From Bacteroidota bacterium (GTDB lineage Bacteria; Bacteroidota; Bacteroidia; M30B66): 44,724 nucleotides of DNA. The notes under the pieces were generated by a model that saw only the letters and a program-made list of their open reading frames with translations, was not told where the DNA came from and made no database searches. A program made the translations under genes and the position numbers. The stretch is taken from NCBI GenBank assembly GCA_027490225.1, contig JAIXYK010000028.1, positions 1-44,724 on the forward strand, given 5' to 3'. This document shows, piece by piece, positions 1-44,724 of the stretch; position 1 is the stretch's first letter; every line of letters starts with the position of its first letter.

Positions 1-3000
1 ATTCCTGTAGTTGATGCATTAGAAACTAATCTTAAATTACCGTTGGTAGTTAATGTACCATTAGTTGGTCTAACAATACCTCTTACACTTTGAATACCTG
101 AAGTAATAGCAAGTGTACCACTTGATTTATCAACAGATAAATTTTGGAATGTAGTGGCACCAGTAAGCGTTTGAGCGCCTGTGCCATTAAACACAACCTG
201 TCCAGCACCTGAAACTGTATTCCCAATACTATTCCAGTTTCCACTTACATTTAATGACTTACCAGTTTGAATAACAAGGGTTGCTAGACCAAGTGAATTA
301 TTAAAAGTTATATTTCTTACATTTCCATTTAAACCAGCAAGAGGAATAATTGGGTCATTTGTTCTATCAAAAATCTCTGCATCCAAAGAGGCTGTTGGAA
401 CCAAAAATGGGCTCCAGTTTTGTGCAAGGTTCCAATCTGTGCTTACAGTACCTTCCCAAACAATTGCAGTAGTTAAGAATGGAGTAACATCTGACCAAGG
501 ACTATTTCCACAAATAGCATTTACAGCTCTTACTCTATAATAGTAGATGTTTCCTGCAACTAAGCCTGTAACCGGATAAGTTAATACGTTTCCAATATTG
601 CCACTGAAAATAGTAGTGCCAAATGTATTTGAAGTTCCATATTCCAAAAAGTATGAAGTTGCTGTAGCGGATGCATTCCAGCTTATATTTACAGAAGTTG
701 CGGTGTTATAATTAAACGTTGTGAAAGCTGGTGCAATTAAAAGAGGTGCAACAGTTACAGAAAAATCGTTAGAAACTCCTGTTCCGCATGAGTTGTAAGC
801 AGTTGCTCTAACAACAAAATCAGAAGTTACATTGCTCACTATACCTGTAGAGATATCAATTGTAGCTCCTCCACTGAAAATAGAATACTCCATTAAAGTA
901 GCACTAGGCTCTGTGGCTGTATAAGTGCTTGTTGCACCAAAACATAAGTTAGCCGCACCTGCAGTAAATGTTGGGGTTCCAACGTTTTGAATAATCGTTT
1001 GTGACCCAATGGTAAAACTATTGTTTCCATTATTTGCATCAGCACCGCCGTTTGGGAAGCTGGTAGTTGCAGAAACAGCAATTGGTGAAACCCCAGTTGG
1101 GAAAATATATGAGCCAATAGACAGGTTAGCACTGCCTGAAGCTGCAATACCTAATGGAACACCCGTTCCTAATGTAAAAGGTGTTTGCGCTATGCCATCA
1201 ATGGTTAAAGTTACTGTAACATTATTAAGGATATCGGTACCGTAATTATTTACAGTAACACTTACTGGCACATTAGCACCTTCGCATATTGGAGAAGGTA
1301 GGTTTATTGCAGAAACGCCTGCGTCGCTTGGTAAGAATGCATTTGCAATTCCAATCTCAAATACTCCAAGAGAAGTGATACCTGAAGCAGAATAAATATA
1401 TGGATTAGCTCCCGAAAGTGTTGCCGCAGTTTGTGTCCAAACGCCCCCAGATAGTCGGCCAATCCATTTTTCTGCTGCATTTCTAACAAATAACGCCCCT
1501 TCTTCACCTGTTTGTGCTACAGGAGCATTCCATTGCGCATCTATTGATAAGTTACTTCCTCCTCCAACTGTTTCATTTATATCCCAGTTACGTTGTACAA
1601 TTTTAGTAGTTAGCACTTCACTTCCAGCAGGCCCATCATTTAAAATTACACCATAAGTATCAGAAGTTCCTGCGTTAGTTAATGAAATTGGATTGTAAGA
1701 AGTTCTTCCAACTGGGAAACGAACAGCAGTTGCTCCAACAGTTTGTAGGAACCTTCCTGTTCCATTCGTATTTACAAATGAATTTGCATTACCGCCAAAA
1801 AGGTTTGCTTGCGTTCCTGAATAAGTTAAGTTAAAGTTCCCAAGATTAATATCACCATTGGTTAAATTTAAATTATTAGTAACCGATAATGCTTGTGTTA
1901 AATTTAAACCGGCACCTGAATTATTCATAATTGCAGTGAACAAAGTTGGAACACCAGATAAAGATTGCGGTGTAACGCTTGTTCCAATAAAAGTTACATT
2001 TCTATTGTTAGAAGTAAAAGTTCCTGTATTAGTAAAATCGCCTCCAACTTCTAAATCTCCAAAAGCAGCAGCAGAAAGAACGAGCGTTCCTTGGTTAATT
2101 AGATTTCCTCTAACTCTTAATGCGGCTGTCATGTCGGGCCCTGTCATTCTAAATGTTGAACCTAAATCGATGGTTAAATTCTCTCCCATTTCATGAATAA
2201 ATGTTGTTCCATTTACTCCTGCAACAAAAGTTGTGTTATTGGATACTCTTACAGATTTTAATGTGGTTGCATCCCATTCTGTATTTCTATTATATGTTCC
2301 TCCTCCATTGTATAACAGCAATGAACCAGCTTCATAAATAGGGGCATTGTTGGCAATGTAACTTCCTGCTCTAAGTTCTAGTGTTCCAAATAAACGACCT
2401 CTAATTCCGCCAACTCCAAAGTCAATTCCACCATTGGTAAAGCAACGAACATTGTTGAATGAAGTTTGAACTCCTGTAGAAATTGTAACTGTTCCATTTA
2501 TGAAATCTAATGTGCTTGTACCTCTGTTGAAAGTAGCGTTATTAGTAAAATTCCCGACACTTGCGTATTCAATAGTACCAGAATTTGCATTAAAAATACC
2601 ATTATTAATAAGGTTTGCTGGATTAGAACCATCGTAAGCTGTTATTGTAATCTTATCTGTCAATAAATTAAATGTTCTTGCAGTATTTACGCGGAAAGTA
2701 TTAACAGTAATATTATTTAATAAATCAACTCCTGCAGCGGTATTGTCAATAGTTAAATATCCAAAAGTTAAGGGGCCAGAAACTGTGATGGATTGTGGAC
2801 CCGTTCCTGCAAACCTCGAATCTCTGTTATTTGAATTCAATACTGCGGTTGCTGAAGAATTCCAATTTCCACTAAGAATTAAATCACCACCAATATTGGT
2901 AGATTGGGTGTAAGTACCATTTAGATTAAAATTACCTAAAACGGTTAAATCAAAGGCACTTGCGCCTTGCGTTAATGTTGAACCGTTATCGATTGTGAAA

Positions 3001-6000
3001 CTACCAGAAATATTTCTACCAACTGCAGTGCCTGCATCAATATTTAAAGATGTATTCCCTGTAACCAAAACATTTGTTGGATAACCAGCTCCACTTGTTG
3101 ACCTCCATTCATTACTTCTGTTGTAAGGGCCTCCTGTATTGTATTTTAATGTTGCAGACGGTCCGTAGTTTGGTCCATTAGCTGAAATTACAAATCCGTT
3201 TGGTAAGATTTCCATTTCATTATTAATGGTTGGAACTGTCGTAAATGTTGTGTTTCCATTTAACTGTAAATTATTAAATGCAATGGCATTAGCGCCATTT
3301 ACAACCCCTAAATTGGAAAATGCAATTGTTCCTGTGGTTAAATTTTGAACAATACCTGAACTATTTGTAATAAAACCAGGAGATTCAAAAGTAAGGGTAA
3401 CACCATTGTTAATAGACAAAGAACCTCCTGCATTGAAAGTTATTCCTGAAGGGTTTGGTGGTGCTGCTGCTAATGTCATCGCATGCAATAGGCAAACATT
3501 TGCTTCTGTTGGAGGAACCGAATTTCCAACCCAATTAGTTCCTATGTTCCAATTACCTGCAGCAGCAGTTTGGTAGCAAGATTTAATTCCATTGATGTTA
3601 CCAACAACAAAATTAACTGTAGGATTTAAAGAACCTGTAAATGGTTGTGATAAAGTAGATAAACTGAAATATGGGTCAGTTCCAGAGGTTGCATTGGCAG
3701 CTCTCACTACATAATTACCAGCAATAAAAGTTCCGTGATAAACTGCGCTAGTAGGATCAAAATTGGCACCTTGAGCACCAAACCACCCGAATGTTGTTCT
3801 TAAATTTGAGCCTCCGCTAACTGCTTCGGTAATTCTCCATTCTAGATTTACCATTTGTAAATTATCATTCACCGCATCAGTAAAAGTTGGAGCATTTACA
3901 ACTCTTACTGAAATGTTATCTCCAGTTCCTGAATTATTCAATGTAACTGGGCCGAATTTTGTCGTAGTTCCAACAGGGAACCAATCATCTCCACCATTAA
4001 CAGGTTGTGTTACAACACCTGTACCACCTGTAACGATGTATGCTGTTTCATTTCCTCCATCAAAAAACGCCGTCCCTGTTAAAGTTATATTGTTGTTTCC
4101 TAAGTATACATTTCCATCGTTAATTTGGAAACGCTGGTTCACATTGATGTTATTGTTTAATGTAAGTCCTGTCGCCGAAGTGTTGTTAATCCTAATAAAT
4201 GCGAAGGTTGTTACACCCGTAATACTTTGTGCTACAGTACCGTTAAATACAACTTCTCTGTTATTCGGAGAAAAAGTTCCTGTTCTCGTGAAATTTCCTC
4301 CAATAAACCAATCTCCACTCGAAGTAGATAAAGAGATATTACCATCCATTACCACATTTCCTAGAACATTAAAGTTTACGGTTGTTACTTGTCCACCCCA
4401 GTCTAAATACATGTTTGAACCAGTGTTAACATTTAAATCACCGCCCATATTTAAAACAGTACCAGTGTTACCATTATCACCAGGTCTAAAAGTTGTATTG
4501 TTGCTTATTGTAACATTATGCGGATAACCTCTTCCAGAAGCTGCATTCCATTCGTTTCCTCGACCAAAACCTCCGCCTGTGTTGTATTGTAAGGTTGCTC
4601 CTGTTGCGTAAAACGGAGCGTTGGTATTAACAAAACCACCTGAATTAATTCTGAAAGTTCCTCCATTTTGTATGGTAACCGTTTGTGCTCCAAAATTTAC
4701 TCCACCTGATGCAAAAACATTATATGGAGAACTGTTCCCGTTTATTGCACCAGAACCATTAAAATTGAGTGTTCCTCCTGTTGTTCCTGTTGCAAAATCT
4801 CCTCCTGTATCATTTACCAAACCTGCATTAGCAATGTTTAATGTTTGACCAGTTCCAATAGCCAATAATCCAGATGTTAGATTTAATGTTGGAGTTGTTA
4901 AGCCTGAAAAACTCATTGAAAGGGTGAACGATGCGGATAAAGAAACACCTAAAGAATTTACAGTATTCGCAGTTGGAGTTGTTGTAAAAGTCCCACTTGA
5001 TTGATTAGCGGTTCCATTATAGGTATAATTGGCTCCAGAACTAAATGTTCTGATAGAAGTTTGCACGGCACCAGTGGCGCCAGATGAATTAATTCCCGCA
5101 GCGTTTCCAATTGTAATATTTGCACCAGATGCTAAGTTAAATTCTCCTAAACCATTCACTTGGAATGTTGAGGTAATTAAACCTCCTCCGCTATTTACAG
5201 TTAGCACTTTACCTGTTCCAATTGTTGGAGAAACATTTAAAGTAACATTGTGAGTAGAAAGTATATCTACATTATTATTATTTGCAGGAGGAATGGTAGT
5301 GTTTTGCCAAACTGTACCATCAAAATACTGCCAAACTGCTGTTCCTGTGTAGTTTCCAGATGCGCGTGTTCTGTAATTTGCAATTGTTTCATCCGCAGGT
5401 GTATTTACTGTAATTACATTAGAACTTGCAGATGAGGTTGTTCCATTAAAAGCTCTTAAACGGTAATAATATGTAGCTCCGGGAGGAACTGTTACAGGTG
5501 TTGTAATTGTAGCTCCACCAGAAACAAATAAGTTATTATAAATTCCTACAAAGCTTGCAAATGTGTTGGATGCACTTACATCTATATAGTATCCTGTAGC
5601 GCCTGCAACAGTTGCCCAATTGGCATTAAATGTAGTTGCTGTAATAGATGTTGCCGCTGAAGCAACTGGGGCTGGAAATGAAATTGCCCCAACATTTCCT
5701 ACAACATATTGGTATGTTGATGTACCTGTGCCAAAATTTCCTGCACCATTTACCGTTAAAGAATTTGCAGATGCAGTTGCAGCCCCTGTAGTTACTGTGT
5801 AAGGACAAGCTGCATTGTATCTACCTAAGTCACATAAACCCGATGCATTAAAAGAACCTCCGGCAGAAGCTGCCTGCCAATTGTAAACTATCTGTGTTGG
5901 AGTTGCATTGCTTGAAGTTACTTCCCATGAAAGACCAATTGCTCTTGTAGCATCATCTAAAGCACATGGAAGAGTTGTTGTTACACCAACAGTATAGTTG

Positions 6001-7694
6001 CTAGATGTTCCTGTGGTAATGGATAATGGGCTATATGTACCAGTACCAAATCCTACCGGGAAACTACGAGCAGTAGTAACGCCATTTACAATTAAACGAC
6101 CTGTTGAATTGGTGCGAATAAAGTTTGTTGCAGATGCTCCCGCGAAGGTTCCTGCAGCTCCTTGAGTAAGATTAAATGCTCCAAGTGTAAGTTGCCCAGC
6201 AAGTGTTAACGCTCCATTTACAGTTATTGAATTTGTTAATGTTGCACCACTTGTAAGTGTAAGTCCAGCAAATGATGTAGCTGTAGTTCCTCCAATATTA
6301 GGATTAGTGCCAGTTAGTGTTATGGTTCTGTTATTTGTATTATTTAAGGTTCCATTATTTGTAAAATCCCCTCCTATACTTAGATTACCTGTACTTGTAC
6401 TTAATGTTAAAAAACTACCGCTTGCGCTTCCAATTGTAAGGTTTCCTGTGCAAGAATAATTTGTTGCAGTTGCGCCAAAATTTAACCCTGAATTAGCTAC
6501 AGTATTTCCAATAGTTACATTCGATGGTACGCCAAACCCAGAAGTGGTAAATTCATTAAACGCTCCATAAGATGCACCTGTGTTATACGATAAAGTAGAA
6601 CCACTTGCGTAATTTATAGGATTCGCAGGAATAAACGCTCCTCCTCTTAAATCGAAAACACCACCTGAACCAAGCGTGAAACCTCCAGCTGCTAATGGTC
6701 TGAAACTATTTCTAGCTTGTATTGCTCCGTTATATGTTAAATTATTTCCAGTAATGTTACCTTCTCCGTTATATGATAAAATTGTTGAGTTTGTAGAAGT
6801 TATTGTTCCTGCACCACTTGTATTGATGGTGGTTCCTCTTCCACTAAAGCTTGTTCCTCCGCCCATGGTAATGGTTTGAGCTCCAAGGGCAAGAGTTCCG
6901 CCTGAAACTATTATAGAACCTCCTGGCGCTAATGTCCAGTTATTGGCATTAGTTACTGTACCGGCATTCACAGTTACTTTTCCATAAGTAGCTCCAGCAG
7001 CCGGTACACCATTTACTATACTTGAAGTAATTGGGGAATTGGTAATGTTTACAGGCAAACAATCTGCGCTACTTACTCCAAAACCTCCAAAGTAAGAAAC
7101 TATAGTAGGGTTAGCTGCAGCTCCAATGTTTGCCCCTGGAGCATTCGAGAAAAATCCACCTGTATATCCAAACCACATTGTTACATACAACGCATCTGGA
7201 TTTCCTATGCTCGAAAAGGGAATTCTTACTTCTCTAAAATTAGAGCCACTACCGCCTACATTGTAGGTAACACCAGATATTGTAGAGGCCCAAGAAGAAC
7301 CAAAACTTCTTGCTTCTTGATAGTTTTGTTGTGCATGTACATTATAATTTGCCGTAAAGGGCAATACACCAGTAACTCCGCTGTATAGTTGACCTGCAGT
7401 TGTTCCTGTTCCAGCTGTTGGTGTTGCATTTGGGTCGGTATCAATATAGATAGTGAAATTATCATTATCACCAAAATTACCAACAGTTCTAAATGCCCCG
7501 AAATAAATAGCTGAAGCATCATAAGTTATTGCATAAGTGGTATTGTTTGCCGCGGCTGCAAATCTTTCAGATGCATTAAAATCATTTATACTTCCAGTAA
7601 ATGTAGGGGTTCGAAATGATTGCGCTGAAAGTGTTCCTTGCAGAAGTAGTATCAACATTGTAAAAAACGCGAAGTGTAAACGTTTCAAATTCAT
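1..7694 (-). CDS. giant secreted beta-helix/FN3 repeat protein, C-terminus beyond window
   Basis: The reading frame starts at 7694 and stays open to the left edge, giving 2564 complete codons and no stop. I sampled the frame at several points and translated it by eye. Residues 1-25 form a signal peptide (hydrophobic LILLLQG core, cleavage after SAQ). Residues 27-210 look like a DOMON or family-9 carbohydrate-binding beta-sandwich. Long Gly/Asn/Thr/Ser-rich stretches follow, with repeated GGDFTN.G.F..NNR and FPVG...YNPISL motifs (about 6050, 3970 and 1730) typical of Bacteroidota surface repeat proteins. Two fibronectin type III domains lie near 5700-5420 and 740-490, and a CARDB-like domain near 1340-1005. 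A T9SS sorting domain is expected at the missing end but is not visible. The role is probably adhesion or glycan binding at the cell surface (inference). Confidence 0.85.
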   Translation of the reverse strand, partial: MNLKRLHFAFFTMLILLLQGTLSAQSFRTPTFTGSINDFNASERFAAAANNTTYAITYDASAIYFGAFRTVGNFGDNDNFTIYIDTDPNATPTAGTGTTAGQLYSGVTGVLPFTANYNVHAQQNYQEARSFGSSWASTISGVTYNVGGSGSNFREVRIPFSSIGNPDALYVTMWFGYTGGFFSNAPGANIGAAANPTIVSYFGGFGVSSADCLPVNITNSPITSSIVNGVPAAGATYGKVTVNAGTVTNANNWTLAPGGSIIVSGGTLALGAQTITMGGGTSFSGRGTTINTSGAGTITSTNSTILSYNGEGNITGNNLTYNGAIQARNSFRPLAAGGFTLGSGGVFDLRGGAFIPANPINYASGSTLSYNTGASYGAFNEFTTSGFGVPSNVTIGNTVANSGLNFGATATNYSCTGNLTIGSASGSFLTLSTSTGNLSIGGDFTNNGTLNNTNNRTITLTGTNPNIGGTTATSFAGLTLTSGATLTNSITVNGALTLAGQLTLGAFNLTQGAAGTFAGASATNFIRTNSTGRLIVNGVTTARSFPVGFGTGTYSPLSITTGTSSNYTVGVTTTLPCALDDATRAIGLSWEVTSSNATPTQIVYNWQAASAGGSFNASGLCDLGRYNAACPYTVTTGAATASANSLTVNGAGNFGTGTSTYQYVVGNVGAISFPAPVASAATSITATTFNANWATVAGATGYYIDVSASNTFASFVGIYNNLFVSGGATITTPVTVPPGATYYYRLRAFNGTTSSASSNVITVNTPADETIANYRTRASGNYTGTAVWQYFDGTVWQNTTIPPANNNNVDILSTHNVTLNVSPTIGTGKVLTVNSGGGLITSTFQVNGLGEFNLASGANITIGNAAGINSSGATGAVQTSIRTFSSGANYTYNGTANQSSGTFTTTPTANTVNSLGVSLSASFTLSMSFSGLTTPTLNLTSGLLAIGTGQTLNIANAGLVNDTGGDFATGTTGGTLNFNGSGAINGNSSPYNVFASGGVNFGAQTVTIQNGGTFRINSGGFVNTNAPFYATGATLQYNTGGGFGRGNEWNAASGRGYPHNVTISNNTTFRPGDNGNTGTVLNMGGDLNVNTGSNMYLDWGGQVTTVNFNVLGNVVMDGNISLSTSSGDWFIGGNFTRTGTFSPNNREVVFNGTVAQSITGVTTFAFIRINNTSATGLTLNNNINVNQRFQINDGNVYLGNNNITLTGTAFFDGGNETAYIVTGGTGVVTQPVNGGDDWFPVGTTTKFGPVTLNNSGTGDNISVRVVNAPTFTDAVNDNLQMVNLEWRITEAVSGGSNLRTTFGWFGAQGANFDPTSAVYHGTFIAGNYVVRAANATSGTDPYFSLSTLSQPFTGSLNPTVNFVVGNINGIKSCYQTAAAGNWNIGTNWVGNSVPPTEANVCLLHAMTLAAAPPNPSGITFNAGGSLSINNGVTLTFESPGFITNSSGIVQNLTTGTIAFSNLGVVNGANAIAFNNLQLNGNTTFTTVPTINNEMEILPNGFVISANGPNYGPSATLKYNTGGPYNRSNEWRSTSGAGYPTNVLVTGNTSLNIDAGTAVGRNISGSFTIDNGSTLTQGASAFDLTVLGNFNLNGTYTQSTNIGGDLILSGNWNSSATAVLNSNNRDSRFAGTGPQSITVSGPLTFGYLTIDNTAAGVDLLNNITVNTFRVNTARTFNLLTDKITITAYDGSNPANLINNGIFNANSGTIEYASVGNFTNNATFNRGTSTLDFINGTVTISTGVQTSFNNVRCFTNGGIDFGVGGIRGRLFGTLELRAGSYIANNAPIYEAGSLLLYNGGGTYNRNTEWDATTLKSVRVSNNTTFVAGVNGTTFIHEMGENLTIDLGSTFRMTGPDMTAALRVRGNLINQGTLVLSAAAFGDLEVGGDFTNTGTFTSNNRNVTFIGTSVTPQSLSGVPTLFTAIMNNSGAGLNLTQALSVTNNLNLTNGDINLGNFNLTYSGTQANLFGGNANSFVNTNGTGRFLQTVGATAVRFPVGRTSYNPISLTNAGTSDTYGVILNDGPAGSEVLTTKIVQRNWDINETVGGGSNLSIDAQWNAPVAQTGEEGALFVRNAAEKWIGRLSGGVWTQTAATLSGANPYIYSASGITSLGVFEIGIANAFLPSDAGVSAINLPSPICEGANVPVSVTVNNYGTDILNNVTVTLTIDGIAQTPFTLGTGVPLGIAASGSANLSIGSYIFPTGVSPIAVSATTSFPNGGADANNGNNSFTIGSQTIIQNVGTPTFTAGAANLCFGATSTYTATEPSATLMEYSIFSGGATIDISTGIVSNVTSDFVVRATAYNSCGTGVSNDFSVTVAPLLIAPAFTTFNYNTATSVNISWNASATATSYFLEYGTSNTFGTTIFSGNIGNVLTYPVTGLVAGNIYYYRVRAVNAICGNSPWSDVTPFLTTAIVWEGTVSTDWNLAQNWSPFLVPTASLDAEIFDRTNDPIIPLAGLNGNVRNITFNNSLGLATLVIQTGKSLNVSGNWNSIGNTVSGAGQVVFNGTGAQTLTGATTFQNLSVDKSSGTLAITSGIQSVRGIVRPTNGTLTTNGNLRLVSNASTTG
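2236..2338 (-). repeat. YNTG/NEW module, copy 4 in the giant protein
   Basis: It encodes LLLYNGGGTYNRNTEW followed by a shortened VRVSNNTTF strand. The GYP element seen in copies 2 and 3 is missing. The spacing between copies shrinks toward the C-terminus, from about 2.0 to 1.4 to 0.8 kb. Confidence 0.6.
3063..3173 (-). repeat. YNTG/NEW module, copy 3 in the giant protein
   Basis: It encodes ATLKYNTGG...RSNEW followed by SGAGYPTNVLVTGNTSL. The ATL-YNTGG, NEW and GYP-NV positions match copy 2. Confidence 0.7.
4498..4618 (-). repeat. YNTG/NEW module, copy 2 in the giant protein
   Basis: It encodes ATLQYNTGG...RGNEW followed by SGRGYPHNVTISNNTTF. It is very close to copy 3 at the protein level, which points to internal duplication of a larger unit. 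Confidence 0.7.
6505..6618 (-). repeat. YNTG/NEW module, copy 1 in the giant protein
   Basis: The encoded stretch contains SYNTGASYGAFNEF, then a GVPSNVTIGN strand. It is the most N-terminal and most divergent copy of a module of about 40 residues. It is followed by the GGDFTNNGTL...NNR unit. Confidence 0.6.
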
Positions 7695-7957
7695 TGTGTA
7701 AGTTTTAAATTAGGTTAGGGTTCTTATTAATTTCAATATGTTAGTCTTAATTACAAACCGTTTTGAAATTTCATCTCAAAAGTTTGAATTTTAAGAGTGT
7801 TAAAAATACACCATGAAACAATAAAAACAAAATTGCTATTCCGCTGAATTTCAGCACAATAAAAAAGCAACACGTTAATTTATTGATTTTTGAAGCGAAA
7901 AATTAAGCGCTTTAGTGTGTAATTAACACAAAGCTTACATAGGTAATTATTAACAAT

Positions 7958-8944
7958 TTAATGAAATTTTTTCAACAGAAATTCTGCAATTTGAATGGCA
8001 TTGGTTGCCGCTCCTTTTCTTAAATTGTCAGAAACTATCCACATATTCAAAGTATTGGGCTGACTTTCATCTCGTCTTAATCGACCAACAAAGACGGCAT
8101 CTTTCTCATGTGCGTTTAATGGCATTGGATAAATACCCTTTTGCGGCTCATCTTGAACCACCACGCCTGGCATATTGCTTAACAATTCTCTTACTTTTTC
8201 TAAAGTAAAGTCTTTTTCAAATTCAACGTTAACAGACTCAGAATGTCCACCAATTACAGGTATTCTAACAGTTGTTGCAGTAATTCCAATTTGTTGATTT
8301 CCCAATATCTTGCGGGTTTCATTTACCATTTTCATTTCTTCCTTGGTATATCCAGTTTCAAGAAAAGAATCTACTTGCGGCAACACATTCAAATCAATTT
8401 TATGAGGATAGGCTTTTTCTCCTTCAACACCTTCGCGTTCATCCATCAACTGTTTTACAGCTTTTACTCCTGTTCCTGTTACACTTTGGTAAGTAGAAAC
8501 AACAATTCTCTTAATACCAAATGCATCATACAAAGGCTTCAATACCAAGACCATTTGTATGGTTGAACAATTGGGATTTGCAATAATTTTATCGTTTATA
8601 GTTATTTCATCCGCATTTATTTCAGGAACGATCAACTTCTTGTCTGGATCCATGCGCCAAGCAGAAGAATTATCTATTACAACTGTTCCAACAGCAGCAA
8701 ATTTAGGTGCCAATAATAATGAAGTAGCACCACCAGCAGAAAACAATGCAAAATCAGGAACTTGCGCTATGGCATCATCTGCCGAAACAACTTTAAATTC
8801 TTTTCCTTTGAAAGTAATTATTTTACCGACCGATTTTTCAGATGCAACCGGAATCAAGGTTGTTACTGGGAAATTTCGTTCTTCTAAGATTTCTAACATT
8901 TTAGTTCCTACCAAACCAGTGGCACCAACAACAGCTACTTTCAT
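7958..8944 (-). CDS. asd: aspartate-semialdehyde dehydrogenase
   Basis: It reduces aspartyl phosphate to aspartate semialdehyde with NADPH in the lysine/threonine/methionine and diaminopimelate pathways in the cytoplasm. The N-terminal GATGLVG is the nucleotide-binding loop. NPNCST carries the catalytic Cys (126 in this numbering), TYQSVTG the substrate Gln (153), and GGHSESVNV the catalytic His (234). At 328 residues it is full length. I start at 8944 (MKVAVVGATG), where the family normally begins. An in-frame ATG at 8974 would add ten polar residues and leave only 4 bases before the longest form of the divergent gene. A TAnnTTTG box lies 40 bases upstream of the chosen start. Confidence 0.95.
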   Translation of the reverse strand: MKVAVVGATGLVGTKMLEILEERNFPVTTLIPVASEKSVGKIITFKGKEFKVVSADDAIAQVPDFALFSAGGATSLLLAPKFAAVGTVVIDNSSAWRMDPDKKLIVPEINADEITINDKIIANPNCSTIQMVLVLKPLYDAFGIKRIVVSTYQSVTGTGVKAVKQLMDEREGVEGEKAYPHKIDLNVLPQVDSFLETGYTKEEMKMVNETRKILGNQQIGITATTVRIPVIGGHSESVNVEFEKDFTLEKVRELLSNMPGVVVQDEPQKGIYPMPLNAHEKDAVFVGRLRRDESQPNTLNMWIVSDNLRKGAATNAIQIAEFLLKKFH

Positions 8945-8983
8945 TTGTGAAATTTGTTTTGTTTCTTTATCCAATTAATTGGT

Positions 8984-8991
8984 CAAAAATA
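8984..8991 (-). promoter_or_regulatory. candidate -7 box for asd
   Basis: On the minus strand this reads TATTTTTG, an exact match to the Bacteroidota TAnnTTTG -7 element, 40 bases before the asd start. No TTTG -33 element is present at the usual distance. Confidence 0.4.
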
Positions 8992-9023
8992 AACATTCTA
9001 CTATCGCTATTTCTTTTCTATTT

Positions 9024-11651
9024 ATGAGATTTCATTATTATTTATTTGTTTTATTGTTATTCAGCAACTTTGCTAAAGCTCAGTTTGTTGAAGATTTTGC
9101 TGATGGTAATTTTAGTTCAAATCCAGTGTGGACAGGCGAAACATCTCAGTTTTTGGTAGATGCTTCCGCTCAGCTTCAAAGTAACGGAGATACTACATCC
9201 GCAAGTAATAGAGAAATTTATATTTCAACTCCAAGCACATCTTTCAATAATACACAATGGGAATTTTTTGTAAACCCTAAAGTGAGCACTTCTTCAAATA
9301 ACAGAATGGACATTTTTATTTGTTCCAATCAAGAAGATGTAAAAGGCAACAATACAGGATATTTTGTGAGAATTGGTGGCACACCCGACGAGGTTGCGCT
9401 TTTTAGAAAAGATGGTTTAGGGGTAGAAACATATTTAATTCAACCCTTACCTCCTGGACAAATTACAAGCGCAAGTTCAAACCCAACGAAAATAAAAGTA
9501 ACTAGAACTGCCGCAGGTTTATGGAGTTTGTTTGTAGATTATGAAGGCACAGGCGCATTGTATGGCTTAATTGGAACAGCAACTGATGTTACATACACCA
9601 GCACATCCTTTTTTGGAATTTTAGTGCGCTATTCTAGTTCAAACAGGCAAAAATATTTTGCAGATAATATTTACGTAGGGCCAATTATTGTCGACAATAC
9701 CAATCCAACAGTTACTGCAGTTAAGGTGCTAAATGAAACGCAATTAGAAGTTCGCTTTTCAGAAAATGTTGATTTGGTTTCCTCAGAAACACCTTCAAAA
9801 TATTTAGTTAATAACGGTTTAGGAACGCCTGTATCAGCTTCTCGTTCATTAGAATTCTTTTCAAGAGTTACATTAAATTTTAATACACCATTTCAATTGG
9901 GTGTAACTAATAACCTTACTGTGGAAGGTGTCGCAGATTTGGCTGGAAATGAATCAGATGTTCAAATTACGCCTTTCGTATATTATAAAGCCCAACCATA
10001 CGATGTGGTGATTAATGAAATAATGGCCGATCCAGACCCTCCTGTACTTTTACCTAGTGTGGAATATGTGGAGGTTTTTAACAGAACGCCATATCCAATT
10101 AACTTAGAAAACTGGAATATTCAAGTTGGAACAAATATCAAACCTATTCCTCCAATTGTGCTTCAACCAGATAGCTTTATGGTGCTTACCTCCCTCTCTG
10201 GAGAAGAATATTATTACGATTCGTTGGCTGTAGTGGGTATCACAAGTTTCCCGGCATTAACAAATACTGGAGCTTCAATTTCATTACTAGATGCAGATTT
10301 ACAAATAATTTCCTCAGTAAAATACAGCGATTCTTGGTATCAAGATGATGTAAAGTTGGATGGCGGTTGGTCTATTGAACAAATCAACCCACAAACACCT
10401 TGTGCCGGATTTGAAAATTGGAAAGCCAGCAGTGCGTCTTATGGCGGAACTCCGGGAAAAAGAAATAGTATTTTACAAAATGGAACTGATGATATTGCTC
10501 CCAAAATTGAACGTGTAACTGTGGTTGATAAGGATACAATCCGTGTATTTTTCTCTGAAACAATTACAGCAGCAAGTGCTGCAGAACCATCCAGGTATTT
10601 TGTGAATAACGACATTGGGATTCCTACATCTGTTGCCTTGGTTGCTCCTGATTTTAAATCTGTGATATTGACTTTGTCCGACACTTTAAAACCTGCAATT
10701 TTATATACCATTACCATTTCAGATTCTTTAAGAGATTGTAGTGCAAACCCTTTCAATACTATCATTACAGGAAGATTTGCTTTGCCGGAAGATGCGAATG
10801 CCAACGACATTGTTATTAATGAAATACTATCGGATCCGGCAGATGGATCATCAGATTTTGTAGAAATTTACAACCGTTCTCAAAAGATACTCGACCTTGG
10901 AGACCTTCAATTGAGCAATTTTGATAATCAAACCAATTCTTTAGAAGGCGAGGAGTTTATTGCACCTGATGGTTATTTAATTTTTCCAGGTGAATACATA
11001 TTATTAAGTGAAGATATTCAGGCTGTTAAGAATTCATATACCACTACAAACCCAAGTGGCTTTCTTCAAATGGCTGATTTTCCGTCTTATAATATTGATG
11101 AAGGAACTGTTGTGCTATCAAGAATTTCAAATCAGTTTATTGTAGACCAATATACTTATTCTTCAAAGAGTCATTATCCATTAATTAATGACACCAAAGG
11201 AGTAAGTCTGGAACGAATAAACTTCGACAGACCAACTGCTGACAATACCAACTGGACATCCGCTTCTTCAGTTTCAGGGTATGGAACTCCAGGTTATAGA
11301 AATTCTCAATTCAGCGAAATAGCTGTTTCCCAAAAAGGAGAAGTAACAGTAAGTCCTGAGGTATTTTCGCCAGACAATGATGGATTTGATGACAATGTTA
11401 CACTTGCGTATGAATTTGAATCGCCCAATTACACAGGCAGTTTTACAATTTACGATTCTAATGGACGATTAGTAAAATACCTGGTTAGAAATCAGTTATT
11501 AGGAATAAAAGGTTCTTACAGTTGGAATGGTGTAAATGAAGAAAACGAAAAAGCCCGAATCGGAATCTATGTTATTTATATGGAAGCTTTTGACAAAGAG
11601 GGGAATGTTGTTAGAATTAAAAAGCCTTGTGTTTTAGGTGGTCGTTTATAA
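9024..11651 (+). CDS. secreted lamin-tail-domain protein
   Basis: This is an exported protein of 875 residues. The start at 9024 gives a clean signal peptide (MRFHYYLFVLLLF..., cleavage after KAQ); an in-frame ATG at 8979 would put 15 polar residues before it. Domains in order are a LamG-like or carbohydrate-binding-like sandwich (about 21-217), an SbsA-type Ig domain (about 222-315), a lamin-tail domain (about 325-470, INEIMADPDP, EYVEVFNR), a second Ig domain (about 488-590), a second lamin-tail domain (about 593-760, INEILSDPADG, DFVEIYNR), and a FlgD-like C-terminal sandwich with FSPDNDGFDDN, resembling gliding-motility-associated ends. Surface display by T9SS is likely but inferred. Its function is unknown. 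Its stop interlocks with the plsC stop. Confidence 0.85.
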   Translation: MRFHYYLFVLLLFSNFAKAQFVEDFADGNFSSNPVWTGETSQFLVDASAQLQSNGDTTSASNREIYISTPSTSFNNTQWEFFVNPKVSTSSNNRMDIFICSNQEDVKGNNTGYFVRIGGTPDEVALFRKDGLGVETYLIQPLPPGQITSASSNPTKIKVTRTAAGLWSLFVDYEGTGALYGLIGTATDVTYTSTSFFGILVRYSSSNRQKYFADNIYVGPIIVDNTNPTVTAVKVLNETQLEVRFSENVDLVSSETPSKYLVNNGLGTPVSASRSLEFFSRVTLNFNTPFQLGVTNNLTVEGVADLAGNESDVQITPFVYYKAQPYDVVINEIMADPDPPVLLPSVEYVEVFNRTPYPINLENWNIQVGTNIKPIPPIVLQPDSFMVLTSLSGEEYYYDSLAVVGITSFPALTNTGASISLLDADLQIISSVKYSDSWYQDDVKLDGGWSIEQINPQTPCAGFENWKASSASYGGTPGKRNSILQNGTDDIAPKIERVTVVDKDTIRVFFSETITAASAAEPSRYFVNNDIGIPTSVALVAPDFKSVILTLSDTLKPAILYTITISDSLRDCSANPFNTIITGRFALPEDANANDIVINEILSDPADGSSDFVEIYNRSQKILDLGDLQLSNFDNQTNSLEGEEFIAPDGYLIFPGEYILLSEDIQAVKNSYTTTNPSGFLQMADFPSYNIDEGTVVLSRISNQFIVDQYTYSSKSHYPLINDTKGVSLERINFDRPTADNTNWTSASSVSGYGTPGYRNSQFSEIAVSQKGEVTVSPEVFSPDNDGFDDNVTLAYEFESPNYTGSFTIYDSNGRLVKYLVRNQLLGIKGSYSWNGVNEENEKARIGIYVIYMEAFDKEGNVVRIKKPCVLGGRL

Positions 11652-12407
11652 AACTCCGCCAAACATTGGATCTTCATTTTTCAATACATCATACATATCT
11701 TTTCTTACCTTTTCTTTTAAAGAAGGAAGGTCGTCTTTACTCAAACCTTCTGTAATGTATGGGCCTAAATATTTAATACGAATCACCCCGGGCTTTACAG
11801 AATAACCATCAGAAGGAGTTATGTTTCTTGCATTAATTGAGCACATAGCAACAATTGGACGTTGACTTTCAATTGCAAAACGAAAAGCGCCATCAAAAAA
11901 TTGGTTTAAAGGTTCTTTGCTTTTGTTGCGCGTTCCTTCAGGATATAAAAAGATAGAATTCCCTTTTTGTATTTCCTGCATCATTAACCGGGAGCTTTTT
12001 TCTCTGCTTTCTTTGCTGCTCCTATCAACCAATACGCAAACAGACGCAAATAAATAACCCAACAATGGCATCTTTTTTAATTGAACTTTAGCCAATGGTT
12101 TTGTATTATTTGTAATAGAAAAAGCTCCAAGATACATATCTAAATTACTACCATGGTTTCCGCAAATAATACAAGGCAAATTATTTAATAAAATTTCACG
12201 ATTTACTTCTTGAATTCGAATACCTGCGCAAAAGAAGAAGATAGCAGACCAACCTTTGTATAAAGCGATTATTGGCTTTTGCGCTTTCCCTCTAAATATA
12301 AATAAGAACAGTGCCGAAATTATAAATGAACTTACCAGGAAGACAATAAACACTATCGACATCCAAATCCAATAGGGAATAAAAAAGAGGTATTTCAATA
12401 CACGCAT
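11646..12407 (-). CDS. plsC: 1-acyl-sn-glycerol-3-phosphate acyltransferase
   Basis: It transfers an acyl chain to lysophosphatidic acid to make phosphatidic acid in the inner membrane. The family motifs are present: NHGSNLD (catalytic H85 and D90), a motif II region around 115-122, and YPEGTR (155-160, phosphate binding). Two membrane helices fill residues 5-40. The 253 residues are normal for the family. The stop shares a TTATAA hexamer with the convergent upstream neighbour, a 6-base overlap. An alternative role in ornithine-lipid or other lysolipid acylation cannot be excluded from sequence alone. Confidence 0.9.
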   Translation of the reverse strand: MRVLKYLFFIPYWIWMSIVFIVFLVSSFIISALFLFIFRGKAQKPIIALYKGWSAIFFFCAGIRIQEVNREILLNNLPCIICGNHGSNLDMYLGAFSITNNTKPLAKVQLKKMPLLGYLFASVCVLVDRSSKESREKSSRLMMQEIQKGNSIFLYPEGTRNKSKEPLNQFFDGAFRFAIESQRPIVAMCSINARNITPSDGYSVKPGVIRIKYLGPYITEGLSKDDLPSLKEKVRKDMYDVLKNEDPMFGGVL

Positions 12408-12414
12408 AATTTTT

Positions 12415-12422
12415 CAAAAGTA
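12415..12422 (-). promoter_or_regulatory. candidate -7 box for plsC
   Basis: The minus strand reads TACTTTTG, an exact TAnnTTTG match ending only 7 bases before the plsC start codon. If used, the transcript would be leaderless or nearly so, so the call is uncertain. Confidence 0.3.
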
Positions 12423-12475
12423 GAACAACTATAGGCATTAAAACAAGATATTGTTATTAATCCTAATTTAGCAGC

Positions 12476-13534
12476 ATGGTTAAAGACTTCCTGATTATTG
12501 GTCAAGGCATTGCGGGTTCTGCTTTGGCTTATAAATTAATGAAGGCAGGAAAGTCTGTTTTGGTAATTGACAATGAACCTCCGAGTACATCTTCTAGGGT
12601 GGCTGCTGGTTTATTTAATCCTATAGTTTTTAAACGTATAACGCTGGGTTGGCGTGCAATTGAAGCAATAAATGAATTGACCAATTTTTATAAAGAAGTA
12701 GAAAAAGAAACAAGTGCTCTTTTTTTTCACCCACAACAAATGTTTCGCATTCATGGTTCTGAAGGAGAAAGTAATTCCTGGGAGCATATGAAATCCCAGA
12801 AACCATTTGATAACTTTTTAGGTAGTTCCGAATTAACCTCAAAAAGACCTTTTTTTTATCAATCCTTTGGCAGCGCATTGGTAAATAATGCGGGAAATGT
12901 AAATGCCAAAGTATATGTTGAATCCATTAAAAACTGGTTAACTCGAAGAGATGCATACAAAATCGCAACTTTTGATTACAACGAATTAACCCTAAAAAAT
13001 GATAGCGTTTCCTGGAATGGAATAGAAGCAGAAAAAATAATTTTTTGCGAAGGATATAAGGCTGAAAGCAATCCCTTTTTTAATTATTTACCTTTCAACA
13101 CTGCAAAAGGAGAAGAACTCATAATTGAATGTAAAGACATTGCACAAGAATTATTTAACGGGTCCATTTATGGTGTGCCAATGGGAAATGGGATTTTTAA
13201 AATCGGAAGCACTTTCGCCTGGAGTCAGGTGGATGAATTTACTACCAAAGCTGCAAGAGAAGAGATTGAAGGGAAGTTTAAAAAAATATCCAATGCTTCT
13301 TACAAAATACTAGGTCAGAATGCAGGAATAAGGCCAGCAGTAAAAGACAGGAGGCCTTTTGTTGGAATGCATCCGAAACACAAACAAATGGGAATATTTA
13401 ACGGAATGGGCACAAAAGGAATTTCACTGTCTCCTTTGTTGGCAAATGAATTTGTTGCTCATTTAATAGATAATTCACCATTAAATGAGGAGTGCGATAT
13501 AAAACGGTACGAAAAGAATTTAGTGGTTTTATGA
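12476..13534 (+). CDS. FAD-dependent oxidoreductase (D-amino-acid oxidase family)
   Basis: This is a soluble flavoenzyme of the DAO fold, 352 residues. The N-terminal Rossmann motif is GQGIAGSALA (G9, G11, G14), ending in the ribose-binding acidic residue of VLVID. The C-terminal GIRPAVKDRRPFVG and FNGMGTKGISLSP are the usual second FAD-binding elements. The substrate is not clear; glycine or D-amino-acid oxidase-like enzymes and tRNA-modifying members share the fold. The last base pairs form an ATGA overlap with the downstream acyltransferase gene, so the two are probably translationally coupled. There is no evident functional link between them. Confidence 0.85.
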   Translation: MVKDFLIIGQGIAGSALAYKLMKAGKSVLVIDNEPPSTSSRVAAGLFNPIVFKRITLGWRAIEAINELTNFYKEVEKETSALFFHPQQMFRIHGSEGESNSWEHMKSQKPFDNFLGSSELTSKRPFFYQSFGSALVNNAGNVNAKVYVESIKNWLTRRDAYKIATFDYNELTLKNDSVSWNGIEAEKIIFCEGYKAESNPFFNYLPFNTAKGEELIIECKDIAQELFNGSIYGVPMGNGIFKIGSTFAWSQVDEFTTKAAREEIEGKFKKISNASYKILGQNAGIRPAVKDRRPFVGMHPKHKQMGIFNGMGTKGISLSPLLANEFVAHLIDNSPLNEECDIKRYEKNLVVL

Positions 13535-14640
13535 ATGCAGCCAACAAAGTTTATTTCAAAGAACTAGATGCTACCCGTTTTTTTGGTTTTTTGCATGTTT
13601 TCTTAGCACATTGTTTTTTTACTTCAAACCTCTCAATTCAAAATTCTGCCTCATTCTATTTTGTAGACCATTATTTGAAAGCAGGTTTTTTAGGCTTGGA
13701 TTATTTCTTCGTCTTATCTTCTTTTTTACTTACTTATTTAGGGTTTGAAGAAAGGAAAGTTTCTGGAAACTTTAATCCAATTAAGTTTTTAATTCGCAGA
13801 GGTTTAAGGCTTTGGCCTTTGTATTATTTGATAGTTATCGGTGTTTTTTCGGTTATTTATATTTTCAATTATTCTTCTCAAATAAAAGAAATCCCTTCAA
13901 TATTTAATTATTTATTTTTTATTCAAAATTTCTGGATGGTAAATAATGGGCAAGATTTTTTATTCATATTGGTATTTCTCTGGTCTATTGCAATTGAAGA
14001 GCAATTCTATATTTTTTGGGCTTTTGTACAACGTTTTTTATCTCGCTTTATAGTTCCTATATCTTTCCTATTAATCGCTGTCTCTGTAATTTTTAGGTTT
14101 ATTTATTATCATTCCGAAAATCATTTATTGTTTCACACCATCAGCGCGCTTGGGAATTTTGGTTTAGGAGCAATTGCAGCCTCTATTGCATTTAATCAGC
14201 ATAAAATTCTTTTATTTATTCAACAAATTAAAAAGCCAATTATATTTATTATCTACGCTTTATTTATCATTTTAACTTTATTTTATTTCCAATTATTTAC
14301 AAGCAGAATCCCTGTTAGCATTGAGAAAATAGTTTTCGGCTTGCTATTTTGCTTCATTATTTTGGAACAATCTTATTCAAAAAATTCAATCATTAAATTG
14401 GGAGGAAATAAAGTAATAAATTATTTAGGCCAACTTTCATTAGGACTTTACATTTACCATGGATTAATTTTAACGGTATTTGTTTATTTTACAAAGAACA
14501 ATTCCTCCCAATCAAGCTATATGCAAGTGTTTGTTTATCAGCCCCTTTTAATATTGCTGCTTACAATTTTACTGGCTATTATTAGTTATGAAGTTTTCGA
14601 AAAAAGAATTTATAAACTGAGGAATTATTTTTACAGTTAA
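13531..14640 (+). CDS. membrane acyltransferase, acyltransferase_3 family
   Basis: This is a polytopic inner-membrane O-acyltransferase of the OafA/YrhL type, which transfers acetyl or similar groups to envelope glycans. It has 369 residues and about ten hydrophobic segments. Family signatures are the His-bearing first helix (FFGFLHVFLAH), GFLGLDYFFVLSSFLL, RRGLRLWPLYYL, and WSIAIEEQFYIFW. The ATG at 13531 overlaps the upstream TGA (ATGA), and the family motif DATRFFGFLH begins 11 residues in. A start at 13492 would lie inside the preceding gene and is less likely. The target is unknown; no lipopolysaccharide or capsule genes are adjacent. Confidence 0.88.
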   Translation: MNAANKVYFKELDATRFFGFLHVFLAHCFFTSNLSIQNSASFYFVDHYLKAGFLGLDYFFVLSSFLLTYLGFEERKVSGNFNPIKFLIRRGLRLWPLYYLIVIGVFSVIYIFNYSSQIKEIPSIFNYLFFIQNFWMVNNGQDFLFILVFLWSIAIEEQFYIFWAFVQRFLSRFIVPISFLLIAVSVIFRFIYYHSENHLLFHTISALGNFGLGAIAASIAFNQHKILLFIQQIKKPIIFIIYALFIILTLFYFQLFTSRIPVSIEKIVFGLLFCFIILEQSYSKNSIIKLGGNKVINYLGQLSLGLYIYHGLILTVFVYFTKNNSSQSSYMQVFVYQPLLILLLTILLAIISYEVFEKRIYKLRNYFYS

Positions 14641-14641
14641 A

Positions 14642-15871
14642 TTAATCAAACTTAATAGCACTCGCTGGTTTAATTCTATTTATAATAAATGTAGGTAGCA
14701 TTAATGCTGCAAAAGAAATGGTAAAAACCAATAAATTTAGCAATAATAAAGGAATGATATCTAATTGGATAGGTACCGTTTTTAAATAATAGGTTTCCTG
14801 ATTTAATGTGAAAAACTCAAATTTCTTCTGTAATAAACATAAACTTATTCCAATAACATTGCCTATAATAACGCCTCTTGTAGTTAACAAAAGTGCTTGT
14901 TTCAAAAATATGCTAGACACAAACTGATTGGTTCCGCCCAACGTTTTTAATATTCCAATCATTCTGGTTTTTTCTAAGATCATGATTAGTAAAGAAGTAA
15001 TCATATTAATTAATGAAACCAACAACATCAAAGAAATGATGATGTAAACATTGGTGTCCATTAATTCGAGCCAACCAAAAATCTGAGGATACCTCGCTGC
15101 AATGCTTGCGGAATTTAAATCGTTGGGTATAGCTTGGTAAACAACTTTATCTACCTCTTTTAAACGATTAAAATCTGTGATGTATAACTCAAAACCGCTT
15201 ATTTGATTGGGTGTCCAATTATTTAGTTGCTGCACCACTCTAATATCACCCAATACTAATAATTTATCGAATTCGTTTTCACCTAAACCAGTATCGTATA
15301 AACCACTGATGGTAAATTTTCTTGTTTTTGGCGGGTCTTGCACAAAATACATGAGCAACTTATCTCCTGGTTTTAATTTTAAAGCCTTCGATTGTGCTTT
15401 TGAAATAAGTATTTCTAATGACCTTGCTGTGTCTCTAAGGTTTGGTAACTGGCCGGCAACCAAATGTTTCTTAAAAAAAGACCAGTCAAAGTTTTTATCA
15501 ACACCCTTAAATAATACGCCTTCTATTGCTTTTTCTGTTTTTATGATTCCAGCTTTTGTTGCAAATGTTTGAATATGCTGTATTTCTTTGTTCTTTTTTA
15601 AGTCATTTAAGAAATCGGGATTGTTTTCAATTGGCTGAGCCTCAAAAGAATGATTCGCATCGAACAAACCAATTTGAATATGCGCTCCAAAACCAATAAC
15701 TTTCGCCCTAATCTCCTGCTGAAATCCAGTTACGATGGCCATAGAAACTAACATTACGCAAACACCTAAAGCAATGCCACCAACGGCAATCTTTACAATA
15801 GGTGTAGATAGTTGTTTGCTTTCTTTATTGCTTTGCAATAAGCGCCGCGCTATAAACCAGGAAGTATTCAA
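14642..15871 (-). CDS. LolC/LolE-type ABC transporter permease (FtsX family)
   Basis: This is an inner-membrane permease of the kind that, with a LolD ATPase, extracts lipoproteins for transfer to the outer membrane. It has 409 residues and the typical layout: a short cytoplasmic start with FIARRLL, TM1 (about 27-50), a large periplasmic domain (50-275), then three C-terminal helices (about 276-300, 322-345, 375-398). The IALGVCVMLVSMAIVTGFQ stretch and the MIGILKTLGG loop are family hallmarks. No ATPase gene is adjacent. The stop is one base from the convergent acyltransferase stop. Only 14 bases separate its start codon from the divergent muramidase start. Confidence 0.88.
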   Translation of the reverse strand: MNTSWFIARRLLQSNKESKQLSTPIVKIAVGGIALGVCVMLVSMAIVTGFQQEIRAKVIGFGAHIQIGLFDANHSFEAQPIENNPDFLNDLKKNKEIQHIQTFATKAGIIKTEKAIEGVLFKGVDKNFDWSFFKKHLVAGQLPNLRDTARSLEILISKAQSKALKLKPGDKLLMYFVQDPPKTRKFTISGLYDTGLGENEFDKLLVLGDIRVVQQLNNWTPNQISGFELYITDFNRLKEVDKVVYQAIPNDLNSASIAARYPQIFGWLELMDTNVYIIISLMLLVSLINMITSLLIMILEKTRMIGILKTLGGTNQFVSSIFLKQALLLTTRGVIIGNVIGISLCLLQKKFEFFTLNQETYYLKTVPIQLDIIPLLLLNLLVFTISFAALMLPTFIINRIKPASAIKFD

Positions 15872-15885
15872 ACCAAATAACTCAA

Positions 15886-17121
15886 ATGAAAATTAAAGTT
15901 CCCGAAAGTACTAAATTCCTACATGCACTTGCAATCGCCATTCTGCTGCTTTCAAGCACTCACTTGTCAACTTCACAGATTGTTAGTAGGGTAGAAGTGG
16001 TGATTAATACAGACGACAATGTACAACTTGGTGCTGAACAATTTGAAAAATACCTCTCTTTGTTGAAAGGAAAAAAGGTAGCATTGGTCGCTAATCATAC
16101 TTCTATGGTTGGTAAATCTCATTTGGTAGACACGCTTAAAGTAAAAGGTGTTCAAATTGTGAAAGTATTTGCACCTGAACATGGATTTAGGGGAGCTGCT
16201 GATGCAGGGGAAAAAGTGGCATCGACAATTGATAAAAAAACAGGAATTCCAATTGTGTCGCTTTATGGCGATAACAAAAAACCAACTGCGGCCCAAATGC
16301 AGGGAATTGATGTGGTAGTGTATGACATACAAGACGTTGGGGCAAGATTTTACACTTACATTTCTACAATGAGTTATGTTATGGAGGCTTGTGCCGAAGC
16401 AAAAATTCCATTTATAGTGTTAGACAGGCCAAATCCAAATGGGCATTTTGTTGATGGGCCAATATTAGAACCAGCATTTTCTTCATTTGTTGGAATGCAT
16501 CAGGTTCCCATTGTACATGGAATGACCGTGGGAGAATATGCCCAAATGGTAAATGGTGAAGGTTGGTTAAAAAATAATTTGAAATGCACTTTAACAGTTG
16601 TGCCTTGCATTGGCTGGAAACACAGTCAATATTATCAAATCACCATTCCGTCTTCGCCAAATCTTGGCAATATGAATGCAATTTATTTGTATCCAACCTT
16701 GTGTCTTTTTGAAGGAACTATTGTGAGTGTTGGCAGAGGTACTGAAAAACCTTTTCAAATAATTGGTTATCCTGGATTTAAAGAAGGGAAATTGGAATTT
16801 ACACCGAAGTCAGGCCCAGGAAGTAAACAACCATTGTATGAAAACAAAGTGTGCAAGGGTTTCGATTTATCAGGTTTTGGCGAGAATTACATAAGAGACT
16901 CTAAAACACTTTATTTATTTTGGCTCATTAACATGTACCAAAATGCCGAAAATAAAGCAACATTTTTTAATTCCTTTTTCGATAAGTTAGCAGGCACAGA
17001 CCAATTGAAAAAGCAAATTATAGCCGGAAAGACCGAGGAAGAAATAAAGGCTTCGTGGAAACCCGGTTTAACAAAGTTTAAAGAAATAAGAAAGAAGTAT
17101 TTGCTCTATGCAGATGTATAA
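15886..17121 (+). CDS. exo-beta-N-acetylmuramidase, NamZ/DUF1343 family
   Basis: The family (Bacillus YbbC/NamZ) removes terminal N-acetylmuramic acid from peptidoglycan fragments. The protein has 411 residues with an N-terminal export signal (hydrophobic 12-24, cleavage probably after STS or SQ near 31). Family motifs are LVANHTSMV (67-75), FAPEHGFRG (95-103, with the conserved Glu 98), YDIQDVGARFYTY, DRPNPNG (180-186) followed by VDGPILE, and HGMTVGEYAQM. It probably acts in the periplasm on turnover products. It overlaps the next gene by 8-14 bases, forming a two-gene operon. The promoter must lie within the divergent gene because the intergenic space is only 14 bases. Confidence 0.9.
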   Translation: MKIKVPESTKFLHALAIAILLLSSTHLSTSQIVSRVEVVINTDDNVQLGAEQFEKYLSLLKGKKVALVANHTSMVGKSHLVDTLKVKGVQIVKVFAPEHGFRGAADAGEKVASTIDKKTGIPIVSLYGDNKKPTAAQMQGIDVVVYDIQDVGARFYTYISTMSYVMEACAEAKIPFIVLDRPNPNGHFVDGPILEPAFSSFVGMHQVPIVHGMTVGEYAQMVNGEGWLKNNLKCTLTVVPCIGWKHSQYYQITIPSSPNLGNMNAIYLYPTLCLFEGTIVSVGRGTEKPFQIIGYPGFKEGKLEFTPKSGPGSKQPLYENKVCKGFDLSGFGENYIRDSKTLYLFWLINMYQNAENKATFFNSFFDKLAGTDQLKKQIIAGKTEEEIKASWKPGLTKFKEIRKKYLLYADV

Positions 17122-18403
17122 AAAGCCATCTGTAATTGCAATTTTAATTATTGGATTAATTACAGTTTTAATTAGTTCCAATTTAAATTGGCCAACTAAA
17201 TTTAGCAATGGAATTATTGAATCTGATGCAAAAGGTTATTATGCCTGGCTTCCCGCTATTTTTATTTACCACGATTTAAGTTTTTCTTTTAAAGAAGAAG
17301 TAGAAGAAAATTATCCTCATGGTTCAATTCCATTTGAATACAGAATTTCTTCAAATGAAAAAATCAGCAATAAATATTATGCTGGAGTCGCAATTTTAGT
17401 TGCCCCATTTTTTATCATTGCCCATTTTATTACTATTTTATTTACCAATTTACCTGCTGATGGATATTCATACTGGTATCCTGTAATGGTAAATATTGCA
17501 GCTATTTTTTATTTAATTGCCGGGCTAATATTTATCCGAAAATTATTATTGCAATTTAATTTTAAGGAAGCCATTATTGCTTGGGTTTTAATTGCTTTAT
17601 TTTTTGCAACAAACCTATTCTATTACAGCATAGTAGAGCCGGGAATGTCTCATGTTTACTCATTTTTCTGCTTCTCAGCATTTCTGTATTATTTCAACAA
17701 ATGGGCAGTTTCAGGAAATTCAAAAAATTTAATATTGGTTTCTTTATTTTTTGGAATTATTATTTTAATTCGCCCAATAAATGGATTAATTATTTTTATT
17801 TCCCCTTTCTTTTTTAATGGATTTAATGAATTTTCGAGAAATGTAGCCTTATTATTTAAAAGGAAAAATGTACAATTAATTATTGTGACTTTGGTTTTGT
17901 TGTTTGCAATTATTTCTATTCAACCAATTCTATACTTTATTCAAACGGGTATTTTCTTTTTGTATTCCTATGGAAATGAAACATTTCAGTTTCGAGCATT
18001 TCATCTTTTCGACTTTTTATTCTCTTATAAAAAGGGCGCATTTCTTTATCACCCCATTTTATTAATTTCCATGTTAGGCTTGTTATTTTTATGGAAAGAA
18101 AATAGATTTAAAGCAATATACTTATTAATTTTTCTAGCCGCTATTTTTTACATTTTTTCTTGCTGGTGGAGTTGGTGGTATGGTGGAAGTTTTGGACAAA
18201 GGGTCTTGGTTGAATTTCTTCCATTATTCGCTTTATTATTAGCATATCTCATAAGAATCAGAAGAGATTTATGGGTGAAAATTGCCATTGTGCTTTGTAT
18301 ATTGCTTTGCCAGATTCAAACTTACCAATACCGCTATTTCCTAATTCACTGGGAAGACATGAATAGAGAAAAATATTGGGAAGTGTTCTTAAAATTAAAA
18401 TAG
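17108..18403 (+). CDS. polytopic membrane protein, GT-C glycosyltransferase-like
   Basis: The protein has 431 residues and about ten hydrophobic helices. After TM1 comes a polar loop with ESDAKGYYAWLPAIF (E38, D40), placed where GT-C enzymes carry their catalytic acidic residue. LIRPINGL further on recalls mannosyltransferase-like proteins. This supports a lipid-linked-sugar-dependent glycosyltransferase, but the assignment rests on topology and loop position only. Two in-frame ATGs occur at 17108 and 17114. Both lie inside the end of the NamZ gene, so translation is coupled and the choice between them is open. It may be linked to cell-wall sugar handling through its operon partner. Confidence 0.6.
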   Translation: MQMYKKPSVIAILIIGLITVLISSNLNWPTKFSNGIIESDAKGYYAWLPAIFIYHDLSFSFKEEVEENYPHGSIPFEYRISSNEKISNKYYAGVAILVAPFFIIAHFITILFTNLPADGYSYWYPVMVNIAAIFYLIAGLIFIRKLLLQFNFKEAIIAWVLIALFFATNLFYYSIVEPGMSHVYSFFCFSAFLYYFNKWAVSGNSKNLILVSLFFGIIILIRPINGLIIFISPFFFNGFNEFSRNVALLFKRKNVQLIIVTLVLLFAIISIQPILYFIQTGIFFLYSYGNETFQFRAFHLFDFLFSYKKGAFLYHPILLISMLGLLFLWKENRFKAIYLLIFLAAIFYIFSCWWSWWYGGSFGQRVLVEFLPLFALLLAYLIRIRRDLWVKIAIVLCILLCQIQTYQYRYFLIHWEDMNREKYWEVFLKLK

Positions 18404-18421
18404 AAAACACGTTCATTTAAT

Positions 18422-18429
18422 TACTTTTG
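18422..18429 (+). promoter_or_regulatory. candidate -7 box for the MarR gene
   Basis: TACTTTTG matches TAnnTTTG exactly and ends 23 bases before the GTG start. No -33 TTTG is seen. The box suggests that the regulator has its own promoter rather than reading through from the upstream operon. Confidence 0.4.
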
Positions 18430-18452
18430 TAGCTATTCATTTCTACTTACCT

Positions 18453-18998
18453 GTGAAAAAACGACTTACTCCCGATTTTGAATTAGCATTCGATAAACCA
18501 GAAGAAAACGCCGGTTTTTTACTTTGGCAAACTGCCAATCTTTGGCAAAGAAAAATGAAAGAGCAATTAGACAAAGTTGGAATTACACATGTACAATTCT
18601 TGCTGCTCAACACCCTTGCATCTTTTAATTTATTGGTAGATAAACCCATCACGCAAGCGATGCTGGCCGAGAAAAGCGGTTGCGATAAAATGATGACTTC
18701 AAAGGTTATTCGTTTGTTGGAAGAAAGACAATTCGTTGTTAGAAAACCTCACCATGCAGACACACGCTCTCTTACCATTTTAATTACAAAATCAGGAATG
18801 GAGCTTTTGCAAAAGGCTACTCCTGTTTTTATGGACGTCGACAAACTTTTCTTTAAGCCAATCAAAGACAAAGTAAATTCCCAGAACAAACGCTTTAAAA
18901 AAATCATTAAGAAAAGCGAAAAAGAAGTTGAAACCGTAGTGAAGGTAAAGGAAAAAACCAAAGTCATTCCAATTCCACCTCCACCTTTCGACATCTAA
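18453..18998 (+). CDS. MarR-family transcriptional regulator
   Basis: This is a DNA-binding winged-helix protein of 181 residues starting at GTG 18453. The dimer helix is near 22-40, the helix-turn-helix at about 68-92 (ITQAMLAEKSGCDKMMTSKVI), and the wing holds HHADTRS with the conserved Asp-Arg pair. Beyond the usual C-terminal dimer helix there is a Lys/Glu-rich tail ending in a poly-proline run (IPIPPPPFDI), which is unusual for MarR proteins. The target is unknown. The TonB receptor downstream has its own riboswitch leader, so regulation of it by this protein is only a guess. Confidence 0.85.
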   Translation: MKKRLTPDFELAFDKPEENAGFLLWQTANLWQRKMKEQLDKVGITHVQFLLLNTLASFNLLVDKPITQAMLAEKSGCDKMMTSKVIRLLEERQFVVRKPHHADTRSLTILITKSGMELLQKATPVFMDVDKLFFKPIKDKVNSQNKRFKKIIKKSEKEVETVVKVKEKTKVIPIPPPPFDI

Positions 18999-19014
18999 AT
19001 TTTTTTCGAAAGGA

Positions 19015-19044
19015 TTTGTTTTCCTATTAAAAATTGTATTTCCT
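19015..19044 (+). promoter_or_regulatory. candidate promoter for the TPP-riboswitch transcript
   Basis: A TTTG (19015-19018) is followed after 18 bases by TATTTCCT (19037-19044), an imperfect TAnnTTTG. The spacing fits a Bacteroidota -33/-7 pair. It would start the RNA near 19050, just before the aptamer. Confidence 0.35.
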
Positions 19045-19048
19045 TTGT

Positions 19049-19156
19049 CCTTTCTTCAAGGGGTGTTATGGCTTGTAAAAAAGTTATGACTGAGATTATA
19101 CCCTTTCTCACTTCTGGTGAGACGAACCTGATCCAGGTAATGCTGGCGTAGGGAGG
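19049..19156 (+). ncRNA. TPP riboswitch (THI element)
   Basis: The conserved core is complete: GGGGTG at 19060-19065 pairs with TACCC at 19099-19103 to close P2, CTGAGA is at 19090-19095, GAACCTGATC starts at 19124, and AATGCTGGCGTAGGGA ends the thiamine-pyrophosphate sensor arm. CCTTTC (19049-19054) and GGGAGG (19151-19156) can form a P1 with two G-U pairs. It senses thiamine pyrophosphate and is expected to switch off the TonB-dependent receptor when the cofactor is plentiful. ACCCCTT at 19191-19197 is complementary to AAGGGGT at 19058-19064 and may form the alternative fold. I see no U-run, so control at translation or a distant site is more likely than intrinsic termination. Confidence 0.93.
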
Positions 19157-19232
19157 CATGGTATTGAAAAATGAAAAGTCGGATTTGTCGACCCCTTCAT
19201 TTCCGTTGTGTTTAATTATTAATAATGCAACG

Positions 19233-21488
19233 ATGAAAAAATTAAATTACACATTTTCAGGATGGTTCCTCCTGGCTGCAGTACTCAACGTGCATGCACA
19301 AAAAACAGCTCCTGTTTCAAAAGATACAGCTACTGTATCAAAACAGTTTGAAGTAATCGCAACCAGGGCAGAAGAAAAATCAGCTATGGTTTTTACAACC
19401 CTGAGTAAAAAAGAAATTCAACAAACTAATTTAGGTCAGGATGTGCCATTTTTGCTCAACACCCAAGCAAATGTGGTGGTAAATTCAGATGCAGGAACGG
19501 GCATTGGTTACACAGGTATTCGGGTGCGAGGAAGCGACCCTTCGCGCATTAATGTAACGGTAAACGGAATTCCAATGAACGATGCGGAATCTAGCAATTT
19601 GTATTGGGTGAATACGCCCGATTTAGCCTCTTCCATACAAAGTGTGCAATTGCAACGTGGTGTTGGCGCAAGTACCAATGGAGCCGGAGCTTTCGGTGCT
19701 ACTTTGAGCTTACAAACTAATGAAATTAACCAAAAGCCTTACGCCGAATGGACAACCGGTGCAGGTTCCTTCAATACGCAACGCAATACCGTAAAATTTG
19801 GAACAGGAACCATTAATAATTTCAGTTTCGATGCGCGCTTGTCGCAAATAACCAGCGATGGATTTATTGACCGTTCTGCAGTAAGGTTACAATCATACTA
19901 TCTATCAGGTTCTTGGTTCAAAGACAAAAACCTAATTCGGGTAAATGCGTTTTCTGGCCGCGAAAAAACTGGTCAAGCGTGGTACGGAGTGCCCACCGAT
20001 TCTTTAGAAAAAAACAGAAGCTATAATGCTGCTGGAAGCTATTTCGAAAATGGAGTCGAAAAATTTTATAACAACGAAACCGATAACTATCAACAAGACC
20101 ATTATCAAGCTTTTTGGGTGCATCAATTTTCAAATAAAATGAAATTCGATGTTGCCCTGCATTATACCAAAGGGCGCGGATATTATGAGCAATACAGGCA
20201 CCAGGAAGATTTATCAAACTATGGTTCAGGGCCAGCGTTTGTAGGTCAGCAAACGTTGGTAGATACACTCGGAAATTCAACTGTAGTGCCTGCCGATACC
20301 ATTTATCAAACCAATTTAGTGCGCCAGTTATGGCTCGATAATGATTTTTATGGAACAGTATTCTCCTTTACTTACGAGCCAAATGCGCGCTTCAAATTGG
20401 TTTCTGGTGGTGGTTTAAATCAATATGTTGGCGACCATTTTGGAGAAATCGTATGGTCTGAAAACTCAAATCTCTTAGCTCCGGGTAGTAGATTTTATGC
20501 CGATAATGCGAAAAAAACAGACTTCAATATATATACAAAAGCAACAGTAGATTTAACCAATAAATTGAATCTTTATGCTGATGTGCAGTACCGAAATGTG
20601 AGTTATGATTTTTTAGGTTTCGATGCCGATACTTTGCCGCTTCAGCAAAAAAGTACGCTTAATTTTTTCAATCCGAAAGCAGGATTTAACTACGCTATCA
20701 GCAAAAAATCACGTGCATTTTTCTCTCTTGCAGTTGGTCACCGCGAACCAACCAGAGACGATTTTACACAATCATCAATAAACAACCGCCCCAAACCAGA
20801 ACAATTGATTGATTATGAAATTGGCTATCGTTTTAATACCTCAAAACTACAATTAGGTGTAACAGGTTATTACATGGATTACACCAATCAATTAGTACTT
20901 TCAGGAGAAATCAATAATGTAGGAAATTATAACCGTGTAAATACTCCAAAAAGTTTTCGCCAAGGTGTTGAAATTGAGTTAGGTACCACTTTGTTTAAGT
21001 GGCTTGATTACGCAGGTAACATTGCATTCAGCAAAAACAAAATTCAAAAATTCACTGAATATGTAGACGATTATGACACTTTTACGCAAGTTCCAATTGT
21101 ATACAACAACACCGATATTTCATTTTCACCAAGTGTGGTAGCGTCTTCAACCATCACATTGAAACCATGTAAAACACTCAACATTCATTTTATTACCAAG
21201 CATGTTGGGCAACAATACCTGGACAATACACAGTCAGAAGACAGAAAAATTGATGCATTCTTGGTAAATGATATTAGAATCAATTGGAACATTGCTTCTA
21301 AAAAGACCACTATTGTTGACTTTGCAATATCTGTAAACAATATTTTCAATGAAAAATACGCTCCAAACGGTTATACGTATGGAGGATTAACTGGAGGTCA
21401 GAGATTGAATTACAACTTCTATTTTCCACAAGCCGGAACAAATTTTCTGGCTATGCTGAGCGTAAAATTTCAATCAACGAACAACTAA
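19233..21488 (+). CDS. TonB-dependent outer-membrane receptor under TPP control
   Basis: This is an outer-membrane 22-strand barrel receptor of 751 residues, probably importing thiamine or a precursor using TonB energy. The substrate is inferred from the TPP riboswitch immediately upstream, an arrangement known for thiamine-related receptors in Bacteroidota. The start at 19233 gives a signal peptide (MKKLNYTFSG..., cleavage after VHAQ). An in-frame ATG at 19158 right after the aptamer would add 25 poorly hydrophobic residues. A TonB-box-like EVIATRAEEKSA precedes the plug domain (about 35-150, with TGIRVRGSDPSRINVTVNG). There is no carboxypeptidase-like N-terminal domain. The final strand ends with Phe-rich AMLSVKF followed by a short polar tail. 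The end overlaps the convergent PNGase-like gene by 15 bases. Confidence 0.9.
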   Translation: MKKLNYTFSGWFLLAAVLNVHAQKTAPVSKDTATVSKQFEVIATRAEEKSAMVFTTLSKKEIQQTNLGQDVPFLLNTQANVVVNSDAGTGIGYTGIRVRGSDPSRINVTVNGIPMNDAESSNLYWVNTPDLASSIQSVQLQRGVGASTNGAGAFGATLSLQTNEINQKPYAEWTTGAGSFNTQRNTVKFGTGTINNFSFDARLSQITSDGFIDRSAVRLQSYYLSGSWFKDKNLIRVNAFSGREKTGQAWYGVPTDSLEKNRSYNAAGSYFENGVEKFYNNETDNYQQDHYQAFWVHQFSNKMKFDVALHYTKGRGYYEQYRHQEDLSNYGSGPAFVGQQTLVDTLGNSTVVPADTIYQTNLVRQLWLDNDFYGTVFSFTYEPNARFKLVSGGGLNQYVGDHFGEIVWSENSNLLAPGSRFYADNAKKTDFNIYTKATVDLTNKLNLYADVQYRNVSYDFLGFDADTLPLQQKSTLNFFNPKAGFNYAISKKSRAFFSLAVGHREPTRDDFTQSSINNRPKPEQLIDYEIGYRFNTSKLQLGVTGYYMDYTNQLVLSGEINNVGNYNRVNTPKSFRQGVEIELGTTLFKWLDYAGNIAFSKNKIQKFTEYVDDYDTFTQVPIVYNNTDISFSPSVVASSTITLKPCKTLNIHFITKHVGQQYLDNTQSEDRKIDAFLVNDIRINWNIASKKTTIVDFAISVNNIFNEKYAPNGYTYGGLTGGQRLNYNFYFPQAGTNFLAMLSVKFQSTNN

Positions 21489-23396
21489 AAAACGTTTTTG
21501 ACTGCTAAAGTTTGGCGTTTTAATGCAAATAAAATAAATACCTTCTGGTATTTGCGAAACATTTAGAGTAACAACATCACTGGATAAAGTACTTAAACCT
21601 TGTTTTAAAATGCTTTGTCCGGTGATGTTAACCACTTCAATTATGCCAGCTTCCTTTATCGGTTCCGAAAACTGAACTGTTACTTGTTCTTGCGCAGGAT
21701 TTGGGAAAATCTCCATCGAAGCTGTTTCTTCCATTTCATTTAAACCTAATACAACTCCTGTAGTAAAATTAAAACGGACTTCTGTTCCAAAATCTCCGCC
21801 CCAGCTTTTGATATTAGTTGCTAAATCAGCTTTTCTAAATCTTATAAAACCGCTGCCATCGCTATTTGCCCACCAGCTAATCCCATCTTTATCAAAATCT
21901 TGTAAAACAAAAGTATAGCAACCACTTGGTAGGTTTACAGTATCAGAATATACAGTTGCAGCATCAAAACCGCTTCTGTTTTCAACTATATTTCCAGCAG
22001 CATCTGCTATATACCAAGCATTTTCTTGTGGGAAGTTATTTGTTTTAAAACTAACCACAAATCTCTCAGGAATTTGCTGTGGAACAACAAAATCAGAAAC
22101 CATAGAGTTGTTCAAAGCATAGCCATCTGTTGTGCCATTAGTTTCAATAATATTAACTTCAAATTTTCCACTTGTTGTAATCCAGTTAACATTAGCTGCT
22201 AAGTCTACTTCTGTCGATTCTAAGAAATTTAAGTTTCCAGTCCAAGTGTATTCAGACATTGGTCCATTTTTTACACCATAACTAAATTTTACAGATGTTA
22301 AGTTATTCGCACCCTTGTTCATCAATTTAATTTTTGGAGAACCACAAATTGGATTCATTCTGTTGAACCTAAAGTCGGAACTCGGTGCCATAATTTCCTC
22401 AATAGATGCATCTAATTGTTTAGCAGGAGAGCCAAATTCAATTAAATATGCTTCAATTACATAGTTTGGAGCCTGCGTTGCATCTGTATTTGTAAAAGCT
22501 TGCATTTCCATTCTAAACTCTTCAGTAGTTCCTGGTGTAGGCGCAAAATGAATCTTATCAGGAAAAACTAAATCACCAGGACACCAGCTCGTTCTGTCGT
22601 AAATCCAAGTTCCCGCTTGCGGGTAAACGGGATTCAGTCCACAGTCATCTCGCCAAACATCTTTCTCGCTCATTACAACATTGTTTCGGTACAAGGTTCT
22701 TTTCTTCGGGCAAAATTCAGCGCAATACTGCACATTATCAGCCGCATGTCCAGTTTGTACTATGTTTAAAGTAGCCGATGATGTTAAAGGGCTGTATGTT
22801 ATATTTTGCGGTGTAAGTTGCTCATTTATAGGGCTTGCAGCATTTCCATAACTAAATTGCCCATTCCATAGTTCATTAATTCCTAAATACGGTCTTGGAG
22901 CTGTGCCCTCAATAAAAACGAATTCAAGGTTTATTTTCCAACCTCTGCCCACATTAGTTTCGTAACCAGTGTGGCGGTATTCAATTTCCACAGAATCTCT
23001 CAAAAGGGCTTCCATGTCTGAAATGTCCAGCTTATAAGAAGCTTTCCAGGTTGCATTATAACTATTACCGTAAGGTGTAATGTATCTGGCAAGTTCCAGA
23101 TTTAACAATTGCCCTTCTACTCCATTTTTTCTTCTAATATAAATATAGTTCAGGTAATCCCATTCCCCGCAGCTTTCCCCATCAGGACATTGAAAAGTAA
23201 GGTCGAACCATGCTTTGTGAAAATTCGAACCCAACGCAGGAAAAACTCCCCAGGCCGGATATGCAGTATATCCATTAGATGGATCGGTTTCTATAAAAAC
23301 ATTGTCGTGGGTTTTTACTTTAACAGTGTCGCCAGGCGCAGCAAAAGTTAGTACAGAATTTAATAAGATTAAAGCGAGTATAAGGTAGGTTTTCAT
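21474..23396 (-). CDS. PNGase F-like T9SS-secreted protein
   Basis: It resembles peptide-N4-(N-acetyl-beta-glucosaminyl)asparagine amidase F, which cleaves N-glycans from proteins. The protein has 640 residues: a signal peptide (1-19), a PNGase F-like pair of domains (about 22-340), an intermediate region, and a T9SS type A sorting domain (about 560-640, IFPNPAQEQVTV ... KRFLVVR). SCGEWDYLNYIYI (D80) matches the setting of the catalytic Asp in PNGase F. GTWIYDRTSWCPGD (262-275) is a family signature. Cys-rich CAEFC (225-229) is a candidate for the other acidic active-site residue (inference). It is probably exported to the surface to release glycans from host or dietary glycoproteins, or to use them as nutrients. 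Confidence 0.82.
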   Translation of the reverse strand: MKTYLILALILLNSVLTFAAPGDTVKVKTHDNVFIETDPSNGYTAYPAWGVFPALGSNFHKAWFDLTFQCPDGESCGEWDYLNYIYIRRKNGVEGQLLNLELARYITPYGNSYNATWKASYKLDISDMEALLRDSVEIEYRHTGYETNVGRGWKINLEFVFIEGTAPRPYLGINELWNGQFSYGNAASPINEQLTPQNITYSPLTSSATLNIVQTGHAADNVQYCAEFCPKKRTLYRNNVVMSEKDVWRDDCGLNPVYPQAGTWIYDRTSWCPGDLVFPDKIHFAPTPGTTEEFRMEMQAFTNTDATQAPNYVIEAYLIEFGSPAKQLDASIEEIMAPSSDFRFNRMNPICGSPKIKLMNKGANNLTSVKFSYGVKNGPMSEYTWTGNLNFLESTEVDLAANVNWITTSGKFEVNIIETNGTTDGYALNNSMVSDFVVPQQIPERFVVSFKTNNFPQENAWYIADAAGNIVENRSGFDAATVYSDTVNLPSGCYTFVLQDFDKDGISWWANSDGSGFIRFRKADLATNIKSWGGDFGTEVRFNFTTGVVLGLNEMEETASMEIFPNPAQEQVTVQFSEPIKEAGIIEVVNITGQSILKQGLSTLSSDVVTLNVSQIPEGIYFICIKTPNFSSQKRFLVVR

Positions 23397-23464
23397 TAAA
23401 AGATAGACTTGTAAATTATCCGCAAATTATTAAAACTTGTTTAATTTTTTTAGGTTTTTTTTGG

Positions 23465-23552
23465 GCGCCAATTCGGGCTGTCGCTACTCGCTTTTTGGCC
23501 TCCGCTGCGCTTTGGCCAAAAGAGCTCAAACAGACCGCTCCATCCCGGGCGC
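23465..23552 (+). repeat. GC-rich palindromic intergenic element, copy 1
   Basis: Outer arms GCGCC-CGGG (23465-23477, interrupted by AATT) and CCCGGGCGC (23544-23552) pair over 9 bases. Inside, TTTTGGCC (23493-23500) and GGCCAAAA (23514-23521) form an 8-bp stem that extends by GCT/AGC across a one-base bulge. It is far richer in GC than its surroundings. A second hairpin follows at 23553-23584 (AGGCA..AGATG / CATCT TGCCT). The 23397-23678 gap between genes holds nothing else that I recognise. It shares its architecture with the element at 25127-25196. Confidence 0.75.
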
Positions 23553-23678
23553 AGGCATTTTAGATGTTTTGTAGCATCTTGCCTTTGTCCTTCGGTATTG
23601 CCATTTATTTCTATTAGAAATGTTTGTTTGTTGGATCCTCCGCTATGCTTGCTTTGTGTTAACAGCTGGTTTCTTCAG

Positions 23679-24326
23679 TTATAGCTTGCTTACTTTTCTA
23701 ATGTATTCCTTAATAATTTTATCGTCGGTTTTCCTGTTTTTAAGAATTTGAAGAATTAAGTCAGAGGGCACTTTTTTCTCTTTCATTCGATACAAAATAT
23801 TAAATTCAAGGTTTCTGTTGTCAACGCTTAAAAGTATTCCAAAGTCTGGACTAAAGTACGTTTCACCAGAAACAAAAGTAGTGTGATTATGCCTTGTTCC
23901 ACAAAACGGGTCATAACAGTTGTAGTTAATGTGTTTGTAAACTAAGTATGATGTATTTCCAATTTTATAGCTAAGCTTTTCCGATACGTAATTGTCTGTG
24001 CTGGATTTTGGAATTAAGTATAATTGTTTCGCATTTTTTATCGTCTTCGTATTTTTTTCTATTTCACTTTTCGACAAAGGCACCGTCCAAGGGTAAATTA
24101 TCTTATTGGCAGAACTAGCTTCAATTAAAAAGTCCTTTGCTCTTCTTTTTATTACATATTTTTTGTAGTAGTTGACCCCAGAACTTAATTCGTGCGAATA
24201 ATTAATAAGAAGCAAACATTCTACATTTGAAAATACGATGGTTTCTTTCGGTTTCAAATGCTCTTTTGAGAAACCGTGAAATTGCCATAATAGACATACA
24301 ATGATATTTAATAACCTCTTTATCAT
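23679..24326 (-). CDS. small secreted protein of unknown function
   Basis: I do not recognise this 215-residue protein. It begins with a probable signal peptide (hydrophobic 5-15, HGFSKE near 17-22). The mature part is basic and rich in Lys, Tyr and Asn. A short conserved-looking centre, YDPFCGTRHNHTTF, contains two cysteines (C137, C142) and two histidines that could bind metal or form a disulfide; this is only a suggestion. It is the last gene before palindromic element copy 1 and follows the lipoprotein gene by 85 bases on the same strand. Confidence 0.6.
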   Translation of the reverse strand: MIKRLLNIIVCLLWQFHGFSKEHLKPKETIVFSNVECLLLINYSHELSSGVNYYKKYVIKRRAKDFLIEASSANKIIYPWTVPLSKSEIEKNTKTIKNAKQLYLIPKSSTDNYVSEKLSYKIGNTSYLVYKHINYNCYDPFCGTRHNHTTFVSGETYFSPDFGILLSVDNRNLEFNILYRMKEKKVPSDLILQILKNRKTDDKIIKEYIRKVSKL

Positions 24327-24411
24327 AAACTTCTGATAACTATTTTCTATCTGCTATTTAAAGTACTATACTTTTTTAATACCTACTTGGCAACAAATAT
24401 TTTCTTCAGCT

Positions 24412-25047
24412 TTAACAGCCTACCATCATGTCAAATACTAACATAAAAACCTTCGGCTTTCCGGCCATGATTGTGCTTAACTTAAGGTAATATCGGTTGG
24501 TATAGGCCGATAATGTTTGGTTTTCTTTCAAACCTGTTTTTCCATTTTCCTTGGCATCTTCCACCAAAGTAGAATAATCATTTTCGTCTTTAAAGCTGGT
24601 TAAACGAAATTTTTTCTCTAACGCATAGGTTAAAGTATACCAATTCGAGCGATACTTTTTTCCCGCTGTATGCTCAAAAGTTTTTATCTCATCGTTCACA
24701 TACAGATGCTGTTCTTCCATTTGTTCGAGGCTTAAATTTTCATCGCTGTTTTTCAGCATGTCAAATTCTAAATCCAAGGGATTAACACCTATTTCTAATT
24801 CAAAAAAAATGCTGTCTTCAGCATTCCCTTTTTTTCGGGATTTTTCTTTCAACTCGCTTGGTATTCCCAGTTCCAGCCCGGCTGGCATCAACACCAAATT
24901 TGTTGGCTTAGGTGCTTCGTCTATGTTTTCAACCATAGCGCTATCGGCTTCCACGGCTTTGTTTTCGGTTGTTGAGCCGCAACTAGCGCCCAATAATAAC
25001 AAACCTGCCAAGAGGAATAAAAACAGCGTTGAGGTGGTTTTTTTCAT
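24412..25047 (-). CDS. putative lipoprotein of unknown function
   Basis: The protein has 211 residues from the ATG at 25047, giving a typical lipoprotein signal: MKKTTSTLFLFLL, a leucine-rich core, and GASC with the acylated Cys at 23. An ATG at 25077 would add ten residues ahead of the Lys-Lys start and is disfavoured. The linker (24-45) is acidic and Ser/Thr/Glu-rich. The rest has no motif I know; it carries an acidic DLEFDMLKNSDENL region and ends in a Met-rich strand (FDMMVGC). It is probably anchored in the periplasmic face of a membrane. Together with the gene at 23679 it is bracketed by the two palindromic elements. Confidence 0.65.
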   Translation of the reverse strand: MKKTTSTLFLFLLAGLLLLGASCGSTTENKAVEADSAMVENIDEAPKPTNLVLMPAGLELGIPSELKEKSRKKGNAEDSIFFELEIGVNPLDLEFDMLKNSDENLSLEQMEEQHLYVNDEIKTFEHTAGKKYRSNWYTLTYALEKKFRLTSFKDENDYSTLVEDAKENGKTGLKENQTLSAYTNRYYLKLSTIMAGKPKVFMLVFDMMVGC

Positions 25048-25126
25048 GGAGGGAAAGGTAAGAAGAATGGAATGCAAATGAATTCATATGTATAGTAAAA
25101 AGATTCACCATTCTCCCGCCCGCCCT

Positions 25127-25196
25127 GCCCCGGATAGGAGCGTGTAGCGTTGGTGTAGCTTGCGGAACCGACCTACAGCGGATAGCCGGAATTGGC
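25127..25196 (+). repeat. GC-rich palindromic intergenic element, copy 2
   Basis: Outer arms GCC-CCGG (25127-25133) and CCGG-AATT-GGC (25186-25196) pair with an AATT bulge, the same bulge as in copy 1 but on the opposite arm, so this copy is inverted. Inside, TGTAG-C-GTTGG (25143-25153) pairs with CCGACCTACA (25168-25177): ten pairs with one bulged C and a 14-base loop. On the minus strand it begins GGGCCAATTCCGG, comparable to GGGCGCCAATTCGGG of copy 1. It sits between the terminator at 25203-25239 and the lipoprotein gene. Confidence 0.75.
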
Positions 25197-25202
25197 CCAA
25201 AC

Positions 25203-25239
25203 AAAAAAGCAACATTTCGTTGTGCTGAAATGTTGCTTT
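25203..25239 (-). terminator. intrinsic terminator after the gene at 25259
   Basis: On the minus strand a perfect 13-bp stem (arms 25227-25239 and 25206-25218) with an 8-base loop is followed by a run of T. It lies 20 bases past the stop of the gene at 25259-25831. Confidence 0.85.
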
Positions 25240-25258
25240 AAATAACTAAAAAGGATGC

Positions 25259-25831
25259 TTATTCCATGCCATTATAGGCAATTACAATCTTGTCTATGTC
25301 TTTGGCTGTCCATTTATTCTCATTAATCAGCTCAATAATTTTGGTGTCTTGGCTAAACAACTCTTTTACAGTTTTTTTGAAACCTTTTTCTAGAATCTCA
25401 ACAAAGCCTTCCTCGTTTTTTCTTTTTATGAAAAGTCCTGTTTCATAAACAAATTTTTGAGGGCTGCTTTCTGGTAGTTTGTACCAATATTTATAAAGAC
25501 TCATATCGCCTTTTATAATCACTTCTACCATCAAAATAATGGGATCGTCTGGAATTGGCGTGATAAATTCGAAATTCTTTGAATTACAATAAAACTTTGT
25601 AAGCTTTTCTCCACCCATTCTTTTCTTAAGATTGGTAGCGTCTAAAAAGAAAATCTTCTCATACACTTCTCCAGTCTTAGCGTTTTCGTAGCAGATTTTA
25701 CCTTTTAAAGTATCTCCTTTTTTGGTAAGGGCCCAACCGTCGTAAAAGTCCATTCCTTTATTATTGGCTGCCTGAGAAAATCCATTCAGTGAAAAGAATA
25801 ATAAAGCAAAAAGGAGTAAAGCGTTCTTCAT
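25259..25831 (-). CDS. small secreted protein of unknown function
   Basis: The protein has 190 residues with a clear signal peptide (MKNALLLFALLFFSLNG, cleavage after FSQ). The mature start DGWALTKKGDTLKGKI follows the common Bacteroidota pattern of a secreted protein with a short beta repeat of the form G-D-T-L/I-K-G-K-I. The rest contains alternating hydrophobic strands and a Lys/Glu-rich C-terminal half. There is no known catalytic motif. It is a single transcription unit, with a TAnnTTTG box upstream and its own terminator downstream. Confidence 0.65.
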   Translation of the reverse strand: MKNALLLFALLFFSLNGFSQAANNKGMDFYDGWALTKKGDTLKGKICYENAKTGEVYEKIFFLDATNLKKRMGGEKLTKFYCNSKNFEFITPIPDDPIILMVEVIIKGDMSLYKYWYKLPESSPQKFVYETGLFIKRKNEEGFVEILEKGFKKTVKELFSQDTKIIELINENKWTAKDIDKIVIAYNGME

Positions 25832-25857
25832 GTTATGTTAAGTTAATTTTAGATTTT

Positions 25858-25865
25858 CAAACCTA
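25858..25865 (-). promoter_or_regulatory. candidate -7 box for the gene at 25259
   Basis: The minus strand reads TAGGTTTG, an exact TAnnTTTG match 26 bases before the start. A TTTG lies only 11 bases further up, too close for a standard -33. Confidence 0.45.
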
Positions 25866-25918
25866 CGGGAAAAATCCAAAATTAAAAAGAAGAAACAAAA
25901 AAATAATATTGAGAAACC

Positions 25919-26692
25919 TTACCAGCTTCCTCCAGCGCCACCGCCGCCGAAATTTCCACCACCAAAACCTCCGAATCCGCCGCCGCCAGAACTACCTCCG
26001 CCGAAGCCTCCTCCACCGAAACCACCAAAACCGCCACCAACAAATGGACCACCAAAAGTTCTGTGGTATCCACCATTCCCTCCACCTTTGAATCTCGAGG
26101 CAAGGAGCACAACTCCGATAATTATTATTACAATAATCCAAGGAGGAATTCCTCCGCCACGGCTTCTCTTGGTTTTAGCAAATCCTTTGAAAGTGCCTTT
26201 CAGCATTTCCATTATATGAGAACTCGCTTTGTCTAAGCCTTCGTAGTAATTTTTGTTTTTAAAATTTGGAATGAGGTCATATTGAACTACATCTCCAGCT
26301 TTCGCATCGTTAATATATTGTTCTACACCGTAGCCTGTTGCAACAAATAGTTCTCTTTTATTGCCATCGGTATTGTCTGTAGTGGCAATTATAATAACAC
26401 CGTTATCTCTGCCTTTTGCACCTATTTCCCAGCGGTGACCTAACTCTGTTGCAAAATCGCCGATAGGTTCTCCTCCAGAATTAGGAATTAAAATAATTGC
26501 AATTTGAATAGAGGTAGAATCGTCGAATGCAACCAATTTATTCTCCAAAGACTGGCGTTCTTCTGGAGTTAAAATACCTGAAAAATCATTTACAAGCCTT
26601 GGTGGATTTGGCCTTTCGGGATACTGTGCAAATGTTAAGATTGACCATAACAACGAAAGAATTAAGAGGAGGTAATTTCTTTTATTCACCAC
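25919..26692 (-). CDS. TPM-domain membrane protein with glycine-rich tail
   Basis: The protein has 257 residues: a signal peptide (cleaved after TFAQ, about 23), then a TPM domain (about 33-170; LVNDFSGILTPEERQSLENKL, IGAKGRDNGVIIIA), a membrane helix (WIIVIIIIGVVLLA, about 186-200), and a tail made almost only of Gly with Phe, Ser and Asn, ending GAGGSW. TPM domains (YgcG-like) occur with LemA and are linked in the literature to membrane quality control or phosphatase-like activity; the role here is inferred. The start overlaps the preceding TPM gene by 11 bases. Confidence 0.88.
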   Translation of the reverse strand: MVNKRNYLLLILSLLWSILTFAQYPERPNPPRLVNDFSGILTPEERQSLENKLVAFDDSTSIQIAIILIPNSGGEPIGDFATELGHRWEIGAKGRDNGVIIIATTDNTDGNKRELFVATGYGVEQYINDAKAGDVVQYDLIPNFKNKNYYEGLDKASSHIMEMLKGTFKGFAKTKRSRGGGIPPWIIVIIIIGVVLLASRFKGGGNGGYHRTFGGPFVGGGFGGFGGGGFGGGSSGGGGFGGFGGGNFGGGGAGGSW

Positions 26693-27113
26693 GCGACAGT
26701 TCGTTACTTAGTTCATTTGTATCGTCGTTTGCACGAGGAAAATACTTTTTAAGGTGAAAACCTGCTGCGGTAACTGCTTCTGCAATACCATCGGCAAATT
26801 TACCTTCTTTAAAATGTTGAATCATTCTTTCTTTGGTTGAATCCCAGAAATATTCAGGAACAACTGCATTAATTCCCGCATCGCCAATAATGGCAAGTTT
26901 TTTATCGTCTAATGCAACGTAAATCAAAACTCCATTTCGAAGTTCTGTTTTACCCATCTCTAATTTGTGAAACAACTCAACAGCTCTATCAAATGGCTCT
27001 TTTTTGCAAGCAGATTCTACATGCACCCGTATTTCGCCAGAAGTATTCATCTCAGCGCCAGCAATAGCAGCTACAATTGCCTCTTCTTGTTCCTTAGAAA
27101 TAACTATGGACAC
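26682..27113 (-). CDS. cytosolic TPM-domain protein
   Basis: The protein has 143 residues and no signal peptide, unlike its downstream partner. The TPM fold is recognisable from SGEIRVHVES near the start, TELRNGVLIYVALDDKKLAIIGD (about 56-78) and FKEGKFADGIAEAV (about 101-114). It lies between lemA (3 bases upstream) and the secreted TPM protein (11-base overlap), so all three are likely made from one transcript. Bacteroidota commonly carry this LemA plus two TPM proteins arrangement. The biochemical activity is not established by sequence. Confidence 0.85.
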   Translation of the reverse strand: MSIVISKEQEEAIVAAIAGAEMNTSGEIRVHVESACKKEPFDRAVELFHKLEMGKTELRNGVLIYVALDDKKLAIIGDAGINAVVPEYFWDSTKERMIQHFKEGKFADGIAEAVTAAGFHLKKYFPRANDDTNELSNELSRGE

Positions 27114-27116
27114 GAT

Positions 27117-27704
27117 TTAGAATTTTACTTCAGGAGCCTTCTCTGAACCTTCAGTTGCTTGGAAATAAGCTTTGGTTGTAAAGCCAAACATTCCAGCAAA
27201 AAGGTTATTAGGGAAAGAGCGGATGTGACTATTGTAGTCTTGAACAACATCGTTAAAGCGCTTTCTTTCAGTTGAAATTCTTCTTTCAGTTCCTGAGAGT
27301 TCATCCATTAAAGCCCTGAAATTTTGGTTTGCTTTTAAATCTGGATATGCCTCAACCGTAACTAATAAGCGACTCAATGCTGAACTTACGCCTCTTTGGG
27401 CTTGTTCAAATTCTTTAAACTTATCTTCAGTTAAATTATTAGCATCAATTTTTACCTGCGTTGCTTTTGCTCTTGCTTCTACAACACCAATTAGGGTTTG
27501 CTGCTCAAAATTTGCGGCACCTTTAACAGTATTTACCAAATTAGGAATTAAATCAGAACGAACCTGATAAGCATTTTCAACTTGTGCCCATTGACTGGTA
27601 ACTGTTTCCTGCTTATTTACCATTTTATTGTAAGAGCAACCACCGGCGCCAAACATTGCCAAAAGAATTAGTAATACTACTCCAATTGCGACTGTACTTT
27701 TCAT
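27117..27704 (-). CDS. lemA: LemA family protein
   Basis: The protein has 195 residues. One N-terminal hydrophobic segment (5-20) ends in AGGC, so it could be a lipoprotein (Cys 23) or a signal-anchored protein. Family motifs follow: YNKMVNKQETVTSQWAQVENAY, DLIPNLVNTVKG, and YPDLKANQNFRALMDELSGTE, with the four-helix bundle filling the mature part. LemA proteins are envelope proteins of unclear function, usually co-encoded with TPM proteins, as here. It is first gene of the three-gene operon, with a TAnnTTTG box 56 bases upstream. Confidence 0.92.
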   Translation of the reverse strand: MKSTVAIGVVLLILLAMFGAGGCSYNKMVNKQETVTSQWAQVENAYQVRSDLIPNLVNTVKGAANFEQQTLIGVVEARAKATQVKIDANNLTEDKFKEFEQAQRGVSSALSRLLVTVEAYPDLKANQNFRALMDELSGTERRISTERKRFNDVVQDYNSHIRSFPNNLFAGMFGFTTKAYFQATEGSEKAPEVKF

Positions 27705-27727
27705 TTTTTAGAAAGGGTTATAAATAT

Positions 27728-27759
27728 AAAAACCGTGGAGACAATTAATGTTCCACGGT
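27728..27759 (-). terminator. terminator-like hairpin between the 94-residue gene and lemA
   Basis: ACCGTGGA (27732-27739) and TCCACGGT (27752-27759) form a perfect 8-bp stem with a 12-base loop. On the minus strand a short T-run follows. It is about 105 bases after the upstream stop, which itself is followed by another hairpin (27838-27859). Confidence 0.6.
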
Positions 27760-27767
27760 CAAATATA
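27760..27767 (-). promoter_or_regulatory. candidate -7 box for lemA operon
   Basis: The minus strand reads TATATTTG, an exact TAnnTTTG match. It directly abuts the hairpin at 27732-27759, so a transcript from here would carry part or all of that hairpin in its leader. Confidence 0.45.
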
Positions 27768-27864
27768 TGAATTCACTATGACAGTTCTTCTTGTTTGATT
27801 AAAAGTTTTAAAGTTCTTTGATAATATTCTCACTCATAATTGTCATGTTATTGACAATTTGTCT

Positions 27865-28149
27865 TTATGCCAGCGCAATGCTATGAATACGATGAATTGG
27901 AATAACAACGCCACCTTTTAACATAATTGCAGCTTCTGTGGTAGCCCAGATAGTTGTATCAACCATCTTTTCTCCATCGCGGTCTGCAAATACTATCTTC
28001 ACTTTATTGTGATATAAATTGCTCAAAATTGTAGCGCGTTCTAATAAAGAGCGTCTTTCTTTTGCTGAATCAACAGTTGACAAAACTTCTTCTCTTGGGA
28101 AGATCATTTTGCGAACGCTTTCTTTTTCAACTACTGGGATATTACGCAT
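27865..28149 (-). CDS. small conserved protein of unknown function
   Basis: The protein has 94 residues from the ATG at 28149. A longer frame from 28221 adds 24 residues (Cys- and His-rich, unlike the rest) and is less likely. The second half, KIVFADRDGEKMVDTTIWATTEAAIMLKGG, followed by VVIPIHRIHSIAL, has the look of a compact beta-sheet protein conserved in Bacteroidota. The first half is charged and helical (RRSLLERATILSNLYHNKV). I see no signal, membrane segment or catalytic motif. It is downstream of tilS by 79 bases on the same strand. Confidence 0.65.
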   Translation of the reverse strand: MRNIPVVEKESVRKMIFPREEVLSTVDSAKERRSLLERATILSNLYHNKVKIVFADRDGEKMVDTTIWATTEAAIMLKGGVVIPIHRIHSIALA

Positions 28150-28228
28150 AACATGAAATTTAAATTGGTTAGGTGTGAGTATTACGCACCTTTCTTTCTC
28201 ATGGTTGCGGCATAAAACCAATAAAAAC

Positions 28229-29524
28229 CTACTTATTTAAGCGAATTCTTACAATGTTTTTAGTTTCCTTTTCTGCTGCAAATCTTTTATCAACACGTTT
28301 ATTTATCACCCAAACTATCTCATTATCAGATAATAATAAAAGCTGATTTGCCTTTTCGTCCTTCGACAATTTAAGATCGGTGAAGAAGTCACTTATTTTC
28401 TTACTGCCGTTCATTCCTGAAGGATAAAAATAATCACCCTTTTTCCAATGTCGAATGCTCAGGTTCTCTCCTAATTTATCTTTGTTAATTATAGCTGCTT
28501 CTTTTTCAAAACTTGAAGGAAGTTCGTTTAAAGTTTCAAATTTTAATAAGTCTAATGTGTTTAAAAATGCACCATTATTCTCGTTTTCAATTGGTAAGAG
28601 GTAGACAAAAGTTCTATCAATATATAAACTCCAAAGCGAAGAGTAAAAGTGAGCGCCATGTTTTCCTTTCAATCCAGCAGCTATTTCTTGGCATTGTTCG
28701 AAGTTAAATCCATAGTCTTTTAGAAGTTCAAACAAAAGCTGTTTTAAATTACTGATATCCAATAAATGAGGCTTGTTAATTTTCCAACCGTTTTTGAAAA
28801 CAGAAAAACTTTGTTTCTCAAATTTGATTGTAAATTCATTTAGGAGGTTCTTTTCGCTTTGTAAATGAACTAGAGACTTAAATATTGTGTCAATTGCGTT
28901 TGGATTTATTTCTTTGATTGCTGGTAAAATTTGATGTCTTATTTTATTTCTTAAGTAATCATCCTTTTCATTACTGCCATCTTCTTCCCACATTATTGTG
29001 TATTGATGGGCAAAAGCAATTAAATCTACCTTAGTAATTTCTAACAGAGGTCTGAAGTAGCAATCATTAAGTGGCTTCATTCCACTCAAACTTTCACCAG
29101 AAGCTGCTCTTAATAGTTGAATAAAAAAAGTTTCTATCTGGTCTTCTTTGTGGTGCGCCAAAACAAGATAATCTGCGGCGTGTTTTTTTCTTAATTCTTC
29201 AAACCAATCATATCTGATGCGCCTGGCTGCCATTTGCGTTGATTCGCCTTTATGCGCAAGCATTTCGTTTTTAGCATGCAATACTTCAAAAGGCCAGTTA
29301 AACTGTAAGGCTGTTTTTTTTACCAATTTTTCGGCATTATCTGCATCAATGCCGCGTAAGCCATAGTTTACGTGTGCCAATATACCATTAACATTTAGCA
29401 GCTTAAATAAATAAGCCATCACCATAGAATCAACGCCTCCGCTGCAAGCAAGGATGAAACGTTTATTATTTAAATCAACGTCGCATTTTTTCGCAACATT
29501 TAAGATATGTGCTGTTAATTCCAT
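28229..29524 (-). CDS. tilS: tRNA(Ile)-lysidine synthase
   Basis: It converts C34 of the AUA-reading tRNA(Ile) to lysidine using ATP and lysine. The protein has 431 residues with the PP-loop SGGVDS at 28-33, an AHHKEDQIETFFIQLLR segment near 120-136, and GESLSGMKPL. The C-terminal third contains the usual TilS substrate-binding domain (LSIRHWKKGDYFYP, ISDFFTDLKLSKDEK). The start overlaps the pabB stop by 10 bases, indicating a pabB-tilS operon. Length and motif order are normal. Confidence 0.95.
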   Translation of the reverse strand: MELTAHILNVAKKCDVDLNNKRFILACSGGVDSMVMAYLFKLLNVNGILAHVNYGLRGIDADNAEKLVKKTALQFNWPFEVLHAKNEMLAHKGESTQMAARRIRYDWFEELRKKHAADYLVLAHHKEDQIETFFIQLLRAASGESLSGMKPLNDCYFRPLLEITKVDLIAFAHQYTIMWEEDGSNEKDDYLRNKIRHQILPAIKEINPNAIDTIFKSLVHLQSEKNLLNEFTIKFEKQSFSVFKNGWKINKPHLLDISNLKQLLFELLKDYGFNFEQCQEIAAGLKGKHGAHFYSSLWSLYIDRTFVYLLPIENENNGAFLNTLDLLKFETLNELPSSFEKEAAIINKDKLGENLSIRHWKKGDYFYPSGMNGSKKISDFFTDLKLSKDEKANQLLLLSDNEIVWVINKRVDKRFAAEKETKNIVRIRLNK

Positions 29525-30780
29525 TCCTTCTTTATGGCATTAAACAAAGCTTCTGCTTTTAACATACATTCATTGTATTCATCCTCACCATTTGCCTGAA
29601 TGGTTATTGCACTTCCTGCACTTAAAGAGAAGTACCCATTTTTTTCGTTCCAGGTTATGCTTCTTATCACTACATTAAAATCAAAATCGCCTTGATTTGT
29701 AAAATAACCAATAGAACCTGAATATAAACGGCGTTGAAAATTTTCAAGGGCATCTGCAATTTCGAGGGCTTTAATTTTAGGAACACCTGTCATGGAACCC
29801 ATTGGAAATGCTTTTGCTAAAATTTCTGTTGGTTCTGCACCTGGTTTTAACTTGGCATTAACCGTTGAAATCATGTGATTTACAGTAGCAAATGGATAAA
29901 CCTTGCAAAGTTCAGTTACCTGCACTCCGTTTTTAATTGCAAAATGAGAAAGATCGTTTCTAACCAAATCTACTATCATCACATTTTCATTTATTTCTTT
30001 TGGGTTTCCCATTAATTGCTGCATTGCAATATTGTTTTCATTTTCACTTGCAAATTTTTTAATCGTTCCTTTTATGGGTTGAGAAAACAATTCACTTCCT
30101 TTTTTCTTCAAAAACCTTTCAGGGGAAGAGCAAATTAGCCAGCTATTGTTGTATTTAATGATTCCTGAGAAAGGAGCCGGAGAAAGTTTGTTTAGTTTCT
30201 GATAAAGCGAAATGGGGTCAATATTTTTTATGCTGGCAGAAAAGTGCTGGCAAAAATTCATTTCATAAATATCTCCAGCTTGTAAAGCTTGCTGAATTTT
30301 TTCGAATCCGCTGAGGTATTCTTCTTTTGTAAGCGTTGGTTTTAAGGAGATTTCTTTTAGCGTATTTTCTGAAGCAACCAGTTCTTCTGATTTTTTAAGT
30401 AAGTTCTCATAATTACCATAATATAAAGGACTCCCATCTTTTTTTTCCGCAATTATTGCGGCGGGTTCCCAACAAGCCAATAATGGAAATCCTGTTTTAT
30501 CTTCTTGTGAAGAATGGAGTTTTTCTCGGCTATTTTTTAAATCGTAAGTAAGAAATGTGCCTAATAATGGGGCTTTTTTATTTTTTACAAAAGCGGATAA
30601 GGCGTTCCATGGGTCAGTAAGATTGGTGTTGACTTCTAAATTAGTTGTTTCACCAATAAGAATTACCCAATTATAGTCACCATATATATCTGGGTAATTG
30701 TTTGAATCTAAATACATTATCTTTTCATTCTGCAGTGTAGCATAGCGTAAAAGATTTATACGTTCTTCAAATGTCAACAT
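29515..30780 (-). CDS. pabB: aminodeoxychorismate synthase component I
   Basis: It makes 4-amino-4-deoxychorismate from chorismate and ammonia for folate synthesis. The protein has 421 residues. The catalytic domain carries PIKGT (235-239), where Lys 237 distinguishes PabB from TrpE and MenF (PIAGT); also MIVDLVRNDLS (268-278) and AFPMGSMTGVPKIKALEI. The N-terminal part is short and lacks a fused amidotransferase; a PabA partner is not in the window. It is followed by tilS with a 10-base overlap. A TAnnTTTG box lies 20 bases before its start. Confidence 0.92.
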   Translation of the reverse strand: MLTFEERINLLRYATLQNEKIMYLDSNNYPDIYGDYNWVILIGETTNLEVNTNLTDPWNALSAFVKNKKAPLLGTFLTYDLKNSREKLHSSQEDKTGFPLLACWEPAAIIAEKKDGSPLYYGNYENLLKKSEELVASENTLKEISLKPTLTKEEYLSGFEKIQQALQAGDIYEMNFCQHFSASIKNIDPISLYQKLNKLSPAPFSGIIKYNNSWLICSSPERFLKKKGSELFSQPIKGTIKKFASENENNIAMQQLMGNPKEINENVMIVDLVRNDLSHFAIKNGVQVTELCKVYPFATVNHMISTVNAKLKPGAEPTEILAKAFPMGSMTGVPKIKALEIADALENFQRRLYSGSIGYFTNQGDFDFNVVIRSITWNEKNGYFSLSAGSAITIQANGEDEYNECMLKAEALFNAIKKEWN

Positions 30781-30799
30781 CTTGGGGCCTTCAATTTTG

Positions 30800-30807
30800 C
30801 AAAGTTA
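30800..30807 (-). promoter_or_regulatory. candidate -7 box for pabB-tilS
   Basis: The minus strand reads TAACTTTG, an exact TAnnTTTG match ending 19 bases before the pabB start codon. No -33 TTTG is found at the standard spacing. Confidence 0.45.
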
Positions 30808-30877
30808 ACAGTGCTGCTGAATAAATAGAATTAGATTTTAACACATTATACTTAATAAAGACAGACAACTTATTGAA

Positions 30878-31657
30878 ATGTTGTTTAAAAATGATGTACG
30901 TTTGAAGCATCAGATGCTACAATTTTTACACACCACGGGAGAATATTTCCTTTTTTTGAAAGGCGTATTTAGTAAACCGCAAAAGTTTGCGTGGTTCCGG
31001 AAACAGCTTTTTTACGAAATGAACTCATTGGGCATTAATTCATTGCCCATTATTACCATCATTTCATTGTTTATGGGGGCGGTTATCACCATTCAAACAG
31101 CATATAATATTGATAGCCCTTTTATACCATTGTACGCTGTAGGTTTAGCTACAAGAGATTCAATTATATTAGAATTTTCTCCAACAATCATAAGTTTGAT
31201 TCTGGCAGGAAAAGTTGGCTCAAGTATCTCTTCTGAAATTGGAACCATGCGTGTAACAGAGCAGATAGATGCTTTGGAAATCATGGGCATCAATTCAGCA
31301 TCTTACTTAGCCTTGCCAAAGATTATTGCGGCCATTATCATCAATCCGTTTTTAATCATAATCAGCATGTTTCAGGGAATTTTGGGAGGTTGGTTCTTTG
31401 GTTCTTTGGCTGGAGTTGTTACAAGTACAGGTTTCGTTTATGGAGTTCAATATGCATTTCAGCCGTTTTATGTAACATACGCATTGGTGAAAACGGTTTT
31501 CTTTGCTTTTTTGATTACATCGATCTCATCTTTCTTTGGTTATTATACAAGTGGAGGAGCCTTAGAAGTTGGAGCCTCCAGCACTAAAGCTGTTGTATAT
31601 AGCAGTATCTTTTTGTTGGTGATGAATTATTTGCTTACTCAACTTTTGTTGTCATGA
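30878..31657 (+). CDS. mlaE: MlaE-family ABC transporter permease
   Basis: This is the inner-membrane permease of the phospholipid-trafficking Mla/Mce system that maintains outer-membrane lipid asymmetry. The protein has 259 residues and about five hydrophobic segments. Family motifs are FMGAVITIQTAY, ATRDSIILEFSPTIISLILAGKVG, SSEIGTMRVTEQIDALEIMG and LALPKIIAAII. The N-terminal 35 residues are polar and face the cytosol. Its stop overlaps the ATG of the ATPase gene by four bases (ATGA). The family could alternatively be labelled DUF140/Ttg2B. Confidence 0.92.
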   Translation: MLFKNDVRLKHQMLQFLHTTGEYFLFLKGVFSKPQKFAWFRKQLFYEMNSLGINSLPIITIISLFMGAVITIQTAYNIDSPFIPLYAVGLATRDSIILEFSPTIISLILAGKVGSSISSEIGTMRVTEQIDALEIMGINSASYLALPKIIAAIIINPFLIIISMFQGILGGWFFGSLAGVVTSTGFVYGVQYAFQPFYVTYALVKTVFFAFLITSISSFFGYYTSGGALEVGASSTKAVVYSSIFLLVMNYLLTQLLLS

Positions 31658-32409
31658 TAGAAGTAAGAAATATTTCAAAATCGTTTGAAGACAAGCTGGT
31701 ACTTGATGATTTGTCTATAATTTTTGAAGAGGGAAAAACCAATTTGGTTATTGGAGGAAGTGGTTCAGGTAAAACAGTTTTGATTAAATGCCTTGTTGCA
31801 TTGTATAAAGTTGATTCGGGTTCGATTATTTATCACGGCAGAGATTTTACACTTTTAAATGAAGATGAAAAACGAGATGTGAGGAAAGAAATTGGAATGG
31901 TATTTCAAGGTGGCGCATTATTCGATTCGCAATCTGTCGAGGAGAATGTAGCTTTCCCATTGCAAATGTTTTCGCCAATGTCTCCTGAGGAAAGAAAAGA
32001 GCGTGTAAATTTTTGTTTGAACAGGGTTAACCTTCCAAATGCTCATAATCTATATCCTTCGCAATTAAGTGGGGGAATGAAAAAAAGGGTAGCCATAGCG
32101 CGCGCAATAGCATTAAATCCCAAATATCTTTTTTGTGATGAGCCAAATTCTGGTCTTGATCCTAAAACTTCCATCGTTATTGATAATTTGATTAAAGAAA
32201 TTACGGAAGAATACAGCATTACCACAGTTATTAATACACACGATATGAATTCGGTATTGGAAATTGGAGATAAAATCATTTACCTATTTAAAGGAAAAAA
32301 ATGGTGGGAAGGCGATAAACACGAAATTTTAGAAACAGATAATGAGGAAATAAACAATTTCGTTTATGCATCCGAATTATTTAAAAGAATAAGGAAAGCC
32401 TCCATATGA
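31654..32409 (+). CDS. mlaF: MlaF-type ABC transporter ATP-binding protein
   Basis: This is the cytoplasmic ATPase partner of the permease encoded directly upstream. The protein has 251 residues. Walker A is GSGSGKT (35-41), the Q-loop Gln is 85, the ABC signature is LSGGM (138-142), Walker B is YLFCDE (158-163), followed by the D-loop and the switch His in INTHD. ATGA overlaps with mlaE and with queA mean that all three are translated in series. No mlaD-like substrate-binding gene follows, although it is usually part of such operons. Confidence 0.92.
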   Translation: MIEVRNISKSFEDKLVLDDLSIIFEEGKTNLVIGGSGSGKTVLIKCLVALYKVDSGSIIYHGRDFTLLNEDEKRDVRKEIGMVFQGGALFDSQSVEENVAFPLQMFSPMSPEERKERVNFCLNRVNLPNAHNLYPSQLSGGMKKRVAIARAIALNPKYLFCDEPNSGLDPKTSIVIDNLIKEITEEYSITTVINTHDMNSVLEIGDKIIYLFKGKKWWEGDKHEILETDNEEINNFVYASELFKRIRKASI

Positions 32410-33641
32410 GTAAAATAGTTCCACAAGAACTTTCAATTAAAGATTATACTTACCAACTTCCACAAGAAAAAATTGCACAGTTTCCTCTTGAAAATAGAGA
32501 CGATGCAAAATTGCTGGTTTTTGAAAATGAAGCTATTCAGAACAATCAGTTTTATGAACTTCCTGAATTGTTGAATGCAGGTGATACATTGATTTTTAAT
32601 CAAACACGTGTAATCCATGCGCGACTACATTTTAAAACAGCAACTGGAGCTTTGGTGGAGGTATTTATTTTAGAACCGGCTCAGCAAGCGGATATTCAAA
32701 CAGCCATGTTGCATACTGCTAATTCTAAATGGATTTGTTTGGTTGGAAATGCAAAAAAGTGGAAAGCAAATGAAAAGCTATCACAGGTTTTTAAAATTGA
32801 TGAAGTAAGTTGTGAATTGAATGCACAACTAGTAGAAAAGATTAGTGATGGATTTTTGATTCAATTTGAATGGTCGCCAAGTGATTTTTCTTTTGCAGAG
32901 GTAATTGAAAAGGCTGGACAAATTCCGTTGCCGCCATATATGAAAAGGTCGCCAATTGCCGAAGATGAGGAACGTTACCAAACTGTGTATGCTTCAGAGA
33001 AAGGCTCTGTTGCGGCACCAACTGCAGGATTGCACTTTACAGAAAGGGTCTTAACAAATCTTCAGAAAAACGGTATTTCTTGTGACTTTTTAACTTTACA
33101 TGTGGGAGCTGGAACTTTTAAGCCAGTAAAAGCTGATACAATGTCAGCACATGAGATGCATGAAGAGGAAGTAATTGTAAAGATTGATTTACTTGAAAAT
33201 TTGTGCAATGCCAAAGGAAGAATTGGCTGTGTGGGAACTACATCCTTGAGGTCTTTGGAAAGTATTTATTGGACGGCAGTGAGGCTTATGAAACAACCTG
33301 ACAGTAAGTTAGAAATAGCTGTAGAGCAATGGGAACCCTATAATTATTCAGAAGATGAGCTGCCCAATTGTAAAGATGCATTTGCTTTTTTAGTACGTAA
33401 AATGAATGAGGCAAAAGCTAAAACCATAAGTGGTAAAACGGCTGTAATCATTGCACCTGGATATGAGATTAAAACCTGCGATTTTTTAATTACCAATTTT
33501 CACCAACCCGAAAGCACATTACTGCTTTTAGTAAGCGCATTTGTAGGCGAAAAAAATTGGAGAAAAATATATGATTTTGCAATATGCAACGATTATCGCT
33601 TTTTAAGTTTCGGCGATAGTTCACTGTTGTATAGGCATTAA
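32406..33641 (+). CDS. queA: S-adenosylmethionine:tRNA ribosyltransferase-isomerase
   Basis: It transfers and isomerises the ribosyl group of SAM onto 7-aminomethyl-7-deazaguanine in tRNA, making epoxyqueuosine. The protein has 411 residues. Conserved parts are DYTYQLPQEKIAQFPLENRD, LIFNQTRVIHARL, IPLPPYMKR, ERYQTVYASEKGSVAAPTAG, and LHVGAGTFKPVK. It is longer than the roughly 350-residue enzymes of many bacteria. It is the third gene of the mlaE-mlaF-queA operon (4-base overlap with mlaF), a lipid-transport and tRNA-modification pairing without obvious functional reason. Its TAA shares a TTAA with the convergent T9SS gene stop. Confidence 0.92.
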   Translation: MSKIVPQELSIKDYTYQLPQEKIAQFPLENRDDAKLLVFENEAIQNNQFYELPELLNAGDTLIFNQTRVIHARLHFKTATGALVEVFILEPAQQADIQTAMLHTANSKWICLVGNAKKWKANEKLSQVFKIDEVSCELNAQLVEKISDGFLIQFEWSPSDFSFAEVIEKAGQIPLPPYMKRSPIAEDEERYQTVYASEKGSVAAPTAGLHFTERVLTNLQKNGISCDFLTLHVGAGTFKPVKADTMSAHEMHEEEVIVKIDLLENLCNAKGRIGCVGTTSLRSLESIYWTAVRLMKQPDSKLEIAVEQWEPYNYSEDELPNCKDAFAFLVRKMNEAKAKTISGKTAVIIAPGYEIKTCDFLITNFHQPESTLLLLVSAFVGEKNWRKIYDFAICNDYRFLSFGDSSLLYRH

Positions 33642-34534
33642 TGCATAATAATTAACGGGGCAACAGCCATTTTTTCTATCCCGTTGATTCTTATTATGTA
33701 CTTACCTGAAGATAAAGATGATGTATTAATTTGAAATACAGATTCATTTTGTAAATAGTCTTGTGAAAAAACTAATCTTCCTTGCATATCTAAAATCAGT
33801 ATAGATGCATTTTCTATACTTTCTTGTAAGCTAATGGTTATATAATCGTTGGCTGGCAAAGGAAAAATGCTGGCTTTAACGGTGGGTAAAATTTTAATTC
33901 CTGTTAATAATGTGTCTATAATCGGGAAAATTCCGAGGTCAACATTTAAGCCCCATGTATCGGCAATTCTTTGGTAACGATTGTTCCAGAATTCCCAGCT
34001 TCTGCCGTAAATAGAGGCAGAATCGTCTTTGGTGGTGTAAAGCGCTAATGAATCTTCAACAGCTAAGCTATCGAAGTTAATACCAATGGTATAACCAGTG
34101 TTTACTAGAATTGGATTGGCATAAAGTACTGAAGTTATGCTGTTTTCTAAATTAGAACTTGTATTGATGTTATTAAAATTTATAAAAACGGAATCTTTCG
34201 TTTCTTTTGGACCAACAGAAAATGGAGCCGTCGTAATGGAAGTAGCGTCGAATCTCTTCACTTTAATACATGCCTTACTATTGGGATTTGTAGATGGGGA
34301 AGATTTATATCCTGTTAAAAATAGACAACCTATAATGCTGTAGGGCTTTGGTGCAGGAAAATAAACCTGCAGTTTCTCTCTATCTCCATAGCCGTTTTTT
34401 CCTGAAACATAACCTCCATTTGGGCTTGCATACAAAGTGTCTGTTTTATCGGTAAATCCAATGGTATCATTTGCGATTTGTGCATTTATTTCCGAAAATA
34501 AAAGAAGTGCAGCAATTAGGAGTTTAAATTTCAT
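33638..34534 (-). CDS. T9SS cargo protein of unknown function
   Basis: The protein has 298 residues from the ATG at 34534: a signal peptide (MKFKLLIAALLLFSEINA, cleavage after NAQ), a beta-rich middle (about 20-215) with no known domain, and a T9SS type A sorting domain (about 225-298; IFPLPANDYITISL, GRLVFSQ, LSSGKYIIRI). A longer frame begins at a TTG at 34609 but would start inside the preceding terminator and gene and lacks a signal. The motif usually reads PNP; here it is PLP. The gene follows a T9SS gene and a terminator, so it probably has its own promoter. Confidence 0.75.
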   Translation of the reverse strand: MKFKLLIAALLLFSEINAQIANDTIGFTDKTDTLYASPNGGYVSGKNGYGDREKLQVYFPAPKPYSIIGCLFLTGYKSSPSTNPNSKACIKVKRFDATSITTAPFSVGPKETKDSVFINFNNINTSSNLENSITSVLYANPILVNTGYTIGINFDSLAVEDSLALYTTKDDSASIYGRSWEFWNNRYQRIADTWGLNVDLGIFPIIDTLLTGIKILPTVKASIFPLPANDYITISLQESIENASILILDMQGRLVFSQDYLQNESVFQINTSSLSSGKYIIRINGIEKMAVAPLIIMH

Positions 34535-34547
34535 TTGGCAAAAATAA

Positions 34548-34577
34548 AAAAACCCGCAGCATTGCCACGGGTTTTTA
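34548..34577 (-). terminator. intrinsic terminator after the 395-residue T9SS gene
   Basis: AAAAACCCG and CGGGTTTTT form a 9-bp stem with a loop of 11 bases about 22 bases past the stop at 34599. On the minus strand a T-rich stretch follows. The hairpin can also work on the other strand. Confidence 0.8.
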
Positions 34578-34598
34578 TGAATGTTATCGTTTTGAATA

Positions 34599-35786
34599 TT
34601 AACGTACAATAGTAACTTTTTTACTTACAGAAGCTTTTCCATCTGCAGTAATGCGGTACATGTACATTCCTGCTGGTAAGTTTCCTGCATTTATGCTCAC
34701 ATTATTTTTTCCTGCAGATTTTTTACCCATATTTTCAGTGTACACCAATTTACCAGTTATGTCGAACATTTGAACACCAATTTCAGCTGAATTATCTAAG
34801 TTGAAAGTGAAATTTGTGATTTCGCTGAATGGGTTTGGATAAGCATGTCCCATTTGAATACCATTTACTTTTTCGATATCTAATACTTCATTTACACGAG
34901 CTCTGATCCAGATTTCCCAGTTTTGAGCAGAAAAGAAACTGGTATCAGCTCCAGCAGCAGGAGCTCCATAAAATATGTTAGAATTGTTTGAGTAATTAGG
35001 AATAAATGGAGGATATTTCATAACTGAGTATGGCGCAGCGCTTTTTAGTGCAATATCATTTGGCGCAGCTGGTCCATTAGGATTTGTAATATAAGAAGCA
35101 ATTATTCCACAAGTATCTTGTTTTGGGCCAAAGTATTTAATTGTAACACCGGCGCGTCTTCCTGCTGGTACTGTTACATTAGGAGCCCAGTTTAAAAACT
35201 GAACAGCACCAGATCCTAGCCAATTTCCATTGGGTGACAAAGATGTATTTGAAATAATTGTATCTGCCCAAAGTACTATTGCAGGATCAGCAAAGGTGCT
35301 AGTAGCATTAGATTGTAAACGATGAACTTGTACAATTAAAGAATCGTTTTCTCCAGAATTATTTTCATGACTTACCAAAGTAAAAATACTATCGATAACC
35401 ATTTCAAAATTTGCAGCATAACTTATTGGGTCTATGTATGAATTTGCCCCATCTGCAGGGTCTGTGTACCCAGTTACTTCGAAAAATTTAACTCCAACAA
35501 AACTTAATGCTGTGTCAATTGCTGTATTTCTGGAATTGAAACGCCATACAAAACTACTTTGACTTGTCGAAGTTGTTGCTTGTAGGAAATTATCTACAAA
35601 AGAATAATCTATATACAAGTCTTGAATCAAATCTCTATTAACGGCACCAGTGTGGTGTTGTTTTAAAGATCTAATTTCTTCATTGCTTACTTTCCTGTTT
35701 AATGGAAGTGCTGTTTTTTCAATTTGTCCCTGAACAAGGTTAGAAACTATTAAACCAATTGTCAGGCTGAGTATAATTTTTTTCAT
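34599..35786 (-). CDS. T9SS cargo protein, type A sorting domain
   Basis: The protein has 395 residues: a signal peptide (MKKIILSLTIGLIVSNLV, cleavage after QGQ), a beta-rich secreted part (about 22-305) with no domain I can name, and a T9SS type A sorting domain (about 315-395; GHAYPNPFSEITNFTF, GKLVYTE, GMYMYRI, KKVTIVR). The region around 70-130 resembles part of choice-of-anchor or jelly-roll modules but not convincingly. It is the middle gene of three T9SS cargo genes in a row, and has an upstream TAnnTTTG box and a terminator at each end. Confidence 0.8.
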   Translation of the reverse strand: MKKIILSLTIGLIVSNLVQGQIEKTALPLNRKVSNEEIRSLKQHHTGAVNRDLIQDLYIDYSFVDNFLQATTSTSQSSFVWRFNSRNTAIDTALSFVGVKFFEVTGYTDPADGANSYIDPISYAANFEMVIDSIFTLVSHENNSGENDSLIVQVHRLQSNATSTFADPAIVLWADTIISNTSLSPNGNWLGSGAVQFLNWAPNVTVPAGRRAGVTIKYFGPKQDTCGIIASYITNPNGPAAPNDIALKSAAPYSVMKYPPFIPNYSNNSNIFYGAPAAGADTSFFSAQNWEIWIRARVNEVLDIEKVNGIQMGHAYPNPFSEITNFTFNLDNSAEIGVQMFDITGKLVYTENMGKKSAGKNNVSINAGNLPAGMYMYRITADGKASVSKKVTIVR

Positions 35787-35805
35787 AGGTAGTATATTGG
35801 TGAAG

Positions 35806-35813
35806 CAAATATA
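35806..35813 (-). promoter_or_regulatory. candidate -7 box for the T9SS gene at 34599
   Basis: The minus strand reads TATATTTG, an exact TAnnTTTG match 19 bases before the start. It has the same sequence as the box proposed for lemA. Confidence 0.45.
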
Positions 35814-35875
35814 AAGTTAAAGACTTAAAGGTTAAGGAACATTTTTAAGTGTTTATCGCTGCAATTATAACAAAT

Positions 35876-35909
35876 AAAAAAAGCAATGAGAAAACCCATT
35901 GCTTTTTTT
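35876..35909 (-). terminator. bidirectional intrinsic terminator
   Basis: AAAAAAGCAATG and CATTGCTTTTTT pair with an 8-base loop, and T-runs lie on both sides. It is 18 bases past the stop of the minus gene at 35927 and so ends that transcript. Confidence 0.85.
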
Positions 35910-35926
35910 ATAGAATTTAGATGTTA

Positions 35927-36931
35927 TTAACGGATAACAGAAAGTTTTTGAGTAATAGTTTTTCCATCAACATTAAGATTGATAAAATAAGCACCGTTAG
36001 CTAAACCTGTAGTTTCAATTTTTAATTGATTATTTCCAGCAGCTTTATTTCCTTCAGTTGCTGTGTAAACAACTTTACCAGTTAAATCAACAACAGAAAC
36101 ACTTACTGTAGAGTTTTTAGCCAAGCTGTAAGAAACATTTGTTAAACTGTTTGTTGGATTTGGATATAAAGCCACAAAACGAGCATTTACATTTTCATCA
36201 AAACCTAAGTTTTCGTCTTCAACAATTGCCATATCATCTAAGTATAGAATAAACATGTCTTGCGCATCGTGGTTGAAACCAATGTAGATTTCCTGACCAT
36301 TGTAAGCAAATGGAAGCCAAGCTTCTCTCGTTGACCAAACGGTATCATTAGCAGTTGAAGCTGCGTTATCATTTACATCAAAAATCACTTGAGTAAATTC
36401 ATCAGGAAATAATGATGAACCATTTACTAATACTCTGTAGCCATCTCTAAAATCAGGGTCAGGCATTCTGTGTTGCCATTTAATTTTTGCACCAGAAGCA
36501 GGAACATTAATAGGTCCGAAAGTAAACCAGTCATCAGCTTTAGCAGCTGCACCAGAAACTGTAAACCAAGAATATGTTCCCATCCAGAAACTACTATCTC
36601 CTGTGATTGAGTCTGTGCTGTAAAAGAATGTAAAGTCACCATTATTTGCAGCGAAACCTGCTGCAATTGCAGGGTTAATAATTAATCCATCATTATCCGC
36701 AGTTTGAGAATCAAAGATTGCGGCATCAGCTACTCCTGTAGCCCATGAAAAACCACTTCCATCAAAAAAGAATACAGTATCACCAATTGCTCTCGAATTG
36801 TTGATAGTATAGTTAGGGTTAATAGATGTTTGTTGATCAAATCGGAACAATTGAGATGGATTTGATCTGTTAGATTGAGCAACCATTACAGTTGCTGAAA
36901 ATAAAAGTGCGAGTGTAAAAATTTTCTTCAT
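35927..36931 (-). CDS. T9SS cargo protein with choice-of-anchor J/cleaved-adhesin domain
   Basis: The protein has 334 residues: a signal peptide (MKKIFTLALLFSATVMVAQ), a jelly-roll domain of the cleaved-adhesin or choice-of-anchor J kind (about 50-240; WFTFGPINVPASGAKIKW, YRVLVNGSS, YNGQEIYIGF and LYLDDMAI), and a T9SS type A sorting domain (about 252-334; ALYPNPTNSLTNVSY, GKVVYTA, GAYFINL, TQKLSVIR). The middle fits a carbohydrate- or protein-binding module. Secretion to the surface is strongly supported by both ends of the protein. The target is unknown. Confidence 0.85.
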   Translation of the reverse strand: MKKIFTLALLFSATVMVAQSNRSNPSQLFRFDQQTSINPNYTINNSRAIGDTVFFFDGSGFSWATGVADAAIFDSQTADNDGLIINPAIAAGFAANNGDFTFFYSTDSITGDSSFWMGTYSWFTVSGAAAKADDWFTFGPINVPASGAKIKWQHRMPDPDFRDGYRVLVNGSSLFPDEFTQVIFDVNDNAASTANDTVWSTREAWLPFAYNGQEIYIGFNHDAQDMFILYLDDMAIVEDENLGFDENVNARFVALYPNPTNSLTNVSYSLAKNSTVSVSVVDLTGKVVYTATEGNKAAGNNQLKIETTGLANGAYFINLNVDGKTITQKLSVIR

Positions 36932-36991
36932 TTATGTTTTTTCTTTATAAAGGTGTCAAAGTAACTAAATTAAATATTCAAAAACAAAAAA

Positions 36992-39871
36992 TTAACTTTT
37001 TGCTTCTTCCAACATATAAGATTCCATTGGCTCGCAACTGCAAACCAAATTTCTATCTCCGTAGGCATTATCAATTTTTCCAACAGAAGGCCAAAATTTA
37101 TTTTCAGAAACCCAACTTAAAGGAAAGGCTGCTTTTTGTCTTGAATATGGCTTATTCCAGTCGTCAGTCATTACAGAAACAGCTGTGTGTGGGGCATTTA
37201 CTATCACGTTATTCTCTGCTTTTGCAAGTCCTGTTTCAACTTCTGCAATTTCGTTTCTAATGGCAATCATTGCTTCTGCAAACCTATCCAACTCTTGTAA
37301 ACCTTCGCTTTCTGTAGGTTCAACCATGATAGTTCCTGGTACTGGAAAAGAAACAGTTGGTGCATGATAACCATAGTCCATCAAACGTTTAGCAATATCT
37401 GCCACTTCTATTTGCGCAGTTTTCTTAAATTCCCTGCAATCTAATATCATTTCATGTGCTACAAAACCATGTTCTCCTTTATATAAAATAGGATAATGAG
37501 GTTCTAAAAGCGCTCTTAAATAATTTGCGTTAAAAATTGCAAATTTTGTGGCATTTGTTATTCCATCACCACCTAACATTCTTATGTAAGCGTATGAAAC
37601 TAGTAAAATTAAAGAACTTCCAAAAGGAGTTGCAGAAACTGCAGAAATTGCATGCGTCCCGCCAGTTTTTACTAAAGAATGACCAGGTAAAAACGGCTTA
37701 AGTTTTTCATTTACACCAATTGGACCCATTCCTGGTCCTCCACCACCATGAGGTATTGCAAAGGTTTTATGAAGATTTAAGTGACAAACATCTGCTCCAA
37801 TATTTCCAGGACTTGTTAATCCAACTTGAGCATTCATATTTGCACCATCCATATAAACCAAGCCACCATTTTCGTGGATAATACTGGTAATTGTTACAAT
37901 ACCTTCTTCAAAAACACCATGGGTTGAAGGATACGTTACCATTAAACAAGACAGCTTGTCTTTATATTGAACCGCCTTATTTCTTAAATCTTCAATATCA
38001 ACATTTCCATTTTCGTCGCATTTTGTAACAACTACTTCCATTCCAGCCATTACAGCAGAAGCAGGATTGGTTCCATGTGCAGATGAAGGAATCAATGCGA
38101 TGTTTCTATGAAAATCGCCTCTGCTTTGGTGATAAGCTCTGATGGTCATTAAACCTGCATATTCGCCTTGTGCTCCAGAATTTGGTTGTAGTGACATTGC
38201 TGCAAAACCAGTTGATTTGCACAATGCATCATTTAGCCAATTAAACATTTCGTGGTAGCCTTCTGCCTGATTTACAGGAACAAATGGATGAATTTGAGCA
38301 AAACCTGGTAGACTTAATGGCATTAATTCGCTGGCAGCATTCAATTTCATGGTACAAGAACCCAAAGAAATCATTGAATGGTTCAGTGCCAAATCTTTAT
38401 TTTCCAACTTCTTGATGTATCGCATCATTTCTGTTTCTGAATGGTAGCGATTAAAAACATGCTGCTGAATGATGGCCTCTGTTTTTAAATGAGAAGCATC
38501 AATAGTTGATTGATGCGCTCTTTGAAACTTTACTATTGATGTTCCCGCTGCTTTTGCAAAAATCTCGGCTAGTTGATTTAAATCTGTTTCAGATGTTGTT
38601 TCATCCAAAGAAATAGAAACGGTTGAATCATTCACATACCTTAAGTTGACCTGGTGATTTAGCGCAACTTGTTCAAGATTTTCTTTTGAAGTCTTTCCAT
38701 TTAAATCGATGGTAATGGTATCGAAATATTGACGGGTAATAACCTTAAATCCTAATTCATTTAATTTGGAAGCTAATGTAAAGGTAGATTGATGAATTTT
38801 AGTGGCAATTGCTTGTAATCCTTTAGGGCCATGATATACAGCATACATCGAAGCCATAATTGCTAATAAAGCCTGTGCTGTGCAAATATTTGATGTTGCT
38901 TTGTCTCTTTTTATATGTTGCTCTCTGGTTTGCAATGCCATTCTTAAAGCTTGGTTTCCATGACTATCTATAGAAACACCAATAATTCTTCCCGGAATAA
39001 AGCGCTTAAAACTTTCGTGCGTTGCAAAATATGCAGCATGTGGTCCACCATATCCTAATGGAACGCCAAATCTTTGAGAAGAACCTACAACACAATCAGC
39101 GCCCCAGTGTCCGGGAGCCTTTAATAATGTTAAACTCATTAAATCTGCACAAACACAAACCGAAGCGTTATTTGCTTTTGCAGCAGTTGTGAATGCTTGA
39201 TAATCATTTATTTCCCCATCAATATCCGGGTATTGGATTACAGCACCGAAAATTGAAGCATTCCACTCTAATGTATTGTGATTTCCAATTTGAAGTTCTA
39301 TGCCTAATGGGGCAGAACGTGTTTTTAACAAATCTATAGTTTGTGGGAAGCATTTTTCGGAAACGAACAAAACGTTTGCATTGGCTTTTGTTTGTTCTTT
39401 TGTGCGCATTGCATAAAACATGTGCATGGCTTCAGCCGCTGCAGTTGCTTCATCTAAAAGAGAAGCATTTGCCAATTCCATTCCTGTTAAATCCATTATC
39501 AGTGTTTGGTAATTTAACAAGGCTTCTAAACGACCTTGCGCAATCTCTGCCTGATAAGGTGTATAAGCAGTGTACCATCCTGGATTTTCGAAAATGTTTC
39601 TTAGAATTACTGAAGGTGTTATGGTATTGTAATATCCCAAGCCGATATACGACTTGTAAATTTTATTCTTATTTGCAATTGCCTGAATGTGATTCAGGTA
39701 TTCAAATTCAGACATTGCAGCATCCAACTCAATTGGTTTTTTCAAACGAATTCCTGCAGGCACAGTTTTGTCGATGAGTTCATCAATAGATGAAACACCA
39801 ATTTTTTGAAGCATTGGCTTCACTTCTTCTTCACGGGGACCAATATGTCTGCTTTCGAAATCACGAATCAT
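36992..39871 (-). CDS. gcvP: glycine dehydrogenase (decarboxylating), P-protein
   Basis: This is the P-protein of the glycine cleavage system: it decarboxylates glycine with PLP and passes the aminomethyl group to the H-protein lipoate. The protein has 959 residues, the single-chain form with both halves. The N-terminus reads [26 protein letters not shown] holds the PLP lysine near residue 703. [12 protein letters not shown] and [11 protein letters not shown] are typical of the second half. gcvH and gcvT are not adjacent. About 60 bases separate its stop from the next gene upstream, without a clear terminator. Confidence 0.96.
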
Positions 39872-40000
39872 AAGAGCTATTTATTTGTTTATTTTGGGAT
39901 TGCGAATTTAATAACAATTCAACAATAATATAGTTTTGAATTAAATTTCTAAAAAACCGATTTGCCAAAAGTCAAAACAAAAAATTTATCAATAATTATG

Positions 40001-40008
40001 TAGGTTTG
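40001..40008 (+). promoter_or_regulatory. candidate -7 box for the gene at 40025
   Basis: TAGGTTTG matches TAnnTTTG exactly and ends 16 bases before the ATG. It has the same sequence as the box upstream of 25831. Confidence 0.45.
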
Positions 40009-40024
40009 GCGTAATATTCTTGGT

Positions 40025-40921
40025 ATGATAAATTCTTCAGTTTTAAAGAACATTTTTTTCATTGTGATTCTCCTCACAAGCTGCATTACTTATAGCCAAG
40101 ACACTATTTACAGGTTAAATAGGTCGGCACTAATTGGTATAATTAAGCAAGAAATGGCGGGAAGCGTGAAAATTTCTCTGTTTAAAAATGGCGAAATAAA
40201 AGAAAAGACAATTTCAAAGGAAAGAATAACTTCTATAAAAAGAGGAAATACAAATGGTTATTTCGTTTTTAACCCCAGTGGAGAGTTTGATAATGCAGCA
40301 TTTAAAAAGAAAATAAAAACGAATTGGAAAAACTTTAAAAATAGAGAAAGAAGCTTACCTGATACGCTGAGGTTAATTGATAGAAAGGCTAAAATCAGGA
40401 TGTTTGTCGGAGTTAAAAATGATTCCTTAGATGGCAATCTTTTATATTATCGTAAACCCGGAAGAACTAAGGTGAAGTCGATGGAATTGGAAAAGATTTA
40501 TTCGGTTAACTACTCCACTAAAAAGCCGCCTTTGGTACTCTATATTCAGGATACACTCGAAGGCAACTGGTATACTTCTGAACAAATGGGAGATTATATG
40601 CGGGGCCAAAATGATGCATTTAAAAAGTATAAGAAAAGAGCCAGGTTGTCAGCACTAAATGCGTTTTTGGTAGGCATTGCAAGTCCAGCAATTGATGATA
40701 GATACGGACCTTTTATAATTGTTGGATATACAGGATTGGTAGGCTTTTCTAAACCAAAGTTAAAGACTAGGTATGGCTTTGACGTTACTTACAAAGACAA
40801 TCCTTATTATGAGGAAGGCTTCGGAACTATGGCCAAAAGACTCACCCTTTGGCATGCTGCCACAGCCACTGTTTCAGGTTATATACTTGGTTCGGTAGGA
40901 TTACTTTTTTTAGTTAATTAA
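40025..40921 (+). CDS. envelope protein of unknown function
   Basis: The protein has 298 residues. The N-terminal signal can be read two ways: LLTSC fits a lipobox (Cys 20), while TYSQ could be a signal-peptidase I site. The mature part begins DTIYRLNRSALIGIIKQ and has two similar beta-rich segments (about 28-65 and 125-160) of the common Bacteroidota kind. A positively charged loop (QNDAFKKYKKRAR, about 196-208) and two C-terminal hydrophobic helices (about 210-240 and 272-297) suggest membrane insertion. I know no family. It is followed within a few bases by the UbiA-like gene. Confidence 0.65.
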   Translation: MINSSVLKNIFFIVILLTSCITYSQDTIYRLNRSALIGIIKQEMAGSVKISLFKNGEIKEKTISKERITSIKRGNTNGYFVFNPSGEFDNAAFKKKIKTNWKNFKNRERSLPDTLRLIDRKAKIRMFVGVKNDSLDGNLLYYRKPGRTKVKSMELEKIYSVNYSTKKPPLVLYIQDTLEGNWYTSEQMGDYMRGQNDAFKKYKKRARLSALNAFLVGIASPAIDDRYGPFIIVGYTGLVGFSKPKLKTRYGFDVTYKDNPYYEEGFGTMAKRLTLWHAATATVSGYILGSVGLLFLVN

Positions 40922-40927
40922 TTGAAT

Positions 40928-41806
40928 ATGCCAGAATGGCTCAAGAAAATAGTTAGGATTCTTGTCTTTGGTAATTGTTGGGTGGCTTTTGCAGCAACTT
41001 GCTTGTATTGGTGTACTTGCATCATGCACCAATTAAAGCCTCAATTAGATTTATCTGCTGGGATTTTTGGGGCCACACTTTTTATCTATAATTACCATCG
41101 GCTTTTTCGTAAATCTGCAATTTATGCTTGGCAACGCTCAGAAAGGCACCGCTGGATTGTTGCGAACGATAAACTGCTAAAAGCATTTGCAATTATCGGT
41201 TTAACAATTTCAATGATAGCTTTTTTACCTTATGCAAATGTTGCCAACGTTTTAAAATTCCTACCTTTTGTAACATTAGCATTGCTTTATGTTATTCCCG
41301 TTTGGAAAACAGATGGAAAGTGGATTCGATTAAGAGATTTCCCTTTTATAAAAATAGCACTGGTTGCGGTAGTTTGGGCTTTTGTTACTGTTTTTGTTCC
41401 CTTTGCAATTTTGGATATTTATTGGATACCAAATCTTTCTCAATGGTTAACTTTCGCACAAAGATTTGTTTTCATATTTGCTATAACCATTCCGTTTGAT
41501 ATTCGAGATTTAGAACATGATGCAAAGCACCAGGTAAAAACTTTTGCAGGTGTTTTAGGCATAAACAAATCCAAACAATTGAGCAGTTTGCTATTAATAA
41601 TAGTAGCTGCTATTTCAATTTCGGCTTACTTGCTTAAATATTACATCGCAGGAAATGCCGCAGGAATGATAGTTTCCTCGCTCTCTACATCATTTTTAAT
41701 TTCTAGAATCCAAGAAGATTCTGATGAATGGATGTATGCCGGTTATTTAGACGGCACGATGGTAGACCAGTTGTTTTGGATTTGGTTATTGAGCAACTGG
41801 ACTTAA
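40928..41806 (+). CDS. UbiA-family-like membrane protein with altered first Asp motif
   Basis: The protein has 292 residues and about eight hydrophobic helices. A second-motif match is clear: DIRDLEHDAKHQVKTFAG (D191, D194, D198), as in UbiA prenyltransferases. LYVIPVW (120-126) and DFPFIKIALVAVVWA follow the family pattern. At the place of the first Asp-rich motif (NDxxD) it reads NYHRLF (55-60) and lacks the aspartates that bind Mg-diphosphate, so normal prenyl transfer is doubtful. I start at ATG 40928; a TTG at 40922 is in frame just after the upstream stop. Its last 21 bases overlap the end of hemL. Confidence 0.7.
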   Translation: MPEWLKKIVRILVFGNCWVAFAATCLYWCTCIMHQLKPQLDLSAGIFGATLFIYNYHRLFRKSAIYAWQRSERHRWIVANDKLLKAFAIIGLTISMIAFLPYANVANVLKFLPFVTLALLYVIPVWKTDGKWIRLRDFPFIKIALVAVVWAFVTVFVPFAILDIYWIPNLSQWLTFAQRFVFIFAITIPFDIRDLEHDAKHQVKTFAGVLGINKSKQLSSLLLIIVAAISISAYLLKYYIAGNAAGMIVSSLSTSFLISRIQEDSDEWMYAGYLDGTMVDQLFWIWLLSNWT

Positions 41807-43102
41807 AACTTGTTCAAATACTAAATCAAGACCATCACAAATAACCTGGGCAGATTTTTCTAAGTCGGCCTCGCTATGTGCAGCAGAAATAAAGCCAACC
41901 TCATACCCGGAAGGACCAAAATAAACTCCGTTTTCGAGCATAAAAGCATGAAGAATTTTGAATTTATCCATGCTTTTAGGGTCAATTTCTTCGGCAGCGT
42001 TTACCTCGTTTTGTGAGGTGAAGGCCAACCAGAAAATAGATTGGTTTACAAATATTTTGAAAGGGTATTTTTTAGAAATTGAGTGTTGAATGATTGTATC
42101 TGTAAATTGTTTGGTTTTTTCGGCCAACTGCTGGTAGAATCCAGGTTTTAAGCACTCTGTAAGTGCCGCTATTCCAGCAGCCATCGCCACAGGGTTACCT
42201 GACAATGTTCCTGCTTGGTAAACATCTCCATCTGGAGAAACTCGACTCATAATTTCTTTGCTGGCGCCATAAGCCCCAACAGGAAAGCCTCCTCCAATTA
42301 TTTTTCCATAAGTAACGATATCGGGTTCAATAGAATACAAGCCTGCAGCTCCTTCAAATCCAGCACGAAATCCAGAAATTACTTCATCAAAAATCAATAA
42401 AGCTCCATTTTTCTTTGCCATACACGACAAACAAAACAAGAATTCTTTTGTAACACCTAACAAGCCGTTATTTGCAGGAATTGGTTCAATGATGATGGCC
42501 GCAATTTGGTCTTTAAAAGTTTCAAAAGCTTCGCGCACCAAATCAATTCTATTTAAAGGAACTACTATCGTATCATTTACTATTCCTTTGGGAATACCTG
42601 CACTGGAAGAGTTTCCAAAGGTGATTAAACCAGAACCGGCTTTCACCAAAAGTGAATCCACGTGACCGTGATAGCAACCTTCGAACTTTAAAATTTTATC
42701 TCTGCCAGTAAAACCTCTTGCAAGTCTTATTGCCGACATAACCGCCTCGGTACCAGAACTTACAAAACGAATTTTTTCAATAAACCTGTTATTGCTTAAA
42801 ATAAGTTCAGCCAATTCATTTTCAAGCGCTGTTGGAGCTCCGAAAGAAGTGCCATCTTGCATTGCTTCCCAAACCTTTTCGCGTATTTTAGTATTGTTAT
42901 GACCCAGAATAAGTGGTCCCCAAGAGTAACAGAAATCTATAAACTCGTTACCGTCTTCGTCCCAAATATGAGAACCATCGCCTTTTTTAATAAATAACGG
43001 AGTTCCGCCAACAGATTTGAATGCTCTTACTGGAGAATTTACTCCACCGGGAAAATATGTTTTTGCCTTTTCGAAAAGTTCGGCAGATTTGTTTCTATTC
43101 AT
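41786..43102 (-). CDS. hemL: glutamate-1-semialdehyde 2,1-aminomutase
   Basis: It converts glutamate-1-semialdehyde to 5-aminolevulinate, a PLP-dependent step in haem synthesis by the C5 pathway. The protein has 438 residues from the ATG at 43102; a start at 43117 adds five residues. The PLP lysine lies in TYGKIIGGGFPVGAYG (about 267). FPGGVNSPVRAF near the start, SSGTEAVMSAIRLARG, and LIFDEVISGFR are hallmarks. It lies about 30 bases after the PKD lipoprotein gene on the same strand and may be co-transcribed with it. Its end overlaps the convergent UbiA-like gene. Confidence 0.95.
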   Translation of the reverse strand: MNRNKSAELFEKAKTYFPGGVNSPVRAFKSVGGTPLFIKKGDGSHIWDEDGNEFIDFCYSWGPLILGHNNTKIREKVWEAMQDGTSFGAPTALENELAELILSNNRFIEKIRFVSSGTEAVMSAIRLARGFTGRDKILKFEGCYHGHVDSLLVKAGSGLITFGNSSSAGIPKGIVNDTIVVPLNRIDLVREAFETFKDQIAAIIIEPIPANNGLLGVTKEFLFCLSCMAKKNGALLIFDEVISGFRAGFEGAAGLYSIEPDIVTYGKIIGGGFPVGAYGASKEIMSRVSPDGDVYQAGTLSGNPVAMAAGIAALTECLKPGFYQQLAEKTKQFTDTIIQHSISKKYPFKIFVNQSIFWLAFTSQNEVNAAEEIDPKSMDKFKILHAFMLENGVYFGPSGYEVGFISAAHSEADLEKSAQVICDGLDLVFEQVLSPVAQ

Positions 43103-43131
43103 AAATATATTTTGCACTTTTAATAGTGCCG

Positions 43132-43821
43132 TTATTCAACAAATTCCAGTTCTAATGAGTAGTTGCCAGAAATTAGGCTTATTTTATTATTAGCTGATGG
43201 AGCAGTAAAAGGATTTACCACAAATTCATTCATTAACTCATTCAGAGGTTGAAGGATTGTTCCATCATTATCATTAAGAGAGAATTTCCAGTTTTCGTTT
43301 GTTAAAACGGGGTAACCACCAGCAGAAAAATCCCAAAAAACAGGGCATTGATTCAATTGCAATTCTCCAATAGTTGGCGTTTGACTTTGAATAGCGCTAC
43401 CAACAATTCCAAATTGAATGAAAATGTCAGGCGCCGTATTCACATTAGCGTCCCAAGTTTGGTTGTTGGGATTGTTAATATTGAAAGAATTTATTTGAAT
43501 TCTCTTTAGGTATCTTATTTTATTTTTTACGTTTATAAGCAAAGTGCTTGTATCCCATTTCTTGTCTTTATTCGAAAAAACGCGCAGCTGTACTTGGTAA
43601 ATACCAGGTTGAGCGTAAGCATGTTGCAAAGAAGAGGCTTCATTTAGTGTTCCATCTCCAAAATTCCAAGCATATCTTTTAACATCAACCGCACAACTAC
43701 TAAATGATATTGGCTCTCCAACTTCCACTGTAGTTTTATCTGCTACAATGCAGGATTGTGGTGTTTTTGTACAACCTGTTAGCAAAAGGAAAGCACATAA
43801 AATATAAACTAGGTTTTTCAT
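43132..43821 (-). CDS. PKD-domain lipoprotein
   Basis: The protein has 229 residues with a lipoprotein signal (MKNLVYILCAFLLLTGC, acylated Cys at 17). Residues about 25-100 form a PKD domain (YAWNFGDGT, HAYAQPGIYQVQLRV), an Ig-like module common in surface proteins. The second half (105-229) shows beta strands rich in Asn and Ile without a family I can name; it could be a C2-like module. It is probably on the outer membrane. It sits just upstream of hemL, an unrelated function. Confidence 0.82.
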   Translation of the reverse strand: MKNLVYILCAFLLLTGCTKTPQSCIVADKTTVEVGEPISFSSCAVDVKRYAWNFGDGTLNEASSLQHAYAQPGIYQVQLRVFSNKDKKWDTSTLLINVKNKIRYLKRIQINSFNINNPNNQTWDANVNTAPDIFIQFGIVGSAIQSQTPTIGELQLNQCPVFWDFSAGGYPVLTNENWKFSLNDNDGTILQPLNELMNEFVVNPFTAPSANNKISLISGNYSLELEFVE

Positions 43822-43910
43822 TTTGTTTTAAAATTATCTATTGCAAAGTAATTGCATCGTTTTTATTGAATTACAATATAATATTGCAATCATTAACAAG
43901 GATTTAAACA

Positions 43911-43936
43911 AAAACACCCGCCCGAGAGCAGGTGTT
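43911..43936 (-). terminator. intrinsic terminator after the superoxide dismutase gene
   Basis: AACACC (43913-43918) and GGTGTT (43931-43936) form a stem, with extra GC pairing inside the loop. On the minus strand it is followed by TTTTTGTTT, 20 bases past the stop. Confidence 0.75.
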
Positions 43937-43955
43937 CATTTAATTATTTTAATTT

Positions 43956-44558
43956 TTAACCTTTTGCAAAACGCTCTGCAACAACATTCCAATTAACAAC
44001 ATTCCAGAAAGCTGTAATATAATCAGGACGGCGATTTTGGTAGTTCAAGTAATAAGCGTGTTCCCAAACATCCACAGCAAGAATAGGCGTTCCTTTTACT
44101 TCTGCGATATCCATAATTGGGTTATCTTGATTTGGAGTGGAAGTAACCACCAATTTACCATCATGTTTTACTAACCAAGCCCAACCAGAACCGAAACGTG
44201 TTGCTCCTGCTTTTGCAAAGTCTTCTTTAAATTTATCGAAAGAGCCAAATGATTGATTAATAGCCTCTAACAAAGCTCCTGAAGGGTTACCTCCTGCGTT
44301 TGGTGCCATTAACTCCCAAAATAAACTGTGATTGTAATGACCTCCACCGTTATTTCTTACAGCAGGTGATAATTTTGAAATGCCAGCCATCAATTGCTCA
44401 ATTGTTTGACCTTCAGCAGGAGTTCCTGTTAATGCAGCATTCAGGTTATTTACATAAGCTGCATGGTGTTTAGAATGATGGATTTCCATTGTACGAGCAT
44501 CAATATGAGGCTCTAATGCATTATATGCATAAGTTAATTTAGGGAGTTCGAATGACAT
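43956..44558 (-). CDS. sodA: superoxide dismutase, Mn type
   Basis: It dismutates superoxide to oxygen and hydrogen peroxide. The protein has 200 residues and no signal peptide, so it is cytoplasmic. Metal ligands are H27, H77, D163 and H167 ([36 protein letters not shown]). Glycine precedes the GHYNH motif, while Gln 144 in TPNQDNP supplies the second-sphere glutamine; this combination is typical of Mn rather than Fe enzymes, though cambialistic use is possible. It is a single-gene unit with a TAnnTTTG box upstream and its own terminator. Confidence 0.95.
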
Positions 44559-44580
44559 AATTTTATAAATTAATGAACCA

Positions 44581-44588
44581 CAAATTTA
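44581..44588 (-). promoter_or_regulatory. candidate -7 box for sodA
   Basis: The minus strand reads TAAATTTG, an exact TAnnTTTG match 22 bases before the start. No standard -33 element is visible. Confidence 0.45.
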
Positions 44589-44637
44589 GTGGAATTGTTT
44601 ATCGATATTGTCTTTTCCTAAAAATGGTTTACATGTT

Positions 44638-44724
44638 TTAGTTTTCAAATTTATTTATTTTAGTTGTTGTAAATTTTCTTTTTGCTTCTTTTTCTTTGTT
44701 GATAAGTCCGTTTTTGTTAATATC
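44638..44724 (-). CDS. possible C-terminal end of a gene beyond the right edge
   Basis: On the minus strand a frame is open from the right edge for 28 codons to a TAA at 44638-44640. The peptide is Lys/Glu/Asn-rich with few hydrophobic residues (LINKEKEAKRKFTTTKINK). It could be the tail of a real gene or chance in AT-rich DNA; the window does not decide. Confidence 0.3.
   Translation of the reverse strand, partial: DINKNGLINKEKEAKRKFTTTKINKFEN

What the first reader, a model, noticed from the sequence alone, without database searches (positions are those of the whole stretch)
23465..25196. Two inverted copies of a GC-rich palindromic element bracket a two-gene cassette
The elements at 23465-23552 and 25127-25196 differ in sequence but share a layout: an outer stem interrupted by an unpaired AATT on one arm (GCGCC-AATT-CGGG, GCC-AATT-CCGG), an inner 8-10 bp hairpin, and much higher GC content than their surroundings. 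The AATT arms point outward, so the pair forms imperfect inverted repeats around 1.7 kb holding a lipoprotein gene and a small secreted-protein gene, neither of which I recognise. This is the geometry of REP/MITE-like elements mobilising or insulating a cassette, or of a structured RNA family. No transposase is present in the window.
Basis: partly seen in the sequence, partly recalled or inferred. Interest (0 to 1): 0.65.

Follow-up and report, generated by a model that had tools for sequence, protein, structure and literature searches.

The report
Paired dispersed palindromes bracketing two genes
The two GC-rich palindromes are copies of a family of about 126 structured DNA repeats in this genome, related to what Rfam calls "Flavo-1 RNA"; close neighbours in the family nearly always face each other in the same inverted way, as they do around these two unusual genes, but it is not shown that the pair moves the genes.

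Summary
Both elements are real: 23455-23562 (+) and 25116-25206 (-). A covariance model trained on 17 other copies, without these two, finds both (E about 1e-12 and 1e-10) and nothing else in the window. They belong to a dispersed, mostly intergenic family: 126 hits in this 3.77-Mb genome, 76 in a relative, patchy across the phylum. It is related to Rfam Flavo-1 (RF01705), although these two score below its cut-off. The stems covary massively; the two middle helices contain no G-U pairs in 65 sequences, which points to pairing in DNA, not RNA. Some close pairs hold ORF6N or toxin-like genes, or nothing. Between two species, orthologous elements are far more conserved than their flanks (88% v 50%), so copies are retained under structural constraint. 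The two window genes are absent here in nine relatives, but no clean empty site was found. Best reading: REP/REPIN-like palindromes; mobiliser unknown; an HUH (Y1) transposase is suspected, not shown.

The parts
23455..23562 (+). Element 1 (subtype C): T-run, GGGCGCC-AATT-CGGGCTGTCGCTACTCGC, inner hairpin, GAGCTCAAACAGACCGCTCCATCCCGGGCGC, AGGCATT
   Evidence: CM R1, trained without it: 53 bits, E=1.9e-12; R2 56 bits; sub-threshold full-length Flavo-1 match on the opposite strand, 19.5 bits; same subtype in G006/G007 (L159/L200)
25116..25206 (-). Element 2 (subtype A), inverted relative to element 1, T-run/AATT end outward
   Evidence: CM R1: 46 bits, E=1.8e-10; R2 52.5 bits; Flavo-1 27.8 bits, below gathering 42
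23679..24326 (-). Cargo gene: 215-aa secreted-type protein, no family; 80% identical homologue in G008 in another context, 35% in G011, fragment in G007
   Evidence: no confident Pfam family; relatives; identity confined to the ORF
24412..25047 (-). Cargo gene: 211-aa lipoprotein-like protein (weak PG1828-family lipoprotein N-terminus, below cut-off); no relative found
   Evidence: no Pfam family; NCBIfam NF050142 E=0.001, below cut-off; no relative in 84,980 genomes at close range
25206..25239 (-). Intrinsic-terminator-like hairpin and T-run behind the 190-aa gene; element 2 starts right after it
   Evidence: perfect 13-nt inverted repeat; a terminator-like hairpin occupies this place in the relatives
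25259..25831 (-). 190-aa gene bounding the interval on one side (conserved backbone)
   Evidence: orthologues in nine family members
21474..23396 (-). PNGase F-like protein with type IX secretion tail, bounding the interval on the other side
   Evidence: Pfam N-glycanase_C 7e-15, Por_Secre_tail 1e-16; orthologue next to the TonB receptor in G003

Best explanation
The two elements are copies of a large family of dispersed, mostly intergenic DNA palindromes of about 70-130 bp in Bacteroidota, to which Rfam's Flavo-1 'RNA' belongs. They work like REP/REPIN- or ERIC-type repeats. SHOWN: many copies; common ends (T-run + GGGCG...GCGC + GGCATT); a four-helix structure kept by compensatory change; occurrence in every orientation relative to genes; a strong rule that close neighbours are inverted with T-run ends outward; retention at orthologous sites between species with far higher conservation than the flanks. 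INFERRED: the structure matters as folded single-stranded DNA and not as RNA; copies spread as solo elements or as outward-facing inverted pairs that can enclose nothing, or short gene modules such as toxin-antitoxin genes, ORF6N genes or orphan genes; a single-strand-DNA enzyme of the HUH/Y1 type acting in trans is the likeliest mobiliser. At this locus the pair most probably marks a lineage-specific gene insertion holding the lipoprotein and 215-aa genes, but that step is not demonstrated.
For: Independent detection of both elements; 126 copies, 76 in G006, patchy presence in 46 of 296 genomes of the phylum. Covariation: 245 two-sided changes against 69 +/- 8 in shuffles and 40-66 with slid partners; 92% of cells paired against 38-46%; helices 2 and 3 have 146 two-sided changes and no G-U cell in 65 sequences. 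Inverted pairing 15 of 17 under 5 kb, 0 tandem, random beyond; replicated in G006. No gene-orientation preference: ++11 +-15 --12 -+13. Orthologous pairs: core 88% identical, 40-nt flanks 50%, with paired changes. Near-identical copies in unrelated contexts with sharp ends. Third-position GC skew negative on the element strand in 48 of 58 own loci, p=1e-9, as expected of lagging-strand ssDNA insertion. Y1 genes have an element within 500 bp in about five independent cases against 0.25-0.75 expected. Small-pair cargo: ORF6N, ParE-like, PIN.
Against: G006 is rated 100% complete, holds at least 76 copies and has no Y1 gene at E<=0.001; many genomes with several Y1 genes have no copies. The own Y1 gene is flanked by other short REP-like repeats that look like its own cognate. 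The replication-strand bias is absent in complete genome G252 (9 of 22). The G008 homologue of the cargo gene has no elements. Pairs over 2 kb mostly enclose housekeeping-type genes. 14 of about 17 tested sites are occupied in both G006 and G007, so movement is slow. Copy counts are lower bounds, because only 150 candidates per genome were scored.
Confidence: 0.6

Rival explanations
1. A structured RNA family (Flavo-1 sRNA or cis-regulatory RNA): the elements are transcribed and act as RNA.
For: Rfam lists Flavo-1 as an sRNA family; both elements align to it end to end, and eight own-genome copies reach its cut-off. Strong covariation and cross-species conservation above flanks. Some 5' transcribed regions coincide with Flavo-1 hits in Flavobacterium psychrophilum (PMC9723704).
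Against: No preference for gene orientation; 13 of 51 sites lie between divergent genes. No G-U pairs in helices 2 and 3. The transcriptome study itself found Flavo-1 hits indistinctly sense or antisense to transcribed regions, and many outside them. More than 100 copies per genome.
Confidence: 0.15
2. Ordinary solo repeats: the family is real, but the E1/E2 pair is a chance neighbourhood and the two genes are unrelated to it.
For: With 126 copies about 7 adjacent pairs within 1.7 kb are expected by chance; for spacings of 1-2.2 kb about 1.2 chance '+-' pairs are expected against 4 seen (my estimate). The cargo homologue in G008 lacks elements. The two partners belong to different subtypes.
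Against: All nine pairs within 1.7 kb are outward-inverted, none tandem; genes absent in nine relatives.
Confidence: 0.3
3. REP/RAYT system in the strict sense: elements are REPs mobilised by a cognate Y1 (TnpA-REP) transposase encoded in the genome, e.g. the Bacteroidetes subclass 2.6 said to be flanked by atypical secondary structures.
For: The only Y1 gene of the genome has a copy 200 bp away; the only R2 copy of G022 lies 173 bp from its Y1 gene; further cases in G003/G008, G036, G050. Literature: subclass 2.6 genes flanked by atypical secondary structures (PMC6006769).
Against: G006 has none and 76 copies; no GTAG/CGTC foot; own Y1 is IS200-like, with different short repeats around it.
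Confidence: 0.35

Closest known systems
Rfam RF01705 Flavo-1 (Weinberg et al. 2010, PMC2864571)
   Same: Full-length structural match 1-76 for both elements; all eight own-genome copies that reach the Rfam cut-off fall in the same family found with model R2
   Different: The two window elements score 27.8 and 19.5 bits, below 42; the evidence here points to a dispersed DNA repeat in outward pairs, not an RNA
REP / BIME / REPIN elements with RAYT (TnpA-REP) transposases
   Same: Many-copy intergenic palindromes, inverted pairs, some copies near Y1 genes, possible lagging-strand bias
   Different: Larger (70-130 bp, four helices), no GTAG/CGTC foot, not excluded from divergent promoter regions, pairs up to kb apart with genes inside, present in a genome without Y1
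ERIC / BOX / NEMIS-type intergenic repeats (from memory)
   Same: About 100-bp imperfect intergenic palindromes, no known dedicated transposase, both orientations, conserved between species
   Different: Other phylum and sequence; outward pairing rule with cargo not known to me for these
Integron attC sites (from memory)
   Same: Works alike in outline: folded imperfect palindrome with bulged bases and a variable terminal hairpin, next to toxin-antitoxin and orphan genes
   Different: Inverted pairs instead of same-orientation arrays; the GTTRRRY core is not visible; no integrase searched for

Membership tests
Rfam Flavo-1 (RF01705) | Score at or above gathering threshold (42 bits) | tested here: not met
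   27.8 and 19.5 bits; no gathering-level hit in the window
Rfam Flavo-1 (RF01705) | End-to-end match to the 76-position structure | tested here: met
   model positions 1-76 for both elements
Rfam Flavo-1 (RF01705) | Acts as a transcribed non-coding RNA | not testable with these tools
   No RNA data; orientation and G-U evidence argue against
REP / RAYT system | GTAG or CGTC tetranucleotide at the hairpin foot | tested here: not met
   Ends are T-run + GGGCG and GCGC + GGCATT; REP definition from PMC3733652
REP / RAYT system | Cognate Y1 transposase gene flanked by the repeat | tested here: inconclusive
   About 5 associations against 0.25-0.75 expected, but G006 has 76 copies and no Y1
REPIN (inverted REP doublets) | Copies occur as inverted pairs | tested here: met
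   15 of 17 adjacent pairs under 5 kb outward-inverted, 0 tandem; 9 of 13 in G006
MITE | Many dispersed near-identical copies with sharp ends in unrelated flanks | tested here: met
MITE | Target-site duplication and a related autonomous transposon | tested here: inconclusive
   No duplication evident by eye; no transposase recognised in the paired intervals by ORF reading; not searched systematically
MITE | Empty site in a relative | tested here: inconclusive
   Sites lacking an element exist (L168/L191, L202/L211), but flanks are rearranged on one side
Integron attC | GTTRRRY/RYYYAAC core boxes and an integron integrase | not tested
   Core boxes not visible by eye; no integrase search made

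The most novel reading that the evidence does not exclude
The Flavo-1-like palindromes are the two ends of a single-stranded-DNA cassette system of Bacteroidota: outward-facing inverted pairs define units, from empty (about 190 bp) to a few kb, that carry toxin-antitoxin, ORF6N and orphan genes and are spread in trans, so that a listed 'RNA family' is really a gene-mobilising DNA repeat.
Probability: 0.2. Interest if true: 0.85.

Novelty: new variant of a known kind. Interest (0 to 1): 0.6.

Why it matters
An Rfam family treated as an sRNA, and counted among the most abundant bacterial sRNAs (PMC9029176), would be reclassified as a dispersed, paired DNA palindrome, which changes how it should be annotated and tested. 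The strict pairing rule gives a concrete, countable signature for possible cassette boundaries in Bacteroidota and points to modules (toxin-antitoxin, ORF6N, orphan lipoproteins) that may be mobile. It also makes testable whether a trans-acting HUH enzyme drives it.

Tried and rejected
(1) Folding energy of single elements: uninformative, z near 0. (2) Own-genome BLAST with the elements: element 2 looks unique and element 1 has about 25 partial matches, which would have misled; structure-aware search was needed. (4) Relatives of the lipoprotein in 84,980 genomes: none at close range. (5) Replication-strand bias in complete genome G252: not seen (9 of 22), although clear in the own genome. (6) RNA-strand test by comparing folding energies of the two strands: the Rfam strand folds about 2.6 kcal/mol better, but purine-rich internal loops could explain this, so not used. 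(7) Whether partners of a pair are preferentially of different subtype: about 11 of 16 by eye, not clearly above chance. (8) Local skew against subtype order within pairs: no pattern. (9) Literature on dispersed palindromes in Flavobacterium/Bacteroidetes: nothing on point found in the held library.

Full report
WHAT IS THERE. Two GC-rich imperfect palindromes lie at window 23455-23562 (+) and 25116-25206 (-) in an AT-rich (64%) Bacteroidota contig. All genes around them run on the minus strand: a 190-aa gene, element 2, a lipoprotein-like gene, a 215-aa gene, element 1, and a PNGase F-like type IX-secreted protein. Single-sequence folding energies are no better than shuffles, so the case rests on comparison. 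Rfam at its own thresholds finds nothing; at relaxed thresholds both elements match Flavo-1 (RF01705) over its whole length, with 27.8 and 19.5 bits against a cut-off of 42.

FAMILY. Flavo-1 itself has 30 own-genome matches better than E=0.01, eight at or over the cut-off. Aligning copies showed common ends: a T-run followed by GGGCG(C/G)C, an A/T-rich 4-5 nt bulge (AATT in the window), short covarying helices around CTATC/CTATC-like internal loops, a variable inner hairpin, GGCGC and GGCATT. A covariance model from 17 copies, excluding the two window elements, found both window elements at E=1.9e-12 and 1.8e-10 and no other in the window. A second model from 68 hits gives 126 copies in the genome, a lower bound because only 150 candidates were scored.

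STRUCTURE. On 65 distinct copies, 92% of cells are paired, against 38-46% when the partner is slid; 245 cells carry two-sided changes, against 69 +/- 8 in shuffles. Helices 2 and 3 have 146 two-sided changes and not one G-U pair. An RNA under selection normally shows many G-U intermediates, so I read this as Watson-Crick pairing in DNA (inference).

GENE CONTEXT. Of 58 own copies, flanking-gene orientations are ++11, +-15, --12, -+13, so there is no 5'- or 3'-UTR preference. The T-run end lies within 11 nt of a stop codon in 15 of 31 cases where a gene reads toward it, against 1 of 27 at the other end (p=1e-4). Several copies follow terminator T-runs directly, element 2 among them. In F. psychrophilum, Flavo-1 hits were reported as indistinctly sense or antisense to transcripts (PMC9723704), which agrees.

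THE PAIRING RULE. Adjacent copies within 5 kb are outward-inverted ('+-') in 15 of 17 cases, never tandem (binomial p=7e-8 for 25%); beyond 5 kb orientation is random. In G006, a different genus, 9 of 13 are '+-' (p=0.001), also random beyond. The window pair, 1661 bp apart, obeys the rule. Pairs run from back-to-back without cargo (C46, C49) to a few kb. Short pairs hold an ORF6N protein (own C8, G006 C56), a ParE-like toxin (just below Pfam's cut-off) with a small partner (own C18), or small orphan proteins; a 3.3-kb pair in G006 holds a PIN-domain gene; longer pairs mostly hold housekeeping-type genes.

CONSERVATION. G006 and G007 are about 83% identical. Flank-based queries found orthologous sites; 14 element pairs have cores 88% identical against 50% for the 40 nt outside, close to the roughly 85% of neighbouring coding DNA. 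Thirteen of these pairs rest on flank synteny; the fourteenth (L159/L200) was matched by subtype and its orthology is not shown. Changes are often paired (CAGGC..CCTGG to CGGGC..CCCGG; TACACGGTA to TGCACGGCA; a rewritten inner hairpin in L157/L198). Two or three sites are occupied in one species only, with rearranged flanks. Copies are therefore long-lived and constrained. Gene conversion between copies could contribute: G007 copies of one subtype share a variant that most G006 copies lack.

THIS LOCUS. The backbone TonB - PNGase F - ... - 190-aa - TPM - LemA is conserved where contigs allow it to be seen; none of nine relatives has the lipoprotein or the 215-aa gene there, and other genes fill the interval. 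A terminator-like hairpin follows the 190-aa gene in the relatives; an element follows it only here and, weakly, in G006 and G007. The 215-aa protein is 80% identical to one in G008, while the 190-aa and LemA orthologues are 47% and 64% identical, which suggests gene transfer. The similarity ends with the ORF, and no element lies nearby in G008. The lipoprotein has no close relative in 84,980 genomes. So the cassette reading is plausible, not shown.

WHO MOVES THEM. The own genome has one Y1 (IS200-like) gene, with a copy 200 bp away; about five independent such associations exist where 0.25-0.75 are expected, and G022's only copy is one of them. But that own Y1 gene has its own short repeats, and G006 has no Y1 gene. 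Third-position GC skew puts the element strand on the C-rich strand in 48 of 58 own loci, as expected for insertion into lagging-strand ssDNA; in G252 no such bias appears. I hold HUH-type mobilisation as the leading but unproven idea.

VERDICT. The family is a large, paired, structure-conserved relative in behaviour of REP/REPIN elements; Flavo-1 should be tested as DNA. A short route to a decision is strain-level empty sites and strand-specific RNA data.

Noticed in passing
L110 2784-3446 (own contig C62): The genome's only IS200-like Y1 transposase gene is flanked by short inverted repeats CCCCGAAGGGGTGACATTAT / ATAATGTCACCCCTCCGGGG; similar CCCC..GGGG-TGACA or GTCACATAT repeats sit by Y1 genes in G022 (L124) and G050 (L241) and in a G007 locus (L193). 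Possibly the cognate REPs.
   Followed up: partly
own-genome loci L010-L013, L015, L016: Subtype C copies (the element 1 kind) often carry a second nested palindrome of the CCACAGGTTTAAAACCTGTGG type in their inner loop, as if another repeat had inserted there.
   Followed up: no
58 own-genome loci: Element strand lies on the C-rich strand (third codon positions) in 48 of 58 loci: a replication-strand bias in this genome that is not seen in G252.
   Followed up: partly
window 23679-24326: The 215-aa protein is 80% identical to one in another genus (G008), far above neighbouring orthologues: a likely horizontally acquired secreted protein of unknown function, with a remnant in G007.
   Followed up: partly
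G006 loci L163-L166, L172: Some G006 copies share 30-40 bp of further sequence beyond the right end (e.g. ATTTCGGTAGGCTGAGGGTTT), so the repeat unit may be longer in some subtypes.
   Followed up: no
window 21474-23396: Type IX-secreted protein with a PNGase F C-terminal domain next to a TonB-dependent receptor gene, conserved in G003.
   Followed up: no
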